The position numbers and the translations under genes are program-made. A stretch of DNA of 64,000 nt, from the NCBI GenBank assembly GCA_028282785.1, contig JANQHE010000021.1, positions 186,001-250,000 on the forward strand. Reading direction: 5' to 3'. This document shows, piece after piece, positions 1 through 64,000 of this stretch (the first letter of the stretch is position 1; every line of letters begins with the position of its first letter). The DNA is from Bacteroidales bacterium. GTDB taxonomy: Bacteria > Bacteroidota > Bacteroidia > Bacteroidales > UBA12077. Under the pieces are notes generated by a model that worked only from the letters and a program-made list of their open reading frames with translations, did no database searches and was not told where the DNA came from.

Positions 1-140
1 TAATGAAAATGGAAGTTCCATGTTGTGGAGGAATCTTACAAATGGCACAATTAGCTTTGCAACAAGCAACACGTAAAGTACCTGTAAAATCAATTACAGT
101 AAGTATATCAGGAGAAATCTTATCAGAAGATTGGGTATAG
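1..140 (+). CDS. C-terminal end of a 4Fe-4S ferredoxin-like protein (partial)
   Basis: An open frame runs in from the left edge and stops at TAG 138-140. The readable tail starts KMEVPCCGG and ends in EDWV. A Met-Glu-Val-Pro-Cys-Cys-Gly-Gly motif followed by an amphipathic helix is typical of the C-terminal part of small Fe-S (4Fe-4S binding) proteins encoded beside hcp in anaerobes; the N-terminal ferredoxin motif would lie outside the window. The gene is 116 bp upstream of hcp on the same strand. It probably supplies electrons to, or acts with, the hybrid-cluster protein, but that role is inferred from position only. Confidence 0.65.
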   Translation, partial: MKMEVPCCGGILQMAQLALQQATRKVPVKSITVSISGEILSEDWV

Positions 141-173
141 TTAAAACCTGGAAATCAAATATTATAGGAAATA

Positions 174-198
174 ATAAATACTGTAGTTCAGTATTTAT
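174..198. promoter_or_regulatory. Perfect 10-bp inverted repeat in the hcp leader
   Basis: ATAAATACTG (174-183) and CAGTATTTAT (189-198) are perfect reverse complements separated by 5 nt. They lie about 60 bp before the hcp start, and no T-run follows the right arm, so this is not a standard intrinsic terminator. It could be an operator for a stress regulator or an mRNA processing hairpin between the ferredoxin-like gene and hcp. It is not an FNR-type TTGAT-N4-ATCAA site. Confidence 0.5.
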
Positions 199-256
199 AT
201 GGAGAAAGTACATTCAATAAATAAATTATCTATAACAATTAAAAAAGATCAAAATC

Positions 257-1915
257 ATGAGTATGTTTTGTTATCAATGTCAGGAAGCTGCAAAAGGTAC
301 AGGTTGTACAGGTGCAGTAGGTGTATGTGGAATTAAAGATGATGTAATTCATTTACAGGACCTGACAGTTTATATTCTTAAAGGAATTTCACTTTACAGC
401 ACAAAAGCAAGAGAAAATGGCATTGAAGATGAAGAAGTAAACAACTTTTTCTTCACAAGCCTATTTAAAACAATCACAAATGCTAACTTCTCAAAAGAAG
501 TATTTGTGAAAGAGATAAATAGAGCTTTTGAATTAAGAGATAAAATCAAAAACCAATTGGTTGCAAAAGGTATTGATATTAGCGGTATAAATCATGATAC
601 TGCAACCTGGTTTAGTTCAAATTTCGAAGAAATTGAAGCCAAAGCAATCCGGATTAATGGTAAAATTGATGCGCCAAATGAAGATATCCGCTCACTTCGT
701 GCATTAATCCTTTATGGGGTTAAAGGTTTGGCTGCTTACCAGGAGCATGCATTTAATTTAGGTTATGAAGACAGTAATTTACATGCATTTGTACAAAAAG
801 CGATTGCTGCATTAACAAATGATGATTTAACTGTTGAAGAAAACATTGCTTTGGTGATGGAAACAGGAAAATATGGTGTTGATGTAATGGCTCTTTTAGA
901 TAAGGCTAATACAGAAACCTATGGAAATCCTGAAATTACTTCGGTTAATATTGGTGTAAGAAACAATCCTGGTATCCTTATCAGTGGGCACGACCTTAAA
1001 GATATGGAGGACCTCCTAAAACAAACGGAAGGAACAGGTGTTGATGTATATACACACAGCGAAATGCTTCCTGCAAATTATTATCCTGCATTTAAAAAAT
1101 ATGAGCACTTTGTTGGAAATTATGGCAACGCATGGTGGAAGCAAAAAGAAGAATTTGAAAGTTTTAATGGTCCTGTTTTATTTACAACAAACTGTTTGGT
1201 TCCGCCTAAAAAAGCTGCAGGCTATTACGACAGAGTTTACACAACAGGTGCTGCAGGTTTTGATGGTTTCCCTCATATTGCGGACAGAGAAAAAGGCGGA
1301 CAAAAAGATTTTTCACAAATCATTGAGCATGCTAAAAAATGTGCTGCACCTACCGAGATTGAAACCGGTGAAATAGTTGGTGGTTTTGCTCATAACCAGG
1401 TAATGCAATTGGCTGATAAGGTTGTTGATGCAGTTAAATCCGGGGCAATCAGGAAATTCTTCGTTATGGCAGGATGTGACGGAAGAATGAAAGGCCGTGA
1501 TTACTATACCGAATTTGCCGATAAATTACCACAAGATACCGTTATCTTAACAGCAGGTTGTGCAAAATATCGTTATAACAAATTAGAGTTAGGCGATATT
1601 GGCGGAATACCAAGAGTTTTAGATGCAGGGCAATGTAATGATAGCTACTCGTTAGCAGTTATTGCTCTTAAACTAAAAGAAGTATTCGAATTAAATGATA
1701 TCAACGATCTGCCAATTGCTTATAATATAGCATGGTATGAACAAAAAGCTGTAATTGTATTATTAGCATTACTGTATTTAGGTGTTAAAAATATCCATTT
1801 AGGCCCAACATTACCGGCTTTCTTATCTCCAAATGTTGCTAATGTATTAGTAGAAACTTTTGGAATCGGTGGAATCACAAATGTTGAAGATGACATTAAA
1901 ATGTTTATGAATTAA
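257..1915 (+). CDS. hcp: Hydroxylamine reductase / hybrid-cluster protein
   Basis: 552 residues, full length for the family. The N-terminal cysteines C5-x2-C8-x8-C17-x6-C24 bind the conventional Fe-S cluster, with spacing close to that of anaerobe-type Hcp proteins. Hybrid-cluster ligands are recognisable downstream: the Glu in AAYQEHAF, the Cys in FTTNCLVPP, the Cys in [11 protein letters not shown] and the Cys in [10 protein letters not shown]. Hcp is a cytoplasmic enzyme that reduces nitric oxide (and hydroxylamine in vitro) and protects anaerobes from nitrosative stress. It sits downstream of a ferredoxin-like gene and upstream of a YgbA_NO-family gene, which fits that role. The ATG at 257 is chosen because the first cysteine follows almost at once; an alternative ATG at 263 would change little. 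Confidence 0.97.
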
Positions 1916-1940
1916 TCATATCTTAATTTGAACAAATTTA

Positions 1941-1976
1941 AACCTGATAGGTTTGTGCCCTTATCAGGTTTTTTTT
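1941..1976 (+). terminator. Intrinsic terminator after hcp
   Basis: The stem AACCTGATA (1941-1949) pairs with TATCAGGTT (1962-1970) and runs straight into a T-run. It ends only about a dozen bases before the next start, so the cupin gene probably has its own promoter or depends on read-through. Confidence 0.85.
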
Positions 1977-1987
1977 AACTTTTCATT

Positions 1988-2326
1988 ATGAAAATTATAA
2001 AATATACAGAAGCAGAACCTAGGGAAAATCCGCATGGAGTTGATGCAAGAAAATTATATGACAGCAACCATGCCATCGTAACGCATATTTTGTTACAACC
2101 GGGAGAACAACTAAAAAGGCATATAACTCCTGTTGATGCTATTTTTTATGTTTTAGAAGGAACAGGAATTGTTGAAGTCGGAGATGAACAACTGGAAGTA
2201 ACACAAGATACTTTAATTGATAGTCCTGCCAAAATACCACATTGTTGGTATAATAAAAGTAATAAAGTTTTAAGAGTTTTGGTTACAAAAGTTCCAAAAC
2301 CTGATGGCCCAACAAAATTATTATAA
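1988..2326 (+). CDS. Small cupin-domain protein (first of a pair)
   Basis: 112 residues forming a single cupin barrel. Cupin motif 1 is seen in KRHITPVDAIFYVLEG (His and Glu ligands) and motif 2 in KIPHCWYN (His). Single-domain cupins bind a metal or small ligand in the cytoplasm, and the substrate here cannot be read from sequence. The gene is 6 bp upstream of the YgbA_NO-like gene, and a related cupin lies on the other side of that gene, so the three probably form one transcription unit involved in nitrosative stress. That function is inferred from context. Confidence 0.85.
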   Translation: MKIIKYTEAEPRENPHGVDARKLYDSNHAIVTHILLQPGEQLKRHITPVDAIFYVLEGTGIVEVGDEQLEVTQDTLIDSPAKIPHCWYNKSNKVLRVLVTKVPKPDGPTKLL

Positions 2327-2332
2327 CCACTA

Positions 2333-2656
2333 ATGCATTCCAGGGTAAGAAGAGAAAAGAGAATTGTTCAATTAATGATGAACAAGTATTGTGAAGATAT
2401 TCATAATAGTTCAACGTTATGTACAGATTGCAATGAACTTCTGGAATATGCTGAAAGACGGTTATTAACTTGCCCTTATATCGAGAACAAACCGGTTTGT
2501 TCTAATTGTGATATACATTGCTACAGCAAAAATCAAAAAGAAAAGATCAAGAAAGTAATGCGAACGGTGGGCCCTAAAATGATATATACACATACCCTGG
2601 ATACCTTATGGTACTTTTTTTATAAATTCATTCATAAAAATCAAAAAATAACATGA
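2333..2656 (+). CDS. YgbA_NO-family (nitrous oxide-stimulated promoter family) protein
   Basis: 107 residues. It has the RREKR start, paired cysteines LCTDC and CSNCDIHC, the central LLEYAERRLLTCPY segment and the MRTVGPKMIYTHTL stretch typical of the YgbA_NO family. In enterobacteria ygbA belongs to the NO-responsive regulon. The five or so conserved cysteines suggest metal or Fe-S binding. The stop codon overlaps the start of the next cupin gene by 4 nt (ATGA), indicating translational coupling. The molecular role is unknown; a link to nitric oxide is supported by hcp upstream. Confidence 0.85.
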   Translation: MHSRVRREKRIVQLMMNKYCEDIHNSSTLCTDCNELLEYAERRLLTCPYIENKPVCSNCDIHCYSKNQKEKIKKVMRTVGPKMIYTHTLDTLWYFFYKFIHKNQKIT

Positions 2657-2955
2657 TTCGAAACCTGGAAAATTCACCTAAAGTCCCTTTTGATTTAGAA
2701 GCTTATATTTTACATTCCGAAAAACAAATTGAATTGGTCCACCTCCTTTTAAAGTCACAAGAAAATCTTGATGAACATAAAAATCCGTTTGATGTAATCT
2801 TTTTTGTTGCCGAAGGTGAAGGGGTACTATCAATTGAAGGAGAGAACCATTCGTTAAAAACAAATGATGTAATAAAAGTAACGTCCGATAAAAACCGGGG
2901 GTGGAAAAATATCTCCAATAATGACTTAAGGCTTCTTGTTATAAAACTACTATAA
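2653..2955 (+). CDS. Small cupin-domain protein (second of a pair)
   Basis: 100 residues, visibly paralogous to the cupin at 1988-2326: both share a His-x-x-Pro-(F/V)-D core, an (A/L)EG turn, a W-x-N-x-S motif and an LRxLV end. The position occupied by Pro-His in the motif 2 of the first cupin reads Arg-Gly here (NRGWKNIS), so one likely metal ligand is missing. The start overlaps the stop of the YgbA_NO gene by 4 nt. It may act as a ligand sensor or a partner of the first cupin rather than as an enzyme; this is inference. Confidence 0.8.
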   Translation: MIRNLENSPKVPFDLEAYILHSEKQIELVHLLLKSQENLDEHKNPFDVIFFVAEGEGVLSIEGENHSLKTNDVIKVTSDKNRGWKNISNNDLRLLVIKLL

Positions 2956-3013
2956 ATTGATTTTTTTAATCGGGAACATTCTTTTATATTTCGAAAAAAT
3001 AAAATAGAATCCC

Positions 3014-3931
3014 ATGTATAAAATCATTTCAAAACTATTGGTAATTACAATATTTGTCAGCTTATTAGGATGCCATCAAAAGAAAAGTCAATTTAATGAA
3101 GATAAGTATATCGTTTCAATGCAGGAATGGAAACAAAATAGGCTTGAACGATTAAAATCAGAAAACGGATGGTTAAATCTGGTTGGTTTATATTGGCTTA
3201 AAGAAGGACAAAATCCTTTTGGAAGTAATGAGGCTAATAATATAGTCTTTCCAAAAAATGCTCCGGAATTTATTGGTACTATCATTCTGTATAAAGGACA
3301 TTTAAGTGCACAAATTAACGAAGATGTAGATGTCTTTATTAATGATTCGGTATTAAAAGAATATAGTATTAATACTGATATGGATAATAATACAACAATG
3401 TTCAGAACAGGGTCATTAAGATGGTATATTATTAAAAGAGGAGACAGGTTTGGAATAAGGTTACGCGATGTTGAAAGTCCTTTAGTTGAAAAATTAACTG
3501 AAATGCCTTCTTTTCCTATTGATTCCAAATGGAGAATTGAGGCGGAATATGAAAAGTTCGAAACACCCAAAGAAATTGCAATCCCTAATGTATTGGGTGA
3601 TATTGAATATGAAAAATGTTTTGGGCTACTTAAATTTAAAATTGACGAAAAAGAGTATGAAGTAATGCCATTGGGGAATGGTGATAAAGAAAGCTTATTT
3701 GTAATTTTTGGAGATGAAACCAGTGCTGAAGAAACATATGGAGCAGGGAGATTTTTATCAGTAGAAAAACCTGATGAAAACGGGAAAACTTTTATTGATT
3801 TCAATAAAGCAACAAATCCTCCTTGTGCATTTACCGAATTTGCAACTTGTCCGCTACCACCAAAAGAAAATATATTGTCAGTTAAGATATTAGCCGGAGA
3901 AAAGATTAATGAGCATTTTGGACATCACTAA
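3014..3931 (+). CDS. DUF1684-domain lipoprotein
   Basis: 305 residues. A hydrophobic signal ends in a lipobox, SLLGC, giving a lipidated Cys at about residue 20. The mature part has the features of DUF1684: W-K-x-x-R-L-x-x-L near the start, GWLNLVGLYWLKEG, a central GDIEYEK segment and the C-terminal CAFTEFATCPLPP motif. The biochemical function of the family is not established. It is transcribed in the same direction as the cupin cluster after a 58-bp gap and ends at a bidirectional terminator. Confidence 0.88.
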   Translation: MYKIISKLLVITIFVSLLGCHQKKSQFNEDKYIVSMQEWKQNRLERLKSENGWLNLVGLYWLKEGQNPFGSNEANNIVFPKNAPEFIGTIILYKGHLSAQINEDVDVFINDSVLKEYSINTDMDNNTTMFRTGSLRWYIIKRGDRFGIRLRDVESPLVEKLTEMPSFPIDSKWRIEAEYEKFETPKEIAIPNVLGDIEYEKCFGLLKFKIDEKEYEVMPLGNGDKESLFVIFGDETSAEETYGAGRFLSVEKPDENGKTFIDFNKATNPPCAFTEFATCPLPPKENILSVKILAGEKINEHFGHH

Positions 3932-3956
3932 TTTAAATGCCAGAACATAGAGATTA

Positions 3957-3990
3957 AAAATCCTAAACATTTTTGTTTGGGATTTTCTAT
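3957..3990. terminator. Bidirectional terminator between convergent genes
   Basis: A 12-bp stem, 3957-3968 (AAAATCCTAAAC) with 3975-3986 (GTTTGGGATTTT, one G-T pair), has a 6-nt loop. It lies between the convergent DUF1684 and saccharopine dehydrogenase-like genes, with A/T tracts in both arms allowing use from either side. Confidence 0.8.
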
Positions 3991-4005
3991 TATATTGATT
4001 TTGAT

Positions 4006-5130
4006 TTATTCTTCAGTCACTTTATACTGAACTCCTCTCTCGGTTAGATAGTTCAGTATAAATTCAAAATTATTTTTGTCAATGCCAATAAATTCAGGAG
4101 GGCAAATACCTTTATTGTTTATTTTACCATCTGCAAATAAATTAACAATAGCAGTACAGGTATACCCTGTTGTTCTTGCCATTGAAGTTGTTTTCATTTG
4201 CTTATCGTATTTATCAAAAAGATCATAAGTATATTTTTTATCTGCTCCGTTTTGTTTTCCTTTAACGATTACTCGAAGCACAGTAAAATCTTCTTCTTCT
4301 TTTTTCAGTTCCCAAACCGGAAATAATAATTTAGCAGTAACATCCAAAGGTCTTACTTGTTCTCCATTTACCAAAAGAGGATCTCTTGAAAAAAATCCAG
4401 TTTCGCGTAAAACTTTAATGTAATTAACTGTTCCAGGATATCGTAAAGTTTTTTCGATCATATTTGGAACCTTCATGGTTTTTATTAAAGTTCTTAAACC
4501 ATCAGTATTCCAACCTTCCAGTGATCCAATAGGTTCAAAATGATCTATTTCGGCTTCTGTTAAAGCTTCACGAACAACTAACTCTCCATTTAATACATAT
4601 CGTGCAGGACGGATATATTCTTCCAAAACATCCATAGGTGAAAAAACAGCTTTATACTCATATGGCCATTCACGCTTAAATGGTAAGCCTCCACCATAAC
4701 ATTTATAACTTGAAACCTTCATCTGTTCATTATGGTAACCTAATATAATATGTCCCATTCCAGGAGCTACACCGGCATCTATAATTGCGGTAACATTATT
4801 TTGTTTTGCAAGTTCATCCAGTTCAAACGGATCTTCTCTAAAAAAGGAAATATCTATAATATCTTTTCCTGCTAAGATAGACTGCTTTACAGTATCAAAA
4901 CCCATATAGCCTGGCAAACAACCTATAACTAAATCATAGTCTTTTACTATACTTTGAATTTCTCCTTTTTCGGAAAGGTCTGTTAAAATCGTTTTTATTT
5001 CAGGATGTTCACCCATCTTTTCCAGGTTGGTATGATTAACATCAGCAGTTGTTACATCAAAGGACTTTGAAAGGTCGATGGCAATTGCTTTACCAACAAG
5101 TCCGGCTCCTAAAACGACAATTTTTTTCAT
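4006..5130 (-). CDS. Saccharopine dehydrogenase family oxidoreductase
   Basis: 374 residues. The N-terminal Rossmann motif is VVLGAGLVGKAIA, followed by the DYDLVIGCLPG and DIIDISFF segments and the catalytic-domain stretch IDAGVAPGMGHIILGY, all as in LYS9-type saccharopine dehydrogenases. The family makes or splits saccharopine, or acts on related polyamine intermediates, using NAD(P). No partner lysine-pathway gene lies in the window, so the exact substrate is open. It is 12 bp downstream of the cyclophilin gene and probably co-transcribed with it and the CNT transporter. Confidence 0.87.
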   Translation of the reverse strand: MKKIVVLGAGLVGKAIAIDLSKSFDVTTADVNHTNLEKMGEHPEIKTILTDLSEKGEIQSIVKDYDLVIGCLPGYMGFDTVKQSILAGKDIIDISFFREDPFELDELAKQNNVTAIIDAGVAPGMGHIILGYHNEQMKVSSYKCYGGGLPFKREWPYEYKAVFSPMDVLEEYIRPARYVLNGELVVREALTEAEIDHFEPIGSLEGWNTDGLRTLIKTMKVPNMIEKTLRYPGTVNYIKVLRETGFFSRDPLLVNGEQVRPLDVTAKLLFPVWELKKEEEDFTVLRVIVKGKQNGADKKYTYDLFDKYDKQMKTTSMARTTGYTCTAIVNLFADGKINNKGICPPEFIGIDKNNFEFILNYLTERGVQYKVTEE

Positions 5131-5142
5131 GGCAGGTGGTTA

Positions 5143-5766
5143 TTATTTATATGTAAAATTATAAAACTTTTCAATATCAGCTTTACTAACCTGCTCAATA
5201 ACAGTAGTAATTCTGATATCTTTTAACGGTACATCTTTGTTTGAAGTTGGCTGAGCCGCAATCGAGTCAATTACCTCAAATCCTGACATAACCTGCCCAA
5301 ATACGGTATATTTTCCATTTAAATGATGAGCACCTTTATAGTTTTGCACAATATAAAACTGTGTGCTGTTTGATTTTCGTTCCGGATTTACATCATCACC
5401 TCTTCTTGGTGCACCGATAGCTCCATGAACATTTAAGCGGTGGTGAAGTATCTCAGCTTTAATAGGTTCCTGTATTACTCTCGGGTCATAATCAATAGGC
5501 TGATTTCTAGTTTTATAATCACCGGACTGGATCATAAATCGGTTAATTACACGGTGAAAGGTAATATGATTATATACGCCGGACTTTACAAGGTTTATAA
5601 AATTCTTTTTATGTAATGGAGTATCATCGAATAAAATTAATTTGATCTTACCGTACTCCGTATTGATCGTAATCAGGTATTCTATATCTTCTTCCGCTTC
5701 TTGTGAAAAAGAACTGAGCGTAAGAAATAAACCAAATAGTATTAATATGACTCTTTTACGATTCAA
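5143..5766 (-). CDS. Peptidyl-prolyl cis-trans isomerase, cyclophilin type, exported
   Basis: 207 residues. An N-terminal signal peptide (hydrophobic run ILILFGLFLTLSSFSQ, about residues 5-21) is followed by one cyclophilin domain with YNHITFHRVINRFMIQSGD, STQFYIVQNY and YTVFGQVMSGFEVID. It catalyses proline isomerisation during folding of envelope proteins. The stop of the CNT gene is 3 bp upstream, indicating an operon. Confidence 0.93.
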   Translation of the reverse strand: MNRKRVILILFGLFLTLSSFSQEAEEDIEYLITINTEYGKIKLILFDDTPLHKKNFINLVKSGVYNHITFHRVINRFMIQSGDYKTRNQPIDYDPRVIQEPIKAEILHHRLNVHGAIGAPRRGDDVNPERKSNSTQFYIVQNYKGAHHLNGKYTVFGQVMSGFEVIDSIAAQPTSNKDVPLKDIRITTVIEQVSKADIEKFYNFTYK

Positions 5767-5769
5767 AAT

Positions 5770-7296
5770 CTATCCTAATATCATTCCTATTATTGTAGCC
5801 GATAATAAAGAAGCAAGAGTTCCACCGACTAATGCTCGCATACCTTGTCTTGAAAGAAATCCACGTTTGTTAGGTGCAAGTCCGCCAATACCTCCGATTT
5901 GAATTCCGATAGATGCAAAATTAGCGAAACCACAAAGCATATATGTTGCCATTATAATTGATTTATACTGAGTAAAGCTTCCGTAAACAGCATTTCCGGT
6001 TGTCTTTAGTTTTGCTAAACTTGTATATCCAACAAATTCACTTGCAATTAATTTTTCACCCAATAATCTTCCTACCAAAGTCATGTCTTCTTTGCAAACT
6101 CCAATAACCCACATTAATGGTGCAAATAAGTATCCTAAGATAAACTCTAATGAAAGTTTTTCATATTGGCCATTTGTTACATTAGCAATTACTTCGTTTA
6201 AATGTACCCATGACCCGACTTTTGTAAAAATAAAATTGATCATAGCAATAAATGCAAAGAAAACTAAGAGCATAGCACCAACATTGGCGGCCAGCTTTAA
6301 ACCTTCAATGGTTCCATTCGATAATGCATCTAAAAAGTTTGTTCCAATATTTTCAACTTTTACTTTTGCTTGTTCCTGAATTTTTTCGGTTTGAGGCATT
6401 AAAATTTTAGAGACAACAATAGCACCTGGTGCTGCCATGACCGAAGCTGTGATTAGGTGTTTAGCAAACATAACCCGTTGCACAGGATCATCGCCACCTA
6501 AAAATCCAATATAGGCAGCTAAAACTCCGCCAGCTACAGTTGCCATTCCTCCAATCATGACCAACAACATTTCAGAGTCATTCATTTTTGGTAAATAAGC
6601 TTTGATCATCAAGGGCGATTCTGTTTGTCCAAGGAAGATATTACCGGCAACAGATAAACTTTCTGCACCGGATAGTTTCATAGCTTTTACCATAAGCCAT
6701 GCTAATCCTCTTACAACTACCTGGATAATTCCCCAATAAAATAAAACACTTGTTAAAGCGGAAAAGAAAATTATTGTAGGTAAAATCTGAAGGGCAAATA
6801 TCATCCCAAATGAGTCAACATCCATAAAGCTTCCAAATAAAAATGTACTTCCTTCTTTTGTAAAAGTTAATACCTTATCAAACATTTTCCCCACAAACTC
6901 AAAAAAAGATGCTACAAAAGGAATATATAAAATACATATTGCTAATAATAATTGTATTCCTAATCCCTTTACAACAACTATCCAATCAATTTTCTTTTTA
7001 TTAGCACTAAATAACCAGGCTATCATAATTAAGACAAACATTCCGAATAATCCTCTGATAACTGTTAAAATACTAAATCCCGATTTATTATTTTTGGTAA
7101 GTAATACATTTGATTTCGCTGACTCCGGTGCTTTTTCAACGGCTTCTTTAACTGCCTCAGGCCCGAGAATAGAATCAACTTGTTCTGCTATAACATCTTC
7201 CGAATCCGTATTTTTTTGAGCGTTTACATTTGTTTTTGATAAGATAACTCCTGCAATTACTATCACAAGAGAAAAAAGTACTAGTAATTTCTTCAT
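5770..7296 (-). CDS. Concentrative nucleoside transporter (NupC/CNT family)
   Basis: 508 residues. After an N-terminal signal-like segment (about 1-26) and a charged periplasmic stretch (about 27-70), a polytopic membrane domain carries the CNT core GQTESPLMIKAYLPKM, MIGGMATVAGGVLAAY and a C-terminal CGFANFASIGIQIGG motif. These proteins import nucleosides with Na+ or H+. The cleavable N-terminus is an addition to the usual ~400-residue CNT and is seen here directly. It is the second gene of a minus-strand run that starts with the DUF151 nuclease gene. Confidence 0.93.
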   Translation of the reverse strand: MKKLLVLFSLVIVIAGVILSKTNVNAQKNTDSEDVIAEQVDSILGPEAVKEAVEKAPESAKSNVLLTKNNKSGFSILTVIRGLFGMFVLIMIAWLFSANKKKIDWIVVVKGLGIQLLLAICILYIPFVASFFEFVGKMFDKVLTFTKEGSTFLFGSFMDVDSFGMIFALQILPTIIFFSALTSVLFYWGIIQVVVRGLAWLMVKAMKLSGAESLSVAGNIFLGQTESPLMIKAYLPKMNDSEMLLVMIGGMATVAGGVLAAYIGFLGGDDPVQRVMFAKHLITASVMAAPGAIVVSKILMPQTEKIQEQAKVKVENIGTNFLDALSNGTIEGLKLAANVGAMLLVFFAFIAMINFIFTKVGSWVHLNEVIANVTNGQYEKLSLEFILGYLFAPLMWVIGVCKEDMTLVGRLLGEKLIASEFVGYTSLAKLKTTGNAVYGSFTQYKSIIMATYMLCGFANFASIGIQIGGIGGLAPNKRGFLSRQGMRALVGGTLASLLSATIIGMILG

Positions 7297-7316
7297 AGTT
7301 TTATATGATCGTCCTG

Positions 7317-7925
7317 TTATTGTGATTGTCTTCTGTTTATCTCCTCCTGGATAATAGAAGCTTTTTCGTATTCTTCATTTTTAATAGCCTCATCTAAAAG
7401 TTCTTTTAGGCTATTTACATCCAGATCTTTGTATTTATTAACCTCTGAAGTTGTTGTTTTTTTCTTTTCTACGCTTGGTTCTTTTTTTACCGATTTACTT
7501 TCGCTTCTTTCTTGTATATCAATTACAATACCGGATTTTTGTAATATATCTTCAGTAGTATATATCGGGCATTTAAAACGAAGAGCTAAAGCAATTGCAT
7601 CTGAAGTTCTGGCATCAATCGCCAGGTCTTTACCTCCGTTGTTACAAATCAGTTTTGAATAAAAGACACCTTCTTCCAGCCTGTAAATATTAACTTCAAT
7701 GATATTGATTCCAAACGACATAGCAAAATTCAAAAAAAGATCATGAGTTAAAGGCCGAGGAGGTTTTAATCCTTCCAGTTGAATAGCTATGGCTTGCGCT
7801 TCAAATCCTCCAATAATAATCGGTATTCGACGTTCTCCATGTTCTTCAGTAAGAACCAAAGCATAAGCTCCGGTTTGAGTCTGACTATACGATATTCCTA
7901 AAACATTTAACTTTATTTTACTCAT
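7317..7925 (-). CDS. Bifunctional nuclease family protein (DUF151) with C-terminal UVR motif
   Basis: 202 residues. The DUF151 fold covers about residues 1-140, with VLGISYSQTQTGAYALVL, RRIPIIIGGFEAQAIA and ARTSDAIALALRFKCPIY. A lysine-rich linker leads to a UvrB/UvrC-type helical hairpin at about 165-200 (LLDEAIKNEEYEKAS). Related bacterial proteins are annotated as bifunctional RNase/DNase, but the physiological role is poorly defined. It is the first gene of a minus-strand run with the CNT transporter, with a 20-bp gap. Confidence 0.92.
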   Translation of the reverse strand: MSKIKLNVLGISYSQTQTGAYALVLTEEHGERRIPIIIGGFEAQAIAIQLEGLKPPRPLTHDLFLNFAMSFGINIIEVNIYRLEEGVFYSKLICNNGGKDLAIDARTSDAIALALRFKCPIYTTEDILQKSGIVIDIQERSESKSVKKEPSVEKKKTTTSEVNKYKDLDVNSLKELLDEAIKNEEYEKASIIQEEINRRQSQ

Positions 7926-8110
7926 AAAACCAGCAGCTTAATCATTCTTTTTAAGAATATAGTTAGTTGATTTTAATTTCCATTCTAAACTTTAACAATA
8001 GCAAGTTTAACAATTTATTTATTCAAAAAAAAACCATCGAAGTAATTTCGCCAATATATATTTCGAAATTGCAAGTGGTTAATAACTTATAAATTCAATA
8101 ATATAAATCG

Positions 8111-8142
8111 TTTTGTTAAAAATTTCTATATATTTATCTTAG
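8111..8142 (+). promoter_or_regulatory. Bacteroidetes-type promoter for gmhA
   Basis: TTTTG (8111-8115), a 19-nt spacer and TATCTTAG (8135-8142) match the -33 TTG / -7 TAnnTTTG arrangement used by the Bacteroidota primary sigma factor, with one mismatch in the -7 box. It lies 26 bp before the gmhA start. Confidence 0.6.
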
Positions 8143-8167
8143 CAAAATCACTTAAATAGAAAAATAG

Positions 8168-8734
8168 ATGAGCGGTATAAAAAATGATTTTCTGGAAGCG
8201 CAAAAGATATTAAATGAATTTGTTTCGGATGAAAAAAACTTCGATAATATAAAATCCGCAGGAAATATAATTTTAGAATCTTTAAGATCAGGAAAAAAAG
8301 TGATTTCATGTGGTAACGGAGGTTCAATGAGTGATGCGATGCATTTTGCTGAAGAATTAACCGGTCGATTTAGAGATAATCGACCAGCAATTGCTGCTAT
8401 GGCAATTTCAGATCCTACACATATTTCATGCACAGCAAATGATTATGGATATGATTTTATCTTTTCAAGATATATTGAGGCCGTTGGACAACAAGGCGAT
8501 ATACTATTTGCCATAAGCACCAGTGGTAATTCTAAAAATGTCCTGGAAGCTTGTAAAGTAGCTCGAGAAAAAGGAATTAAAATTGTGGCTTTAACAGGAA
8601 AAAGCGGAGGCAAATTAGCTAAAGAATGCGATATTGAGATAAGAGCCCCAAAATCTGATTATGCTGACAGGGCTCAGGAAATTCATATAAAAATTATTCA
8701 CTCGTTGATTCATTATATAGAAGAAAACCTTTAG
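8168..8734 (+). CDS. gmhA: D-sedoheptulose 7-phosphate isomerase
   Basis: 188 residues, full length. It is a single SIS domain with the sugar-phosphate loop [17 protein letters not shown] near residues 45-61 and the second loop [14 protein letters not shown]. It converts sedoheptulose 7-phosphate to D-glycero-D-manno-heptose 7-phosphate, the first step towards heptose for lipopolysaccharide core or glycans, in the cytoplasm. No other heptose genes are nearby. Its own promoter is visible upstream. The next gene, yifB, starts 14 bp after its stop. Confidence 0.93.
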
Positions 8735-8748
8735 AAAATCTTTCCTTT

Positions 8749-10287
8749 ATGTTAGTTAAAACCTTTGGAAGTGCTGTTCAGGGCATTAATGCAACAACTA
8801 TAACTATTGAAGTAAGTGTATCACAAGGAATAAATTTCTATTTGGTAGGATTACCGGATAGTGCAGTAAAAGAAAGTCAGCAACGAATTGACTCCGCCCT
8901 GCGTACAAATGGTTATAAAGTACCTGGTAAGAAGATCGTAATTAATATGGCTCCTGCCGATATACGAAAGGAGGGCTCAGCATATGACTTGCCATTGGCC
9001 ATTGGAATATTGGCAGCATCGGAACAGATTAAATCGGATGAAGTTCATAAATATGTGATCATGGGTGAACTTTCGCTGGATGGTGGATTGCAGAAAATTA
9101 AAGGAGTTTTACCTATAGCAATTCAGGCACGAAAAGAAGGTTTTAAGGGATTTATTTTACCAAGGGAAAATGCACGGGAAGCAGCGGTAGTTGACGACCT
9201 CGAAATATATGGTGTAGAAAACATACAGGAAGTGATTGATTTTTTTAACGAAGAAAAAAAACTGGAACAAACCTTTGTTGATACTCGTGATGAATTTTTT
9301 ACAAATATAAATAACTATGATGCTGATTTTTCTGATGTAAGAGGACAGGAGAATGTTAAACGTGCTTTGGAAATTGCAGCCGCCGGTGGACATAATATTG
9401 TAATGATAGGTCCTCCGGGAGCTGGAAAAACGATGTTGGCCAAAAGAATTCCTACAATTATACCACCACTTACACTGCATGAGGCTTTGGAGACAACCAA
9501 GATTCATTCTGTTGCAGGAAAAATCGATGGTGATACATCTTTAATGACTCGAAGGCCATATAGAAGTCCGCATCATACCATTTCCGATGTTGCATTAGTT
9601 GGCGGAGGAGGATATCCTCAACCTGGTGAAATTTCTTTAGCCCATAATGGAGTGCTATTTCTGGATGAATTGCCTGAATTCCAAAGATCTGTTTTGGAAG
9701 TTATGCGACAACCTCTTGAAGACAGGATAATAACGATTAGTCGTGCGAAATTTACAGTTGAATACCCGGCAAGCTTTATGTTAATTTCATCTATGAATCC
9801 ATGTCCTTGCGGTTATTACAACCATCCGGAAAAGGAATGTGTTTGTGCACCGGGAAATATTCAAAGATATTTAAATAAGATATCTGGTCCTTTATTAGAT
9901 CGTATTGATATTCACGTTGAAGTTGTGCCGGTTTCGTATGATGAACTGTCAGAAGTAAAGCCTGCTGAGAGTAGTGAAGAAATCAGGGATAGAGTAATTG
10001 CAGCACGGGAAAGACAGTCACAAAGATTTGATGGAAAGGATCAAATACACTGTAATGCACAAATGTCATCAAGAATGATCAGAGCGCATTGTGAAATTGA
10101 TTCGGCAGGTAAAACTTTGCTTAAGAAAGCGATGGAAAAACTCGGATTATCGGCCCGAGCCTATGATCGTATTTTAAAAGTTGCAAGAACAATAGCAGAT
10201 CTGGAAGGTACGGAAAAAATACAATCTTATCATTTAGCTGAAGCAATTCAATACCGAAGCCTGGATAGAAGTGGTTGGGGAAATTGA
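8749..10287 (+). CDS. YifB/ComM family Mg-chelatase-like AAA+ ATPase
   Basis: 512 residues. The N-terminal Lon-protease-like domain ([15 protein letters not shown]) is followed by an AAA+ core with Walker [11 protein letters not shown] near residue 221 and Walker [10 protein letters not shown] near 301, a Cys-rich loop [17 protein letters not shown], and a C-terminal Mg-chelatase domain (about 400-510). ComM is a hexameric helicase that promotes branch migration during natural transformation in other bacteria. It is probably co-transcribed with gmhA. Confidence 0.95.
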
Positions 10288-10397
10288 TTAATATGTAAAA
10301 ATATTTTTTATTTAAACCGCAAAGTACAACGAGAAGGCACAAAAGTTTACAAGTGTATAGTCAGGTCTATAAAATCGGATAGCCTGATAAATTTGAA

Positions 10398-10427
10398 AAA
10401 TAAAGGAAGCTTGTGCCTCCTTTATTT
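10398..10427. terminator. Terminator hairpin between yifB and the C69 dipeptidase gene
   Basis: AAATAAAGGA (10398-10407) pairs with TCCTTTATTT (10418-10427), flanked by an A-tract on one side and a T-tract on the other. It can serve both convergent genes, and its right end touches the stop codon of the minus-strand C69 gene. Confidence 0.7.
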
Positions 10428-12055
10428 TAAAACTTCCAGCGCATTTTAACCCAAAATTCATCACCTAATTCCCACCAACGGTTAATTGATGAACGAGCAT
10501 TGTCATTTGAATAATCTGTTAAAAATGTTTTACAAAGTTGAGTTTCTTCACCTTTTTTTGCATTGGCAATATCTTGCTGATACAACTCTTTAGCACGATT
10601 TTCGATAAATTCGATCTCATCAAATACTTTATTTTCGAACTTTTCAACTTCAGGAAGTATCATACCTTTAGTTGACCCCCAGTTAACCATCGCTAAACGG
10701 TTTGCTCTCCGGAATGCCCATAGTGCCGATTCTCGACTAAAATGATCCTGCCCGCAGATGTAATAGCTTTCAGGTAAACTTAAGTTTCCACAATAAATAG
10801 GAATACGTGGACTTAATTGAGGAACATCCATGCTAAACCATATTTTACCGCCAATTTCATCAGGCAGATCATCTCTTAATTGTGCGATCCATGAATATGC
10901 GCAATACTGAACGGAAATTGGCCTGTGCCTTTTCACAATGTCTTTTTTTATTCCATCTAACATTTTTCTTTTATCGTATGACATCCAGGGATGTGCAGCA
11001 GGGCTTATTATGGTATCAACTGTTTCAGTGCCATCTTCACTCCTGGTTTTTTTGGCTACTTTAAGATTCCGGATCATTTCATATTCTGTTCCGTCATAGG
11101 TTGCTTTGTATAATTCAACAACCTGACGGATATTTACTTTTTTATCAACTTTAACTGAGAATGGTAACTCCTCACTTTCAAAATCAAGATTCAGGCTGGG
11201 AGCTAAGGTGTTAAATACATGAAATTCTCTGATAGTGAAAGGTTTCTTTCCACTATAAACTTCCCAAAATTTGAAAGTTTTCTTTTCATCCCAGTATCCC
11301 ATTTTTTTAGCTACTTCGTAAATGTTATCGGAAGCCATAAAGTTGTCAGTATCTTTAAGGTTGATTTCTGCAATACGTGCTATGTTAGCCGAAACACCAA
11401 CATGATCATCAGGAATACGTTGTGCTGCCCATACTCCGCCGATTTTATCCGGTCCTTCACCAAGAATCTCCATTTGCCAAACTTCTTTTGGATCTGCTAT
11501 TGTAATACACTCACCGGAATCGCCATAACCATATTCTTTAATTAATTGGCCAATTAACTTTATTGCCTGTCGTGCTGTTGTACATCTTTGCAGTGCTATA
11601 CGTTGCAGTTCTTCAATAAGAAATAAACCATTTTCGTTTTTAAGTTCTTTCTTACCACCAAAAGTCGTTTCACCAATAGCCAGTTGTTTTTCGTTTAAGC
11701 AAGGGTATGCTGTATTTAAGTAAGCATAGGTTTCTTTTACCTGGGGAATCTCGCCTTTTAGTTCCATACCATTTTTACTCCAACGAGTATGAGTATGCAT
11801 GGTACCCCAATATACTTTGTGTGTGGTATCGCGTTCGAATTTTTGTGCAGGCACAAACTCAAGCCAGGTACGATAATAGGCGTCACACGTGTGAGCAGTT
11901 ATTACCGAACCATCGTCGGTGGCACCTTTCCCCAACATGATGCTTGTACAACTTTGATTATTATATAATTCCTCATCTGTTTCCTGTGCAGAAGAATAAA
12001 AATTAATAAGTACTAAAGAAATTAAGGATAGGAAAACTTTTTTGAAAAGACTCAT
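10427..12055 (-). CDS. C69 family dipeptidase, exported
   Basis: 542 residues. A signal peptide (about 1-23) and a short propeptide precede Cys36 in NNQSCTSIMLGKGATDDGS, the expected N-terminal nucleophile of PepD-type C69 peptidases. The family signatures EYGYGDSGECITIADPKEVW and GGVWAAQRIPDDHVGVSAN are present. These Ntn hydrolases cleave dipeptides and some oligopeptides. Export fits a role in periplasmic peptide use. Transcribed alone on the minus strand. Confidence 0.93.
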   Translation of the reverse strand: MSLFKKVFLSLISLVLINFYSSAQETDEELYNNQSCTSIMLGKGATDDGSVITAHTCDAYYRTWLEFVPAQKFERDTTHKVYWGTMHTHTRWSKNGMELKGEIPQVKETYAYLNTAYPCLNEKQLAIGETTFGGKKELKNENGLFLIEELQRIALQRCTTARQAIKLIGQLIKEYGYGDSGECITIADPKEVWQMEILGEGPDKIGGVWAAQRIPDDHVGVSANIARIAEINLKDTDNFMASDNIYEVAKKMGYWDEKKTFKFWEVYSGKKPFTIREFHVFNTLAPSLNLDFESEELPFSVKVDKKVNIRQVVELYKATYDGTEYEMIRNLKVAKKTRSEDGTETVDTIISPAAHPWMSYDKRKMLDGIKKDIVKRHRPISVQYCAYSWIAQLRDDLPDEIGGKIWFSMDVPQLSPRIPIYCGNLSLPESYYICGQDHFSRESALWAFRRANRLAMVNWGSTKGMILPEVEKFENKVFDEIEFIENRAKELYQQDIANAKKGEETQLCKTFLTDYSNDNARSSINRWWELGDEFWVKMRWKF

Positions 12056-12381
12056 AATGTTTGATTTTAGTTGAAACTCAAAAATAGAATAACTATTAGA
12101 AAAATAAAACGGAGTTTGGTTTAATATGGCGAGAATAATTGTTAATTACAAAGAACAATAACCTATCTAAATGTTAATATGTTTAAAGTTTTATTTTTTA
12201 CCCTCCGGTTTCCTGCCTGCCAGCAGGTCGAACACCTCTCTTGGCTAGTGCGGATTTGTGTAAACAGGACTTTTTTAACGTTTGAATGTGTTAACATCAA
12301 ATAGTTAAGTTTTTGAGAATTATGATGAATTTCTCCGAAAATAACTATCTTTAATTCAGAAATTAACGAACCATTTAAACC
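12056..12381. other. Intergenic spacer with a GC-rich palindromic patch
   Basis: Spacer between two divergent genes. It contains a -7-like box on the minus strand (12079-12086, reading TATTTTTG) for the C69 gene. A conspicuously GC-rich patch at about 12200-12262 includes CCTGC (12212-12216) paired with GCAGG (12223-12227) and the string TAGTGCGGATTTGTG. This patch resembles a decayed interspersed repeat. I see no ORF or RNA gene in it. Confidence 0.5.
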
Positions 12382-13296
12382 ATGAAAACATTCTTCTTTA
12401 CTTCTGTCCTGCTTTTGTTAAGCCTTACTTTATTTGCACAAGACCGTTTCGATGTTTTTTATATTGGTGGTAATTACAATTTTATTGGAACCACTGATGC
12501 CAATCCAAATGAAAACTTTGATGCTCATTTAAAGTCTAATTTAAGCGTACCCATCGTTTTAAAAGATTCGTCGATTTGGTTTAACAGTGTTGATTACCAA
12601 TATTTTTTAACGAAGAATGAGTATTTAGCATCAACAGTTAATCCCATAGATCAATTTAATTTACATGGGATCATGTTACGAACAGGGTATGTTCACCGTT
12701 TTGATTCAAAAAGATCATTACAGATGTTGTTTGTGCCACGGTATATGAGCGATATGAATGCGGATTTCTCAAATTCAATACAGTTTGGTGGAATTGTAAT
12801 GTATGAGAAGGTTAAAAGTAAAGATTATACATGGCGAGTAGGAGTAATTTATAACAATGAATTTTTTGGAACCTATATTGTACCGGTTTTTTATGTGGAT
12901 TGGAACATGAGATCGAAAATAAAATTAAAAGGATTGCTACCTGTCTACGCTAAATTATATGTTCAACCTACGGAAAAAATAGACGTTGGTTTACATTTTA
13001 TAGGTTTAACCACTTCGCACCGTATTTATGAGGTAAGTTATGAGAATGCTTATGTTGAAAGAAAAGTCATAGATGTTTCTGTTTTTGGGAATTTTCATTT
13101 GTTTGATAATATATTTATGGAAGCCAGGGCTGGATATTCACTTTCAAGAGATTATGGTTTGTATGCAGAAAATGATAAAGTAGCTTTAGGTCTGCCATTG
13201 GTTAATATTGGCGATGACAGAACGCGTCTTAATGAAGAATTTGATGGTGGAGCATTTGTTCACCTACGTTTGATTTATAGTATTCCTGTTGATTAA
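12382..13296 (+). CDS. Exported protein, probable outer-membrane beta-barrel
   Basis: 304 residues. A signal peptide (KTFFFTSVLLLLSLTLFAQ) is followed by alternating aromatic strands and turns, without transmembrane helices. There is a DFS-rich mid section (MLFVPRYMSDMNADFSN) and the C-terminus ends in hydrophobic alternation (FVHLRLIYSIPVD). The overall pattern recalls the DUF6268-type outer-membrane barrels of Bacteroidota, but I do not recognise it with certainty. It stands alone between divergent and convergent neighbours. Confidence 0.75.
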   Translation: MKTFFFTSVLLLLSLTLFAQDRFDVFYIGGNYNFIGTTDANPNENFDAHLKSNLSVPIVLKDSSIWFNSVDYQYFLTKNEYLASTVNPIDQFNLHGIMLRTGYVHRFDSKRSLQMLFVPRYMSDMNADFSNSIQFGGIVMYEKVKSKDYTWRVGVIYNNEFFGTYIVPVFYVDWNMRSKIKLKGLLPVYAKLYVQPTEKIDVGLHFIGLTTSHRIYEVSYENAYVERKVIDVSVFGNFHLFDNIFMEARAGYSLSRDYGLYAENDKVALGLPLVNIGDDRTRLNEEFDGGAFVHLRLIYSIPVD

Positions 13297-13320
13297 AATC
13301 TCAAATAACAACTAACTCTC

Positions 13321-13385
13321 AATCTTCAATTATCAAAATCCAATTAGTTTTAAATTTAGATTTTGGTATTTATAGTTTGAAGATT
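13321..13385. terminator. Long nested inverted repeat between convergent genes
   Basis: AATCTTCAA (13321-13329) pairs with TTGAAGATT (13377-13385), and inside it CAAAATC (13334-13340) pairs with GATTTTG (13359-13365). The element fills the gap between two convergent genes and may fold as a bidirectional terminator. It lacks a strong T-run directly after the stem, and an eroded repeat is an alternative. Confidence 0.45.
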
Positions 13386-15400
13386 TATTTGTTTTGATCA
13401 TTTTTCTTTAATAGTTCTTCATATTGCTCACGTATAGTTTCCATCTCTTCCATGTTTTGTCTCATTTCCTCCTCTTTTTCTTTCATTTCCTGAGCCTGCT
13501 CCCTGAATTTTGTAATTAATTCGGCATTGTTTTCGTTCATGCGAACCGTATTCAGGTTGTTTGCCACATTAAAAGCAATTCGCTTGATAAAATCAATTTC
13601 AAGCTTTTTAAATTTATGGAAACCTGCAATTTCGATGATACCAAAAACTTTTTCATCTATACTTAAAGGAACTACAAGTAATGCTTCCGGTCTTGCTTTT
13701 CCTAATCCGGATTCAATCTTAATATAGTTTTCAGGTACATCATTAATAACCATTAAACGGTTTTCTGTAAATGCAACTCCCAGCATACCTGTTGTAACAT
13801 GAATTTGAGATTTATCTTTTCTGATGTTGTTACTACAACCGTAATCAGCGATCAGTTCAAGGTATTTTTCATCAGCATTCGATTCGTTGCTTAACATATA
13901 TAAGACTCCGAAAGTTGCGTTTACATATTTTACCAACTCGGAAAGAACTTTTGTACTTAATTGTTTAAAATCGTTTTTGTTATCAGCAAGAATATCATTT
14001 ATAGTAGCCATTCCGTTGTTAATCCAGCTTTGTTCTTTTTCTTTTTCCTGCAGAACGATTAACTCATCATGTTGCTGCTGTAATTCCTGGGTTCTCTCAA
14101 GTATCCGTTTTTCAAGATTTTCCTTTTCAAGTGTAAGTTCTTCACTTAAATCTTCATTTTCATTTATTGCTCTTGCCGATTTAATTGTTATGGTAATTGA
14201 CTGAATTAACATAAATGTAACCAACCCATAAGGTGCTACATAAGCGCTTTGAACTACACCCATACTACTTAGTACATCATTAATGGCAGTGGAGTATAAA
14301 ATAAACATTCCAAGGAACGTAAAAAAAGCTGTTTCGCGGCGACGAATGGTAGCTCTTAAAAGAACTCCGAATGTCAGGTATAATCCGAAAATTAGAATAT
14401 AAAGCTCATAGAACATTCTAAACTTGCCGTAAAAATAAGCAGGAGTTGTGAAAACTAATAAAGTAATAACCGCACCAATTATCAGGATTAAATTCCTCAC
14501 TAGTTTTGGGAAATCAGATTTATATAAGCTGTATATGAACAGTGCAAATAAAGGAATTGTTCCAAAGCCAGAGAAATTATCAAGTTTAACTAAAAGTTCC
14601 CAGTTAATACTTGGAAATACATAGGTTAAAATTCGATCTCCGGTACTAATATTTCTAAGAATCATAACCAGGCAAACGATACTGAAATATAGGTTGGATA
14701 CATCTTTTTTTCTGAACACATACATGTTCAGGTGATTTATACCAATAACCAATATAATTCCGATAATGATCAGATTTAAGATATCCATCCAACGTGTTTC
14801 TGCCCTTAAGTTATTGAAAGTACTAAAGAATATAGGTTTTTGTAATCCTGCTCTTCTATGAGAAAAATTCGAAACCTGAATGATAACTTCAATATTCTCA
14901 GTATTGGTTTTGTTTGGATCTAATACAAATGGAATATCCTGGTATTTAAATTTTGCTTTTGAAAATGCATCGGTTATTCCAACTGTACCAACTTCGGTAA
15001 TCAAATTACCATTTACCCATAATTTATAATTTGAAAATACTGATGATATTTTTAATCCATATATGGTTTGAGTCGAATCCGGTTTTTTATTTATTACTAA
15101 TCGGTAGGTTGCATAACCTTTACTAGGTAGTTTTTCTGTATTATCCAAATAGGCAGACCATGATTTAGGGACCTTTTCGAATCTTGGTTGCAGGTTATTG
15201 TTTTGAAAATCTTTAGGTTCTAATAATTGATTCCAATAAAATTCCCAGTTACCCTCAAGTTTTATGCTTTTAAGTTTATCTATTTCTACATAATTTAAAT
15301 CAAGAACTCCGTCCTTAACATATATATCATTTGCGGCAACCGAATCAGATAAGCTAAAAAGCAAGAAAATAATGGATGGTAATAATACACGAATTTTCAT
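13385..15400 (-). CDS. 7TMR-DISM sensor protein with GAF domain and no output kinase
   Basis: 671 residues. Order of parts: signal peptide (about 1-22); a periplasmic galactose-binding-like domain (about 30-200) with GNWEFYWNQLL and GYATYRLVI; seven membrane segments (about 205-400); a coiled coil (about 405-460); a GAF domain (about 465-620) with FGVLYMLSN and EALLVVPLS; and a glutamate-rich coiled coil to the end. The 7TMR-DISM receptor module usually feeds a histidine kinase, cyclase or phosphatase, but none is fused here and no response regulator is adjacent. It probably signals through partner proteins bound to the coiled coil. The ligand is unknown. Confidence 0.88.
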   Translation of the reverse strand: MKIRVLLPSIIFLLFSLSDSVAANDIYVKDGVLDLNYVEIDKLKSIKLEGNWEFYWNQLLEPKDFQNNNLQPRFEKVPKSWSAYLDNTEKLPSKGYATYRLVINKKPDSTQTIYGLKISSVFSNYKLWVNGNLITEVGTVGITDAFSKAKFKYQDIPFVLDPNKTNTENIEVIIQVSNFSHRRAGLQKPIFFSTFNNLRAETRWMDILNLIIIGIILVIGINHLNMYVFRKKDVSNLYFSIVCLVMILRNISTGDRILTYVFPSINWELLVKLDNFSGFGTIPLFALFIYSLYKSDFPKLVRNLILIIGAVITLLVFTTPAYFYGKFRMFYELYILIFGLYLTFGVLLRATIRRRETAFFTFLGMFILYSTAINDVLSSMGVVQSAYVAPYGLVTFMLIQSITITIKSARAINENEDLSEELTLEKENLEKRILERTQELQQQHDELIVLQEKEKEQSWINNGMATINDILADNKNDFKQLSTKVLSELVKYVNATFGVLYMLSNESNADEKYLELIADYGCSNNIRKDKSQIHVTTGMLGVAFTENRLMVINDVPENYIKIESGLGKARPEALLVVPLSIDEKVFGIIEIAGFHKFKKLEIDFIKRIAFNVANNLNTVRMNENNAELITKFREQAQEMKEKEEEMRQNMEEMETIREQYEELLKKNDQNK

Positions 15401-15779
15401 ATAATACAGGTTTTCAAAAGATCATCTAAAACTAAATTATTTTTATGTAAATCTCGAATGAATGATTAAGAAATCTCATTATAAAAAAATTAAGGGAATG
15501 TTAAATATTGGGTTTATTTCGTAAAGAAAATGAGTGCTTTCGATTAAAAAACTTTTCCACCAATTAACAAAATTAGTAAACATTTCAATATGATTTTCAA
15601 AAAAGTTTGCAAACCGAACAATTATTTTAAAAATATGTTGTACAACAGAATTTTATAATTATTTTTGAATCCATTTTGAGAAAAATTAATAATTAAAGCG
15701 CTCTATTTTAGTATTTAATACTCAATTTCGAAAAAGGAAACAAGATCAATAATAAATATTAATTAAAAACAATTAAAAA
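15401..15779. other. Divergent intergenic region upstream of hppA
   Basis: An AT-rich 379-bp spacer between the minus-strand sensor gene and hppA. The only clear element is the hppA promoter near 15637-15667; the remaining ~110 bp before the start would be a long untranslated leader. I found no ORF, RNA gene or strong hairpin. Confidence 0.5.
15637..15667 (+). promoter_or_regulatory. Promoter for hppA
   Basis: GTTG (15637-15640), exactly 19 nt, then TATTTTTG (15660-15667): a full match to the Bacteroidota -33/-7 consensus. The implied transcript begins about 105 nt before the hppA start. Confidence 0.65.
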
Positions 15780-18071
15780 ATGGACACTATTTTTTGGTTA
15801 ATCCCTATCGCATCAGTTCTTGCACTGGTTTTTGCATGGTTTTTCTTCAAAAGTATGATGAAAAACTCGGAAGGAACTGATAAAATGAAAGAAATTGCCC
15901 AGCACGTACGCGATGGTGCTATGGCTTATTTGAAAAGACAGTACAGAGTAGTAACGATTGTGTTTATCGTACTGTTTTTATTTTTACTAATCCTTGCTTA
16001 TTTTGGTGTGCAAAATCCTTTTGTACCTGTTGCATTTTTAACCGGAGGTTTCTTTTCCGGTTTATGTGGTTTTCTTGGAATGAAAACTGCAACATTTGCT
16101 TCAGCCAGAACTGCCCATGGTGCTTCGCAATCATTAAACAAAGGTTTAAAAATTGCTTTCCGTAGTGGAGCTGTTATGGGATTAGTTGTTGTAGGATTTG
16201 CCTTATTAGATATTGCTATCTGGTATGTGGTTCTTAATAAATTAGTTTATACTGCAGAACATATGCAAAACGGATTACATATGTTTGGATTAACATTTGT
16301 TCATCCAGGAACTACAGAACATGCTAAGTTAATTGAAATTACAGTTACCATGTTAACATTCGGTATGGGTGCATCTACACAGGCATTATTTGCTCGTGTT
16401 GGTGGTGGTATTTATACAAAAGCTGCTGATGTTGGTGCTGATTTAGTAGGAAAAGTTGAAGCTGGTATTCCTGAGGACGACCCACGTAACCCGGCAACAA
16501 TTGCGGATAACGTAGGTGATAACGTAGGTGATGTTGCAGGTATGGGAGCAGATCTTTATGAATCTTACGCAGGTTCGATTTTGGCAACTGCGGCATTAGG
16601 AGCTGCTCTTCCATGGATTGCTGGAACAGATCCAACAAAAGCGGTTATTGCACCGATGATTGTGGCAGCAATTGGTATCCTTTTATCAATTTTAGGTATT
16701 TATATGGTTCGTACTAAAGAATCAGCAACTCAAAAGAACTTGCTTAATGCACTACTGCTGGGAACAGGAGGTAGTTCCGCCTTAATTCTTGTTGCTGTAG
16801 CTATTATGGCATACCTGGATTGGATTAGTTGGGGTATTTTTGGTGCTGTTGTAACTGGATTAGCAGCTGGTGTAATTATTGGACAAGGAACGGAATACTT
16901 TACTTCTGATGAATATAAACCGACTAAAGGTATCGCAGGACAAGCTCAACAAGGACCAGCAACAACGATCATTGATGGTATAGCTGTTGGTATGTACTCA
17001 ACATGGATTCCTGTTGTAACTATTGTATTAGGAATTATTGGAGCATTCGGATTTGCAGGTGGATTCAATAACTTTGCATTAGGTGTATATGGAATTGGAT
17101 TTGCTGCTGTAGGTATGCTTTCAACCTTAGGTATAACTTTAGCTACTGATGCTTTCGGTCCTATTGCTGATAATGCAGGTGGTAATGCAGAAATGTCTGA
17201 GCTTCCGAAAGAAGTTCGTGAACGTACTGATGCATTGGATATGTTAGGAAATACTACTGCAGCAACCGGCAAAGGTTTTGCTATTGGTTCGGCTGCATTA
17301 ACTGCTATGGCTTTACTTGCCGCATACATGGAAGAAGTCAGATTATGGTTAGGAAAACTTGCTTCAGCTAGTGCAGAAGGATTCAAACAAGTTGGTGATA
17401 CTTTATTCTATAATGACCAGGCTCCTGTTATGATTGAAGAAGGACAGAGAGCCGTACAGTTAGCATCTGCAACAATCAAAGATTTCGTTTATGCTTATGA
17501 TTTATCACTATTCAATCCAATGTTATTAGGCGGATTATTTTTAGGTGCTATGATGGCATTTGTGTTTAGTGCAATGACAATGAAAGCTGTTGGTCGTGCA
17601 GCTGGTGCAATGGTTGAAGAGGTTAGGCGCCAGTTTAAATCAATTCCTGGAATTCTTGAAGGAACAGGAACACCTGAATATGCAAAGTGTGTTGAAATTT
17701 CAACCAAAGGTGCTCAAAAAGAAATGTTAGTACCTTCTTTACTTGCAATTGCGGTTCCAATTATTGTTGGTGTAGTTTTAGGTGTTGCCGGTGTTGTTGG
17801 ATTATTGGTAGGTGGGCTTATAACAGGTTTCACGTTAGCTGGCATGTTAAATAATTCAGGTGGTGCATGGGATAACGCTAAGAAATTTATTGAAAAAGGT
17901 AACTTTGGCGGAAAAGGAAGTGAAGCTCACAAAGCTGGTGTGGTAGGTGATACTGTTGGAGATCCGTTCAAGGATACTTCTGGTCCATCGTTAAATATTC
18001 TTATCAAATTAATGACAATGGTATCGGTTGTAATGGCTGGTTTAACTGTTGCTATAGGATTCTTTGCATAA
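15780..18071 (+). CDS. hppA: Membrane-bound pyrophosphatase, K+-dependent type (Na+ and/or H+ pump)
   Basis: 763 residues with about 16 membrane segments. Pyrophosphate-binding motifs are clear: [35 protein letters not shown] and a C-terminal [17 protein letters not shown]. It couples hydrolysis of pyrophosphate to ion export across the inner membrane. The position that separates K+-dependent from K+-independent enzymes lies in [16 protein letters not shown]; Ala after GNTTA (not Lys) marks the K+-dependent group. Many K+-dependent members in Bacteroidota pump Na+, but the ion is not proved here. Single gene with its own promoter and terminator. Confidence 0.96.
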
Positions 18072-18091
18072 TTATTATATTATCAATGATT

Positions 18092-18119
18092 AAAAGCTGG
18101 CTACTAAGCCAGCTTTTTT
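18092..18119 (+). terminator. Intrinsic terminator after hppA
   Basis: AAAGCTGGCT (18093-18102) and AGCCAGCTTT (18107-18116) form a 10-bp stem with a 4-nt loop, followed directly by a T-run. Confidence 0.9.
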
Positions 18120-18514
18120 AATTACAAAATCTTAATATTCTTTTTTCTTGATAAAAAAGAACCAACCTGCCTGACGGTAGTCAGGGGAGCAAAAATCATT
18201 GAAAATCATCCAACCCCGCTGCCCGCAATTTTACCTTCCCAACGCACTAATGAATTTTTAAAGCATCATATCAGCATTTGAGTAATTTGAGCTAAAATCA
18301 AATTTTATGTAGATTTTAAAAAATTTATCACTGGCGGTGATCTTTCTTTTGATTACTTTTCTTTGTATGGTGGACAAAGAAATGTAAGATGACAAATGGT
18401 TAGTTTTAAATTAAAAATGACTCCTCATTTCCACTTAACATTATTTTAAAGTTCGTTTAATAATTTTTATATTTGATTCACAAGTAAATTACAAAAACTA
18501 AAAAACTTTTTAAT
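18120..18514. repeat. Intergenic spacer holding a mosaic of small palindromes (probable interspersed repeat)
   Basis: This spacer before the THX gene is more GC-rich than its surroundings in places and holds several short palindromes: CTGAC/GTCAG (18171-18175/18180-18184), ATCAC/GTGAT (18327-18331/18337-18341) and TTTCTTTGT/ACAAAGAAA (18358-18366/18374-18382, perfect, 7-nt loop). The string CCTGCCTG at 18166-18173 is also found in the patch at 12212-12219. The arrangement looks like a non-coding interspersed element of Bacteroidota. A -7-like box TATATTTG (18468-18475) near the end may serve the THX gene. Confidence 0.45.
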
Positions 18515-18814
18515 ATGGGAAAAGGAGATCAAAAAACCAGACGTGGAAAACTATTTGCAGGAAGCTATGGAAAAAGACGACCTAAAAAGAAGAAAAAAGG
18601 AATTGTAGCGCAAACTGCAAAACCTGTTGAAAAAGTAACTACAAAACCAAAGACTCCTGCAAAACCAAAACCTGCTCGTCCTTCAGGCGAGGCAGTGTCT
18701 AAGCCAAAAGCCAAACCTAAAACCGAAGAAAAACCAAAGGCTGCTGATAAACCGGAAACAAAAGAAAAAGTAGAAGAAAACTCAGAACCTGAAACAAATA
18801 AGAGGGAAGAGTAG
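18515..18814 (+). CDS. 30S ribosomal protein THX with a long low-complexity tail
   Basis: 99 residues. The first ~28 residues (MGKGDQKTRRGKLFAGSYGK followed by RRPKKKKK) are the THX signature: a small basic protein buried in the head of the 30S subunit. The remaining ~70 residues are Lys/Pro/Ala-rich and then turn acidic, ending NKREE. Typical THX proteins are only about 25-60 residues, so the tail is an extension. A TATATTTG -7-like element lies about 40 bp upstream. Ends in a bidirectional terminator. Confidence 0.88.
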   Translation: MGKGDQKTRRGKLFAGSYGKRRPKKKKKGIVAQTAKPVEKVTTKPKTPAKPKPARPSGEAVSKPKAKPKTEEKPKAADKPETKEKVEENSEPETNKREE

Positions 18815-18827
18815 AATAAAAAAAGAG

Positions 18828-18856
18828 ATAGGATTGTATTTACAATCCTATTTTTT
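18828..18856. terminator. Bidirectional terminator between THX and TPR genes
   Basis: ATAGGATTGTA (18828-18838) and TACAATCCTAT (18841-18851) form a perfect 11-bp stem with a minimal loop, with A-runs before and T-runs after. The stop codon of the minus-strand TPR gene (18848-18850) lies inside the right arm, so the hairpin overlaps coding sequence. Confidence 0.88.
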
Positions 18857-20170
18857 ATTTCCTGCTTCGAAAAACATTTCTTCTTTTAATACCTTTATTC
18901 TGTTTTCTACGTGTTCAATCATTGTTTGATTTTTAACAATTGATGCATCAGTTTCAATTTTAAACTCATCAGATTCCGGAAGATTTACCATAATTAAAAA
19001 TCCATCGTAATAATTAATGGCTAATTTTTTATTGTCAAGGAAGTAATCATATAACTGCGCTATTTTAAAAGAAAGCAGGGGAGTTGCATTAGCTTTATAT
19101 GCTAACTTTAAATATTCAAGCGCTTTGTCATATTTTTCCTGATTCTTAAAGATAAGAGACATTTCGGAATAAATATTTGAAAGTTCATTGGGTGAAGGGG
19201 AAAGCAGTTCTAATGATTTATTTAAATAAAACATCCCATCCCAATTCTGATTTGATCTACCTAAAGCACTACCTAAATAAAAAATTAATTCCGCGTCAGT
19301 TTTATTTATTTCATAAGCTTCTGAAAGATCCTTTATAGAATTAACAAATTCCCTTTTTTCGAAAAACGACAATCCTCGATATCTAAAATTGAAAAAGGAT
19401 GAGTCACCTTGCTCGATTAAATTATTAAATCCAATAATGGATGAATCAAATTCATGGTTTAAATAATAAGCATAAGATTTTAATTTATGAAGTTGACCAT
19501 TATTAGCCTGTATTTTTAATCCTTGATTACGGATTTTGATGGTTTCAGAAAACATCCTTTCTGAATTGAGGATATTTGCCAATTGAATATAAAGTGAAAG
19601 ATCATTTGGATTTAACATGATAGCAGTTTTGTAAGAATAAGTGGCTCCTATAGGGATATTTATTTTATCATAACAGTATGCCAATTGTTTATGATAATAG
19701 AAGTTTTCAGAATCTACAGTGATAGCTTTTTGGTAATAATGAATGGCAGGAGTAAACTCTTTCTTTTTTCTAAAAATATTTGCCAGCTTAACAATTGGCT
19801 CCAAAACAACAGTATCTCTTAAATATTGATTATAATAAAGATCAATTGCTTCCTCATCTTTCCCAATAAAATCATACATATGTGCCAATGCATTTTCTAC
19901 AATTTTATTTGCAGAATCTAGCTTGTTTGCTATTTCATAGTTTTTTATGGCAGAAAAATATTTATATTTGAACTGGTAAGATTTTCCTTTATAATAATAT
20001 GCTTGCCAACTATTTGTATCCAGTTCGAGAATACTATTTGCCTTAACTATTGCTGAATCATACTGACTTTTTAATAGGTTTAGCTCTATTTGCTGAATCA
20101 GGCTATCGTTTTGAGAGAATAAATTAATTGTAATTATTATCCCAAGAATAGTTAATGATATTTTTTTCAT
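18848..20170 (-). CDS. Exported tetratricopeptide-repeat protein
   Basis: 440 residues. A signal peptide (ISLTILGIIITINLFSQ) is followed by roughly ten helical repeats of ~34 residues with TPR features: WQAYYYKGKSYQFKYKYFSA, FYYHKQLAYCYDK, AELIFYLGSALGR and YDKALEYLKLAYK. TPR proteins are scaffolds for protein contacts, here in the periplasm. It lies downstream of the M56-TonB gene on the same strand but is separated from it by a terminator, so it may have its own promoter. Confidence 0.85.
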   Translation of the reverse strand: MKKISLTILGIIITINLFSQNDSLIQQIELNLLKSQYDSAIVKANSILELDTNSWQAYYYKGKSYQFKYKYFSAIKNYEIANKLDSANKIVENALAHMYDFIGKDEEAIDLYYNQYLRDTVVLEPIVKLANIFRKKKEFTPAIHYYQKAITVDSENFYYHKQLAYCYDKINIPIGATYSYKTAIMLNPNDLSLYIQLANILNSERMFSETIKIRNQGLKIQANNGQLHKLKSYAYYLNHEFDSSIIGFNNLIEQGDSSFFNFRYRGLSFFEKREFVNSIKDLSEAYEINKTDAELIFYLGSALGRSNQNWDGMFYLNKSLELLSPSPNELSNIYSEMSLIFKNQEKYDKALEYLKLAYKANATPLLSFKIAQLYDYFLDNKKLAINYYDGFLIMVNLPESDEFKIETDASIVKNQTMIEHVENRIKVLKEEMFFEAGNKK

Positions 20171-20173
20171 ACA

Positions 20174-20204
20174 AAAAAATTGGCCTGAACTTAAGCTCAG
20201 GCCA
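20174..20204 (-). terminator. Intrinsic terminator after the M56-TonB gene
   Basis: Read on the minus strand, TGGCCTGA and TCAGGCCA (20204-20197 and 20188-20181) form an 8-bp GC-rich stem followed by a run of seven T (20180-20174). It ends the blaI-like/M56 operon just before the TPR gene start. Confidence 0.88.
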
Positions 20205-20213
20205 GAATTAATT

Positions 20214-21545
20214 TTATTTTAGCTTAAATACTATAGGGAAAGTAAATTTTACATTAACGGCTTTCCCATTCTGATATCCTGGTTCCCATTTAGGAGAACT
20301 TTTAATTACCCGTAATGCTTCTTTATTAAGTGATGGACTAACTCCTCTGGCTACCTCAACATCCTGAACATACCCTTCTCTATTAACGATAAAAGAAACA
20401 AATACTCTTCCTTCTTCCTCCTTCTTTCTAGCTTTTTCAGGATATTTAAGGTTTTCTGCTATAAATATTCTGAATTCATCTGCTCCTTGCCCATTAAATT
20501 TTGGCATATCTTCTACTTCAATAAAAATTTCGCCTTTAGCAATGGTTATGGTATACTCTCCATCTTGAATAACTTCAACATCCTTAATGTCAATAGTATC
20601 TTGCTTCATCGTAAATTCATTCGAATAAATAGAATTTTCATTTGCTTTTACCATTTCTACTGGATTTACAAATAAAAACAATGCAGCTAGAATGACAGGA
20701 ATTACGAGTGCAATTTTAATTTTTGATATACTTTTTGATTTCATCATGGTTAACATTTTTAATCGGTTTTTAGATAATGAATAACTAAACCTACTGGTTA
20801 ACCCGATATTTCGACAGCCGGTATACTGGCTTAAAAGTAGCTGTTGATATTCTATTCGATCGTAGCCATTTTCCACGACGGCTTGATCGGCAAGATATTC
20901 ATGCACTTCTCTGATCGATTTTCGGTACCAATAGATAAAAGGATTAAACCAAAACAGAATCACAAGTACCTCTACAATGATCAGATCAATTGAATGTAGC
21001 TGAAAAGCATGCACCCTTTCATGGGTAATAATTTGTTCCATATCTTTGGATGAATATTTTTCAGGATTTATGATGATCCACCTAAAAAGTGAAACTGGAA
21101 TCAGAATTTTAGTTGATTCCGCAATTTTATAACGGCCGTAATTTTTAGGTGTACTTTTGCGCAATATTAAAATGATTTGAATAATACCGATAAAGAAAAA
21201 AGAGAAAGAGATTATTACGCCCAACAAATAGATAACCATAAAATACTCCAGTACCAAATCCCAGGCAGATTTTTCACTATAAGCATATATAATTACTTCA
21301 TTTAACTCAAAATATCCTTGCCTTAAATTTGCTAATTTATTTATAACATCGTAGGTGTTGGCTTCTTCTCCAAAATTATATGCGATATCAAGAAAAGGGA
21401 TAGTAACTGCAAAAACCAATGAACTAAGAAGGTAAATTCTGTTAAGTTTGAAAAAGGTTTCTTTTCTAAGAAGAATCATATAAAACACATAAAAAATTGA
21501 TAGTGTTATAATTGATTCAAGAATGTTTAAAAGATTTAAACTCAT
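20214..21545 (-). CDS. BlaR1/MecR1-type M56 metallopeptidase with C-terminal TonB domain
   Basis: 443 residues. Four membrane segments in the first ~300 residues surround the zinc motif HERVH (near residue 173) with downstream NPFIYWYRKSIREVHEYLAD. The C-terminal ~95 residues form a TonB-like domain (YPEKARKKEEEGRVFVSFIV, VNVKFTFPIVFKLK). In the Bla/Mec systems this membrane protease inactivates the partner repressor upon sensing a signal. A TonB domain in place of the penicillin-binding sensor is common in Bacteroidota, and its signal is not known. It overlaps the repressor gene by 4 nt (ATGA). Confidence 0.92.
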   Translation of the reverse strand: MSLNLLNILESIITLSIFYVFYMILLRKETFFKLNRIYLLSSLVFAVTIPFLDIAYNFGEEANTYDVINKLANLRQGYFELNEVIIYAYSEKSAWDLVLEYFMVIYLLGVIISFSFFFIGIIQIILILRKSTPKNYGRYKIAESTKILIPVSLFRWIIINPEKYSSKDMEQIITHERVHAFQLHSIDLIIVEVLVILFWFNPFIYWYRKSIREVHEYLADQAVVENGYDRIEYQQLLLSQYTGCRNIGLTSRFSYSLSKNRLKMLTMMKSKSISKIKIALVIPVILAALFLFVNPVEMVKANENSIYSNEFTMKQDTIDIKDVEVIQDGEYTITIAKGEIFIEVEDMPKFNGQGADEFRIFIAENLKYPEKARKKEEEGRVFVSFIVNREGYVQDVEVARGVSPSLNKEALRVIKSSPKWEPGYQNGKAVNVKFTFPIVFKLK

Positions 21546-21925
21546 TGATCTTTGGCTTTTCTTTTTTGTATTTCATCTTCAACAATTTTCTTCATTTCTT
21601 CCAAATCGGATATGGAAACATCTTCTTCACGTGCAAAAAACGAAGCAAACTTTTTATATGAATTATTAAAATGTTTGTTCAAAACATCTTTAAATCTACC
21701 TTTTTTATATCCTGCAGGAGTTACCAATGGATAATACTGATGGGTTTTACCATATGCGTGATAACCAACCATTCCTTTCTTTTCGAGTATTCTTATAATT
21801 GTGGAAACTGTATTGTAAGCCGGACGTGGCTCCGGAAATTCATTTAGAATATCTTTTACAAAAGCTTTTTCGAGCTTCCATAGATAATCCATTACTTGTT
21901 CTTCTGCTTTGGTTAATTCTTTCAT
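21542..21925 (-). CDS. BlaI/MecI/CopY family transcriptional repressor
   Basis: 127 residues. Winged helix (about 1-75) with LTKAEEQVMDYLWKLEKAFV, PAYNTVSTIIRILEKKGMV and a following dimerisation helix (YKKFASFFAREED). These repressors bind dyad operators as dimers and are cleaved after activation of the partner M56 protease. Two dyads lie directly upstream of its start, which points to autoregulation. Translationally coupled to the M56 gene. Confidence 0.95.
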   Translation of the reverse strand: MKELTKAEEQVMDYLWKLEKAFVKDILNEFPEPRPAYNTVSTIIRILEKKGMVGYHAYGKTHQYYPLVTPAGYKKGRFKDVLNKHFNNSYKKFASFFAREEDVSISDLEEMKKIVEDEIQKRKAKDQ

Positions 21926-21936
21926 AAAACAAACAT

Positions 21937-21976
21937 AAACTAAATTATTTAGTTTTAAAACTAAAACTTATAGTTT
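21937..21976. promoter_or_regulatory. Tandem dyad operators of the BlaI-like repressor
   Basis: Dyad 1 is AAACTAAAT-T-ATTTAGTTT (21937-21955), perfect. Dyad 2 is AAACTA-N7-TAGTTT (21958-21976). Both share the AAACTA/TAGTTT half-site. Dyad 1 begins 12 bp from the repressor start codon and contains a -7-like TAATTTAG on the minus strand, so binding would block transcription of the repressor/M56 operon. A further TAGTTTAAATG near 22000 may be a single half-site facing the thioredoxin-like gene. Confidence 0.7.
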
Positions 21977-22107
21977 AACATTTTTTAACATTTGAATTTT
22001 AGTTTAAATGTCATATAATAGGCTATATAACTAAAAATGCAATATTCTTGTTTTGAAAAATTAGTAAGTTTTAGATATATTGCAACTGAATTAAATAATT
22101 ATGTATC

Positions 22108-22620
22108 ATGAAAAAGCTGATTTTTTTACTTTTTACCCCTCTAATTACTCTCAATACCTTTGCTCAGGATAAACTAAATCAGATTGTTATTGATGAAATG
22201 ATAGATGAAGAAATACTCTATGGATACTGCGATAGAGAAGGTTTAACAACTGAGCCATTTAATGAGTGGTTTCAGACGGAATATAATTATTATGAAATAG
22301 ACCAGGAAACATTGGATATGGTCAACATTGAATTACTAGCTAATGTCGAAATAAAAATTGTTTTAGGTACATGGTGCCATGATAGCCAAAGAGAGCTTCC
22401 TCATTTTTATAAAATTGCGGATTATCTGGATTTCGATAATTATATGCTAATTGGAGTGAACAGAGCAAAACTTGCAAAAGGTACCGAAGTTGATGAATTG
22501 AATATTGAGTTAGTGCCCACATTTATCTTTTATAATGCCGGTAAAGAAATTGGAAGAATAATTGAATCTCCGATAGAAAGTTTAGAAAAGGATATTGTTG
22601 AGATAATATCAGCTATTTAG
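22108..22620 (+). CDS. Exported thioredoxin-like protein with single-cysteine WCxxS motif
   Basis: 170 residues. Signal peptide (KKLIFLLFTPLITLNTFAQ), then a thioredoxin fold from about residue 70: IVLGTWCHDSQRELPHFYKI and the cis-proline region LVPTFIFYNAGKEIGRI. The active site reads Trp-Cys-His-Asp-Ser, so the resolving cysteine is replaced by Ser and disulfide exchange by the usual two-Cys route is not possible. It may bind or reduce substrates by a monothiol route. It is divergent from the BlaI-like operon and shares the operator-bearing spacer. Confidence 0.85.
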   Translation: MKKLIFLLFTPLITLNTFAQDKLNQIVIDEMIDEEILYGYCDREGLTTEPFNEWFQTEYNYYEIDQETLDMVNIELLANVEIKIVLGTWCHDSQRELPHFYKIADYLDFDNYMLIGVNRAKLAKGTEVDELNIELVPTFIFYNAGKEIGRIIESPIESLEKDIVEIISAI

Positions 22621-22690
22621 CATGCAACTATTTTTGGATCACACACGTCATTAAAATAAATTCGAAACTTAAACTTATAAACTCAAAACT

Positions 22691-23191
22691 ATGGAAGAAG
22701 TTAAATCATCAAATGCAGGGCAAGGCTTAGGTATTGCAGGTCTTGTTTTGGGAATCATTGCCTTAATTATTTCGTTTATCCCATGCCTTGGAATGTGGGC
22801 TTTAATACCGGGAGCAATAGCTATAGTATTTAGTGCAATTGCATTTTCACAGGCGAGTAAAGCAAATGCTTCAAAGGGACTAGTGATTGCTGCCTTGGTA
22901 ATATCAATTATTGGTACATTAATTGCAGGATGGCAGTTTTATGTACTTAGAAATGCATCAACTCAAATTGAAAAATTTGGTAAGGAGTTCCAAAAAGCTA
23001 TCGAAGAAGAGTTAGATGAGGAAGATTTAGAAGATCTTGAAAAAGCGATGGAAGAACTCGAAGGTGAAATTGAAGAAATTACTGAGGAATCAATTAAAGA
23101 AGCTGCAAAAGCTGCAAGTGAAGCTCTGAAGGAATTTTCCGAAGAGGTAGAAGAAGTGGTTGAGGAATTGGAAGAAAACGATGACAAGTAA
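22691..23191 (+). CDS. DUF4190-domain membrane protein with acidic coiled-coil tail
   Basis: 166 residues. Two membrane helices with the DUF4190 look (LGIAGLVLGIIALIISFIP and GLVIAALVISIIGTLIAGW) are followed by a strongly acidic, heptad-patterned tail (about 95-166, mostly E, K, A, L), likely a cytoplasmic coiled coil. The function of the family is unknown. The next gene starts inside its last codons, so the two are co-translated. Confidence 0.83.
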   Translation: MEEVKSSNAGQGLGIAGLVLGIIALIISFIPCLGMWALIPGAIAIVFSAIAFSQASKANASKGLVIAALVISIIGTLIAGWQFYVLRNASTQIEKFGKEFQKAIEEELDEEDLEDLEKAMEELEGEIEEITEESIKEAAKAASEALKEFSEEVEEVVEELEENDDK

Positions 23192-23585
23192 AATAGGTTC
23201 ATTATTTCGTGAACCTTATCATGTTATAAACTTATGTTTTGCCGGGATAATTATGTTGATTTTTATTTATTCCGGCATTTTTTCTGCCGAAAAGAATAAT
23301 TATCCCATTAAGTCTGCATGTGCAGAAATCAAAAGCCACCCTTGTAAAAGCGAGGGTTTATCAAGAAGTTTTTCGGAAATTGTAAGGTTTAGGTTTGAAA
23401 GTGCCGGATCGTACAATAAATATGGTATTAAGATATTCCTGTTTTTCCTGATACAGTTATTTTTAAGAGTTTTTAGCTCTTTTCTATTGCACCAAAAAGT
23501 ACTACCGAAAAACTACTTAATACTAATCGATTCGGTTTTATCATCAGCACTATATTTTTATTGTTTTTTACGAATTATCTTTTAA
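23181..23585 (+). CDS. Small membrane protein, divergent DUF2752-like
   Basis: About 134 residues from the ATG at 23181 (MTSKIGSLFREPYH); a start at 23160 is possible but would overlap the previous gene further. Two to three membrane helices. The stretch ACAEIKSHPCKSEGLSRSFS resembles the DUF2752 signature P-C-P-S-C-G-L-T-R-A-F, with the second Cys replaced by Glu. DUF2752 and DUF4190 genes often sit together in Bacteroidota, which supports the call. It overlaps the 3' end of the convergent coiled-coil gene by 18 bp. Confidence 0.65.
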   Translation: MTSKIGSLFREPYHVINLCFAGIIMLIFIYSGIFSAEKNNYPIKSACAEIKSHPCKSEGLSRSFSEIVRFRFESAGSYNKYGIKIFLFFLIQLFLRVFSSFLLHQKVLPKNYLILIDSVLSSALYFYCFLRIIF

Positions 23586-24050
23586 AGATACCAGCTTGGC
23601 ACACATTTCATAATCTTCCACTTCAATAAAATAGGATATCAAATCCCTGGCAAAAGATTCATCTTTAAAATATGGATGTTGATTATCGTATTCTATGTCC
23701 TTATTCACAGTAAGTTCAAAATAATCCTCACGTTTCAGCTCTATTTTTTTACTTAAAGCATTTGTTTTTTTGGGATTTTCAACTTCAATAGTTTCCGGGA
23801 ATTGAGACAACTCGTCGTGATAAGATTTGAGAAATTCTATAATACTTTTTTGAAGTTTAATAGCCTCGTTATTTTCTTTAATAATTTGTTTATTGATGTT
23901 AAACCTACGATCTAATTTTTCCGATCTCTCTTTAGAAACAGGCTCTTTAAGGATTTCTTTGATCTCTAATTCAATCTCATGAATTAAATTTAAATTGAAT
24001 TTTATACGCTGTTTTAACACCTCAACAGTACTTTTTAAATTCTCCACCAT
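23568..24050 (-). CDS. Coiled-coil protein of unknown function
   Basis: 160 residues from the Met of MVENLKSTVEVLKQRI; an upstream ATG at 24089 would add 13 residues of doubtful sequence. The first ~95 residues have a heptad pattern and high charge. The rest (EDYFELTVNKDIEYDNQHPY onwards) looks globular. There is no signal peptide or membrane segment. I do not recognise the family. It overlaps the convergent neighbour by 18 bp and stands alone on its strand. Confidence 0.65.
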   Translation of the reverse strand: MVENLKSTVEVLKQRIKFNLNLIHEIELEIKEILKEPVSKERSEKLDRRFNINKQIIKENNEAIKLQKSIIEFLKSYHDELSQFPETIEVENPKKTNALSKKIELKREDYFELTVNKDIEYDNQHPYFKDESFARDLISYFIEVEDYEMCAKLVSLKDNS

Positions 24051-24167
24051 GATGTTAATTATTAGTTTGTTGCCGTCGTTTCTTAACAAGAAAAGAAAGA
24101 ATTTGTTTTAAGAATTTGACGAACGTTAATTATTAATTGACGAAAGGGAGATTTAAAACGTATAAAG

Positions 24168-25388
24168 TCAGGATTTAGTATCCAAAGCATCACGAAGTCC
24201 GTTTCCTACTAGTGTAAATGCAAGTACCATAAGCATAATGGCGATTCCGGGAAGAATTGCGAGGTAAGCTTTATCCATAATTATATAACCATAATGTTCT
24301 TTTATCATAGTTCCCCATGATGGAACGGGAGGTTGAACGCCAATTCCTAGAAAACTTAATCCGGCCTCGAGTAAAATGGCTGTAGCAAAGTTTGCAGCAG
24401 ATATAATAATCACCGGACTCATAATATTCGGTAGAATATGTTTGAATATTATTCTTCCGTTACTATAACCTAAAGCCCTGGCAGCTTCAATGTATTCTTT
24501 TTCGCGAACACTTAATACCTGCCCTCTAACAACACGGGCAACTTCAACCCACATGGTTAACCCAACAGCTATGAAAATTTGCCAAAATCCTCTTCCGATA
24601 ACCAAAGTGATTGCAATTACCATTAATAAAGTAGGTATGGACCAAATCACATTAATTAGCCACATGATAAAATCATCAATTCTTCCTTTAAAAAATCCGG
24701 CAATCGATCCCAATGTAATTCCAACTATCAATGAAATGAAAACAGAAATAAATCCAACGGAAAGAGATACTCTGGTTCCAATTAATAATCGACTTAATAA
24801 ATCTCTGCCAAAGCGATCTGTTCCCAATATGTATTTTTTGGTAATAATATGATTTGCTTCAATTTCCTTTTTAACCTGGTTTAACGACATTTCCCTTTTA
24901 ATGTCCTTAATATCTGTAAATAGAAACTTTTTAGAATCGTATGTAATTGATTTACCATATTTTAATTTAGCAATTATTTCAATGGGATTTATTTCCTGAT
25001 AAAAAGCTTCTTCTTCCTTTATTTCATTAAATTCTTCAATGACCAATATTTCATTTTCAAAATGATATCCATTGATAGGGATATATGTATATTCATTCTT
25101 TCGACCCAGGATCATTTTTTTTAACACTCCGGTTTTCTCAGGTAACTCATTCTTTTGAACTTTAAGCATCAGGCATTTAAAACCAGGACTTTTAGTTGAT
25201 ATTTCCAAGATTTGAGTATTGGCAAACGCAGATTTATCAGGAGTAATTAAATAACCTAAAATTCCGATTAAAAGAGCAAGCAATATAAATAACAATCCAC
25301 TAAGAGAAAGTTTATTTTGTTTGAAACGTTCCCATGCTAGTTTGTTAAGGGAGCTACTAACTTCAACTTTTTGTTTTCGGAATATCAT
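24168..25388 (-). CDS. OppC/DppC-type ABC transporter permease with large soluble insertion
   Basis: 406 residues. An OppC_N-type start (AWERFKQNKLSLSGLLFIL) gives membrane helix 1 (about 30-50). A hydrophilic segment of about 140 residues (about 52-190) follows, then the permease core with LGTDRFGRDLLSRLLIGTRV, the EAA-like loop YIEAARALGYSNGRIIFKHI and SFLGIGVQPPVPSWGTMI. Such permeases work with an OppB-type partner, ATPases and a binding protein to import oligopeptides; none is in this window. The segment after helix 1 is much longer than usual. It lies 12 bp after the glycosyltransferase gene on the same strand. Confidence 0.92.
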   Translation of the reverse strand: MIFRKQKVEVSSSLNKLAWERFKQNKLSLSGLLFILLALLIGILGYLITPDKSAFANTQILEISTKSPGFKCLMLKVQKNELPEKTGVLKKMILGRKNEYTYIPINGYHFENEILVIEEFNEIKEEEAFYQEINPIEIIAKLKYGKSITYDSKKFLFTDIKDIKREMSLNQVKKEIEANHIITKKYILGTDRFGRDLLSRLLIGTRVSLSVGFISVFISLIVGITLGSIAGFFKGRIDDFIMWLINVIWSIPTLLMVIAITLVIGRGFWQIFIAVGLTMWVEVARVVRGQVLSVREKEYIEAARALGYSNGRIIFKHILPNIMSPVIIISAANFATAILLEAGLSFLGIGVQPPVPSWGTMIKEHYGYIIMDKAYLAILPGIAIMLMVLAFTLVGNGLRDALDTKS

Positions 25389-25400
25389 GGTGTTTCAAAT

Positions 25401-26543
25401 TTATCCTTTTTCTCTAAAAGTTCTGTTTTTCCAGTTAAAATTTCCAATTAAACCTAAAGTAACAGTTACCAAAATATAGAACGGATATATTGCTTGTAAT
25501 GGAAAGAATAGCCAAAGTAAATTCTGTTTACTAAAAAATGAAGATACTGGTATTAAGATCATCAAATCAACGAGCGATTTGGTAAGGAATATAATTAAGG
25601 ATACCAATAAAAATGATTTCTCCCAAAATGATAATAATATACTGAGAACTAGCATTAAATTGATCAGACTAACTATAATGGCAGTAAATATTATATCAAA
25701 ATCGCGATAAGCTTTACTTTTTGATGTCCACCTAATTCTTTGATTAAAGAAACGACTTATTTTATTTAATCCATATGTATAAACTATAGCATTTTTTGAT
25801 TTAATGAAATGGATACGTTCTCTGTATTTTTTTTTTGCATGTAGCATTAAAAAAATGTCATCGCCCGAAGCATAACTTTTATATTGATTGGATTCTAAAA
25901 ACAATGTTTTTTCAAATAGGAGATTTGCCCCGTTATTCATTATGGGTCTGTTAATACCGATTGCTCCGGCTCCTGATGCAACAAGACTTAAAAACTCAAG
26001 CGATTGGAAATTCTGGAATAAACCGGATGTTTTTTTTAGAGTAATCGGACCTGAAAGTAATTTAGGTTGGTAGTTTATGTAATAACCGACCATTGAAGAG
26101 ATCCAATTTTCTTTCATTTCACAGTCGGCATCCGTGGTTAATATAATTTCAGACGTTGAATTTTCTATGCCATATGCTATTGCTTCCTTTTTGCCTGTTT
26201 TCTCCGGTGGTAATTGCAGGTAATTGATATGACTATTTTTTACTGATTTTCTTTTAATGGAAGCTACAGTATTATCTTCAGAGTGATCGTCAATAATAAT
26301 AATTTCTGTTTTATTCTTAGGGTAGTTTTGTGCTACAAGGCAATCTAGAAGTTGCTGAATGTTTTCTTCTTCATTTCTGCATGCAACTATAATACTAACA
26401 GAAATTGGATCGAAATTTCCTTTTGATCTGAACCTTTCAATCTTTAACCAGCCAATTGAGAATCCAATAATAATTAAGGAATAAATACTTAATATAATAA
26501 ATGCAGTATATTCAAATATTACCATCGAAATCAAAAGTAACAA
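25401..26543 (-). CDS. Family 2 glycosyltransferase, membrane-anchored
   Basis: 380 residues. One N-terminal membrane helix, then a GT-A domain with IIIIDDHSEDNT (nucleotide-sugar Asp), LTTDADCEMKENW (DxD-like) and QRIRWTSKSKAYRD (QxxRW, processive type), and three C-terminal membrane helices. It transfers a sugar from an activated donor to a lipid or polysaccharide at the inner face of the inner membrane. No polysaccharide cluster is nearby, so the product is unknown. Confidence 0.92.
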   Translation of the reverse strand: MLLLISMVIFEYTAFIILSIYSLIIIGFSIGWLKIERFRSKGNFDPISVSIIVACRNEEENIQQLLDCLVAQNYPKNKTEIIIIDDHSEDNTVASIKRKSVKNSHINYLQLPPEKTGKKEAIAYGIENSTSEIILTTDADCEMKENWISSMVGYYINYQPKLLSGPITLKKTSGLFQNFQSLEFLSLVASGAGAIGINRPIMNNGANLLFEKTLFLESNQYKSYASGDDIFLMLHAKKKYRERIHFIKSKNAIVYTYGLNKISRFFNQRIRWTSKSKAYRDFDIIFTAIIVSLINLMLVLSILLSFWEKSFLLVSLIIFLTKSLVDLMILIPVSSFFSKQNLLWLFFPLQAIYPFYILVTVTLGLIGNFNWKNRTFREKG

Positions 26544-26583
26544 AATTTAACTTAGCCTGATATTTAAAGACAACCGAATATTA

Positions 26584-26614
26584 TTGACTATCCATTTCTA
26601 ATTTCATAACTTAG
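26584..26614 (+). promoter_or_regulatory. Probable promoter of the AmmeMemoRadiSam operon
   Basis: TTG (26584-26586), 20 nt, then TAACTTAG (26607-26614) approximates the Bacteroidota -33/-7 arrangement with one mismatch and one extra base of spacing. It lies 16 bp before the first gene. Confidence 0.45.
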
Positions 26615-26630
26615 CTAAAATCATTCATAG

Positions 26631-28166
26631 ATGTTACATTTATTCAAATATCCTAAACTATTTATAATTTTTCTGTTTACGGTTCCGGTTATCGAATGTA
26701 ATTCTCAATCAGACGCAAAACAGGTAGAAGTTTGTATTAATAGGGAACCTGTTGTTGCGGGAACATTTTATCCGGAAAACCCTGCAGCTTTGAAAGTTCA
26801 GCTGGAATCATTATTTGCACAAGCTTCTAAGGTTAAAACGTATGATCATATTTTGGCAATTATTGCCCCGCATGCAGGTTATGTTTATTCCGGCAAAGTT
26901 GCAGCTTCTGCTTACAACCAGATAGATGCCGATAAAGAATATGAAAATATTTTCGTGATAGCATCAAGTCATCGTACGCTTTTTAAGGGAGCTTCAATTT
27001 ATAATCAGGGAGATTATGTTACTCCTTTGGGAAAGGTAAAAGTTAATCGGGATTTAGCCAATAAATTAATTGAAGAAAATAAAATATTTAGTTTTAACCC
27101 GGAAGCACATTCTGCCGAACATAGTTTGGAGGTTCAGTTGCCGTTTTTGCAATATAAAATGAGAAAGGATTTTCAGATAGTGCCTATTGTAACCGGAACA
27201 CAGACTTTAGGAGAAGTAAAACAGATTGCAAAAGTGTTGGAACCTTACTTTAATGAACGAAATCTCTTTGTAATAAGTACAGATTTTTCACATTATCCTG
27301 ATTATGAAAATGCGATATTAGCTGATAAAAAGACAGGTGAAGCCATATTATCAAATTTAGCAAATAGGCTAATTGATGCAATTAATGAAAATGCATCCGC
27401 GAATATTGAGAATTTGGTTACAAGTATGTGTGGATGGCCAGCAGTTTTAACTTTATTAAATATTACGGAGAAAGACCGATCCTTAGAAATTATTCCTGTA
27501 GTGTATCAGAATTCTGGTGATGCTCTGGGAGATAAAAGCAGAGTAGTTGGTTATCATGCTATTGTTTTTGCTAAGAAAAAATTATCAAATATGTCAGAGA
27601 ATCAGTTTATCTTAACTATTGATGAAAAGGAAGAGCTTTTAAAAATCGCCAGACAAACGATTAATGAATATCTAACTTCCGGGAAATATCCAAAAATTGA
27701 TCAATCAGTAATAACACCTGCTATGGAATCCAGATGTGGAGCATTTGTTAGTCTTCATAAAGAAGGAGCTTTAAGAGGTTGCATTGGGCGTTTTGTTGCC
27801 GATGTACCGCTATACGAAATTATACAAAGAATGGCCATTGCTGCTGCTACTGAGGATCATAGGTTCCCTGTTGTGGAAATGGATGAAATGAATAATATAG
27901 ATTTGGAAATATCTGTTTTAACTCCTTTAAAGAAAATTGAATCAATCGATGAGATCGAAATGGGAAAGCATGGAATTTATATTAAAAAAGGTTTTGCTAC
28001 AGGTACTTTTTTACCGAAAGTTGCTTTACAAACCGGCTGGACCAAAGAAGAATTTTTGGGATATTGCGCGAGAAATAAAGTGGGAATAGGTTGGGAAGGT
28101 TGGAAAGAGGCAGATATTTATACTTACGAAGCTTTGGTTTTTGATGAGGAAGACATAAAAAAATAA
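26631..28166 (+). CDS. amrB: AmmeMemoRadiSam system B-A fusion (Memo-like plus AMMECR1), probably exported
   Basis: 511 residues. A hydrophobic N-terminus (about 10-21) ends near Cys23 (VIECNS), an export signal or poor lipobox. The Memo-like domain (about 36-315) carries His81 (APHAGYVYSG), His114 (SSHRTLFKG), STDFSHY and Cys267 (SMCGWPAV), matching the putative metal-site residues of Memo proteins. The AMMECR1 domain (about 325-511) has LRGCIGRF at 381-388. These are components B and A of the AmmeMemoRadiSam system, whose reaction is unknown. First gene of a four-gene plus-strand run; the system's radical SAM enzyme is the last. The fusion is seen directly; export is inferred from the N-terminus. 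Confidence 0.93.
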   Translation: MLHLFKYPKLFIIFLFTVPVIECNSQSDAKQVEVCINREPVVAGTFYPENPAALKVQLESLFAQASKVKTYDHILAIIAPHAGYVYSGKVAASAYNQIDADKEYENIFVIASSHRTLFKGASIYNQGDYVTPLGKVKVNRDLANKLIEENKIFSFNPEAHSAEHSLEVQLPFLQYKMRKDFQIVPIVTGTQTLGEVKQIAKVLEPYFNERNLFVISTDFSHYPDYENAILADKKTGEAILSNLANRLIDAINENASANIENLVTSMCGWPAVLTLLNITEKDRSLEIIPVVYQNSGDALGDKSRVVGYHAIVFAKKKLSNMSENQFILTIDEKEELLKIARQTINEYLTSGKYPKIDQSVITPAMESRCGAFVSLHKEGALRGCIGRFVADVPLYEIIQRMAIAAATEDHRFPVVEMDEMNNIDLEISVLTPLKKIESIDEIEMGKHGIYIKKGFATGTFLPKVALQTGWTKEEFLGYCARNKVGIGWEGWKEADIYTYEALVFDEEDIKK

Positions 28167-28170
28167 TTAT

Positions 28171-28500
28171 ATGAGTACATACGGATTTTTACCAGTTACT
28201 GTAATTTGTTTAATAATATATTTTTCAAGCTACTTTTTAACAAAAACAAGATACCTAAAGTTTACCAAGCATCGTCGTATCTGGAATTTAATTTTGCTTG
28301 TTTCTTTTTTAGTTGCCGGTTCAATAGGAATATTTATGTCTTTTGTCTACAGTTTTGAATTAAATATTGATATACCATACTTTTTACTGCAACTGCATGT
28401 AGGAGTAGGAATAGTATGGTTTATAATAGCTTTTTTTCATTTTTTATGGCATCTTACCTACTTCAAAAAGGCAATTAAAATTATTTTTTCTAAAAGGTAG
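28171..28500 (+). CDS. Small three-helix membrane protein with spaced histidines
   Basis: 109 residues with membrane helices at about 6-23, 38-60 and 70-94. Histidines at 34, 76, 90 and 94; His76 and His90 are 14 residues apart along the last helix, a spacing known from haem-binding helices of b-type cytochromes. It vaguely recalls DUF4405-like proteins, but I cannot assign a family. It begins 4 bp after the B-A fusion and ends 2 bp before the next gene, so it belongs to the operon. A redox role is inference. Confidence 0.8.
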   Translation: MSTYGFLPVTVICLIIYFSSYFLTKTRYLKFTKHRRIWNLILLVSFLVAGSIGIFMSFVYSFELNIDIPYFLLQLHVGVGIVWFIIAFFHFLWHLTYFKKAIKIIFSKR

Positions 28501-28502
28501 GT

Positions 28503-30632
28503 ATGACAAGGAATTATCAGATAAAACTAGTAAAGCCTGGCATTATATTACTGGGTTTTATTGCAATTGCCACCCAGATTATTTTACTACGAGAGTTTTT
28601 AACATTATTTAATGGAAATGAGCTGGTTATAGGAATCATTCTGGCAAACTGGATGTTGCTGACAGGTTTTGGAGCTTATTTAGGGAAATTTATTGGGAAT
28701 AAAGGAAATAGGACTCAATGGATTTTAACTTTACTGGGTATTTTAGCATTTGTTCCAATTGTTACTGTTTTGATTTTACATGTTGCATGGTATTCTCTGT
28801 TTCTTCCAGGTGTGATGGCAGGTATATTACATGTTTTTTATTATTCTTTAATCATTCTTTTTCCATTTTGCGTTATTTCAGGGATATTATTTACTCTATT
28901 TGCTCAAGAAGAATCTGTGATAACAAATAAGAACAGGATCGGAGATGTTTATGCCTGGGAATCTCTTGGAAGTATAATAGGAGGAATAATTATCAATTTT
29001 ATTTTAATCCGGATTTCAACAACATTCCAAAGTTTATATATAGTTATGGTTGTTGTTGTGATGGTTACAGTTTATTTAGGTATTAGAAATAGTAAATATC
29101 TTAAATCAGGATTAATAATTATTGCATCCTTCATTTTTAGTTATTTTTTCATGAGCAAAGATCTGGATAAGAAAGTTCGTGAAATGGCATTTCCTTCTCA
29201 GAAGTTAACATATATGAGTGATTCTCCGTTCGGAATTTTTGCAATTACGGAGCAAGAGGATCAACTTAATTATTACGAGAATAATATACTTATGGCTTCT
29301 TCAGGAGATATTATAAGTAAAGAAGAATCAGTACATCTTGCAATGGTTCAGCATAAAGATCCTAAAACGGTCCTGGTATTGTCGGGACTTATTTCAGGTA
29401 TAATGGAGGAAGTAAGCGAATATGAAATTAAGCATGTTGATTATGTTGATATTAACCCTGAAGTATTTAATATAGCAAAACATACTTTAAATCCGGAACG
29501 ATATCAAACACTTAACTTAATTGAATGTGATCCTGTTAGATTTTTAAGAAAAAATGATAACAAATATGATGTTGTATTAATAAATTTTCCCAAACCATCT
29601 ACAATTCAATTAAACCGATATTATACAAAAGAATTTTTTCAGTTGTTAAAAGAAAATCTCAATAAAGGTGCTGTAGTATCACTATCAATGCCATCGAGTG
29701 CTAATTATCTAAGTGATGAGGTGAAAAAACAATTATCAATAATATTTAAAACCTTAAACACGGAATTTAAAAATGTATTGATTCTTCCGGCAAGCGAGGA
29801 TTTTTTAATTGCATCTGATAATGATTTAACATATAAAATTACAGAAACCATAGAATATTTGAATATCCCAACAGAATATGTTAATTCATATTATTTCGAT
29901 GATTATTTATTAGAATCCAGAAGTAAGCAATTACATCGGCAAATTGATCACTCAACTCTTGTTAATCAGGATTTTAGTCCGGTATTTTATCAAAGTCAGA
30001 TACAATTATGGATGAGTTATTTCAATATCAGGTACTGGATACCGGCACTATTTATTTTACTATTTTCAGGATTCTTTTTTTTCAAAGCCGGTACAATTTA
30101 TAAGGGAGTTTTTGCTGCCGGATTTGCAGGAACAAGCATAGAAATTATTTTGCTTTTAGTATTCCAAGTAGTTTTTGGCTATGTATATGCAATGGTTGGT
30201 ATTTTTATAATGATTTTTATGGGAGGATTGGCATATGGCTCTTATTATCTTCCTAAATTTTTAAAAGAAATAGATTTACTTCGATTTAAATATCTACAAA
30301 TTGGCATTTCTGCTTTTGCTTTTTTATTACCAATTATCTTTATTTTGATTAAAAACATAGAAATTCCGGAAGTGATTTTATTTATCATTTTTGCTTTGTT
30401 GATTTTTGTAATATCGGTATTAACAGGAGCAGTTTTTTCAATTGCAAGCAAAATTTCACAAAAAGATTATGGTAGTATAGCTTCCAGGGCATATGGTTTA
30501 GATCTACTTGGGGCAGCAACCGGGGCTTTGATACTTACAATATATCTCATTCCTTTACTTGGATTTATATGGTCTGTATTAATAACGGGTTTTTTTAATT
30601 TAATTTTGGTAATGACTAGTAAATCCAAGTAA
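28503..30632 (+). CDS. Polytopic membrane protein with degenerate spermidine-synthase-like domain
   Basis: 709 residues. About six membrane helices (about 10-220) precede a Rossmann methyltransferase-like domain (about 225-480) and about six further helices (about 505-705). The middle domain aligns by eye with spermidine synthases: SGDIISKEESVHLAMVQH, VDYVDINPEVFNIAKHTL and YDVVLINFPKP. However, the glycine-rich GGGDGG loop reads SGLISG and the catalytic Asp of the DSSDP motif is replaced (NFPKP). Aminopropyl transfer is therefore unlikely. It sits between the AmmeMemo fusion and the radical SAM gene and may be the membrane partner of that system. Confidence 0.87.
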   Translation: MTRNYQIKLVKPGIILLGFIAIATQIILLREFLTLFNGNELVIGIILANWMLLTGFGAYLGKFIGNKGNRTQWILTLLGILAFVPIVTVLILHVAWYSLFLPGVMAGILHVFYYSLIILFPFCVISGILFTLFAQEESVITNKNRIGDVYAWESLGSIIGGIIINFILIRISTTFQSLYIVMVVVVMVTVYLGIRNSKYLKSGLIIIASFIFSYFFMSKDLDKKVREMAFPSQKLTYMSDSPFGIFAITEQEDQLNYYENNILMASSGDIISKEESVHLAMVQHKDPKTVLVLSGLISGIMEEVSEYEIKHVDYVDINPEVFNIAKHTLNPERYQTLNLIECDPVRFLRKNDNKYDVVLINFPKPSTIQLNRYYTKEFFQLLKENLNKGAVVSLSMPSSANYLSDEVKKQLSIIFKTLNTEFKNVLILPASEDFLIASDNDLTYKITETIEYLNIPTEYVNSYYFDDYLLESRSKQLHRQIDHSTLVNQDFSPVFYQSQIQLWMSYFNIRYWIPALFILLFSGFFFFKAGTIYKGVFAAGFAGTSIEIILLLVFQVVFGYVYAMVGIFIMIFMGGLAYGSYYLPKFLKEIDLLRFKYLQIGISAFAFLLPIIFILIKNIEIPEVILFIIFALLIFVISVLTGAVFSIASKISQKDYGSIASRAYGLDLLGAATGALILTIYLIPLLGFIWSVLITGFFNLILVMTSKSK

Positions 30633-30670
30633 TACAGAAACATATCCTGTATGTTAAACGTTATACTATT

Positions 30671-31804
30671 ATGGGTAAGAAAATTACTAAACGGGAATTT
30701 TTAAAGTGTGGATTTTTAGGAGCCTGTACTTGTACATTAGGTCTTGGTAAGGTGCATGCAATGTCAGACACTTTATCAAATAATGATTTATGGAAATGGA
30801 GTAAGCTTTCAAAACATTATATCGATACACCTAGAGGAGCAAAATGTTTGATTTGCCCAAACGAATGTACATTAAAAGAAGGAGAGGTTGGCGATTGCAG
30901 GTCAAGAGTTAACTATAAAGGTAAAATATACTCAATAGGTTATGGTAATCCTTGCTCACTGCACGTTGATCCAATTGAAAAAAAGCCATTATATCATTTT
31001 TTACCTGAAAGCAAAACGTTTTCTTTAGCAGTAGCTGGTTGTAATTTAGCATGTTTAAATTGCCAAAACTGGCAAATCTCACAGGTTGGTCCTGAAGAAA
31101 CCAGGAATTATGATTTAATGCCCCCTGAAGTTTACAAACAAGCAAAACACTATAGATGTAAATCAATCGCATATACTTATTCTGAACCTATTGCTTTTTA
31201 CGAATATTTCCTGGATTCTTCGAAAATAGCAAACGAAAACGGTATCAAAAATGTAATGGTTTCTGCAGGTTATATTAATGAAAAACCTTTAAGGGAGGTT
31301 GCCAAATATATTCATGCAGCCAATATTGATTTAAAAAGTTTTGATAATGATATTTACGCACGTTTAAATGCAGGCGAAGTTCAGCCAATTTTAGATACCT
31401 TAAAGATTTTGAAAGAAGAAGGCGTTTGGTTGGAAATTACTAATCTTATTGTTCCCGAATGGACCGATAATGTGGATATGATAAAACAAATGTGCAGTTG
31501 GTTATATAAAAATGGATTTAAAGATACTCCATTACATTTCAGTAGATTTACCCCAATGTATAAACTTACTCATTTACCTCATACGCCTATTTCTACCCTT
31601 AATAAGGCATATGAAATTGCTAAAAATACAGGATTAAATTATGTATATATAGGGAATGTTCCCGGATCAAATGCACAAAATACCTATTGTCCAGGTTGTA
31701 ACAAAATAGCCATTGAGCGAAAAGGTTATAAAATTATTCAATATAATATTATTAACGGAAAATGTAAGAGTTGCAATACTGCTGTAGCAGGAGTATGGAG
31801 CTGA
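30671..31804 (+). CDS. amrS: AmmeMemoRadiSam system radical SAM enzyme with Tat-like N-terminus
   Basis: 377 residues. The radical SAM cluster motif is C124-x3-C128-x2-C131 (GCNLACLNCQNW). Family-typical extra cysteines lie before it (C59, C62, C66, C76) and near the C-terminus (CPGC and CKSC). The first 30 residues read like an export signal: KKITKREFLK (a KR version of the twin-arginine motif), a hydrophobic stretch with LGAC at 16-19, and VHA-M at 28-31. Export of the folded Fe-S enzyme by Tat is therefore possible, though the KR pair is not the standard RR. Last gene of the run that begins with the Memo-AMMECR1 fusion, 38 bp after the previous gene. Confidence 0.94.
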   Translation: MGKKITKREFLKCGFLGACTCTLGLGKVHAMSDTLSNNDLWKWSKLSKHYIDTPRGAKCLICPNECTLKEGEVGDCRSRVNYKGKIYSIGYGNPCSLHVDPIEKKPLYHFLPESKTFSLAVAGCNLACLNCQNWQISQVGPEETRNYDLMPPEVYKQAKHYRCKSIAYTYSEPIAFYEYFLDSSKIANENGIKNVMVSAGYINEKPLREVAKYIHAANIDLKSFDNDIYARLNAGEVQPILDTLKILKEEGVWLEITNLIVPEWTDNVDMIKQMCSWLYKNGFKDTPLHFSRFTPMYKLTHLPHTPISTLNKAYEIAKNTGLNYVYIGNVPGSNAQNTYCPGCNKIAIERKGYKIIQYNIINGKCKSCNTAVAGVWS

Positions 31805-31807
31805 ATA

Positions 31808-32191
31808 TCATTTAAATAGAATCTTTGGAATAACAACTCCCAAAATTATTCCGGCTGCATTAGATAAATAATCGATCGGGTTGAAGGACCTACCCGGAAT
31901 ATACAGTTGAGCATATTCAATTAATCCGGATAGAATCAATGCTCCTGCTAAAAAATATATTAGGTACTTAACTTTAACATTCAAAAAATTCTCAGCTTTC
32001 CATAGTAAATATAAAATTGCCAAACTGAAATAAACTAAAAAATGTAAAATGTAATCTAAGCGAAAACTTTGTTCTTTAACATCAACTTTCATTTGTGGAC
32101 TATTGGGAGTTAAAGTAAAATATAGAATTATAGCTACCCAAAGCCAAAAGATAAAAGAAAATAGTTTCTTATTTTTCAATACGTATTCCAT
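31808..32191 (-). CDS. VanZ family membrane protein
   Basis: 127 residues with four membrane helices. The VanZ-like features are the first-helix YFTLTPNSPQ, the DYILHFLVYFSLAIL segment and the C-terminal YIPGRSFNPIDYLSNAAGIILG. VanZ in enterococci lowers teicoplanin susceptibility, but most family members have no known role. It is convergent with the radical SAM gene (3-bp gap). Confidence 0.9.
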   Translation of the reverse strand: MEYVLKNKKLFSFIFWLWVAIILYFTLTPNSPQMKVDVKEQSFRLDYILHFLVYFSLAILYLLWKAENFLNVKVKYLIYFLAGALILSGLIEYAQLYIPGRSFNPIDYLSNAAGIILGVVIPKILFK

Positions 32192-32268
32192 TCGAATTCA
32201 TTATATACTCTTTTTAAACGATAACAAGTTTTTTTTGTTTTGTGATTAATGCAACTTAACTATTAATT

Positions 32269-34485
32269 TTAGATAGATTTTACTTTTAGGCGAAGACTAT
32301 TTAGAACAACAGATACAGAACTGAAAGCCATTGCGCCGCCAGCAATCATAGGATTTAACATAAAACCATTTATTGGATATAAAACTCCTGCAGCAATGGG
32401 GATTGCAATAATATTATAAATAAAGGCCCAAAATAAATTTTCTTTTATAGTTTTAACAGTGGCTTTTGACAATTTGATTGACGATGTAATCTTATTCAAG
32501 TCTCCTTTCACCAATGTAATATCAGCACTTTCCATAGCAATATCAGTTCCCTGGCCTATTGCAATTCCAATATCAGCTTTTGAAAGGGCAGGAGAGTCGT
32601 TAATTCCATCACCAACCATCGTTACTTTTAAACCTTTGGATTGTAAATTACCAATATAATCTAACTTGTCTTTTGGTAAAACTTCTGCTTTGTAATAATT
32701 TATTCCAATTTTTGAAGCTATTGATTGAGCTGTCTTTTTATTATCACCGGTTAGCATATGAACTTCAATGTTCATTTTTTGAAGTCTCCTGATTGCTGTT
32801 GTTGAATTTTCTTTAATTTGATCTGAAATAGCTATAAGTGCTACTAAAGCTTTATTCCTGGCTATGAAAACCAATGTTTGTGCATAATCATCAAATTGAT
32901 CAAAGTATTGATGTTCTTCATCAATATCAATCTGATTTTCTTTCATCAATTGGTAATTTCCAATTAAATAATTGTTTTCATGTATAGTAGCTGAAACACC
33001 TAGTCCGGTTTGGCTTTTAAATTGTACAACATTTAAACCTGAGTTGGATAAATGATCAAGATATCTTACAATAGCTTCCGCAAGCGGATGTTCTGATCTT
33101 CTTTCAATTTTAAGTACATCTTCTAAAATTACATCACGCTTTACATCACTTTTTAACCAAACTATTTCAGATACTTCCGGTTGACCTTTAGTTATGGTGC
33201 CTGTTTTATCAACAACAACTACATCAATTTTTTTTGCAGTTTCAAGTGTTTCCGCATTTTTTATTAAAATTCCATTCTCGGCACCTTTACCAATTCCAAC
33301 CATTAACGCAGTTGGTGTTGCTAACCCTAATGCGCAGGGGCAAGCAATAATTAAAACAGTTACTAAAGTTACAAATGCATAAGTGATTTTGGGATCTGGG
33401 CCTAACAAATACCAAAGAACAGAACTAATTGCAGCCAAACTAATTACTATAGGAACGAAAACAGATGCAATTTTATCTGCAAGTTTTTGAACAGGAGCTT
33501 TGCTACCTTGTGCATTTTTTACCATTTCAATGATCTGAGAAAGCATCATGTGTTTTCCGACCTTTTCGGCTATCATATTAAAACTACCGGTTGTATTTAC
33601 AGTTGCTCCTATTACATAATCATTTTCTGTTTTTTCAACAGGAACAGGCTCGCCTGTTATCATACTTTCATCAATATAAGATGATCCATCAATTACTTTC
33701 CCATCAACAGGAACTTTCTCACCTGGCCGAATAATTAATATGTCTCCAATTTTTACATCGTCAATGGAGATTTCTTTTTCATTTTTGTTTTGTAATACTC
33801 TGGCTGTTTTAACTTTTAATCCCATTAACTTTTTAATGGAATCGGAAGTTTTTGACTTAGCCTTTTCTTCCAAATACCTGCCTAAGAGAATAAGTGCAAC
33901 AATAATTACTGCTGCTTCGAAATAAACATGTGGTTGAATTTTTTTTGCTAATAGAAATTCAGGAAAAATGGTATTAAATGTACTATATAAAAACGCAGTT
34001 CCTGTACTTAAAGCAACCAAGGTATCCATGTTGGTTGATTTGTGTTTGGCTTGCTTATAAGCAATTGTAAAAAAATCACGTCCGAACCAGCTTAATACCG
34101 GAACAGTCATAATAAGCATAATCCAGTTAGCATACGGGATATTAGGGAAAAACATAGAAATGATAAAAACAGGAAGTGCGAATAAAATGGAAAAGAATGC
34201 TTTTTCCCGAGCTTTCTTTAAAATAAATTTTTCCTTTTCTTGAATTTCGGAAACTTGTTCATCTTTCTGATCCACAATTAATTTATAGCCAATACTTTCA
34301 ACTGATTTTTCAAATTCTTTTTCAGAAATTACTTTTTCATCAAATTCAACTAGCACACTGGCTGAGGCAAAATTAACATGAGCAGATTTGACTCCATTAA
34401 GAGAAGAAAGCATAGATTCAACATTTTGAGCACAAACAGCACAACTCATCCCTTCAACCTTATATGTTTCTTTCCCGGAGTTCAT
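32269..34485 (-). CDS. copA: Copper-type P1B ATPase (heavy metal exporter)
   Basis: 738 residues. One N-terminal HMA domain with GMSCAVCAQ (C15, C18). Further parts: the TGEPVPVEK actuator loop, the membrane CPC motif [13 protein letters not shown] near residue 380, the phosphorylation site DKTGTITKG near 427, SEHPLAEAI with the HP dipeptide, and [13 protein letters not shown] plus the C-terminal helix residues (YN, MxxSS-like [18 protein letters not shown]) indicate Cu(I). It exports copper from the cytoplasm. It lies 5 bp downstream of a stand-alone HMA protein and is likely in one operon with it and the DUF302 protein. Confidence 0.95.
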
Positions 34486-34490
34486 AAAAA

Positions 34491-34715
34491 TTAATCTCTC
34501 AATCTTTCAATAGTATAACCGGCTTTTGTAACAACCTCCTGAACAGAATTTGTTATAGTTTCTTCATCTCCACCGGTTTCCACTTCTATAATTTTATCCA
34601 CTACATCAAGAAAAACTCTCCATGCATTAATATCATCGATAGCTTCCATCCCGGGTTTAATAGCATTAATGCAGCCGTTACATTTAAGGCTGGATTTAAA
34701 TCTTAATCGTTTCAT
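34491..34715 (-). CDS. Stand-alone heavy-metal-associated (HMA) domain protein
   Basis: 74 residues, one ferredoxin-like HMA fold. The metal site is [11 protein letters not shown] (CxxC), with the family ending [15 protein letters not shown]. Acts as a soluble copper-binding chaperone for the ATPase encoded immediately downstream, by analogy with CopZ. It is 4 bp downstream of the DUF302 gene. Confidence 0.88.
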
Positions 34716-34719
34716 ATTA

Positions 34720-35106
34720 TTAAAGCGAATTTATTACGCGTTCTAATTTAAGTCGAATGTTTCCTGCAATTTCTTCTAGTTGTGGATTACTTACAGCTTG
34801 CATTGAAGCTAACGGATCAACAGCAGAGATATCAGTTTTACCATTTTCGGATTCCTGAACAACGACATTGCATGGTAACATTAGTCCTATGTAAGGTTCG
34901 TTTGAAAGAGCTTTAAATGCATTGGGGGGATTACATGCACCAAGAATTTTGTATTTTTTGAAATCAACATCAATTTTTTCTTTTAGAGTCTTTTTAACAT
35001 CAATTTCTGTTAATATACCAAAACCTTCTGATTTTAGTTGCTCCGTAACTTTTTCAATCGCAGAATCAAAATCTAATGAAATTATTTTATTGAAATAGTA
35101 TGACAT
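34720..35106 (-). CDS. DUF302-domain protein
   Basis: 128 residues, one DUF302 domain: FDSAIEKVTEQLKSEGFGIL, ILGACNPPNAFKAL and IGLMLPCNVVVQE. There is no signal peptide. The family function is unknown, though it is often encoded with copper or sulfur genes. Cysteines in GACNP and LPCNV could take part in redox or metal chemistry. It is the first gene of the HMA/P-ATPase operon. Confidence 0.9.
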   Translation of the reverse strand: MSYYFNKIISLDFDSAIEKVTEQLKSEGFGILTEIDVKKTLKEKIDVDFKKYKILGACNPPNAFKALSNEPYIGLMLPCNVVVQESENGKTDISAVDPLASMQAVSNPQLEEIAGNIRLKLERVINSL

Positions 35107-35250
35107 GCTACCTCCCTTAATTAAAGAAAATCGGCTCCAAAAGCGTTAAAGAAAATGATTATGAGAAAAATTACCTTGTTATTAACCCTTGCTTCCGGAA
35201 CCGACTTGTCTTTAGTAAACAACTAAGTTACAAAATTGTTTACAATATTT

Positions 35251-35907
35251 CTAGTTATCACAATTATTTTTGCAACAACAGGCTAGCTTATTTGTTTTTA
35301 CTTTCTCAAAGGCTTCTTTCCCCTCGCTAAAAGTAAACCATGCTATACCTAAAGATCCTAATATGTCAATGTACCCAATTTTAAATATTTCGTATAATCC
35401 ACTTGATGCTAATAATACTATTGATAAATACAAACAAGATTTAGTACAGTTTGCATCAGCAATAATTGCATCGGATTTTAGTTTTTTACCTATCGATAGC
35501 TTATATCGCATCAGAAAAAACATGGTTAGAATTGATATTCCTGAGATTATTAATCCTGGAACAGTTGTTTCCGGTTTATTCTTTTCTATTAGAGTAAAAA
35601 CTGCTCCAGCCAGAATACCAAAAGTTAAAATATAAAATCCTGTTCCTGTAATTCTTAATGCCTGTCTTTCGAATTTATCCCGTTGCTCAACTTCGGAACT
35701 TTTCATCCGATAAACCATATGAGCAATTCCTATACCGGAAATAACTTCGACAAAACTATCGCTACCAAAACCCAAAAGTGAAAGAACTTCGTCATCTATT
35801 CCAAAATATACTGATATTAATCCTTCAATCACATTATAAATTATAGTTATAATGCTTAGCACAAACGCAGTATTTAGGAACTTAAGATGGTTCATTATAA
35901 AAGACAC
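35251..35907 (-). CDS. CDF-like cation transporter, membrane domain only, Cys-rich tail
   Basis: 218 residues with about six membrane helices. The helix-2 motif GFGSDSFVEVISG and the helix-5 stretch SDAIIADANCTKSCLYLS match cation diffusion facilitators. The usual C-terminal cytoplasmic domain is absent; the protein instead ends in KLACCCKNNCDN, a likely metal-binding tail. An alternative start (MNHLKF) would remove four residues. It lies upstream of the copper operon on the same strand, separated by 144 bp. Probable role: efflux of a divalent or soft metal. Confidence 0.85.
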   Translation of the reverse strand: MSFIMNHLKFLNTAFVLSIITIIYNVIEGLISVYFGIDDEVLSLLGFGSDSFVEVISGIGIAHMVYRMKSSEVEQRDKFERQALRITGTGFYILTFGILAGAVFTLIEKNKPETTVPGLIISGISILTMFFLMRYKLSIGKKLKSDAIIADANCTKSCLYLSIVLLASSGLYEIFKIGYIDILGSLGIAWFTFSEGKEAFEKVKTNKLACCCKNNCDN

Positions 35908-35937
35908 AAATATCCTTTATTGTGCAAATGTAAACAA

Positions 35938-36915
35938 TTATTGTTTAATAAAAATTTTTTTAATAAAAAATATTGATCCAATAATTGAAGGAATTACCAG
36001 GTTTATTACCCATAAAATCATGGTTGACAGTACAATATGTAACAAACTGTTGGAAAATAATCCGATAAAAAAAATTGCAAGTGAACCTTTAATTCCTAAT
36101 TCCAGTAAGGTAGTAGTAGGAATCAGCGTTGAAAATAGATATAAAAGACTGATGGAAATAAAAGCTTGAAGAATACTTATTTGAATATTAAAGAAGATTA
36201 ATATTAAATAAAATTGCGTAATAAATATCAAATATCTGATTATGCTTAAAACGAGAACTTTAAACAACAAGGAAATCTTTGTATCAGAAAAATATTTTAA
36301 TTGATCCTGTCTTCTTTTGAAAAATGAAAATTTCAGTAATAGTGGATTTAACAATTTTGCATTGAAGAAGAGATATATTAAAATTAAAAGAGTAATCAGG
36401 ATTATTATGAGAAAAAGCTTATCAAAAATTGGACTTATGTTGGTTTTATTCGGAAAGAAAATTAAAAACAAGGCAAATCCTAACAAACCTGCTATTATTG
36501 TCGTTAATAACTGAGAAAAACTTCCAAGGCTTGTGGCTAACAAACCGAAAGTTCGTTTCCCTTTATTTAAATAAAGAACTCGCCCGCCTATTTCACCGAT
36601 TCTGTTAGGTGTAAAAATACCCAGCGATGTCCCTGAAAATATAGCTTTTATAGCTACAGAAAATGCTATGGTTTGAATGCTCTTAATTAACAATTGCCAC
36701 TTTATTGTTTCAATACTCCAATTAATTGGCATTAGCAGAATAGCAATGATCAGATACAAATAACCTCTTCCGGACTGATAAAATTCTTTTAGATTAATTT
36801 CATTGAACTCTTCAAATTTGACAAGTTTATAGATTATGAATCCATAAGTGATTGCCATCAGAACAAAACTTACAATGATTTTTAAAACTTTTTTGTCTGT
36901 AAAGTTTATTTTCAT
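35938..36915 (-). CDS. Flippase-like / lysylphosphatidylglycerol synthase TM family protein (UPF0104)
   Basis: 325 residues with about eight membrane helices. The family features are INWSIETIKWQLLIKSI, SGTSLGIFTPNRIGEIGGRVLY and a C-terminal PTTTLLELGIKGSLAIFF. Members of this family are integral membrane proteins related to the flippase part of MprF. The lipid substrate is unknown. It is 30 bp upstream of the CDF-like gene and divergent from rsmA. Confidence 0.88.
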   Translation of the reverse strand: MKINFTDKKVLKIIVSFVLMAITYGFIIYKLVKFEEFNEINLKEFYQSGRGYLYLIIAILLMPINWSIETIKWQLLIKSIQTIAFSVAIKAIFSGTSLGIFTPNRIGEIGGRVLYLNKGKRTFGLLATSLGSFSQLLTTIIAGLLGFALFLIFFPNKTNISPIFDKLFLIIILITLLILIYLFFNAKLLNPLLLKFSFFKRRQDQLKYFSDTKISLLFKVLVLSIIRYLIFITQFYLILIFFNIQISILQAFISISLLYLFSTLIPTTTLLELGIKGSLAIFFIGLFSNSLLHIVLSTMILWVINLVIPSIIGSIFFIKKIFIKQ

Positions 36916-37034
36916 CTTTTCAAAGATATAAGAAGATTCGGGATTGTTTGAAATTGACTTAAGTTTTTCGATCTTTACAAACTATATACTCCAAGGGTTC
37001 AAATTAAATTGATCATTTTTAATTATAAATTGAT

Positions 37035-37811
37035 ATGTCAGTTCGTCCAAAGAAAAGTTTAGGCCAGCATTTTTTAAAAGATGATAACATTGCACGGAAA
37101 ATAGTTGAAGCTATAGCAGATTTAAAACAAAAAACTGTAGTGGAAATTGGTCCTGGCACGGGTGTACTGACATCAAAATTAATTGAAAAGGAAAATATAG
37201 AATTTTTCGCAATAGAGGTAGATTCAGAATCATATGAATATTTATCTGCTGCATATCCTACCTTGGGAGAAAATTTGATTTTTAAGGATTTTCTGAAATT
37301 TGAATTAAAAGAGACCTTTAAACAGCCCTTAACAATAATTGGAAATTTCCCATATAATATATCAAGTCAAATCTTTTTTAAGATTCTTGAAAATCGCGAT
37401 ATTGTTATGGATACAGTTTGTATGATTCAAAAAGAGGTTGCGGACAGGATTAAATCATCACATGGTAATAAGACATACGGAATTTTAAGTGTCCTATTAC
37501 AGGCATTTTATAATATTGATTATCTGTTTACGGTAGGGCCAAGGGTTTTTGACCCACCTCCAAAAGTGAATTCAGCAGTTATTCATTTAAGAAGGAATAA
37601 AAGAAAAGAATTGGATTGCAATGAAGAACTTTTTTTTAAAATTGTAAAGTTGGGATTTAACCAAAGAAGAAAGACTTTACGTAATTCTTTAAAAAGTATT
37701 TTGTTAAATTTACCAACTGATAATACAATTTTTGGTAAGCGTCCGGAGCAGTTAAGTGTCGAAGGTTTTATTTATCTGACAAATTTAATCGATTCAAATA
37801 AGGACAAGTAA
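37035..37811 (+). CDS. rsmA: 16S rRNA (adenine1518-N6/adenine1519-N6)-dimethyltransferase
   Basis: 258 residues, full length. N-terminal KKSLGQHFLKDDNIARKIV, SAM-binding VEIGPGTGVLTSKL, catalytic IIGNFPYNISSQIFFK (NxPY) and the C-terminal GFNQRRKTLRNSLK are all diagnostic. It dimethylates two adenines in helix 45 of 16S rRNA during 30S assembly. The mgtE gene follows after 12 bp, an order common in Bacteroidota. Confidence 0.97.
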   Translation: MSVRPKKSLGQHFLKDDNIARKIVEAIADLKQKTVVEIGPGTGVLTSKLIEKENIEFFAIEVDSESYEYLSAAYPTLGENLIFKDFLKFELKETFKQPLTIIGNFPYNISSQIFFKILENRDIVMDTVCMIQKEVADRIKSSHGNKTYGILSVLLQAFYNIDYLFTVGPRVFDPPPKVNSAVIHLRRNKRKELDCNEELFFKIVKLGFNQRRKTLRNSLKSILLNLPTDNTIFGKRPEQLSVEGFIYLTNLIDSNKDK

Positions 37812-37823
37812 AAATAGTAAAAC

Positions 37824-39185
37824 ATGGCAGTTCAATTCGAATTAACAAAGGAGTATTTTGATCAGCTTCATGACCATATTGAAAATGGCAACGAAGTTGC
37901 TGCATTTGAAATGGTAAAGGATCTTCACCCTGCTGATATAGCAGAAATTTATGATGAACTGGATGTTGAAGAAGCCCGTTTTATTCATGTAATGCTTGAT
38001 CCTGAGGTAGCTGCGGAGGTGCTGGTTGAATTAGAAGAAGATGACAGGGAGCGGTTTTTAAAAGTTTTACCAAGCGAAGTAATTGCTCAATTTATTGATA
38101 AATTAGAATCGGATGATGCTGCTGATGTTATAGGTGAATTCCCGGAAGAAAAGCAAGAAGAAGTATTATCGCATATAGATGATTTAGAACAGGCAGGGGA
38201 TATTGTAGATCTGTTGAATTATGATGAGGATTCTGCAGGTGGTTTAATGGCTAAGGAGTTAATTACAGTTAACGAGAACTGGACTATAATGACTTGCCTT
38301 AAAGAAATGAGGAAACAAGCTGAGGATGTTGATGAGATTTACTATGTATACGTTATTGATGATAATGAGATATTAAAAGGAACTTTATCCTTGAAAAAGC
38401 TTTTATTAAATTCTTCTAATAAAAAAATATCAAACATTATTGATACAGATGTAATTTCAGTTAAAACAGATACTCCTTCTGAAGAGGTTGCCAATATTAT
38501 GGACAAATATGATTTGGTAGCATTACCGGTAGTCGATCAATTAAATAGATTAGTAGGTCGAATTACAATTGATGATGTTGTTGATGTAATTCGTGAAGAA
38601 GCCGAACGGGATTATCAGTTAGTATCAGGTATTACCCAGGATGTTGAGTCGTCGGATAGTGCATGGGTATTAACTCGTGCACGAATTCCATGGCTATTTA
38701 TAGGATTATTTGGCGGAATTATTGCAGCTCTGGTAATGGGTGTTTATGAGGTAGATTTAGGAGTTAATCCCAAAATGGCATTTTTTATTCCGTTAATTGC
38801 AGCAATGGGGGGTAATGTTGGTGTACAGTCATCATCCATAATTGTGCAGGCTTTAGCAAGCAACTCTATGGGTTTTGAAGGTATTGGAAGAAAATTATTA
38901 AAAGAATTGGGCGTAGCAACTATAAATGGTGTAATTTTATCTACGGTAATATTTGCATATAATTATTTTTTTAGTGATTCATTTGAATTAACCATTACGG
39001 TAAGTGCAGCTTTATTTTCAGTAATTGTGTTTGCTTCTATGTTTGGCACATTTGTTCCTATGGCTTTAGATAAGTTTAAAATTGATCCTGCATTAGCAAC
39101 AGGACCATTTATTACAACAGTAAATGATATTATGGGATTATTTATCTACCTGATAATAGGTAGAGCAGTTTTTGCATTCTTCTAA
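37824..39185 (+). CDS. mgtE: MgtE-type magnesium transporter
   Basis: 453 residues. N-terminal superhelical domain (about 1-130: LHPADIAEIYDEL, DDAADVIGEFPEEKQEEVL), two CBS domains (about 135-255), a plug helix and five membrane helices with the pore stretch AAMGGNVGVQSSSIIVQAL. Mg2+ channel gated by cytoplasmic Mg2+. Its stop codon overlaps that of the convergent PepSY gene (shared CTAA), with no terminator between them. Confidence 0.95.
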   Translation: MAVQFELTKEYFDQLHDHIENGNEVAAFEMVKDLHPADIAEIYDELDVEEARFIHVMLDPEVAAEVLVELEEDDRERFLKVLPSEVIAQFIDKLESDDAADVIGEFPEEKQEEVLSHIDDLEQAGDIVDLLNYDEDSAGGLMAKELITVNENWTIMTCLKEMRKQAEDVDEIYYVYVIDDNEILKGTLSLKKLLLNSSNKKISNIIDTDVISVKTDTPSEEVANIMDKYDLVALPVVDQLNRLVGRITIDDVVDVIREEAERDYQLVSGITQDVESSDSAWVLTRARIPWLFIGLFGGIIAALVMGVYEVDLGVNPKMAFFIPLIAAMGGNVGVQSSSIIVQALASNSMGFEGIGRKLLKELGVATINGVILSTVIFAYNYFFSDSFELTITVSAALFSVIVFASMFGTFVPMALDKFKIDPALATGPFITTVNDIMGLFIYLIIGRAVFAFF

Positions 39186-39745
39186 AAAACTTTCCAGTAA
39201 TAAATTAAAAGAAAAATGATCGGAACTATTATTCCAATAGCAGTTAACCATGCTCCTCGTCCGGTAATTCCATTTTTACCTTTTAAAATAAACAATCCGG
39301 TAAAAGCAAGAATAATAAGAGATATTGCATAAATATCAGATATCCAAGTCCATAACTTATGAGGGTTATAGTGTAAATAATTTGCCTGGTGGAAAATGGG
39401 GCGACGTTTTGAAGTTTCTATATATCCTTCTCCGGTATTTAAATCCAAGTTTACGTTCCCGTCTTTGATAAAAACTTTTAATGTTGTTTCATTCGGGAAA
39501 TAATGGTTTTTATATTTTTCATTGGGAGCGAAAGTTTGAAGTAAAGAAATTACATCACCTCTATCCAGATTTTCTTTTTCAAGTGGCTCGTCGATTTTTA
39601 TTTCTTTGTATTTTACCACATAACTGGGGTTCCAGTCTTCAATATGATTTAATGCAATTCCTGATAAACCATATATCACCGTTAAAAAAAAGAAAATATA
39701 TCCCAAATCACGGTGTAAGCTTCTATTTAATTTTCTTAACTTCAT
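39182..39745 (-). CDS. PepSY-associated membrane protein
   Basis: 187 residues from ATG 39745. A longer frame opens at 39790 but would read through a perfect terminator hairpin (39763-39788), so the shorter start is preferred. Membrane helix 1 carries RSLHRDLGYIFFFLTVIYGL and GIALNHIEDWNP; the periplasmic middle ends at the YIETSKRRPIFHQANYLHYN segment; two further helices close the protein. PepSY-TM proteins are often linked to metal or siderophore-iron handling. It is downstream of the His-rich lipoprotein gene. Confidence 0.85.
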   Translation of the reverse strand: MKLRKLNRSLHRDLGYIFFFLTVIYGLSGIALNHIEDWNPSYVVKYKEIKIDEPLEKENLDRGDVISLLQTFAPNEKYKNHYFPNETTLKVFIKDGNVNLDLNTGEGYIETSKRRPIFHQANYLHYNPHKLWTWISDIYAISLIILAFTGLFILKGKNGITGRGAWLTAIGIIVPIIFLLIYYWKVF

Positions 39746-39756
39746 TTTTTTGCATT

Positions 39757-39788
39757 TAAAAAGTCCGAAGAATATTAAATCTTCGGAC
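39757..39788 (-). terminator. Terminator after the His-rich lipoprotein gene
   Basis: On the minus strand, GTCCGAAGA (39788-39780) and TCTTCGGAC (39771-39763) form a perfect 9-bp stem with an 8-nt loop followed by TTTTT. It separates the OB-fold lipoprotein gene from the PepSY gene and decides the start of the latter. Confidence 0.85.
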
Positions 39789-39812
39789 AATTTTAATAAA
39801 TTTAATTATTTT

Positions 39813-40442
39813 TTAGTGCGTATGTCCTTCTCCTTCTGCATGTTCATGATCATGATCGTGGTCACCTTCATGATCATGATTATGGTCATATTCTTTAACT
39901 TCGAATTTGCTTGCTTCAACCCAAAATTGTGAATAATATCCACTTTCTGAAGTAGCAATTTTTTCTCTCATTGCTTCAATTTGAGCTTTCTTTTCATCTT
40001 TATCTTCTTCTGTTTCATCATGTTTTCCTCCGGAATGATCATGGAAAGCTTCGTTATCAACACCTTCCGCTATTTCTGTTTCTAAATTAGCAACGTAAGC
40101 CTCATCGATTCTTAATTCTTTAAGAACACCGGTAACCATCACATGACTTCCTTCTAATTCTTTTTCAAAAACGCCTATTTCTTTGCTAGGAGTTATTCTT
40201 ATTGCAACATCAGGATTTTCACCCATAATGAACATTCTTTTTCCACCATGAGAACAAACATGGTTAACTGTCCCCTTAATAACAATTTCTTTGTCAACAT
40301 GGCTTAGCATATCACCAGCTACTTCGTCAACAGTAAGTTTTGCTATTTCTTGTTCGTTAGCTTGTTCAGTTTTTTGTTCTTTGCTAGCACATGATGCCAT
40401 TACAGCAATCACAACAAACAATCCTAATACTTTTTTAATCAT
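39813..40442 (-). CDS. OB-fold lipoprotein with histidine-rich tail
   Basis: 209 residues. Lipobox VMASC gives a lipidated Cys at about residue 18. An OB-fold-like middle (about 35-125: DKEIVIKGTVNHVCSHGGKR, SHVMVTGVLKEL) is followed by a helical linker (about 140-165) and a C-terminus with alternating His, Asp and Glu (DHNHDHEGDHDHDHEHAEG). The tail strongly suggests binding of zinc, nickel or copper in the envelope. The short CAT/GAT repeat that encodes it is visible in the DNA at about 39838-39892. The neighbours (PepSY protein, MacB-type permease) fit a metal-related role. Confidence 0.82.
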   Translation of the reverse strand: MIKKVLGLFVVIAVMASCASKEQKTEQANEQEIAKLTVDEVAGDMLSHVDKEIVIKGTVNHVCSHGGKRMFIMGENPDVAIRITPSKEIGVFEKELEGSHVMVTGVLKELRIDEAYVANLETEIAEGVDNEAFHDHSGGKHDETEEDKDEKKAQIEAMREKIATSESGYYSQFWVEASKFEVKEYDHNHDHEGDHDHDHEHAEGEGHTH

Positions 40443-40560
40443 AGAATTTAGGTTTTAATTTGGTTAATAGTTGATTTTAGAGTATAAATATAATAAGTAT
40501 CTATTAAAAAATGACAGAAAAATTTCATTTAACAACATGTTAACATACTATAAAGTTTAA

Positions 40561-41820
40561 TTAGAAAGTAGTATTAATAGCTTCTACCGGACTAAGTTTC
40601 GCAGCTTTGTAAGATGGGAATATTCCCGAGATCATTCCAATGATTATTGAAATTAACAATCCAAGAATAATATTACTAAGCGTTAAAGTAATTTCCAATT
40701 CAACTTTATTGCTTGCAATTATGCTTCCTATAAATATTAAAAACAAACCTATAATTCCTCCAATTAATGATAAAATTACTGCTTCGAATAAGAATTGAAA
40801 TAATATAAATTTGCGTTTTGCTCCTAAAGACTTTTGGATTCCTATCAGGTTTGTTCTTTCTTTAACAGACACAAACATAATATTAGCGATTCCGAATCCT
40901 CCTACTAAAATAGAAAATCCTCCGATTAACCAGCCGGCAACATTAATTACGGCAAAGATACTATTCAAAGCAGAATTTAAAACGCTTGACTGATTCAAAG
41001 CAAAATTGTCTTTTTGTTTTGGATTTAACGTTCTTACAGATCTTAAAATACTTGTTAATTCATCTTTTAATTCAGGAATTGTCACATTTGACTTAGCTTT
41101 AACCATAATGTATGGATTTGTATTTTCACTTTTTATATCCATAATGGTTTTAGCATATATAATTGGGAGAATAATCATCTCATCTAAACTTCCTCCACTA
41201 TTAAGAATATCTTTACCTTCTTTAGCAATTAAGCCAACAACCCTAATTTTTCGACCTTGAACTTTAATTTCCTTTCCAACAGGATTAATTCCTTGAAAAA
41301 GATCTTTGGCTACTTGATGTCCCATAAGACAAATATTTTTTCCGGCAAAGGATTCAAATGGTGTAAAATACCTGCCATCTTCAAGTTCAAAAGCTCTAAT
41401 TTGCTCAAATTCATGGGCATTTGCCCAAAGAACTGTATTCTCTCTTGTATTACTTTTATATTTTACATTTCGTAAAGTTGATGCACCAAAGTTGATAATA
41501 CCTGCTTTTTCCGAACGCTTTTTTAATATCTCAAATTCATCCAGCGAAGGAACAGGGCGATTTAGATACTCCCACCATTTATATTCTTCGCCAGGAGGAG
41601 GAGCCCAGGGCCACTTTTGAACATAAACGATATCATCTCCTAAAGATGATAAACTATTTCGGATCGTATTTTCAAGTGAATCTAAAACTGTAAAAACAGA
41701 GATTATGGCAAATATTCCAATTGTAATACCCAATAATGTTAACAGAGTTCTTAACCTATTAACTTTTAAGGCGTTTATCGCAAATAAAAAACTTTCTTTA
41801 ATCAAATTGAAAAATAGCAT
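40561..41820 (-). CDS. MacB/FtsX-type ABC transporter permease
   Basis: 419 residues. One N-terminal membrane helix (LRTLLTLLGITIGIFAIISV), a MacB-like periplasmic domain (about 45-270: ENICLMGH-like core, GKEIKVQGRKIRVVGLIAKEG) and three C-terminal helices with GGFGIANIMFVSVKERTNLI and IGIQKSLGAKRKFIL. These permeases pair with a LolD/MacB-type ATPase, which is not encoded here. It probably handles export of a lipoprotein, peptide or drug. Confidence 0.92.
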   Translation of the reverse strand: MLFFNLIKESFLFAINALKVNRLRTLLTLLGITIGIFAIISVFTVLDSLENTIRNSLSSLGDDIVYVQKWPWAPPPGEEYKWWEYLNRPVPSLDEFEILKKRSEKAGIINFGASTLRNVKYKSNTRENTVLWANAHEFEQIRAFELEDGRYFTPFESFAGKNICLMGHQVAKDLFQGINPVGKEIKVQGRKIRVVGLIAKEGKDILNSGGSLDEMIILPIIYAKTIMDIKSENTNPYIMVKAKSNVTIPELKDELTSILRSVRTLNPKQKDNFALNQSSVLNSALNSIFAVINVAGWLIGGFSILVGGFGIANIMFVSVKERTNLIGIQKSLGAKRKFILFQFLFEAVILSLIGGIIGLFLIFIGSIIASNKVELEITLTLSNIILGLLISIIIGMISGIFPSYKAAKLSPVEAINTTF

Positions 41821-42017
41821 ATTAAATCAAATCTCGGTTTTTAAAAGATTTTTAACAAATATACAATAAGTGATTTTTTTTTTGACGTATTATTTATATT
41901 TTCGAACAATTATTAGAATAGTTCATTTCGTTGGGATTTTGCGGTATTTTAACTTATCTAGTTCTAATAGTACCAAATATTTTATTTAATTTTGTAGATT
42001 TTAACAAAGAAGTGTAA

Positions 42018-43544
42018 ATGAACGATTTAAAGCAAATCAAATCAGCATTAATTTCGGTTTTTGATAAAGGAAACTTACAACCGATCATTGAGAAGTTAAA
42101 TAAACTAGGTGTTCAGATCTATTCAACGGGAGGAACCAAACAATTTATTGAGAAACTGGGAGTAGATGTTATAGCGGTTGAAGATATTACTGATTATCCT
42201 TCGATTTTGGGGGGAAGAGTAAAAACTTTACATCCAAAAGTTTTTGGTGGAATTTTAGCTCGTCGTAATAACGATTCGGATAAACAAGAGTTAGAAGAAT
42301 ATCAAATTCCTGAAATTGATTTGGTTATCGTAGATTTATATCCTTTTGAAGATACAGTAGCATCTGGTGCTGGAGAGCAAGATATTATTGAAAAAATCGA
42401 TATTGGAGGAATTTCATTAATACGAGCTGCTGCAAAGAACTTTAAGGATACCGTAATTGTTCCTTCTAAAAGTCAATATCAGGATCTGATTGATTTATTA
42501 GAAGAAAAAAACGGAGAAACTGCAATGGAGGATCGTAAAAGATTTGCTCTTGAAGCATTTAACGTTTCATCTCATTACGATACGGCAATTTTTAATTATT
42601 TTAATACAGAATTTCAAAAACCTGCATTTAAACAAAGCTCAATATCAGGAAATGAATTACGTTATGGAGAAAATCCACATCAAAATGGAACTTTCTTTGG
42701 CGATTTAACAGAAGTTTTTGATCAATTACATGGAAAACAAATTTCATATAACAATTTGTTAGATATTGAAGCGGCAGTTCAATTAATAGCTGAATTTGAT
42801 GAAACAACCTTCGCAATTTTAAAACACAATAATGCATGTGGAACTGCATCACGAGAAAAGTTGGTTGATGCATGGAATGACGCTTTAGCCGGAGATCCTG
42901 TTTCTGCTTTTGGAGGAATCCTAATTACAAATGAAGAAGTGGATATGGCTACTGCCATTGAGATTGACAAGATATTTTTTGAAGTAATCATCGCTCCTTC
43001 TTATGCAAACGATGCTTTGGAAGTTCTAAAGAAAAAGAAAAACAGGATTATTTTGATTCAGAAAATGTTTGATTTTCCAAAAAGTCAATATAGATCTATG
43101 TTGCATGGAGCATTGGTTCAGGACAGAGATTTGAAGATGGAAACGGAAGTTGATCTGAAAACATCAACTAAAAAGGAACCAACCAAGGAAGAAATAGAAG
43201 ATTTACTATTTGCAAATAAGTTAGTTAAGCATTCTAAGTCAAATACTATAGTTTTAGCAAAAAACAAACAATTATGTGCCAGTGGTGTGGGGCAAACATC
43301 AAGGATTGATGCATTAAAACAGGCTATAACCAAAGCATCTAGTTTTAAGTTTGACTTAAATGGAGCAGTAATGGCATCCGATGCATTTTTCCCTTTTGCG
43401 GATTCTGTACAGATTGCAAATGAGGCAGGTATAAAATCAGTCATTCAACCCGGAGGTTCTGTTCGTGATCAGGAATCTATTGATTTTTGTAATGCTAACG
43501 ATATGGCAATGGTATTTACCGGAACAAGACATTTTAAACACTAA
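42018..43544 (+). CDS. purH: Bifunctional AICAR transformylase / IMP cyclohydrolase
   Basis: 508 residues. IMP cyclohydrolase domain (about 1-200: SVFDKGNLQPIIEKL, YSTGGTKQFIEKLG, GGRVKTLHPKVFGGILARR) and transformylase domain (NELRYGENPHQNG, AILKHNNACGTA, the C-terminal ATPFQ-type SDAFFPFADSVQIA and IQPGGSVRDQESIDFCN). Catalyses the last two steps of IMP synthesis in the cytoplasm. A -7-like TAATTTTG lies at 41987-41994. It is 33 bp upstream of mreB; purH next to the mre operon is frequent in Bacteroidota. Confidence 0.97.
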   Translation: MNDLKQIKSALISVFDKGNLQPIIEKLNKLGVQIYSTGGTKQFIEKLGVDVIAVEDITDYPSILGGRVKTLHPKVFGGILARRNNDSDKQELEEYQIPEIDLVIVDLYPFEDTVASGAGEQDIIEKIDIGGISLIRAAAKNFKDTVIVPSKSQYQDLIDLLEEKNGETAMEDRKRFALEAFNVSSHYDTAIFNYFNTEFQKPAFKQSSISGNELRYGENPHQNGTFFGDLTEVFDQLHGKQISYNNLLDIEAAVQLIAEFDETTFAILKHNNACGTASREKLVDAWNDALAGDPVSAFGGILITNEEVDMATAIEIDKIFFEVIIAPSYANDALEVLKKKKNRIILIQKMFDFPKSQYRSMLHGALVQDRDLKMETEVDLKTSTKKEPTKEEIEDLLFANKLVKHSKSNTIVLAKNKQLCASGVGQTSRIDALKQAITKASSFKFDLNGAVMASDAFFPFADSVQIANEAGIKSVIQPGGSVRDQESIDFCNANDMAMVFTGTRHFKH

Positions 43545-43577
43545 TAACTAGGGATTAATTAAATATAAAAGAGTATA

Positions 43578-44600
43578 ATGGGATTATTTTCATTTTTTAC
43601 ACAAGAATTAGCAATGGACTTAGGCACTGCTAATACCATCATTATTCATAATGATAAAATTGTTGTGGACGAACCTTCCATAGTTGCTGTTGAGCAAACT
43701 TCGGGAAAGTTGGTTGCAATTGGTAAAAAGGCACGACAAATGCATGGAAAAACGCACGTTAACATTCGTACTATTCGTCCGTTAAAAGATGGAGTTATTG
43801 CCGACTTTAATGCTGCGGAACAAATGATCCGTGGTATGATTAAAATGATAAATAGTAAAACCCAAATATTTGCACCTTCGTTAAGATTAGTTGTTTGTAT
43901 TCCATCCGGTAGTACTGAAGTTGAGATGCGTGCTGTGCGAGATTCTTCCGAACATGCAGGAGGTCGTGATGTGTATATGATCTATGAACCTATGGCTGCT
44001 GCAATCGGAATGGGAATTGATGTTGAGGAGCCAAAAGGAAGCATGGTTGTTGATATCGGGGGAGGAACAACAGAAGTAGCTGTAATTGCGCTAGGAGGTA
44101 TTGTTAGTAACAAATCAATTCGTATTGCAGGTGATGCTTTTACTGCTGATATTCAGGCATATATGCGTCATCAGCATAACATTAAAATTGGAGAAAGAAC
44201 AGCGGAGGAAATTAAAATAAATGTTGGTTCTTGTTTGGCCGAACTGGAAAATCCACCAGAGGATTTTGTAGTTCGTGGTCCAAATCTAATGACAGCTATG
44301 CCGGTTGAAATACCTGTTTCATACCAGGAAATTGCACATTGTTTAGATAAATCAATATCAAAGGTTGAAACAGCAATACTTGGAGTATTGGAGCAAACTC
44401 CACCTGAATTATATGCAGATATCGTCAGCGATGGAATTTATCTCGCAGGAGGTGGGGCATTGATGCGTGGCTTGGACAAGAGGTTGACAGATAAAATTGG
44501 AATTCAGTTTCACGTTGCTGAAGATCCTTTACATGCTGTCGCTCGTGGAACAGGAATAGCTCTTAAAAATGCTGATAAATTAACTTACTTAATGAGATAA
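43578..44600 (+). CDS. mreB: Rod-shape-determining actin homolog MreB
   Basis: 340 residues, full length. Actin-fold nucleotide motifs: MDLGTANTIIIHNDKIVVDEP (phosphate 1), VVDIGGGTTEVAVIALGGIV (phosphate 2) and DGIYLAGGGALMRGLD (adenosine). Polymerises under the inner membrane and organises lateral wall synthesis. First gene of mreBCD-mrdA-rodA, all on the plus strand with short gaps or overlaps. Confidence 0.98.
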   Translation: MGLFSFFTQELAMDLGTANTIIIHNDKIVVDEPSIVAVEQTSGKLVAIGKKARQMHGKTHVNIRTIRPLKDGVIADFNAAEQMIRGMIKMINSKTQIFAPSLRLVVCIPSGSTEVEMRAVRDSSEHAGGRDVYMIYEPMAAAIGMGIDVEEPKGSMVVDIGGGTTEVAVIALGGIVSNKSIRIAGDAFTADIQAYMRHQHNIKIGERTAEEIKINVGSCLAELENPPEDFVVRGPNLMTAMPVEIPVSYQEIAHCLDKSISKVETAILGVLEQTPPELYADIVSDGIYLAGGGALMRGLDKRLTDKIGIQFHVAEDPLHAVARGTGIALKNADKLTYLMR

Positions 44601-44627
44601 AGTTATATATAGCAGGACGAATAGAAT

Positions 44628-45458
44628 ATGAGAAGTTTACTTAATTTTTTATTACGAATCCATTTTTTACTTCTATTCATACTTATTGAAGTTTTCTCGT
44701 TTACTTTGTTATTTAATAACAATAATTTCCATAAAGCACGTTTTGTGAATTTTACAAGGCAGTTTGCAGGAAACTTTTATATAAAAACAACAAAATTAAA
44801 ACAGTATTTATCATTGGTTGAAGAAAATAAACGTTTAGCAGAAGAAAATAATCGCCTGCTGAATATAATTGAATCAACTTATAAATCTGATGAGATATTT
44901 TTTAGATCAGTTAATGATACTATTTTAAATCAACGTTATCAGTACACATCGGCAAGAATTATAAATAATTCGATTAATAAAAAGCATAACTTTTTAACGC
45001 TTAATAAAGGAAGCCAGCAAGGGTTGAGACCTGAAATGGCCGTGGTTTCAAATGGTAATATTGTTGGAGTTATTAAAGGAGTTTCTAGAAATTATGCAAC
45101 TGTTATATCGGTCCTAAATCTTGATCTGCGAATTAGTGCTAAAGTACAAAAAAATGGATACTTTGGTTCATTAAACTGGAAAGGAGAAGGTTATCAAACA
45201 GCGATTTTAAATGAAATTCCGTTACACGCCGATATTCAAAGAGGAGATACAATTATTACAAGTGGATTTTCTACTATTTTTCCGGAAGGTATTTTAATTG
45301 GATATATTAAAGATTTTGAAGAAAAAGCAGGTAGTTTCTATGAAATTGATGTTGAATTATCTACTGATTTTAAACGATTAAATAACGTTAATGTAATTGG
45401 AAACTTATTGCAGGCAGAAAGAAAAAAACTAGAAAAACAAGCGGAAAAAAATGATTAA
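44628..45458 (+). CDS. mreC: Rod shape-determining protein MreC
   Basis: 276 residues. One N-terminal membrane helix (LLNFLLRIHFLLLFILIEVF), a coiled coil (about 58-85, EENKRLAEENNRLLN) and a beta-rich periplasmic domain (TLNKGSQQGLRPEMAVVSNG, GDTIITSGFSTIFPEGILIG). Links MreB to the periplasmic synthases. Overlaps mreD by 8 nt. Confidence 0.96.
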   Translation: MRSLLNFLLRIHFLLLFILIEVFSFTLLFNNNNFHKARFVNFTRQFAGNFYIKTTKLKQYLSLVEENKRLAEENNRLLNIIESTYKSDEIFFRSVNDTILNQRYQYTSARIINNSINKKHNFLTLNKGSQQGLRPEMAVVSNGNIVGVIKGVSRNYATVISVLNLDLRISAKVQKNGYFGSLNWKGEGYQTAILNEIPLHADIQRGDTIITSGFSTIFPEGILIGYIKDFEEKAGSFYEIDVELSTDFKRLNNVNVIGNLLQAERKKLEKQAEKND

Positions 45459-45966
45459 GCTATTACCAAGATATGTTCTGAGTTTTGTTTTGCTTGTATT
45501 TTTACAAGTATTTATCCTAAATAACATTCAGTTCAGTGGTTATATAAATCCTTACATTTATGTATTGTTCATCTTGGTTTTGCCATTTGAAACTCCAAAA
45601 TGGTTTTTATTAATAATTGCATTTACTCTTGGTTTAACGATTGATTTATTTTCAAGTACCGTAGGAATGCATAGTTCTGCAACTGTAGTAATGGCTTTTT
45701 TCAGACCATATGTATTAAAAGTCATTTCGCCCAGAGATGGTTATGAATCGGAAACTTTGCCTCAATTAAGATACTATGGGGCAAGTTGGTTTATAAGATA
45801 CTCGGTAATTTTAATTTTAATCCATCATTTTTTTTTATTTTATATAGAAGTGTTCAGGTTTACACACTTTTTTGCCACATTTGCAAGAGCCGTTTTAAGT
45901 TCTATATTTACAATTATATTAGTATTAATCAGCCAGTATTTTTACAGAAAAGATACCAGACGGTAA
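45451..45966 (+). CDS. mreD: Rod shape-determining protein MreD
   Basis: 171 residues with five or six membrane helices. Features include the NIQFSGYINPYIYVLFILVLP start and the GLTIDLFSSTVGMHSSATV stretch typical of MreD. Inner-membrane subunit of the elongasome. Overlaps mreC and is followed by mrdA after 20 bp. Confidence 0.93.
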   Translation: MIKLLPRYVLSFVLLVFLQVFILNNIQFSGYINPYIYVLFILVLPFETPKWFLLIIAFTLGLTIDLFSSTVGMHSSATVVMAFFRPYVLKVISPRDGYESETLPQLRYYGASWFIRYSVILILIHHFFLFYIEVFRFTHFFATFARAVLSSIFTIILVLISQYFYRKDTRR

Positions 45967-45986
45967 GAACATAAATAAATATTGCT

Positions 45987-47837
45987 TTGGATTCTTTTGC
46001 TAACAGAAGACATGTAATTCGTTTTATAATCATCCTTATAGGATTAATTTTTATTATAAGATTATTCTTACTTCAGGTTGTTGATAATACTTATAAAGTT
46101 ACGGCAAGTAGTAATGTTTTACGTTATGTTACACAGTTCCCTGCACGAGGATTAATTTACGACAGGGAAGGTAAACTTCTGGTTTACAACGAAGCTGCTT
46201 ACGATATAATGGTTGTTCCACAACAGCTTCAATCATTTGATACAACTGAATTTTGCCAAATTCTTGATATTAGCAAAGAGTATGTCGACGAGAACTTACA
46301 ACGAGCAAAAGAATATTCATATTATAATTCATCAATTTTCTTAAAGCAGGTTTCTTCGAAAACATATGCTACACTGCAGGAAAAATTATATAAATATCCG
46401 GGCTTTTTTGTTCAAGCTCGTACACTAAGAAGATATACCACAGAAAATGGAGCTCATTTATTAGGTTATGTAGGTGAAGTGAATGAAAAAATCATTAAAA
46501 ATGATGAATACTATAAGTTAGGCGACTATGTTGGAATTAGTGGCATAGAACAATCTTATGAAGAATATTTACGAGGACAAAAGGGAGTAAATGTATTTTT
46601 AGTTGATGTTCATAATCGTATTAAGGGAACCTATGCAAACGGACGTTTAGATAAAAAAGCTGAAATAGGATCAAATATAATTTCTACGGTCGATATTGAA
46701 TTGCAGGCTTATGGAGAGAAATTAATGAAGAATAAGATAGGCAGCATAGTTGCTTTGGAGCCGTCAACCGGAGAAATTCTTGCTTTGGTTTCTTCTCCAA
46801 CGTATAATCCTGAACTTTTGGTAGGCAGGATCAGAACAAAAAACTTTGCAACACTTACAAATGATACTTTAATGCCATTATTTAACAGGGCATTAATGGC
46901 TCAATATCCTCCCGGCTCTCCGTTTAAAGTGATTAATATGTTAATTGGTTTGCAGGAAAAGGTGGTTTTTCCGCATACAAAATACGAATGTCATGGAGCG
47001 TATTATTCGGGAAATTTTAGAATGGGATGTCATTCACATAAACCAAACATTAATTTGATTGAATCCATTCAAATGTCCTGTAATAATTATTTAGCAAATG
47101 TTTTCAGGAATGTTTTGGATAATAAGAAATATTCTTCTATACGCGAATCTTTTGATCAATGGAGAGATTATGTAACATCTTTTGGGTTTGGACAACACTT
47201 AAATAGTGATTTTGATAACGAATTGAAAGGAATTGTTCCAACTAAAGAAACATATGACAGAGTTTATGGAGAGAGAGGATGGCGTTCATTAACACTTATT
47301 TCCATGTCAATCGGGCAGGGGGAATTGGGTACCACACCTTTACAGATGGCTAATATGACAGCGGCTATTGCAAACCGTGGATACTATTATACACCTCATA
47401 TTGTGAAAGAGATCGAAGGTGATTATGAGTTAGATGAAAGATTTTATGAAAAACACTATACGATGATCGATTCCAATTATTTTGAATTTGTTATTGATGG
47501 AATGGATCTGGCTGTAAATGAGGATTACTCTACTGGCAGTACAGCATGGAGAGGAAAAATACCAGGTATCACTGTTTGCGGAAAGACAGGAACAGCTGAA
47601 AATCCGCATGGTGAAGATCATTCAATTTTTGTAGCGTTTGCACCTAAGGAAGATCCTAAAATTGCAATTGCTGTTTATATTGAAAATGGTGGTTTTGGAG
47701 GAACCTGGGCAACGCCAATGGCAAAATTGATGATTGAAAAATATTTAAATGATTCAATAGCAGTACCATGGTGGGAAGAATACGTTTTAAATGCAGATAT
47801 AAACTATAATGCAGAGAAGGATCAACATATGGAGTAA
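45987..47837 (+). CDS. mrdA: Penicillin-binding protein 2 (elongasome transpeptidase)
   Basis: 616 residues. N-terminal membrane anchor (FIIILIGLIFIIRLFLLQVV), dimerisation domain with FPARGLIYDREGKLL, and transpeptidase domain with SPFK near residue 311, SCNNYL near 364 and KTGTAE near 533. Cross-links peptidoglycan during elongation. The only usable start is TTG at 45987: an in-frame stop lies at 45972-45974 and no ATG or GTG occurs between. Overlaps rodA by 29 nt. Confidence 0.96.
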   Translation: MDSFANRRHVIRFIIILIGLIFIIRLFLLQVVDNTYKVTASSNVLRYVTQFPARGLIYDREGKLLVYNEAAYDIMVVPQQLQSFDTTEFCQILDISKEYVDENLQRAKEYSYYNSSIFLKQVSSKTYATLQEKLYKYPGFFVQARTLRRYTTENGAHLLGYVGEVNEKIIKNDEYYKLGDYVGISGIEQSYEEYLRGQKGVNVFLVDVHNRIKGTYANGRLDKKAEIGSNIISTVDIELQAYGEKLMKNKIGSIVALEPSTGEILALVSSPTYNPELLVGRIRTKNFATLTNDTLMPLFNRALMAQYPPGSPFKVINMLIGLQEKVVFPHTKYECHGAYYSGNFRMGCHSHKPNINLIESIQMSCNNYLANVFRNVLDNKKYSSIRESFDQWRDYVTSFGFGQHLNSDFDNELKGIVPTKETYDRVYGERGWRSLTLISMSIGQGELGTTPLQMANMTAAIANRGYYYTPHIVKEIEGDYELDERFYEKHYTMIDSNYFEFVIDGMDLAVNEDYSTGSTAWRGKIPGITVCGKTGTAENPHGEDHSIFVAFAPKEDPKIAIAVYIENGGFGGTWATPMAKLMIEKYLNDSIAVPWWEEYVLNADINYNAEKDQHME

Positions 47838-49233
47838 TATTGACTGGCTTGCAGTAACTATTTATCTTGTTTTAGTTTTTCTTGGCTGGGTAAATATATA
47901 TGCAGCTGTTTATAATGAAGAACATCAAAGTATTTTTGATTTTAGCCAGCGTTATGGTAAGCAGTTAGTTTGGGTTTCTGCTGCCCTGGTTATAGCGTTT
48001 TTTGTATTTATAATAGATATTAATTTCTATTCTTACTTTGCGTATTTGGTTTATGGAATCATGATATTTTTGTTAATAGCGGTTTTAATCTTTGGTAGGG
48101 AAGTACATGGAGCGAAATCATGGTTCGAATTAGGAAGTTTTAGGATTCAACCGGCTGAGTTTGCAAAGATTGCAACTGCATTGGCGCTGGCAAGATATTT
48201 AAGCACATTTAATGTGCAGTTAAATACAATGAAGGCTTATGTTAGGGTAGCTGCAATTATATTAATCCCTGCATTATTAATTTTTCTTCAAAATGATACA
48301 GGATCGGCTCTGGTGTATTTTGCATTCATTTTGGTTCTTTATCGGGAAGGACTCTCAGCAAGCGTATTGCTGTTGGGTTTTTTTATCGTTTTGTTATTTG
48401 TTTTAGCACTAGTATTAGAAAAATTATTAATAATACTTTTATCGATAAGTATTGTATTTATCATTTTTTGGTTTTTAAACCGAAAACTTAAAAATGTTGC
48501 AATTGGATTTGGAATTTTAGTAATTAGTGTTGCCATATTATATGGGATAAATGAATATTTTAGATTAGGGCTAACTTATTATTATATCATGTTAGCTGCC
48601 CTTGGTTTTTCAGCCTTTATTTACATTATTTTATCTATAAGCTATAAAGTAAGAAATGTTATTTTACTGTTGATATTTTTACTAGGCTCCATAGTATTTA
48701 CATTCTCCGTTGATTATGTTTTTAATAATTTTTTGGGAGAACACCAGCAGAAAAGAATTAATGTTGTTTTAGGATTGGAATCAGATCCATTCGGTGTTGA
48801 ATATAATGTAAATCAGTCTAAAATTGCGATTGGCTCAGGAGGATTTTCAGGTAAAGGCTTTTTAAGAGGAACACAAACAAAATTTGATTTTGTCCCGGAA
48901 CAAAGTACTGATTTTATTTTTTGCACAATAGGCGAAGAATGGGGATTTCTGGGAACATTTTTCGTTGTAGGGTTGTTTATTTTCTTCTTATACAGATTAA
49001 TTGGAATTGCAGAACGTCAACGCTCCTCATTTAGTAGGATATATGGCTATGGTGTTGTGTCCGTACTTTTCTTTCATATTGTTATAAATATTGGAATGAC
49101 CATTGGATTGGTTCCGGTAATTGGGATTCCTTTACCATTCTTTAGTTATGGCGGATCATCATTATGGGCATTTACCATTATGGTATTTATACTATTGCGA
49201 TTGGATGCCAGCAGGTTAGAACTACTTAGATAG
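47809..49233 (+). CDS. rodA: Rod shape-determining glycosyltransferase RodA
   Basis: 474 residues. SEDS-family membrane protein: EVHGAKSWFELGSFRIQPAE, LQNDTGSALVYFAFIL, KGFLRGTQTKFDFVPEQSTD, FCTIGEEWGFLG and the final GIPLPFFSYGGSSLWAF. Peptidoglycan polymerase working with PBP2. It is about 100 residues longer than the Escherichia coli protein because of extra hydrophobic segments in the middle (about 185-300). The start overlaps mrdA; the end is 2 bp from the convergent KamA-family gene, with no terminator visible. Confidence 0.96.
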   Translation: MQRRINIWSNIDWLAVTIYLVLVFLGWVNIYAAVYNEEHQSIFDFSQRYGKQLVWVSAALVIAFFVFIIDINFYSYFAYLVYGIMIFLLIAVLIFGREVHGAKSWFELGSFRIQPAEFAKIATALALARYLSTFNVQLNTMKAYVRVAAIILIPALLIFLQNDTGSALVYFAFILVLYREGLSASVLLLGFFIVLLFVLALVLEKLLIILLSISIVFIIFWFLNRKLKNVAIGFGILVISVAILYGINEYFRLGLTYYYIMLAALGFSAFIYIILSISYKVRNVILLLIFLLGSIVFTFSVDYVFNNFLGEHQQKRINVVLGLESDPFGVEYNVNQSKIAIGSGGFSGKGFLRGTQTKFDFVPEQSTDFIFCTIGEEWGFLGTFFVVGLFIFFLYRLIGIAERQRSSFSRIYGYGVVSVLFFHIVINIGMTIGLVPVIGIPLPFFSYGGSSLWAFTIMVFILLRLDASRLELLR

Positions 49234-49235
49234 TA

Positions 49236-51422
49236 TTAAATTTCAATATTTGAAAACTCCTTGGTAATCTCAAATTCATAATTTGGATATTCGAATAATG
49301 GAAATCTGCTTTCTGTTTCACCAATTGAATATCCCCAAATAGAATGATACTCTTCAGCCTTTTCACCCGTTTTTTCCAACTGCCGTAAATACTCTCCAAT
49401 TGGTTTAGACTCCACAATGATTACTTCTTCCATTTTATCAATAATTGGACTGTGTGTTCTGGTTGAGTCATGGTCAAATTTTAGAATTCTTCTACCTTTA
49501 CGAGTAATTCCAATAACTCTATAAGTCAAACTCTTACCAACACCCGGAAGATTTAATACATTTCTGTCAGTAGATAGAAATGGAATCTGTTCATTTTCTC
49601 TTATGGTCGAAATGGTATCAATTAAGTTTTCAGAAGTCAAAGGACGTTTACGTATTTGGTCAATATATTTTTCAGGGATAGTTCCAATACATTTTTCCTC
49701 AATTTGTTCTTGAACAGCGCGAGCATTAGTAGCAAAATTATTGTAATTTTCCATATATCCTTTAACTGAAAAAGTGTAATAAGTAATTACTCCGATATCG
49801 TTTAGAACCTTTCGAAGTTTATTAGTGTGTCCTCTTCGCGACGAAGCTGCTGTGAAAACATGCTGATTTGTAATGATCCAACCGGCATCAATGATCTTTT
49901 GAATACCTTCTTTTACCTCTGGTGTAACCTCCATTGCCGATTCGAAATGAGTTTGGATAACAAATTGCTGAACTCCTATTTCAGATGCTTTTTCTTTAAA
50001 CTCAGCAAGAATCTCTACTAATTCGTCGGTAATACGCTGAGGAAGGTAAACCGGCAATCTTGTACCTAACCTAACACGAAGCATTTCGGCATATTTCTCG
50101 CCATTCTTTAAGGTTTTGTTTTTTTCCTGTTTACGAGCAGCCATATCATACACGGCATCCAATATTCTTTTTAATGACTTATCTGAACTCATTAAAGCAT
50201 CTCCACCAGTTATAAGAATGTCTCTTAATTGGGTGTCATCTTCAAAATACCGTAATAATCTTTTAAGTTTTACAGGCCACTTTTCCGTAGGTTTAAGTGT
50301 ATCTAAATCAAAATTCAGATTTCCTCTTTGGAAATCATACATTCTTTGACAAGATGCACATAATCCGCCACAAGCTCTTCCCATAGAATCCGGTATAAGT
50401 ATCGCAACTTCAGGATATCTTCTATGTACATTATGATCTGAAGGTAATAACCATCCAGCAGCATTAGGTTTACCGGGTTCTACAATATCTTCCTTTTCCC
50501 ATGCAACGATATGGCCAAATTCATTTATAAGTTCTTTGCTGTAGATAATATAATCTCGAATTGCTGCATCTGCATAGTTTCCGTATGATTTATCAACGTC
50601 AAGTAATGATAGATAGTATGGATTAACAAAAAATGGAATTCCTTCTGCTTCAGCCTCCTTTAGAGTATCCATTGTTTCTTTATTTAAAGAATTTTTGAGC
50701 ATTTTGTTAAGAAGGTCCGGATTCCTAACAGCAAATTTTAAGTGAAATAACTTGGTCTTCCACCATTCATATACTTGTTCTAATTTTTGCTCTTTTGTTA
50801 ATCCTTTTTCAAAAGTATATCTTACACTTTTTACTTTACCTGAATCAATTAAATCAACAATTATTTTTGCAATTCGTTCTTTATTCTTTTCTCTTCTTTC
50901 AACTATGTGATCATCCAAACCACTTGGATGTTTTCTCATCCATTTTTCAATTTGTTCTTTAGAAGGCGACGTATATTCTTTGTAACCTGAAAACTGACGA
51001 AACAGCTCAAGCATATCAACAAAGAAAAAGTATTTACCACCACCGATTCCGTGTTTTGCTGCAAGCCAAAGGATTTTAAAAGGCGTATTTACTCCTTTTT
51101 TTCCTCGTAAATTTAAATCAATATATTCATGATTATTATGGTCAATATAATCAAGAATTCGTATAGCAGCTATTTCTTGCCAGCTGATTTTTACAAAATA
51201 TTCGCGTCCTGAAACTTCTTTTTTATAATATTTATAAGCTAAATCACTTTTCTTTAATTCTTTCTCTACCCAATCTCTGATAGAGTCAATAACTTCAACT
51301 TCATTTTCAGAACTCAACAATACTTTTTTCAAGGCAGGATTCTCTTCAAGTATTTGATCTAAAACAACTTGTGATTTTTGACTGATTTGAACTTTTTCAT
51401 CTGCTGTATAATGGGCCATCAC
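49236..51422 (-). CDS. KamA-family (lysine 2,3-aminomutase-like) radical SAM protein, long form
   Basis: 728 residues, nearly twice the length of lysine 2,3-aminomutase (~420). The radical SAM motif CGGLCASC is near residues 352-360; a PLP-lysine motif LPGVGKS lies near 622, resembling the PGGGGK of the aminomutases. An ~330-residue N-terminal region without recognised motifs (charged, helical; WKTKLFHLKFAVRNPDLLNK) precedes the core, and a ~100-residue tail follows. It probably moves an amino group or acts on another amino acid by radical chemistry. The substrate cannot be stated. Transcribed alone on the minus strand. Confidence 0.9.
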   Translation of the reverse strand: MMAHYTADEKVQISQKSQVVLDQILEENPALKKVLLSSENEVEVIDSIRDWVEKELKKSDLAYKYYKKEVSGREYFVKISWQEIAAIRILDYIDHNNHEYIDLNLRGKKGVNTPFKILWLAAKHGIGGGKYFFFVDMLELFRQFSGYKEYTSPSKEQIEKWMRKHPSGLDDHIVERREKNKERIAKIIVDLIDSGKVKSVRYTFEKGLTKEQKLEQVYEWWKTKLFHLKFAVRNPDLLNKMLKNSLNKETMDTLKEAEAEGIPFFVNPYYLSLLDVDKSYGNYADAAIRDYIIYSKELINEFGHIVAWEKEDIVEPGKPNAAGWLLPSDHNVHRRYPEVAILIPDSMGRACGGLCASCQRMYDFQRGNLNFDLDTLKPTEKWPVKLKRLLRYFEDDTQLRDILITGGDALMSSDKSLKRILDAVYDMAARKQEKNKTLKNGEKYAEMLRVRLGTRLPVYLPQRITDELVEILAEFKEKASEIGVQQFVIQTHFESAMEVTPEVKEGIQKIIDAGWIITNQHVFTAASSRRGHTNKLRKVLNDIGVITYYTFSVKGYMENYNNFATNARAVQEQIEEKCIGTIPEKYIDQIRKRPLTSENLIDTISTIRENEQIPFLSTDRNVLNLPGVGKSLTYRVIGITRKGRRILKFDHDSTRTHSPIIDKMEEVIIVESKPIGEYLRQLEKTGEKAEEYHSIWGYSIGETESRFPLFEYPNYEFEITKEFSNIEI

Positions 51423-51589
51423 GTTATCAATTTTTCAAAATTCATACTAATACTGCAACAAATAAATGATCGTTACAGTTCAGTTAAATCCTTTAAATGG
51501 GTATTGGTAATTTTAATAAGGATTTTTCAGGAATTGCAAAATTACTGAAAAAAGACTAGAAATAAAAGCTTGGTTATGTTAAATAAGCG

Positions 51590-52186
51590 TTAAATCCCTT
51601 TGATGTCGATATTATGTACTGTTTTTATGTAATATATGATATCCGAAAAAAACAAGAAGAAATTCTGTTTTAGGAATTCATAATTATTTTTTAGAGTTTC
51701 AATCGCAAAATCAGTATGATCTGGTAGTGTTGTATATTTAGGCATAGTTTTTAATACGGACCAAATTCCACCAATCTCTCTATATGAGTATAAGCGTTCA
51801 TTTTGAATTAACTTGGGCACAAAATCCTGTACTTCTTTTGGAAGCATCTCATTACTTCTAAGTAATAAATCATGAAAATTGGCTATAAAATCTTCTAATG
51901 GTTCAAACGAGTATTTGCTCCAATTGCTTGCCAGAAAGTGATCGTAAACAATGTCAATTACAATACCAGCATATTTTCTGTATTTTGAAGCAAATAACTG
52001 TTTTGCATCTATAGTATGTGTACTATGATCCGTAAAACTATCGATAAAACGGTGTAAGAGTATTCCTTTTTTAATATTATCAGGATAAATATGAAATGCT
52101 TTTCCTTTAACATAATCACCTATGAAATTACCAATTTTAACTTCCTCATTTTCGCCGGATAGATAAATATGTGCTAGAAAATTCAT
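51590..52186 (-). CDS. Acyl carrier protein phosphodiesterase-like protein (AcpH family)
   Basis: 198 residues. Family motifs: MNFLAHIYLSGENEEVKIGN with FIGDYVKGK, GILLHRFIDSFTDHSTH and IVIDIVYDHFLASNW, with conserved Asp/His residues of an HD-like site. AcpH removes the phosphopantetheine group from acyl carrier protein. It is upstream of the KamA-family gene on the same strand with a 167-bp gap, so a shared transcript is uncertain. Confidence 0.87.
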   Translation of the reverse strand: MNFLAHIYLSGENEEVKIGNFIGDYVKGKAFHIYPDNIKKGILLHRFIDSFTDHSTHTIDAKQLFASKYRKYAGIVIDIVYDHFLASNWSKYSFEPLEDFIANFHDLLLRSNEMLPKEVQDFVPKLIQNERLYSYREIGGIWSVLKTMPKYTTLPDHTDFAIETLKNNYEFLKQNFFLFFSDIIYYIKTVHNIDIKGI

Positions 52187-52417
52187 TTAACCCAATTTAT
52201 ATAAATACTCTTGATGATACTAATTTAAATTATCTTTTCTGCAAAATGTTCAAACCCTTAAACATGTAAGTAAAAAATATGTATGTTTCTTAACATGTTT
52301 TCTTGCTTTTTTTCGGATTTCTGTAATTATCATATAATTAGGCATTTGTTAAAAGATGTTAAGGGGTTAAGAGCTTAAACTTTGCTTGTTTAAATTATGA
52401 AATGTAAGTTTAAAAAT

Positions 52418-52425
52418 TAACTTTG
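52418..52425 (+). promoter_or_regulatory. -7 promoter box before the cyclic 2,3-DPG synthase gene
   Basis: TAACTTTG (52418-52425) is a perfect TAnnTTTG box. No clear TTG lies 19 nt upstream (TTATG at 52395-52399 is the nearest). It would give a leader of about 40 nt ending in a strong Shine-Dalgarno sequence. Confidence 0.45.
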
Positions 52426-52460
52426 TTGGACAATTTTAAAAATTAATCAAAAAAATAAAA

Positions 52461-52470
52461 AGGAGGAATT
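52461..52470 (+). promoter_or_regulatory. Unusually strong Shine-Dalgarno sequence
   Basis: AGGAGG at 52461-52466, four bases before the ATG. Bacteroidota genes usually lack such a sequence because the anti-SD of the ribosome is masked, and the other genes in this window do not show one, so this match stands out. Confidence 0.75.
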
Positions 52471-53811
52471 ATGGCTAAGAAAAATGTTTTAATAATCGGA
52501 GCCGCTGGAAGAGATTTCCACAACTTTAATACGTATTACAGAGACAACGATGATTATAATGTTGTTGCCTTTACTGCTGCTCAAATTCCAGATATTGACG
52601 GAAGAAAATATCCTGCGGAATTAGCCGGAAGTTTATATCCTGATGGAATTCCAATCTATGCTCAAGATGATTTAGCCAAATTAATTAAAGAATTAGCAGT
52701 TGAAGACTGCGTATTTTCATATAGCGATGTTCCTTACCAGTATGTAATGAACTTAAGTGCATTAGTTAATGCTGCCGGTGCAAATTTTGTATTATTAGGC
52801 CCGGAAAAAACAATGATTGAAAGTACTAAACCAGTTATTGCTGTTGGTGCTGTACGTACTGGTTGTGGTAAATCACAAACTTCTCGTAGAATCATTGAAT
52901 TATTAATGGAACAAGGACTTAAAGTTGTTGCTATTCGCCACCCAATGCCTTATGGTGATTTAGTAGCTCAAAAAGTTCAGCGTTTTGCTACGGTTGAAGA
53001 TTTAGCTAAACATAATTGTACTATTGAAGAGATGGAAGAATACGAACCACATGTAACTCGTGGTAATGTAATTTATGCTGGTGTTGATTATGAAGCTATT
53101 GTTCGCGCAGCTGAAAATGATCCTGATGGTTGTGATGTTATTCTTTGGGACGGTGGAAATAATGATTTTCCATTTTACAAGCCTGATTTAATGGTAACTG
53201 TTGTTGATCCACACAGGCCAGGTCATGAATTGTCTTATTATCCGGGTGAAGCCACTTTGCGTTTAGCTGATTATGTTGTTATTAACAAAATGGATTCTGC
53301 TAATGCTGAAGATATACAAACAGTTCGTGAAAATATAGTTAAAGTTAATCCTGATGCAATTGTAGTTGACGGAGCATCACCACTTACAATTGATAAACCA
53401 GAATTAGTTCGTGGTAAAAAAGTATTAGTTGTAGAAGATGGACCAACATTAACCCATGGTGAAATGAAGATTGGTGCCGGTACAGTTGCTGCAAACAAAT
53501 GCGGTGCCGGAGAATTAGTTGACCCAAGAGAATTCGCTGTAGGTAAATTGGCTGAAACTTTCCAAATTTATCCTAACATAGGAACTTTACTTCCTGCAAT
53601 GGGATATGGCGATCAGCAAATTAAAGACCTGGAAGCAACTATCGACAAAACTCCTTGTGATGTTGTTGTTATTGCTACTCCGATTGACTTAAACAGAATT
53701 GTTAAGATTAACAAACCAACAGTAAAAGTAGGTTACGACCTACAAGAAATTGGGCAACCAGATTTAGCTCAAGCAGTACAAGACTTTATTCAAAAGAAAA
53801 ATATTAAGTAA
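52471..53811 (+). CDS. Cyclic 2,3-diphosphoglycerate synthase family protein
   Basis: 446 residues. N-terminal Rossmann-like VLIIGAAGRDFHNFNTYYRD; P-loop GAVRTGCGKSQTSRR near residue 126; RHPMPYGDL, DVILWDGGNNDFPFY and YVVINKMDSA (GTPase-like NKxD). These match the family of cyclic 2,3-diphosphoglycerate synthases, which close 2,3-DPG to a cyclic phosphate in archaeal methanogens. The role in Bacteroidota is unsettled, and a related GTPase function is possible. Preceded by a strong Shine-Dalgarno sequence and ended by a terminator; a single-gene unit. Confidence 0.88.
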   Translation: MAKKNVLIIGAAGRDFHNFNTYYRDNDDYNVVAFTAAQIPDIDGRKYPAELAGSLYPDGIPIYAQDDLAKLIKELAVEDCVFSYSDVPYQYVMNLSALVNAAGANFVLLGPEKTMIESTKPVIAVGAVRTGCGKSQTSRRIIELLMEQGLKVVAIRHPMPYGDLVAQKVQRFATVEDLAKHNCTIEEMEEYEPHVTRGNVIYAGVDYEAIVRAAENDPDGCDVILWDGGNNDFPFYKPDLMVTVVDPHRPGHELSYYPGEATLRLADYVVINKMDSANAEDIQTVRENIVKVNPDAIVVDGASPLTIDKPELVRGKKVLVVEDGPTLTHGEMKIGAGTVAANKCGAGELVDPREFAVGKLAETFQIYPNIGTLLPAMGYGDQQIKDLEATIDKTPCDVVVIATPIDLNRIVKINKPTVKVGYDLQEIGQPDLAQAVQDFIQKKNIK

Positions 53812-53832
53812 TTATATTCTTTTAAATGTATT

Positions 53833-53876
53833 AAAGTTGCCTCTCCTGATATTTATCGGGATGAGGCAACTTTTTT
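53833..53876 (+). terminator. Intrinsic terminator after the cyclic 2,3-DPG synthase gene
   Basis: AAAGTTGCCTC (53833-53843) pairs with GAGGCAACTTT (53863-53873); inside, CCTGAT pairs with ATCGGG. The long stem is followed by a T-run. Confidence 0.9.
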
Positions 53877-54008
53877 ATTTGGTACGATTTTATACTGTCA
53901 TATTCAATAAATACTATATTTTCCAATATTATGAATGGTCCGGATTAACTCTGACAGTGAAAAACAAATATTTACTTTTGTCAAACCTTTGATTTTTCTG
54001 GGTTAGTA

Positions 54009-54028
54009 GCATTATTTTTGAATAATGC
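54009..54028. promoter_or_regulatory. Perfect 8-bp inverted repeat upstream of a promoter
   Basis: GCATTATT (54009-54016) and AATAATGC (54021-54028) with a TTTG loop, 24 bp upstream of the -33 box at 54053. It could be an operator or simply the end of an older terminator. Confidence 0.4.
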
Positions 54029-54052
54029 AGGTTAGATTAATCTTTACTTAAC

Positions 54053-54082
54053 TTGAATATTTTTATTTATCTGTTATTTTTG
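54053..54082 (+). promoter_or_regulatory. Promoter for the secreted protein gene at 54099
   Basis: TTG (54053-54055), exactly 19 nt, TATTTTTG (54075-54082): full match to the Bacteroidota consensus. The -7 box ends 16 bp before the start codon. Confidence 0.65.
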
Positions 54083-54098
54083 TAAAAAAGCAACAATT

Positions 54099-54710
54099 AT
54101 GAAGTATACACTTTTAATTTTATTAAGCCTTGTTATTATAAATACTACACTGAATGCGCAGATAATTTATCCAGAGGAAACTGACACAACAGTTGTGGAA
54201 AAACAGGAGCAAGAACCTGCTAAAAAGGAGGAAGCTAAACAACAAGAAACCGATATTATTTATCAACACGATGGTACCAAAATGTTTGTTGATGTTAAGA
54301 AAATTTATCTGAATGATTTATATTATGCATTACCCGGAGATACTAAAGTTAAAAAGATGGATCAACGATTGGTTCATAAAATTGAATATAAAACCGGAAG
54401 GATAGAAGTGCTGAACGAAACAGCTCCGGATGTTAGAGAAGTTAACGATTATAGAAAGGTAAAAGTAACAGATGACCCTGAAGATGTTGAAGGTTTAATT
54501 GAAGTGGCTAAATTAGAAGCGAAAGCAGAAGGAAGTGACAGGGGATACGCAACGCCCAAATCATTGGAAAGAACTGCTACTATTGTACTAAGAAGAAAAG
54601 CAGCTTTAGTAAATGCAAATATTGTTTTGATAACAGGAAAAAAAACAAATGTTGCTTTTGGAGAAATTCCTGCTGTGACTTTATACGGTACGGCGTATTC
54701 TTACCGATGA
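54099..54710 (+). CDS. Exported protein of unknown function
   Basis: 203 residues. Signal peptide (LLILLSLVIINTTLNAQ, about 5-21), a Glu/Lys/Gln-rich linker (about 27-55), then an alpha/beta region: VDVKKIYLNDLYYALPGD, QRLVHKIEYKTGRIEVLNE and a C-terminal ATIVLRRKAALVNANIVLIT followed by GKKTN. The last part, with alternating hydrophobics, resembles small domains that sense or bind at the cell surface, but I do not recognise a family. It has its own promoter and stands alone. Confidence 0.8.
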   Translation: MKYTLLILLSLVIINTTLNAQIIYPEETDTTVVEKQEQEPAKKEEAKQQETDIIYQHDGTKMFVDVKKIYLNDLYYALPGDTKVKKMDQRLVHKIEYKTGRIEVLNETAPDVREVNDYRKVKVTDDPEDVEGLIEVAKLEAKAEGSDRGYATPKSLERTATIVLRRKAALVNANIVLITGKKTNVAFGEIPAVTLYGTAYSYR

Positions 54711-54760
54711 GTCATTTTTAACATATTGAAAAAGGAAGCGATGGCTCCCTCTTAACTTTA

Positions 54761-56410
54761 TTAATTTGATTTACTTGCTTCTTCCAATCCTTGAATAAAA
54801 ACTACGTCTTTTGGAATTCTGGCCTTTTGAATGCTATATAGATCTTGTAATAGCTCATCACGAATAAATCCTTTATCATCAACAAGTTTTTTAGCTGCTT
54901 CATAATTACCCTCTCCTTGTATAACCAATATTTCTTTTGATAACATCAGCATTGCTTCTTTCATTTTATCAAAATCAATTTTATACTTTCCTGACTTATC
55001 ACGGGTAAAAGCTCCCATTTCTTCAAAATAATAAAATCTGATCATATTTGCTACGCCCTGATCATTTGAAATTCCAAATCTCACAGAACGAAAAACATCC
55101 GCCATATATGTTACATAATTATCCATAAGATCACCTTCACTCATTTCTCCCATTTCATAAAGTTTTGTAACAAAAAATAAGCTTAGGATATCATTTTTAC
55201 ATTCTGCTATAACATTGTATTGCTCTTTTAAAGCATCACGTATAGTTCCTTTTCCATTTACAGTATTTTTCATTCCTAAAGCACTTCCAATTTCGTAAAA
55301 CATGGTATTTTCAAAAAATGCTTTTGATTTTACATGTTTTAGTTGATTTTCATCTATTAACAACTCGCTAATTGGCATTAAGATTTTATCAAACTTGGCC
55401 TCCATTACATTTTTAAACTGGAGCTTTCGGCTTCCGACTTTTAACTGAACCTGGCCATCTATTGGTAATGTAATTGCTATTTTCTTACTTCCCGTATTCC
55501 AGTAGCCGGAACAATTTATAACATCATATACCATAATGTCAGATAAGTCACCAGGAATTTCAGTTTTATACTTATCATCAACAGGTAAACTTTTTTGTAA
55601 AAACGGAAGCAAAAGTGAATATTTTTCGAGATCCTTACTAAACTTTTTATCTTTTATCAGGATCATTGATTGATAAGATGCTTTCGTATAATAAAGCCTG
55701 TCTTCAGTATCTTCAATTGGCCCCACAATAAAATCCACTAAATTATCTTTCATTTCCATCCATGCGATATCGCTATCATAAAACTTGTCGGTAAGTAAAG
55801 CTTCTGCTCGAAATTCCAGATACTTTTTAAAATCTTTATCTTCTGCTAGTTCTGCTGCTTTTTTCATAAAATCAGCGATCTTTACCAACTTTTCCTTATA
55901 TGCCTCATGATAAGGTATGGTTATTAGGCTTCCTAACTCATTTCTCCTAACCAGGGTATAAGAACTATATTTCTCAAGATCTGAAAATCCATCAAACTCC
56001 TGAAAAGACATATTTTCAGGATAAAAATTTGCTCCATCAAATCTTTTTGGAACACCTTCCACAAATGGCTCCATCCCACTTAATCTATCCCATGGGCCAT
56101 AATTGATCTCAAAATATTTCTTCACAAATTCATCGGTAATTGATTCTTTTAGTTCACTGCTTTGCAAACAGGCTTGTGCCCAATAGAGTTCATCGATAAG
56201 TTTTGCTGCTTCAAATAAATGTGGCAACATTTTTTTCTGATTCTCACTTAAAACATTTAAATCAGTTTCCAGTTTTACATCAGCATAATTTGCTACTAGT
56301 CTTTCTATTTTGCTTTGGGGTTTTTGTTCGTCCTTTTTATCTTTTTGCGAGCATTGAGCAAATATTAATGCGACTAAAATTAAGCAGATGGTTATTATTT
56401 TCCTTTGCAT
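54761..56410 (-). CDS. M49-like (dipeptidyl-peptidase III-related) lipoprotein, zinc site lost
   Basis: 549 residues. Lipobox IFAQC. The sequence follows bacterial M49-related zinc hydrolases: NYGPWDRLSGMEPFVEGVPK, GANFYPENMS, FENTMFYEIGSALGMKNT and GKGTIRDALKEQYNVIAECK. In active relatives the third stretch contains HExxH and the fourth ends in EE-x-K-x-D. Here the zinc histidines read Tyr372 and Ser376 (YEIGS) and the second motif is AECKND, so catalysis by zinc is unlikely. It is probably a pseudo-enzyme in the envelope. The frame is intact over its full length, so it is not a decayed gene. Confidence 0.82.
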   Translation of the reverse strand: MQRKIITICLILVALIFAQCSQKDKKDEQKPQSKIERLVANYADVKLETDLNVLSENQKKMLPHLFEAAKLIDELYWAQACLQSSELKESITDEFVKKYFEINYGPWDRLSGMEPFVEGVPKRFDGANFYPENMSFQEFDGFSDLEKYSSYTLVRRNELGSLITIPYHEAYKEKLVKIADFMKKAAELAEDKDFKKYLEFRAEALLTDKFYDSDIAWMEMKDNLVDFIVGPIEDTEDRLYYTKASYQSMILIKDKKFSKDLEKYSLLLPFLQKSLPVDDKYKTEIPGDLSDIMVYDVINCSGYWNTGSKKIAITLPIDGQVQLKVGSRKLQFKNVMEAKFDKILMPISELLIDENQLKHVKSKAFFENTMFYEIGSALGMKNTVNGKGTIRDALKEQYNVIAECKNDILSLFFVTKLYEMGEMSEGDLMDNYVTYMADVFRSVRFGISNDQGVANMIRFYYFEEMGAFTRDKSGKYKIDFDKMKEAMLMLSKEILVIQGEGNYEAAKKLVDDKGFIRDELLQDLYSIQKARIPKDVVFIQGLEEASKSN

Positions 56411-56594
56411 AACTATGGGTTTTAGGTTATATATAAATTATCTGAATATCAGTTTTAAACAAAGAGAGTGGAGAATTATTCAATTAAATATACAAAGAAT
56501 TCGTTTTCGAGTCAACTAAAACCCTTATTTAGTAAACATCATATTGCCTTGAAGTAATGATTAGTTTTGTTTACGTGTTATATATAACTATGAA

Positions 56595-57578
56595 CTAAAA
56601 TAAAGCCCAAACAAAATCGTTAAGTTGAATATTTTTATTTGGTATTTTGCTAAAAGTTAATTGTAACGATTTTAGTATTGATGATTCTTTATGTTCAATA
56701 TTTATTAAAAGTTCTTTTATTTCTATTAAATGATCGTTCTCGAACAAATCACCTAAAAATTCAACTTTTCTAATAATGCCTTTTTCAACATTTATTTTAA
56801 CCTCTAGTTTCTTATCACCGGCTAATATGGTTTTTTCAAAAGTATATTTTGGTGAATATCCGTAATTCCATTCCCAAGTTGAAAATTTATCATCAACTAA
56901 TTTATTGATCTGCTCAGTATCGATATGATTAAATTGATAAATTCTGGCTTTTTTATTTGTTGATCGGATATATGAAAAAATCCTATTACTAAACTCTTTA
57001 ACCGATATTTTTTCTTTTAGATGATCGCTTATGTTTGTAACCCTGCTTCTTACTGATTTAACACCTTTGTCGCTATACTTTAAAGGATTAACGTTTAAAG
57101 CACCTGATAAGTCCTTTAATTCGGATGAAAAAAGTAAAGTTCCATGATGAAGGACTCTTTTTTTATAAACATGTTCTGCATTACCGGAAATTTTCTTGCC
57201 ATTAATCATGATATCATTTCTACCCTCAAACTTTGCATCTATTCCCAGATCTTGTAGTACTTCGATAATTGGTTTTGTATATTTTTTGAAATCAACCAGG
57301 TTATCTTCTTTTTCTGCATTTTGAATAAATGTAAAATTTAGATTTCCTAAATCATGAAAAACTGTTCCTCCTCCCGATAATCTTCTTATAACATCAATGT
57401 TATTATTTTTAACGAATTCATAGTTTATCTCAGCTAAAGTATTCTGATGTTTACCAATAATTATCGATGGAGTGTTTCGGTACAACATGAAACAATTATC
57501 AGTAAAGTTTCTTAAGATGTACTCCTCAGAAGCCAGGTTAAAATATGGATTTGTATTATTATTCCGGATACAAAGCAT
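56595..57578 (-). CDS. lplA: Lipoate-protein ligase
   Basis: 327 residues. Catalytic domain with YRNTPSIIIGKHQNTLAEIN, RRLSGGGTVFHDLGNLNFTF, GRNDIMINGKKISGNAE and HHGTLLFSSEL; C-terminal lipoate-ligase domain with WEWNYGYSPKYTFEKTI. It adenylates scavenged lipoate and attaches it to the lipoyl domains of 2-oxoacid dehydrogenases and glycine cleavage H protein. It ends a minus-strand run with a PAP2 phosphatase (5-bp gap) and obgE. Confidence 0.94.
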   Translation of the reverse strand: MLCIRNNNTNPYFNLASEEYILRNFTDNCFMLYRNTPSIIIGKHQNTLAEINYEFVKNNNIDVIRRLSGGGTVFHDLGNLNFTFIQNAEKEDNLVDFKKYTKPIIEVLQDLGIDAKFEGRNDIMINGKKISGNAEHVYKKRVLHHGTLLFSSELKDLSGALNVNPLKYSDKGVKSVRSRVTNISDHLKEKISVKEFSNRIFSYIRSTNKKARIYQFNHIDTEQINKLVDDKFSTWEWNYGYSPKYTFEKTILAGDKKLEVKINVEKGIIRKVEFLGDLFENDHLIEIKELLINIEHKESSILKSLQLTFSKIPNKNIQLNDFVWALF

Positions 57579-57583
57579 ATCAA

Positions 57584-58156
57584 CTATTTAAAATACTTTG
57601 CAAATTTCCTTTGAGTAAAATTGTGAACTATATAAACCAAAAATCCGAGTATACCTCCTAAAGCCGCACCACCTAAAACATCAAATGGATAATGAACGCC
57701 CAGGTAAATTCTACTATAAGAAACTACCGAGGCCCAAAGAAAAATAAATATTGAAAAGTATTTATTCTTAAATAAGTTTGACAAGAAAAATGCAACTCCG
57801 AAAGTATTTGCAGCATGTGATGATACAAAGCCAAATTTTCCACCACACTTATTATTTACCAAATGGACAATATTCTTTAATTCCGGATTATGACAAGGAC
57901 GCAATCTTTGGAAAACTTCCTTAAAACCATGAACTGAAATTTGATCGGTTAATGTAACAACCATAGCAATAAAAATTAATGTAATTACTGCTTTCCACCT
58001 GAACTTATAAATAATATAACCAACAATAAGTGCATACATTGGTATCCACGAATTTGTTCCGGTTATCCACCACATGATCTTATCCCAAGCCGGTGAATGA
58101 ATTCCATTAAGAAAAACAAATAGTTGAGTATCGATATTTTTCAGAATTTCTAACAT
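57584..58156 (-). CDS. PAP2-family membrane phosphatase
   Basis: 190 residues with five membrane helices. Active-site motifs: KEVFQRLRPCHNP (KxxxxxxRP), FVSSHAANTFG (xSxH) and SRIYLGVHYPFDVLGG (SRxxxxxHxxxD). It acts on lipid phosphates such as undecaprenyl diphosphate or phosphatidylglycerol phosphate; the substrate is not determined. Begins 10 bp after obgE. Confidence 0.92.
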   Translation of the reverse strand: MLEILKNIDTQLFVFLNGIHSPAWDKIMWWITGTNSWIPMYALIVGYIIYKFRWKAVITLIFIAMVVTLTDQISVHGFKEVFQRLRPCHNPELKNIVHLVNNKCGGKFGFVSSHAANTFGVAFFLSNLFKNKYFSIFIFLWASVVSYSRIYLGVHYPFDVLGGAALGGILGFLVYIVHNFTQRKFAKYFK

Positions 58157-58166
58157 ATTATTTGTA

Positions 58167-59153
58167 TTAAACCAGTTGTAACCAAATTAAATCTTTTAAT
58201 TCCTGAATACCCTTTTGTGATACGGATGAAATAAACAGCTTCGGTATATCCGGTAAATCTTTCTTTATTTCCTGTATCAACTCTTCATCCAGCATATCCG
58301 ATTTCGTAATAGCTAAAATTCTCTTTTTATCCAGTAGTTCAGGATTGTATTTTTCAAGTTCGCCCAATAAAGTTTTATATTCATTATGAATATCATCACT
58401 ATCGCATGGAACCATAAATAAAAGCATTGAATTTCGTTCGATATGCCGTAAAAAGCGTAAACCCAAGCCTTTACCTTCGTGCGCACCTTCAATTATACCT
58501 GGAATATCGGCCATAACAAAGGATTGCATATCGCGATATTGAACTATTCCTAAATTGGGGACTAAAGTTGTAAACGGATAATCTGCAATTTTAGGTTTTG
58601 CAGCTGAAACAACAGAGAGTAAAGTTGATTTTCCTGCATTGGGGAATCCCACCAAGCCAACATCAGCAAGTATTTTAAGTTCCAAAATAAACCATCCTTC
58701 TTTTCCTTCTTCGCCTGGCTGTGCATACCTTGGAGTTTGATTTGTTGATGTTTTAAAATGTGTATTTCCTAAACCTCCTCTTCCACCTTCCAATAAAATC
58801 TTTTCTTCTCCATCTTCCGTAATTTCAAACATTACCTCATCAGTTTCAGCATTCTTTGCTACCGTCCCCAACGGAACCTCAACAACAACGTCCTCACCAT
58901 TTGCTCCTGTTTTTTGTGCACTAGCACCTGCCTGACCACTGGTTGCAAAAATATGCTTGCGATATTTTAAATGAAGCAAAGTCCAAAGTTGAGCTTTTCC
59001 CTTTAAGATAACATGTCCTCCTCGGCCACCGTCTCCTCCGTCAGGACCACCTTTGGGAATAAATTTTTCACGGTGTAAATGTGAAGAACCGGCCCCTCCT
59101 TTACCTGATCTAAAAAAAATCTTTACATAATCAACAAAATTCGACCCTGCCAT
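58167..59153 (-). CDS. obgE: GTPase Obg
   Basis: 328 residues. Glycine-rich Obg fold (about 1-158: [34 protein letters not shown]) and G domain with [11 protein letters not shown] (G1), [10 protein letters not shown] (G2), [16 protein letters not shown] (G3) and AITKSDML (G4). Ribosome assembly and stress GTPase. There is no C-terminal OCT domain. Confidence 0.97.
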
Positions 59154-59366
59154 ATAAAATATTTTACTTTTCCTTTAAAATGTTATACCCAATTTCTGAG
59201 CAATCTGTTTATCACAATCTATTAAATTCCAAAAACCAATAATCAAATCTCAGAATAATTTCAAAAATACAATTAATAAATCACTAAATGCCTTTATTTG
59301 TATCTTATCAATATCAAACAGCAAGTTATTAATTGTAATTTGTGGCTTGTTATTTGGAATTTATTT

Positions 59367-59945
59367 CTATTTATATTTATCAATTACTTCACATATCCTA
59401 TTAAATATAACATCAATTTTGCCATTTCCATTAATTGATTCAAACTTTCCTCGTGATTTGTAAAAATCTTTGATACAAGATGTTCTACTATGGTATATAT
59501 CAATTCGCTTTTTTATAATATCTTCTTGCCTGTCGTCCGGTCTTCCGGATTCTTTAGAACGATTCATCAATCTTTCGACCAAAAGTATTTCATCTACTTC
59601 AATTGAAATCATTAATGTAACATCACCACCACCATGTTTAGAAAGTATATTGGAAAACTGCTCGGCCTGGAAAGTAGTTCTTGGAAATCCATCAAATATA
59701 AAACCATTGGAATTGTTATGGTTTGATAATTCATTATGAATAATCTCAATAGCCATTTCATCGGTTACATAATTTCCGTCATCAATTAACTTCTTAGCTT
59801 CAATTCCTAATGGTGTTCTTTTTTCAATGTTTTTTCTTAGAACATCGCCCGTAGAAATATGCGTTAAATTGAATTTTTCAATGATTTTTTTTGACTGCGT
59901 ACCTTTCCCAGCGCCCGGAGGGCCAAACAAAATGATATTTAGCAT
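59367..59945 (-). CDS. adk: Adenylate kinase
   Basis: 192 residues, short-lid form. P-loop FGPPGAGKGTQSK, THISTGDVLRKNI, GFIFDGFPRTTFQAEQF and GRPDDRQEDIIKKR. Interconverts AMP, ADP and ATP. It is followed (213 bp) by obgE and preceded (109 bp) by hpt; this gene order is usual in Bacteroidota. The adk-obgE gap is AT-rich and without visible elements. Confidence 0.97.
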   Translation of the reverse strand: MLNIILFGPPGAGKGTQSKKIIEKFNLTHISTGDVLRKNIEKRTPLGIEAKKLIDDGNYVTDEMAIEIIHNELSNHNNSNGFIFDGFPRTTFQAEQFSNILSKHGGGDVTLMISIEVDEILLVERLMNRSKESGRPDDRQEDIIKKRIDIYHSRTSCIKDFYKSRGKFESINGNGKIDVIFNRICEVIDKYK

Positions 59946-60054
59946 TTATTTAACTTTGCTTTTGATTTCGGAATAATGAAGTATTTCTTTTAAATCTAAA
60001 ATCATTCGTTAGTCGATATTCGTTATTAGAGTTGTAATTTTTAAATTCTTGTGT

Positions 60055-60594
60055 TTAATCAATAACTGAATAGATATCAGGTAAATTTCTTCCTAGCCCA
60101 TCATAATCCAGGCCATAACCAACAATAAAATCGTTCGGAACTTCCATTCCTATATAATCAATTTCAAAATTCTTTTGATAAGCCTCCGGTTTAAATAACA
60201 AAGAAGCAACCCGAACACTTGCAGGCTCGAAACTTCTTAATTGTCCGAGTATTTGTTCTAATGTAATTCCGGTATCAACAATATCTTCCAAAACAATTAC
60301 ATCTCTTCCCTGGATTGATTCATTTACTCCTATTAATTGTCTTACGGCACCTGTTGATGATGTGCCTCTATAGGAAGTTAATTTTAAGAAGGTTACTTCG
60401 CAAACAAAATCTATGTGCTTAAACAAATCGGCAGTAAACATAAAAGACCCGTTCAGAATACTAATAAATAACGGTAATTTTTTACCACCATAATCCTTAT
60501 TTATTTTTTTGGACATTTGTATAACAGCTTCCTGAATTTTCTCAGCAGGAATAGATACTTGAAAAGTTTTGTCTTTTAGTTTAACTTGCTTCAT
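60055..60594 (-). CDS. hpt: Hypoxanthine phosphoribosyltransferase
   Basis: 179 residues. PRPP motif VIVLEDIVDTGITLEQIL, LPLFISILNGSFMFTADLFK, FLKLTSYRGTSSTG and PNDFIVGYGLDYDGLGRNL. Salvages hypoxanthine and guanine to IMP and GMP. Divergent from purE across a 130-bp spacer, so two purine genes share a regulatory region. Confidence 0.96.
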   Translation of the reverse strand: MKQVKLKDKTFQVSIPAEKIQEAVIQMSKKINKDYGGKKLPLFISILNGSFMFTADLFKHIDFVCEVTFLKLTSYRGTSSTGAVRQLIGVNESIQGRDVIVLEDIVDTGITLEQILGQLRSFEPASVRVASLLFKPEAYQKNFEIDYIGMEVPNDFIVGYGLDYDGLGRNLPDIYSVID

Positions 60595-60650
60595 TGCTTT
60601 GATTTTTTCTGAATGAAATGATCAATTGAGGTGATCTAAAATTATAATAT

Positions 60651-60658
60651 TAACTTTG
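60651..60658 (+). promoter_or_regulatory. -7 promoter box before purE
   Basis: TAACTTTG (60651-60658) matches TAnnTTTG. The nearest TTG is 22 nt upstream (60626-60628). A small GATCA-N7-TGATC dyad lies at 60620-60636 in the same divergent spacer. Confidence 0.4.
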
Positions 60659-60727
60659 TAAATATTTGGCGAAAATACAAATTAATGCTTTAAATCTAGT
60701 TTAAACTTTTAAAAACTTAACGTGAAA

Positions 60728-61234
60728 ATGAATCCAAAAGTTAGTATCATCATGGGCAGTACATCAGACCTGCCAGTAATGGAAAAAGCAGCGAAAATAT
60801 TAGACGAATTCAAAATTCCGTTTGAGATTAATGCTTTATCAGCACATAGAACTCCGGAACAAGTTGAAAAATTCGCAAAAGGTGCAAAGGACAGAGGAAT
60901 AGAAGTAATTATTGCCGGAGCAGGAATGGCTGCACATTTGCCGGGAGTAATTGCAGCTATGACAAGTTTGCCAGTAATTGGAGTTCCAATTAATGTATCT
61001 TTAGATGGCATGGATTCATTATTAGCAATCGTTCAAATGCCTCCGGGAATACCTGTTGCAACTGTAGGAATCAATGGAGCACAAAATGCCGGGATTTTAG
61101 CAGCACAAATTATGGCAGCAGGTGATGAAAACTTAAAACAAACTTTGATTGATTATAAGCAAAATTTAAAATCGAAGATCGTTAAGGCTAACGAAGAACT
61201 GGCTAAAATTAAGTTTGATTATAAAACAAATTAG
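60728..61234 (+). CDS. purE: 5-(carboxyamino)imidazole ribonucleotide mutase
   Basis: 168 residues from ATG 60728; a GTG two codons earlier (60722) is an alternative. Class I PurE motifs: VSIIMGSTSDLPVM, SAHRTPEQVEKFAKGA, IIAGAGMAAHLPGVIAA and VPINVSLDGMDSLLAIVQMP. Converts N5-CAIR to CAIR in purine synthesis. PurK is not adjacent. Ends in an intrinsic terminator. Confidence 0.96.
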   Translation: MNPKVSIIMGSTSDLPVMEKAAKILDEFKIPFEINALSAHRTPEQVEKFAKGAKDRGIEVIIAGAGMAAHLPGVIAAMTSLPVIGVPINVSLDGMDSLLAIVQMPPGIPVATVGINGAQNAGILAAQIMAAGDENLKQTLIDYKQNLKSKIVKANEELAKIKFDYKTN

Positions 61235-61235
61235 A

Positions 61236-61265
61236 AAAAAGCTGGAAAAATATTCCAGCTTTTTT
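61236..61265 (+). terminator. Intrinsic terminator after purE
   Basis: AAAAAGCTGGAA (61236-61247) pairs with TTCCAGCTTTTT (61253-61264) around a 5-nt loop, giving a GC core flanked by A and T runs. Confidence 0.92.
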
Positions 61266-61304
61266 ATTTTGACATTTATCATTTATCTCTCATCACTTAA
61301 TCAC

Positions 61305-61312
61305 TACATTTG
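61305..61312 (+). promoter_or_regulatory. -7 promoter box before the M24 peptidase gene
   Basis: TACATTTG (61305-61312) is a full TAnnTTTG match, 18 bp before the start codon. No good -33 box is seen at the usual distance. Confidence 0.45.
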
Positions 61313-61330
61313 TTCAAGAAAAAATAAATT

Positions 61331-62404
61331 ATGGAAAGAATAAATAATCTGATTAATATCTTAAACAACAAAAAAATAGATGGTTTCCTAATTACGTCAG
61401 AAGCTAATATTACATACTTAACAGGTTTCACCGGAGATTCATCCAGGTTGATTGTTTCACCAAAAGGTTGCGCTTTCATGACAGATGGCAGGTATACTGA
61501 ACAAGCACAATTGGAATGCCATCCCGAAATTGAAATAATTAAATGGATAAACGATGAAAGGTATGGAGCTAAAACGTATAATAAATGTATACATGATTTA
61601 AATATCAAAAAATTGGGGTTCGAAGGAAGCGTTATTTCATATTCCACTTATCAGTACTTTACTCAAGAAATTAAAGGCTGTGGACTAATTCCGGTTGATG
61701 GTTTAGTTGAAGAATTAAGGCTAATAAAAGACGAAGAAGAAATAGAATTCCTAAGAGAAGCGAGTAAAATATCGGATAAAGCATTGGAATTAACCGTTCC
61801 TTACATAAAGCCAGGAATTTCTGAAATAGAGGTTCTGGCCAGGCTGGAATTTAACCTTAAAACCAATGGTGCTGATGATCTGTCTTTTGAAACTATGGTG
61901 CTTTCAGGAACAAAAACTTCTCTTCTTCATGGTAAAGCAGATAGCAAAAATATTGAGATAGGAGATCTTGTGCTATTCGATTTTGGAGCTCTATACAAAG
62001 GCTACCATGCAGATATAAGCAGGACTTTTGCAGTTGGAACCATTAGCAGCCAACAACAAGAGATGTATGAAATTATCCGAAAAGCACAAACAGAAGCTTG
62101 CAACTCAATCAAAGCAGGAGTACATGGAACAGTTCCGGATACCACAGTTCGAGATATTATTCCCGGTAAGTACATCGATTATTATTACCCTGGCCTGGGG
62201 CATGGTGTTGGATTAGTAATACATGAAGAACCTTTTATAAAAAATACCTGCGATTTTATATTTAAGGAAGGCATGGTATTAACCGTTGAACCAGGTATTT
62301 ATATACCCGGAACCGGAGGCTTGCGAATTGAGGATACAATCGTTGTTAAAAAAGATGGTGTTGAACTTTTAAATAAATTTCCTAAAGATTTAAAGATACT
62401 TTAA
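61331..62404 (+). CDS. Xaa-Pro aminopeptidase family protein (M24B)
   Basis: 357 residues. N-terminal creatinase-like domain (about 1-125) and pita-bread catalytic domain with all five metal ligands visible: Asp in LFDFGALYKGYHADISRTF (two Asp), His in GLGHGVGLVIHEEP, Glu in VLTVEPGIYIPG and Glu in GLRIEDT. It cleaves N-terminal residues before proline in the cytoplasm. Single-gene unit. Confidence 0.95.
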   Translation: MERINNLINILNNKKIDGFLITSEANITYLTGFTGDSSRLIVSPKGCAFMTDGRYTEQAQLECHPEIEIIKWINDERYGAKTYNKCIHDLNIKKLGFEGSVISYSTYQYFTQEIKGCGLIPVDGLVEELRLIKDEEEIEFLREASKISDKALELTVPYIKPGISEIEVLARLEFNLKTNGADDLSFETMVLSGTKTSLLHGKADSKNIEIGDLVLFDFGALYKGYHADISRTFAVGTISSQQQEMYEIIRKAQTEACNSIKAGVHGTVPDTTVRDIIPGKYIDYYYPGLGHGVGLVIHEEPFIKNTCDFIFKEGMVLTVEPGIYIPGTGGLRIEDTIVVKKDGVELLNKFPKDLKIL

Positions 62405-62440
62405 TTTGATGAAAGTTAAATTAATAGCCGGAATTATTAA

Positions 62441-62617
62441 TTATACCCAAAATTCTGATTGAAAATCGTCAATTGTGTCTTGTAAGATATATTCTAATTC
62501 GTTTAATTCCTCGATTTCCTGATGTGAAGCAAAATCAAGATGCACCTTCTCGCGAATACTTTGCATTCTCTCAAAAGCTTCGCTAGGACTTAGTTCAATT
62601 AAATTTAGATTTTCCAT
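62441..62617 (-). CDS. Small protein of unknown function (58 residues)
   Basis: A complete 58-codon frame on the minus strand from ATG 62617 to TAA 62441. It reads MENLNLIELSPSEAFERMQS, then a charged helix rich in Glu, and ends QSEFWV. Composition is plausible for a small, soluble helical protein (acidic, no membrane segment), and it fills the otherwise empty 400-bp gap between the M24 peptidase and the barrel gene. I do not recognise the family; codon content looks normal for this genome. Confidence 0.6.
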   Translation of the reverse strand: MENLNLIELSPSEAFERMQSIREKVHLDFASHQEIEELNELEYILQDTIDDFQSEFWV

Positions 62618-62811
62618 GACTTTGTTTTTAAATTCACTTCGAAGATGATAAAGTCACGTTAATAAATCCTTTTATTTGTGTTAATTTTAGTTCACACAGA
62701 ATGTAAGATATCAACAAAGTTTTTAACAATTTTTAAATTAATTTTTGCTTAATTTTAAAATGGTGAATTAATCGTATCTTCATCGAATAATTTTTTAGAA
62801 ACCGAGTTAAT

Positions 62812-63633
62812 ATGAACTTAACCTCTATTTACAAAAGATTAATATTTTTCTTTTTAATTGTAATCTTTCATTTAAAACCAGGATTTTCTGTTCAGAACCG
62901 TATACTTGAAAAAGGAAAATCTGCTGCAATGGCAAATGCATCCGTCACACTTATTGATGTGTGGTCAATATACCACAATCAGGCCGGATTAGGATATTTA
63001 GAAGATATTTCTATAGGAGCTTTTCACCAATCAGGATATATAAAGGAACAAAATATTCAGGGGGTTTCTTTTGCTTTACCTACAAAAACGGGAACAATTG
63101 GAGCATCATATTCTTATTTTGGTTATTCACAATACAATGAAATGCAAGTTGGCGTAGCTTACGGAAAAAGTTTTTCAAAATATTTCTCGGTCGGATTGCA
63201 ATTAAATTATTTAAATACTCACATAGCAGGAGATTATGGAAACTCAAGTTCAGTAAATTTTGAAATTGGCATCCTGTCCCAACCGATAGAAAATTTATTT
63301 ATTGGAGCCCATGTTTATAATCCATCACGAAGTAAAATGGGAGATGAAGAAATCCCTACAATTTTTAACTTAGGAGTTAGTTATATGTTTTCCGAGAAAG
63401 TACTTTTTGCTGTCGGAACTGAAAAAGATTTAAACCACGATGCTATTTTTAAGGCAGGATTAGATTATAAATTAATAGAATTTGTATCGCTGCAGGCAGG
63501 TATTTCAACGAATCCTTCAAAATACTCTTTTGGCATCGGATTTCACTATATCAACATCAATGCTCATGTAGGTTTTTCCAAGCATCAAACCTTAGGGTTT
63601 ACTCCTTCATTTACGTTAAGCTATGGGTTCTAG
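62812..63633 (+). CDS. PorV/PorQ-like outer-membrane beta-barrel protein
   Basis: 273 residues. Signal segment (about 9-27), then a barrel pattern with family-like pieces AMANASVTLIDVWSIYHNQA, GLGYLEDISIGAFH and GLQLNYLNTHIAGDYG. FadL/PorV-type barrels serve in type IX secretion or hydrophobic transport. It overlaps the next gene by 11 nt. Confidence 0.82.
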   Translation: MNLTSIYKRLIFFFLIVIFHLKPGFSVQNRILEKGKSAAMANASVTLIDVWSIYHNQAGLGYLEDISIGAFHQSGYIKEQNIQGVSFALPTKTGTIGASYSYFGYSQYNEMQVGVAYGKSFSKYFSVGLQLNYLNTHIAGDYGNSSSVNFEIGILSQPIENLFIGAHVYNPSRSKMGDEEIPTIFNLGVSYMFSEKVLFAVGTEKDLNHDAIFKAGLDYKLIEFVSLQAGISTNPSKYSFGIGFHYININAHVGFSKHQTLGFTPSFTLSYGF

Positions 63634-64000
63634 AAGCATCATTGTATATTTTTTTGTATTTAACCTGATTCTTATTTTGAGCAATAAAGTAATTGCTCAA
63701 CAAGATCCTGTTGCAAAACAAACTCTTGAGGATTTAATTGAAGATATAGCAAGTAATACCGATGAAGAACTGGATTATACCAGTTTGTACGATGATTTGA
63801 ATTACTTCCTGAATAATCCGATCAATTTAAATGCAACAAAACAAGAAGAATTAGAAAAGCTGCAAATATTAAATGATTTTCAAATAAAGAGTTTACTTGA
63901 TTATGTGTACACAAATGGCAAAATGTTATCTATCTATGAACTACAGTTAGTTTATGGATTCTCAATGAATGATATTTTATTGATCCTACCATTTGTAACT
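63623..64000 (+). CDS. Helix-hairpin-helix domain protein, exported (5' part only)
   Basis: 126 codons visible from ATG 63623 to the right edge, no stop reached. Signal peptide (about 6-25, ending VIAQQ), then NNPINLNATKQEELEKLQIL and MLSIYELQLVYGFSMNDILL, typical of the ComEA-like HhH segments of large exported Bacteroidota proteins. The start overlaps the barrel gene by 11 nt, so the two are translationally coupled. Confidence 0.8.
   Translation, partial: MGSRSIIVYFFVFNLILILSNKVIAQQDPVAKQTLEDLIEDIASNTDEELDYTSLYDDLNYFLNNPINLNATKQEELEKLQILNDFQIKSLLDYVYTNGKMLSIYELQLVYGFSMNDILLILPFVT

Follow-up and report, generated by a model that had tools for sequence, protein, structure and literature searches.

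The window, by which we mean the whole stretch of 64,000 nucleotides of Bacteroidales DNA that was analyzed, carries a four-gene AmmeMemoRadiSam locus, and the sequences of the encoded proteins and their homologues make it very probable that this system is located outside the cytoplasm. Taking the evidence as a whole, we lean toward an extracytoplasmic AmmeMemoRadiSam system with an MFS partner that may move or hand over SAM or clear its products. We know of no radical SAM enzyme that acts outside the cytoplasm, and none was found in a literature search with limited open-access coverage. If the reading is true, cells have to bring both SAM and low-potential electrons to the outer side of the membrane. 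Memo and AMMECR1 have human relatives that are linked to disease, and the reaction catalyzed by AmmeMemoRadiSam is, to our knowledge, unsolved across the whole family. The gene set provides a handle on this long-unsolved reaction, because extracytoplasmic substrates (a lipid, a lipoprotein or an envelope polymer) form a much shorter list than those of the whole cell. In the open-access literature, we found only passing mentions of AmmeMemoRadiSam function; a 2019 study by Burroughs, cited in PMC7159879, reportedly describes Memo-AMMECR1 contexts.

The gene set, its catalytic residues and its distribution

Four plus-strand open reading frames, separated by gaps of 4, 2 and 38 bp, encode in this order a fusion of components B and A (BA), a small membrane protein (M109, hereafter CYT), a large membrane protein (M709, hereafter SPD) and the radical SAM component (rS), as listed in Table 1. 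An earlier sequence-only reading had described this order, these gaps and the B-A fusion, all of which were borne out by the ORF coordinates and by matches over the cutoffs of the NCBIfam models: the B part of BA scored 250.9 bits against TIGR04336 (cutoff 26), the A part 160.6 bits against TIGR04335 (cutoff 99) and rS 353.5 bits against TIGR04337 (cutoff 220). The BA domains also matched PF01875 and PF01871 in Pfam.

Table 1. Features of the AmmeMemoRadiSam locus in the window
Feature	Position	Strand	Description
BA fusion	26631..28166	+	511 aa; B (Memo-like) residues 38-313, A (AMMECR1) residues 335-504
BA N-terminal export signal (predicted)	26631..26699	+	residues 1-22, lipobox-like Cys23 (VIE|CNSQ); max KD(12) 2.97
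M109/CYT	28171..28500	+	109 aa; three-helix membrane protein, DUF4405/b561-like candidate b-haem protein
M709/SPD	28503..30632	+	709 aa; 14-helix MFS-fold membrane protein with inserted SpdSyn-fold domain (AlphaFold model)
SPD soluble domain	29154..30032	+	residues 218-510; predicted extracytoplasmic; NFPKP at 361-365; D316 and D343 kept
rS	30671..31804	+	377 aa; AmmeMemoRadiSam radical SAM enzyme; TIGR04337
rS Tat-like signal (predicted)	30671..30760	+	residues 1-30; motif T-K-R-E-F-L-K; weakly hydrophobic h-region

The CX3CX2C motif of rS (C124, C128 and C131) was kept in all 110 signal-bearing copies, and eight further cysteines, located N-terminally (C59, C62, C66 and C76) or C-terminally (C340, C343, C365 and C368), were present in 109 to 110 of them. 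The BA metal ligands H81, H114 and C267 align with H49, H81 and C244, the ligands of the iron-binding protein MEMO1 (PMC11081632; PDB 7KQ8); among SPD-linked BA proteins, H81 and H114 were kept in 100% and C267 in 97%. Judged by these residues, the exported rS and BA copies appear active.

The same genome carries a second AmmeMemoRadiSam set on another contig (G000 C24; L075 6175-8825), with the unfused order A, rS, B. Component A of this canonical set (176 aa) scored 67.5 bits, under the cutoff of 99 (E = 8.7e-19), while rS (336 aa) and B (276 aa) scored 333.7 and 241.3 bits, respectively; these proteins are signal-less, and the N-terminal extension is absent. When 136 rS cores were arranged in a tree, the canonical rS fell into a separate signal-less clade of 12 members, a placement that indicates that the window locus is a distinct, additional system and not a housekeeping copy.

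We sought further loci in order-level genomes and by a scan of public genomes, and found BA, SPD and rS together in 66 distinct loci belonging to Bacteroidota (including Bacteroidales), Ignavibacteria, Chlorobiota and possibly archaea. Because most of these loci come from metagenome-assembled genomes and were retrieved by similarity to the window rS, the counts describe the lineage of the window rS and not all AmmeMemoRadiSam systems. One cultured, named species, Mangrovibacterium marinum DSM 28823, has the module, and SPD is rare, occurring in 7 of 296 Bacteroidota genomes in an even draw. The order BA, SPD (with CYT where detected) and rS was found in nearly all of the 66 loci. BA lay on the other strand in 23 loci, and fewer than 100 bp separated SPD from rS in 48. 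No other gene, including genes for electron transfer or substrates, recurred in more than eight of the 66 neighborhoods. The possibility that the locus is an oddity of one genome was ruled out by the 66 loci.

Several loci differ from this layout. Four contigs from archaeal metagenome-assembled genomes (L140, L153, L157 and L166, provisionally binned as Woesearchaeota, Nanoarchaeota, Aenigmatarchaeota and Theionarchaea) encode related rS proteins, mostly with Tat-like signals and BA, and in the rS tree these proteins clustered together among the signal-bearing rS. In L071 (6949, 8177, 9477) and L074 (7649, 8902), two or three divergent rS genes, whose signals are Tat-like and of the RR type, stand in tandem together with a single SPD gene; BA was not seen on the stretch. 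In L053, L055 and L141, the gene directly after a signal-bearing rS encodes another rS, which has no signal and belongs to a different lineage.

Export signals and the location of rS

Signals were called by simple hydropathy and motif rules, namely a strongly hydrophobic N-terminus for BA and Memo proteins (12-residue KD mean of at least 1.6) and a [KR]R-x-F-[LI]-type motif with a hydrophobic stretch for rS. The hydrophobic N-termini that the sequence-only reading had seen on both soluble partners were confirmed, and they recur in the homologues. A Sec-type or lipoprotein-type signal was present in 61 of 61 BA or Memo proteins adjoining SPD, compared with 3 of 8 without SPD; signal-less BA and Memo occur where SPD is missing. 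Similarly, 93 of 96 rS proteins adjoining SPD had a weakly hydrophobic Tat-like signal, compared with 17 of 42 without SPD, and several of these 17 lie on short contigs. Two of the three signal-negative SPD-linked rS are second tandem copies (L053 and L055), and the third contains TRRDF with a hydrophobic stretch below the threshold. The strict Tat-like motif was found in 79 of the 96 SPD-linked rS, compared with 3 of the 694 remaining proteins encoded in these loci. In the closest relatives, the signal codons have changed synonymously while the motif has been preserved, which indicates that the region is translated and constrained. Chance signals were ruled out by the 694-protein control set and this codon comparison.

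A cysteine in the pattern Cys-x-x-Q follows the hydrophobic N-terminus in 28 of the 61 SPD-linked BA or Memo proteins. The window BA has VIEC where the lipobox is [LVI][ASTVI][GAS]C; the Glu at –1, directly before the Cys, is atypical.

The median hydropathy of the h-region was 1.69 for rS and 2.63 for BA (p = 4e-23), and the weaker rS value fits the reported pattern in which Tat signals are less hydrophobic than Sec signals (PMC10924467). The net charge around the rS h-region falls from +3.5 before it to +0.2 after it, which argues that rS is oriented N-in, C-out. The extra cysteines, at 2.3 per protein in exported rS versus 0.6 in the canonical clade, show no depletion and are uninformative on the compartment.

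An alternative for the location of rS is that its N-terminus is an uncleaved membrane tether or a non-working signal, such that rS would act on the cytoplasmic face with ordinary SAM and ferredoxin; BA would then be the sole exported partner, or would itself be tethered. This arrangement would agree with the cytoplasmic location of SAM and low-potential electrons, and with the prevalence of KR over RR in the rS motif (91 versus 18, n = 109), which extends across phyla, includes the window (30689-30694) and is weak for Tat. It would also accommodate L085 and L138, two SPD-less loci in which BA has a hydrophobic N-terminus and rS has no signal, and in which the BA and rS signals can therefore be uncoupled. 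However, full RR motifs occur in some relatives (L071, L074 and L051), the charge bias places the rS catalytic domain outside, the soluble domain of SPD is also predicted outside (see below), the rS signal tracks SPD in the proportions given above and the same genome encodes a canonical signal-less set. Given these points, we regard a cytoplasmic, tethered rS as distinctly unlikely. Salmonella TtrB, which is also an iron-sulfur protein, is a natural KR Tat substrate.

A gene for TatC is present in the genome that contains the window (C34:169736-170437), and TatC was not found in G098, a genome of 93% completeness with a Tat-like rS. Tat-signal family profiles gave no match among the matches listed, and the Fe-S Tat-signal model was touched weakly by 2 of 24 members. 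In the divergent relative L067, a plain N-terminal membrane anchor stands in place of the Tat-like signal. In L138, the place of SPD between BA and rS is taken by a protein (8017-8892) that resembles metallophosphoesterases and carries an RR signal of the Tat type (MNRRKFIK).

Homologues that share the gene order could have lacked signals, in conflict with the proposal of an exported system; instead, they carry them. The homologue signals, their coupling to SPD and the predicted topology strongly support export of BA and rS.

The two membrane proteins

SPD matched the Pfam family Spermine_synth (PF01564) with 64.7 bits (cutoff 22.9). In its AlphaFold model (pLDDT 88.2), a soluble domain lies between a first set of seven membrane helices and a second bundle with room for another seven. 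Compared end to end, the model resembled SV2A (Z 25.8, 343 aligned residues) and POT transporters (Z of about 22, about 370 aligned residues), and the inserted domain matched the spermidine synthase fold (Z 27.8). The two six-helix bundles by which we tested for the MFS fold were found in the model, and transport is predicted.

We assigned the SPD helices from the model and counted Lys and Arg residues in the short loops of 57 homologues. The mean count was 13.1 inside versus 1.9 outside, and every one of the 57 homologues showed the bias in this direction, which places the SpdSyn-type domain outside the membrane. In this domain, the base-providing catalytic Asp of the DSxDP motif is absent at position 361 in all 57 homologues (Asn in the window), and the second Asp is Lys in the window. 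Acids are kept at the positions where spermidine synthases bind the nucleoside, according to alignment with structures of these enzymes, with Asp or Glu at 316 and D343 in 57 of 57 each. The sequence-only reading had recognized a dead aminopropyltransferase-like domain in the window, and the loss of the catalytic Asp extends this description to the whole family. Despite clear homology to the polyamine aminopropyltransferases, it is highly improbable that SPD is an active aminopropyltransferase outside the membrane, in view of both substituted Asp residues and of scores far under the equivalog cutoffs (66.6 bits for speE, cutoff 249.6). The domain looks like one that binds without aminopropyl transfer, as far as its residues tell.

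The combination of an MFS fold with a nucleoside-binding-type domain outside suggests SAM supply or product removal. It is possible, although somewhat doubtful, that SPD serves the exported enzyme by handling SAM or a nucleoside derived from it. A competing explanation is that the exported rS does not turn over multiple times: it would use SAM bound beforehand in a single reaction, or its clusters would serve electron transfer alone, and SPD would be unrelated to SAM, for example as a polyamine or lipid transporter. An MFS fold alone gives no substrate, and we know of no SAM supply or low-potential reductant outside the membrane; both points would suit such an explanation. However, CX3CX2C and the rest of the rS fold are strongly constrained in the 110 copies, and the adenosyl-holding acids of spermidine synthases that SPD keeps would be superfluous in a polyamine-only role. 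We therefore consider this explanation unlikely.

CYT scored 16.5 bits against DUF4405 in Pfam, below the gathering cutoff of 26.7. Among 24 relatives, H76 and H90 are invariant and H34 is nearly so. Each of the DUF4405, b561 (prokaryotic and eukaryotic) and ferric reductase families was matched weakly by between 6 and 11 of these relatives. The fold resembled hydrogenase-1 cytochrome b with a middling score (Z 6.5), of the kind that helical bundles give. The likeness to DUF4405 cytochromes is accordingly put forward only as a claim about how CYT may work; haem binding is predicted, and CYT is a candidate haem protein. CYT is fused to the SPD N-terminus in 26 of the 66 loci and separate in one, which is the window arrangement; in the remaining loci it was not detected. 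Because this leaves over half of the loci without a detected CYT, the protein is not a general electron source, and we only tentatively propose it as an electron path in the loci that have it. The same genome also encodes ApbE and FMN-binding proteins, and therefore other electron routes to the outside may exist.

It had been suggested that both membrane proteins anchor the exported reaction or feed electrons to it. For CYT, this stands to the extent that it is a plausible haem carrier. For SPD it does not, since the model is of the MFS type and points to a protein of the transporter kind more than to one that supplies electrons.

Proposed mechanism and comparison with known systems

In the extracytoplasmic system toward which we lean, rS would fold and acquire its iron-sulfur cluster in the cytoplasm before export by Tat, and BA would be exported by Sec and probably lipid-anchored in the window organism. 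In the periplasm, rS and BA would act together by radical chemistry on an extracytoplasmic substrate, either lipid or protein. The MFS-SpdSyn protein may export SAM or return products such as 5'-deoxyadenosine, with its outside domain holding the nucleoside rather than reacting it, and the DUF4405-like cytochrome, where present, may pass electrons across the membrane. We know of no established route for SAM export, nor of one by which an enzyme of this kind would receive low-potential electrons in the periplasm. The most specific version, which combines a complete radical SAM system outside the cytoplasmic membrane with a dedicated transporter for SAM or SAM products (an MFS carrier with an inactivated SpdSyn domain as outside nucleoside receptor), is on the unlikely side.

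Compared with the AmmeMemoRadiSam system as known, the window locus has all three components over the curated cutoffs and keeps the catalytic Cys residues and the Memo metal ligands. It differs in the fusion of A and B, in the export signals on BA and rS, in its two membrane partners and in the presence of a signal-less canonical set in the same genome. The His, His, Cys metal site of MEMO1 is likewise kept in the window BA, which, unlike MEMO1, bears a predicted export signal and continues into an AMMECR1 domain.

The cofactor of DUF4405 and FezC proteins is b haem, and FezC was modelled to form its haem sites by homodimerisation (PMC11334425). CYT shares with these cytochromes the character of a small membrane protein with conserved His residues. 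However, it has a sub-threshold score and is often fused to SPD, and no ApbE gene recurs at the locus.

SPD shares with NF037959 (fused MFS/spermidine synthase) and PRK03612 a spermidine-synthase domain combined with membrane helices, and 46 of the 57 homologues matched NF037959 at E ≤ 0.001. The window SPD, however, falls below both cutoffs (31.4 versus 40 and 124 versus 472 bits, respectively), has lost the catalytic Asp, and has its domain predicted outside, between two MFS-like bundles.
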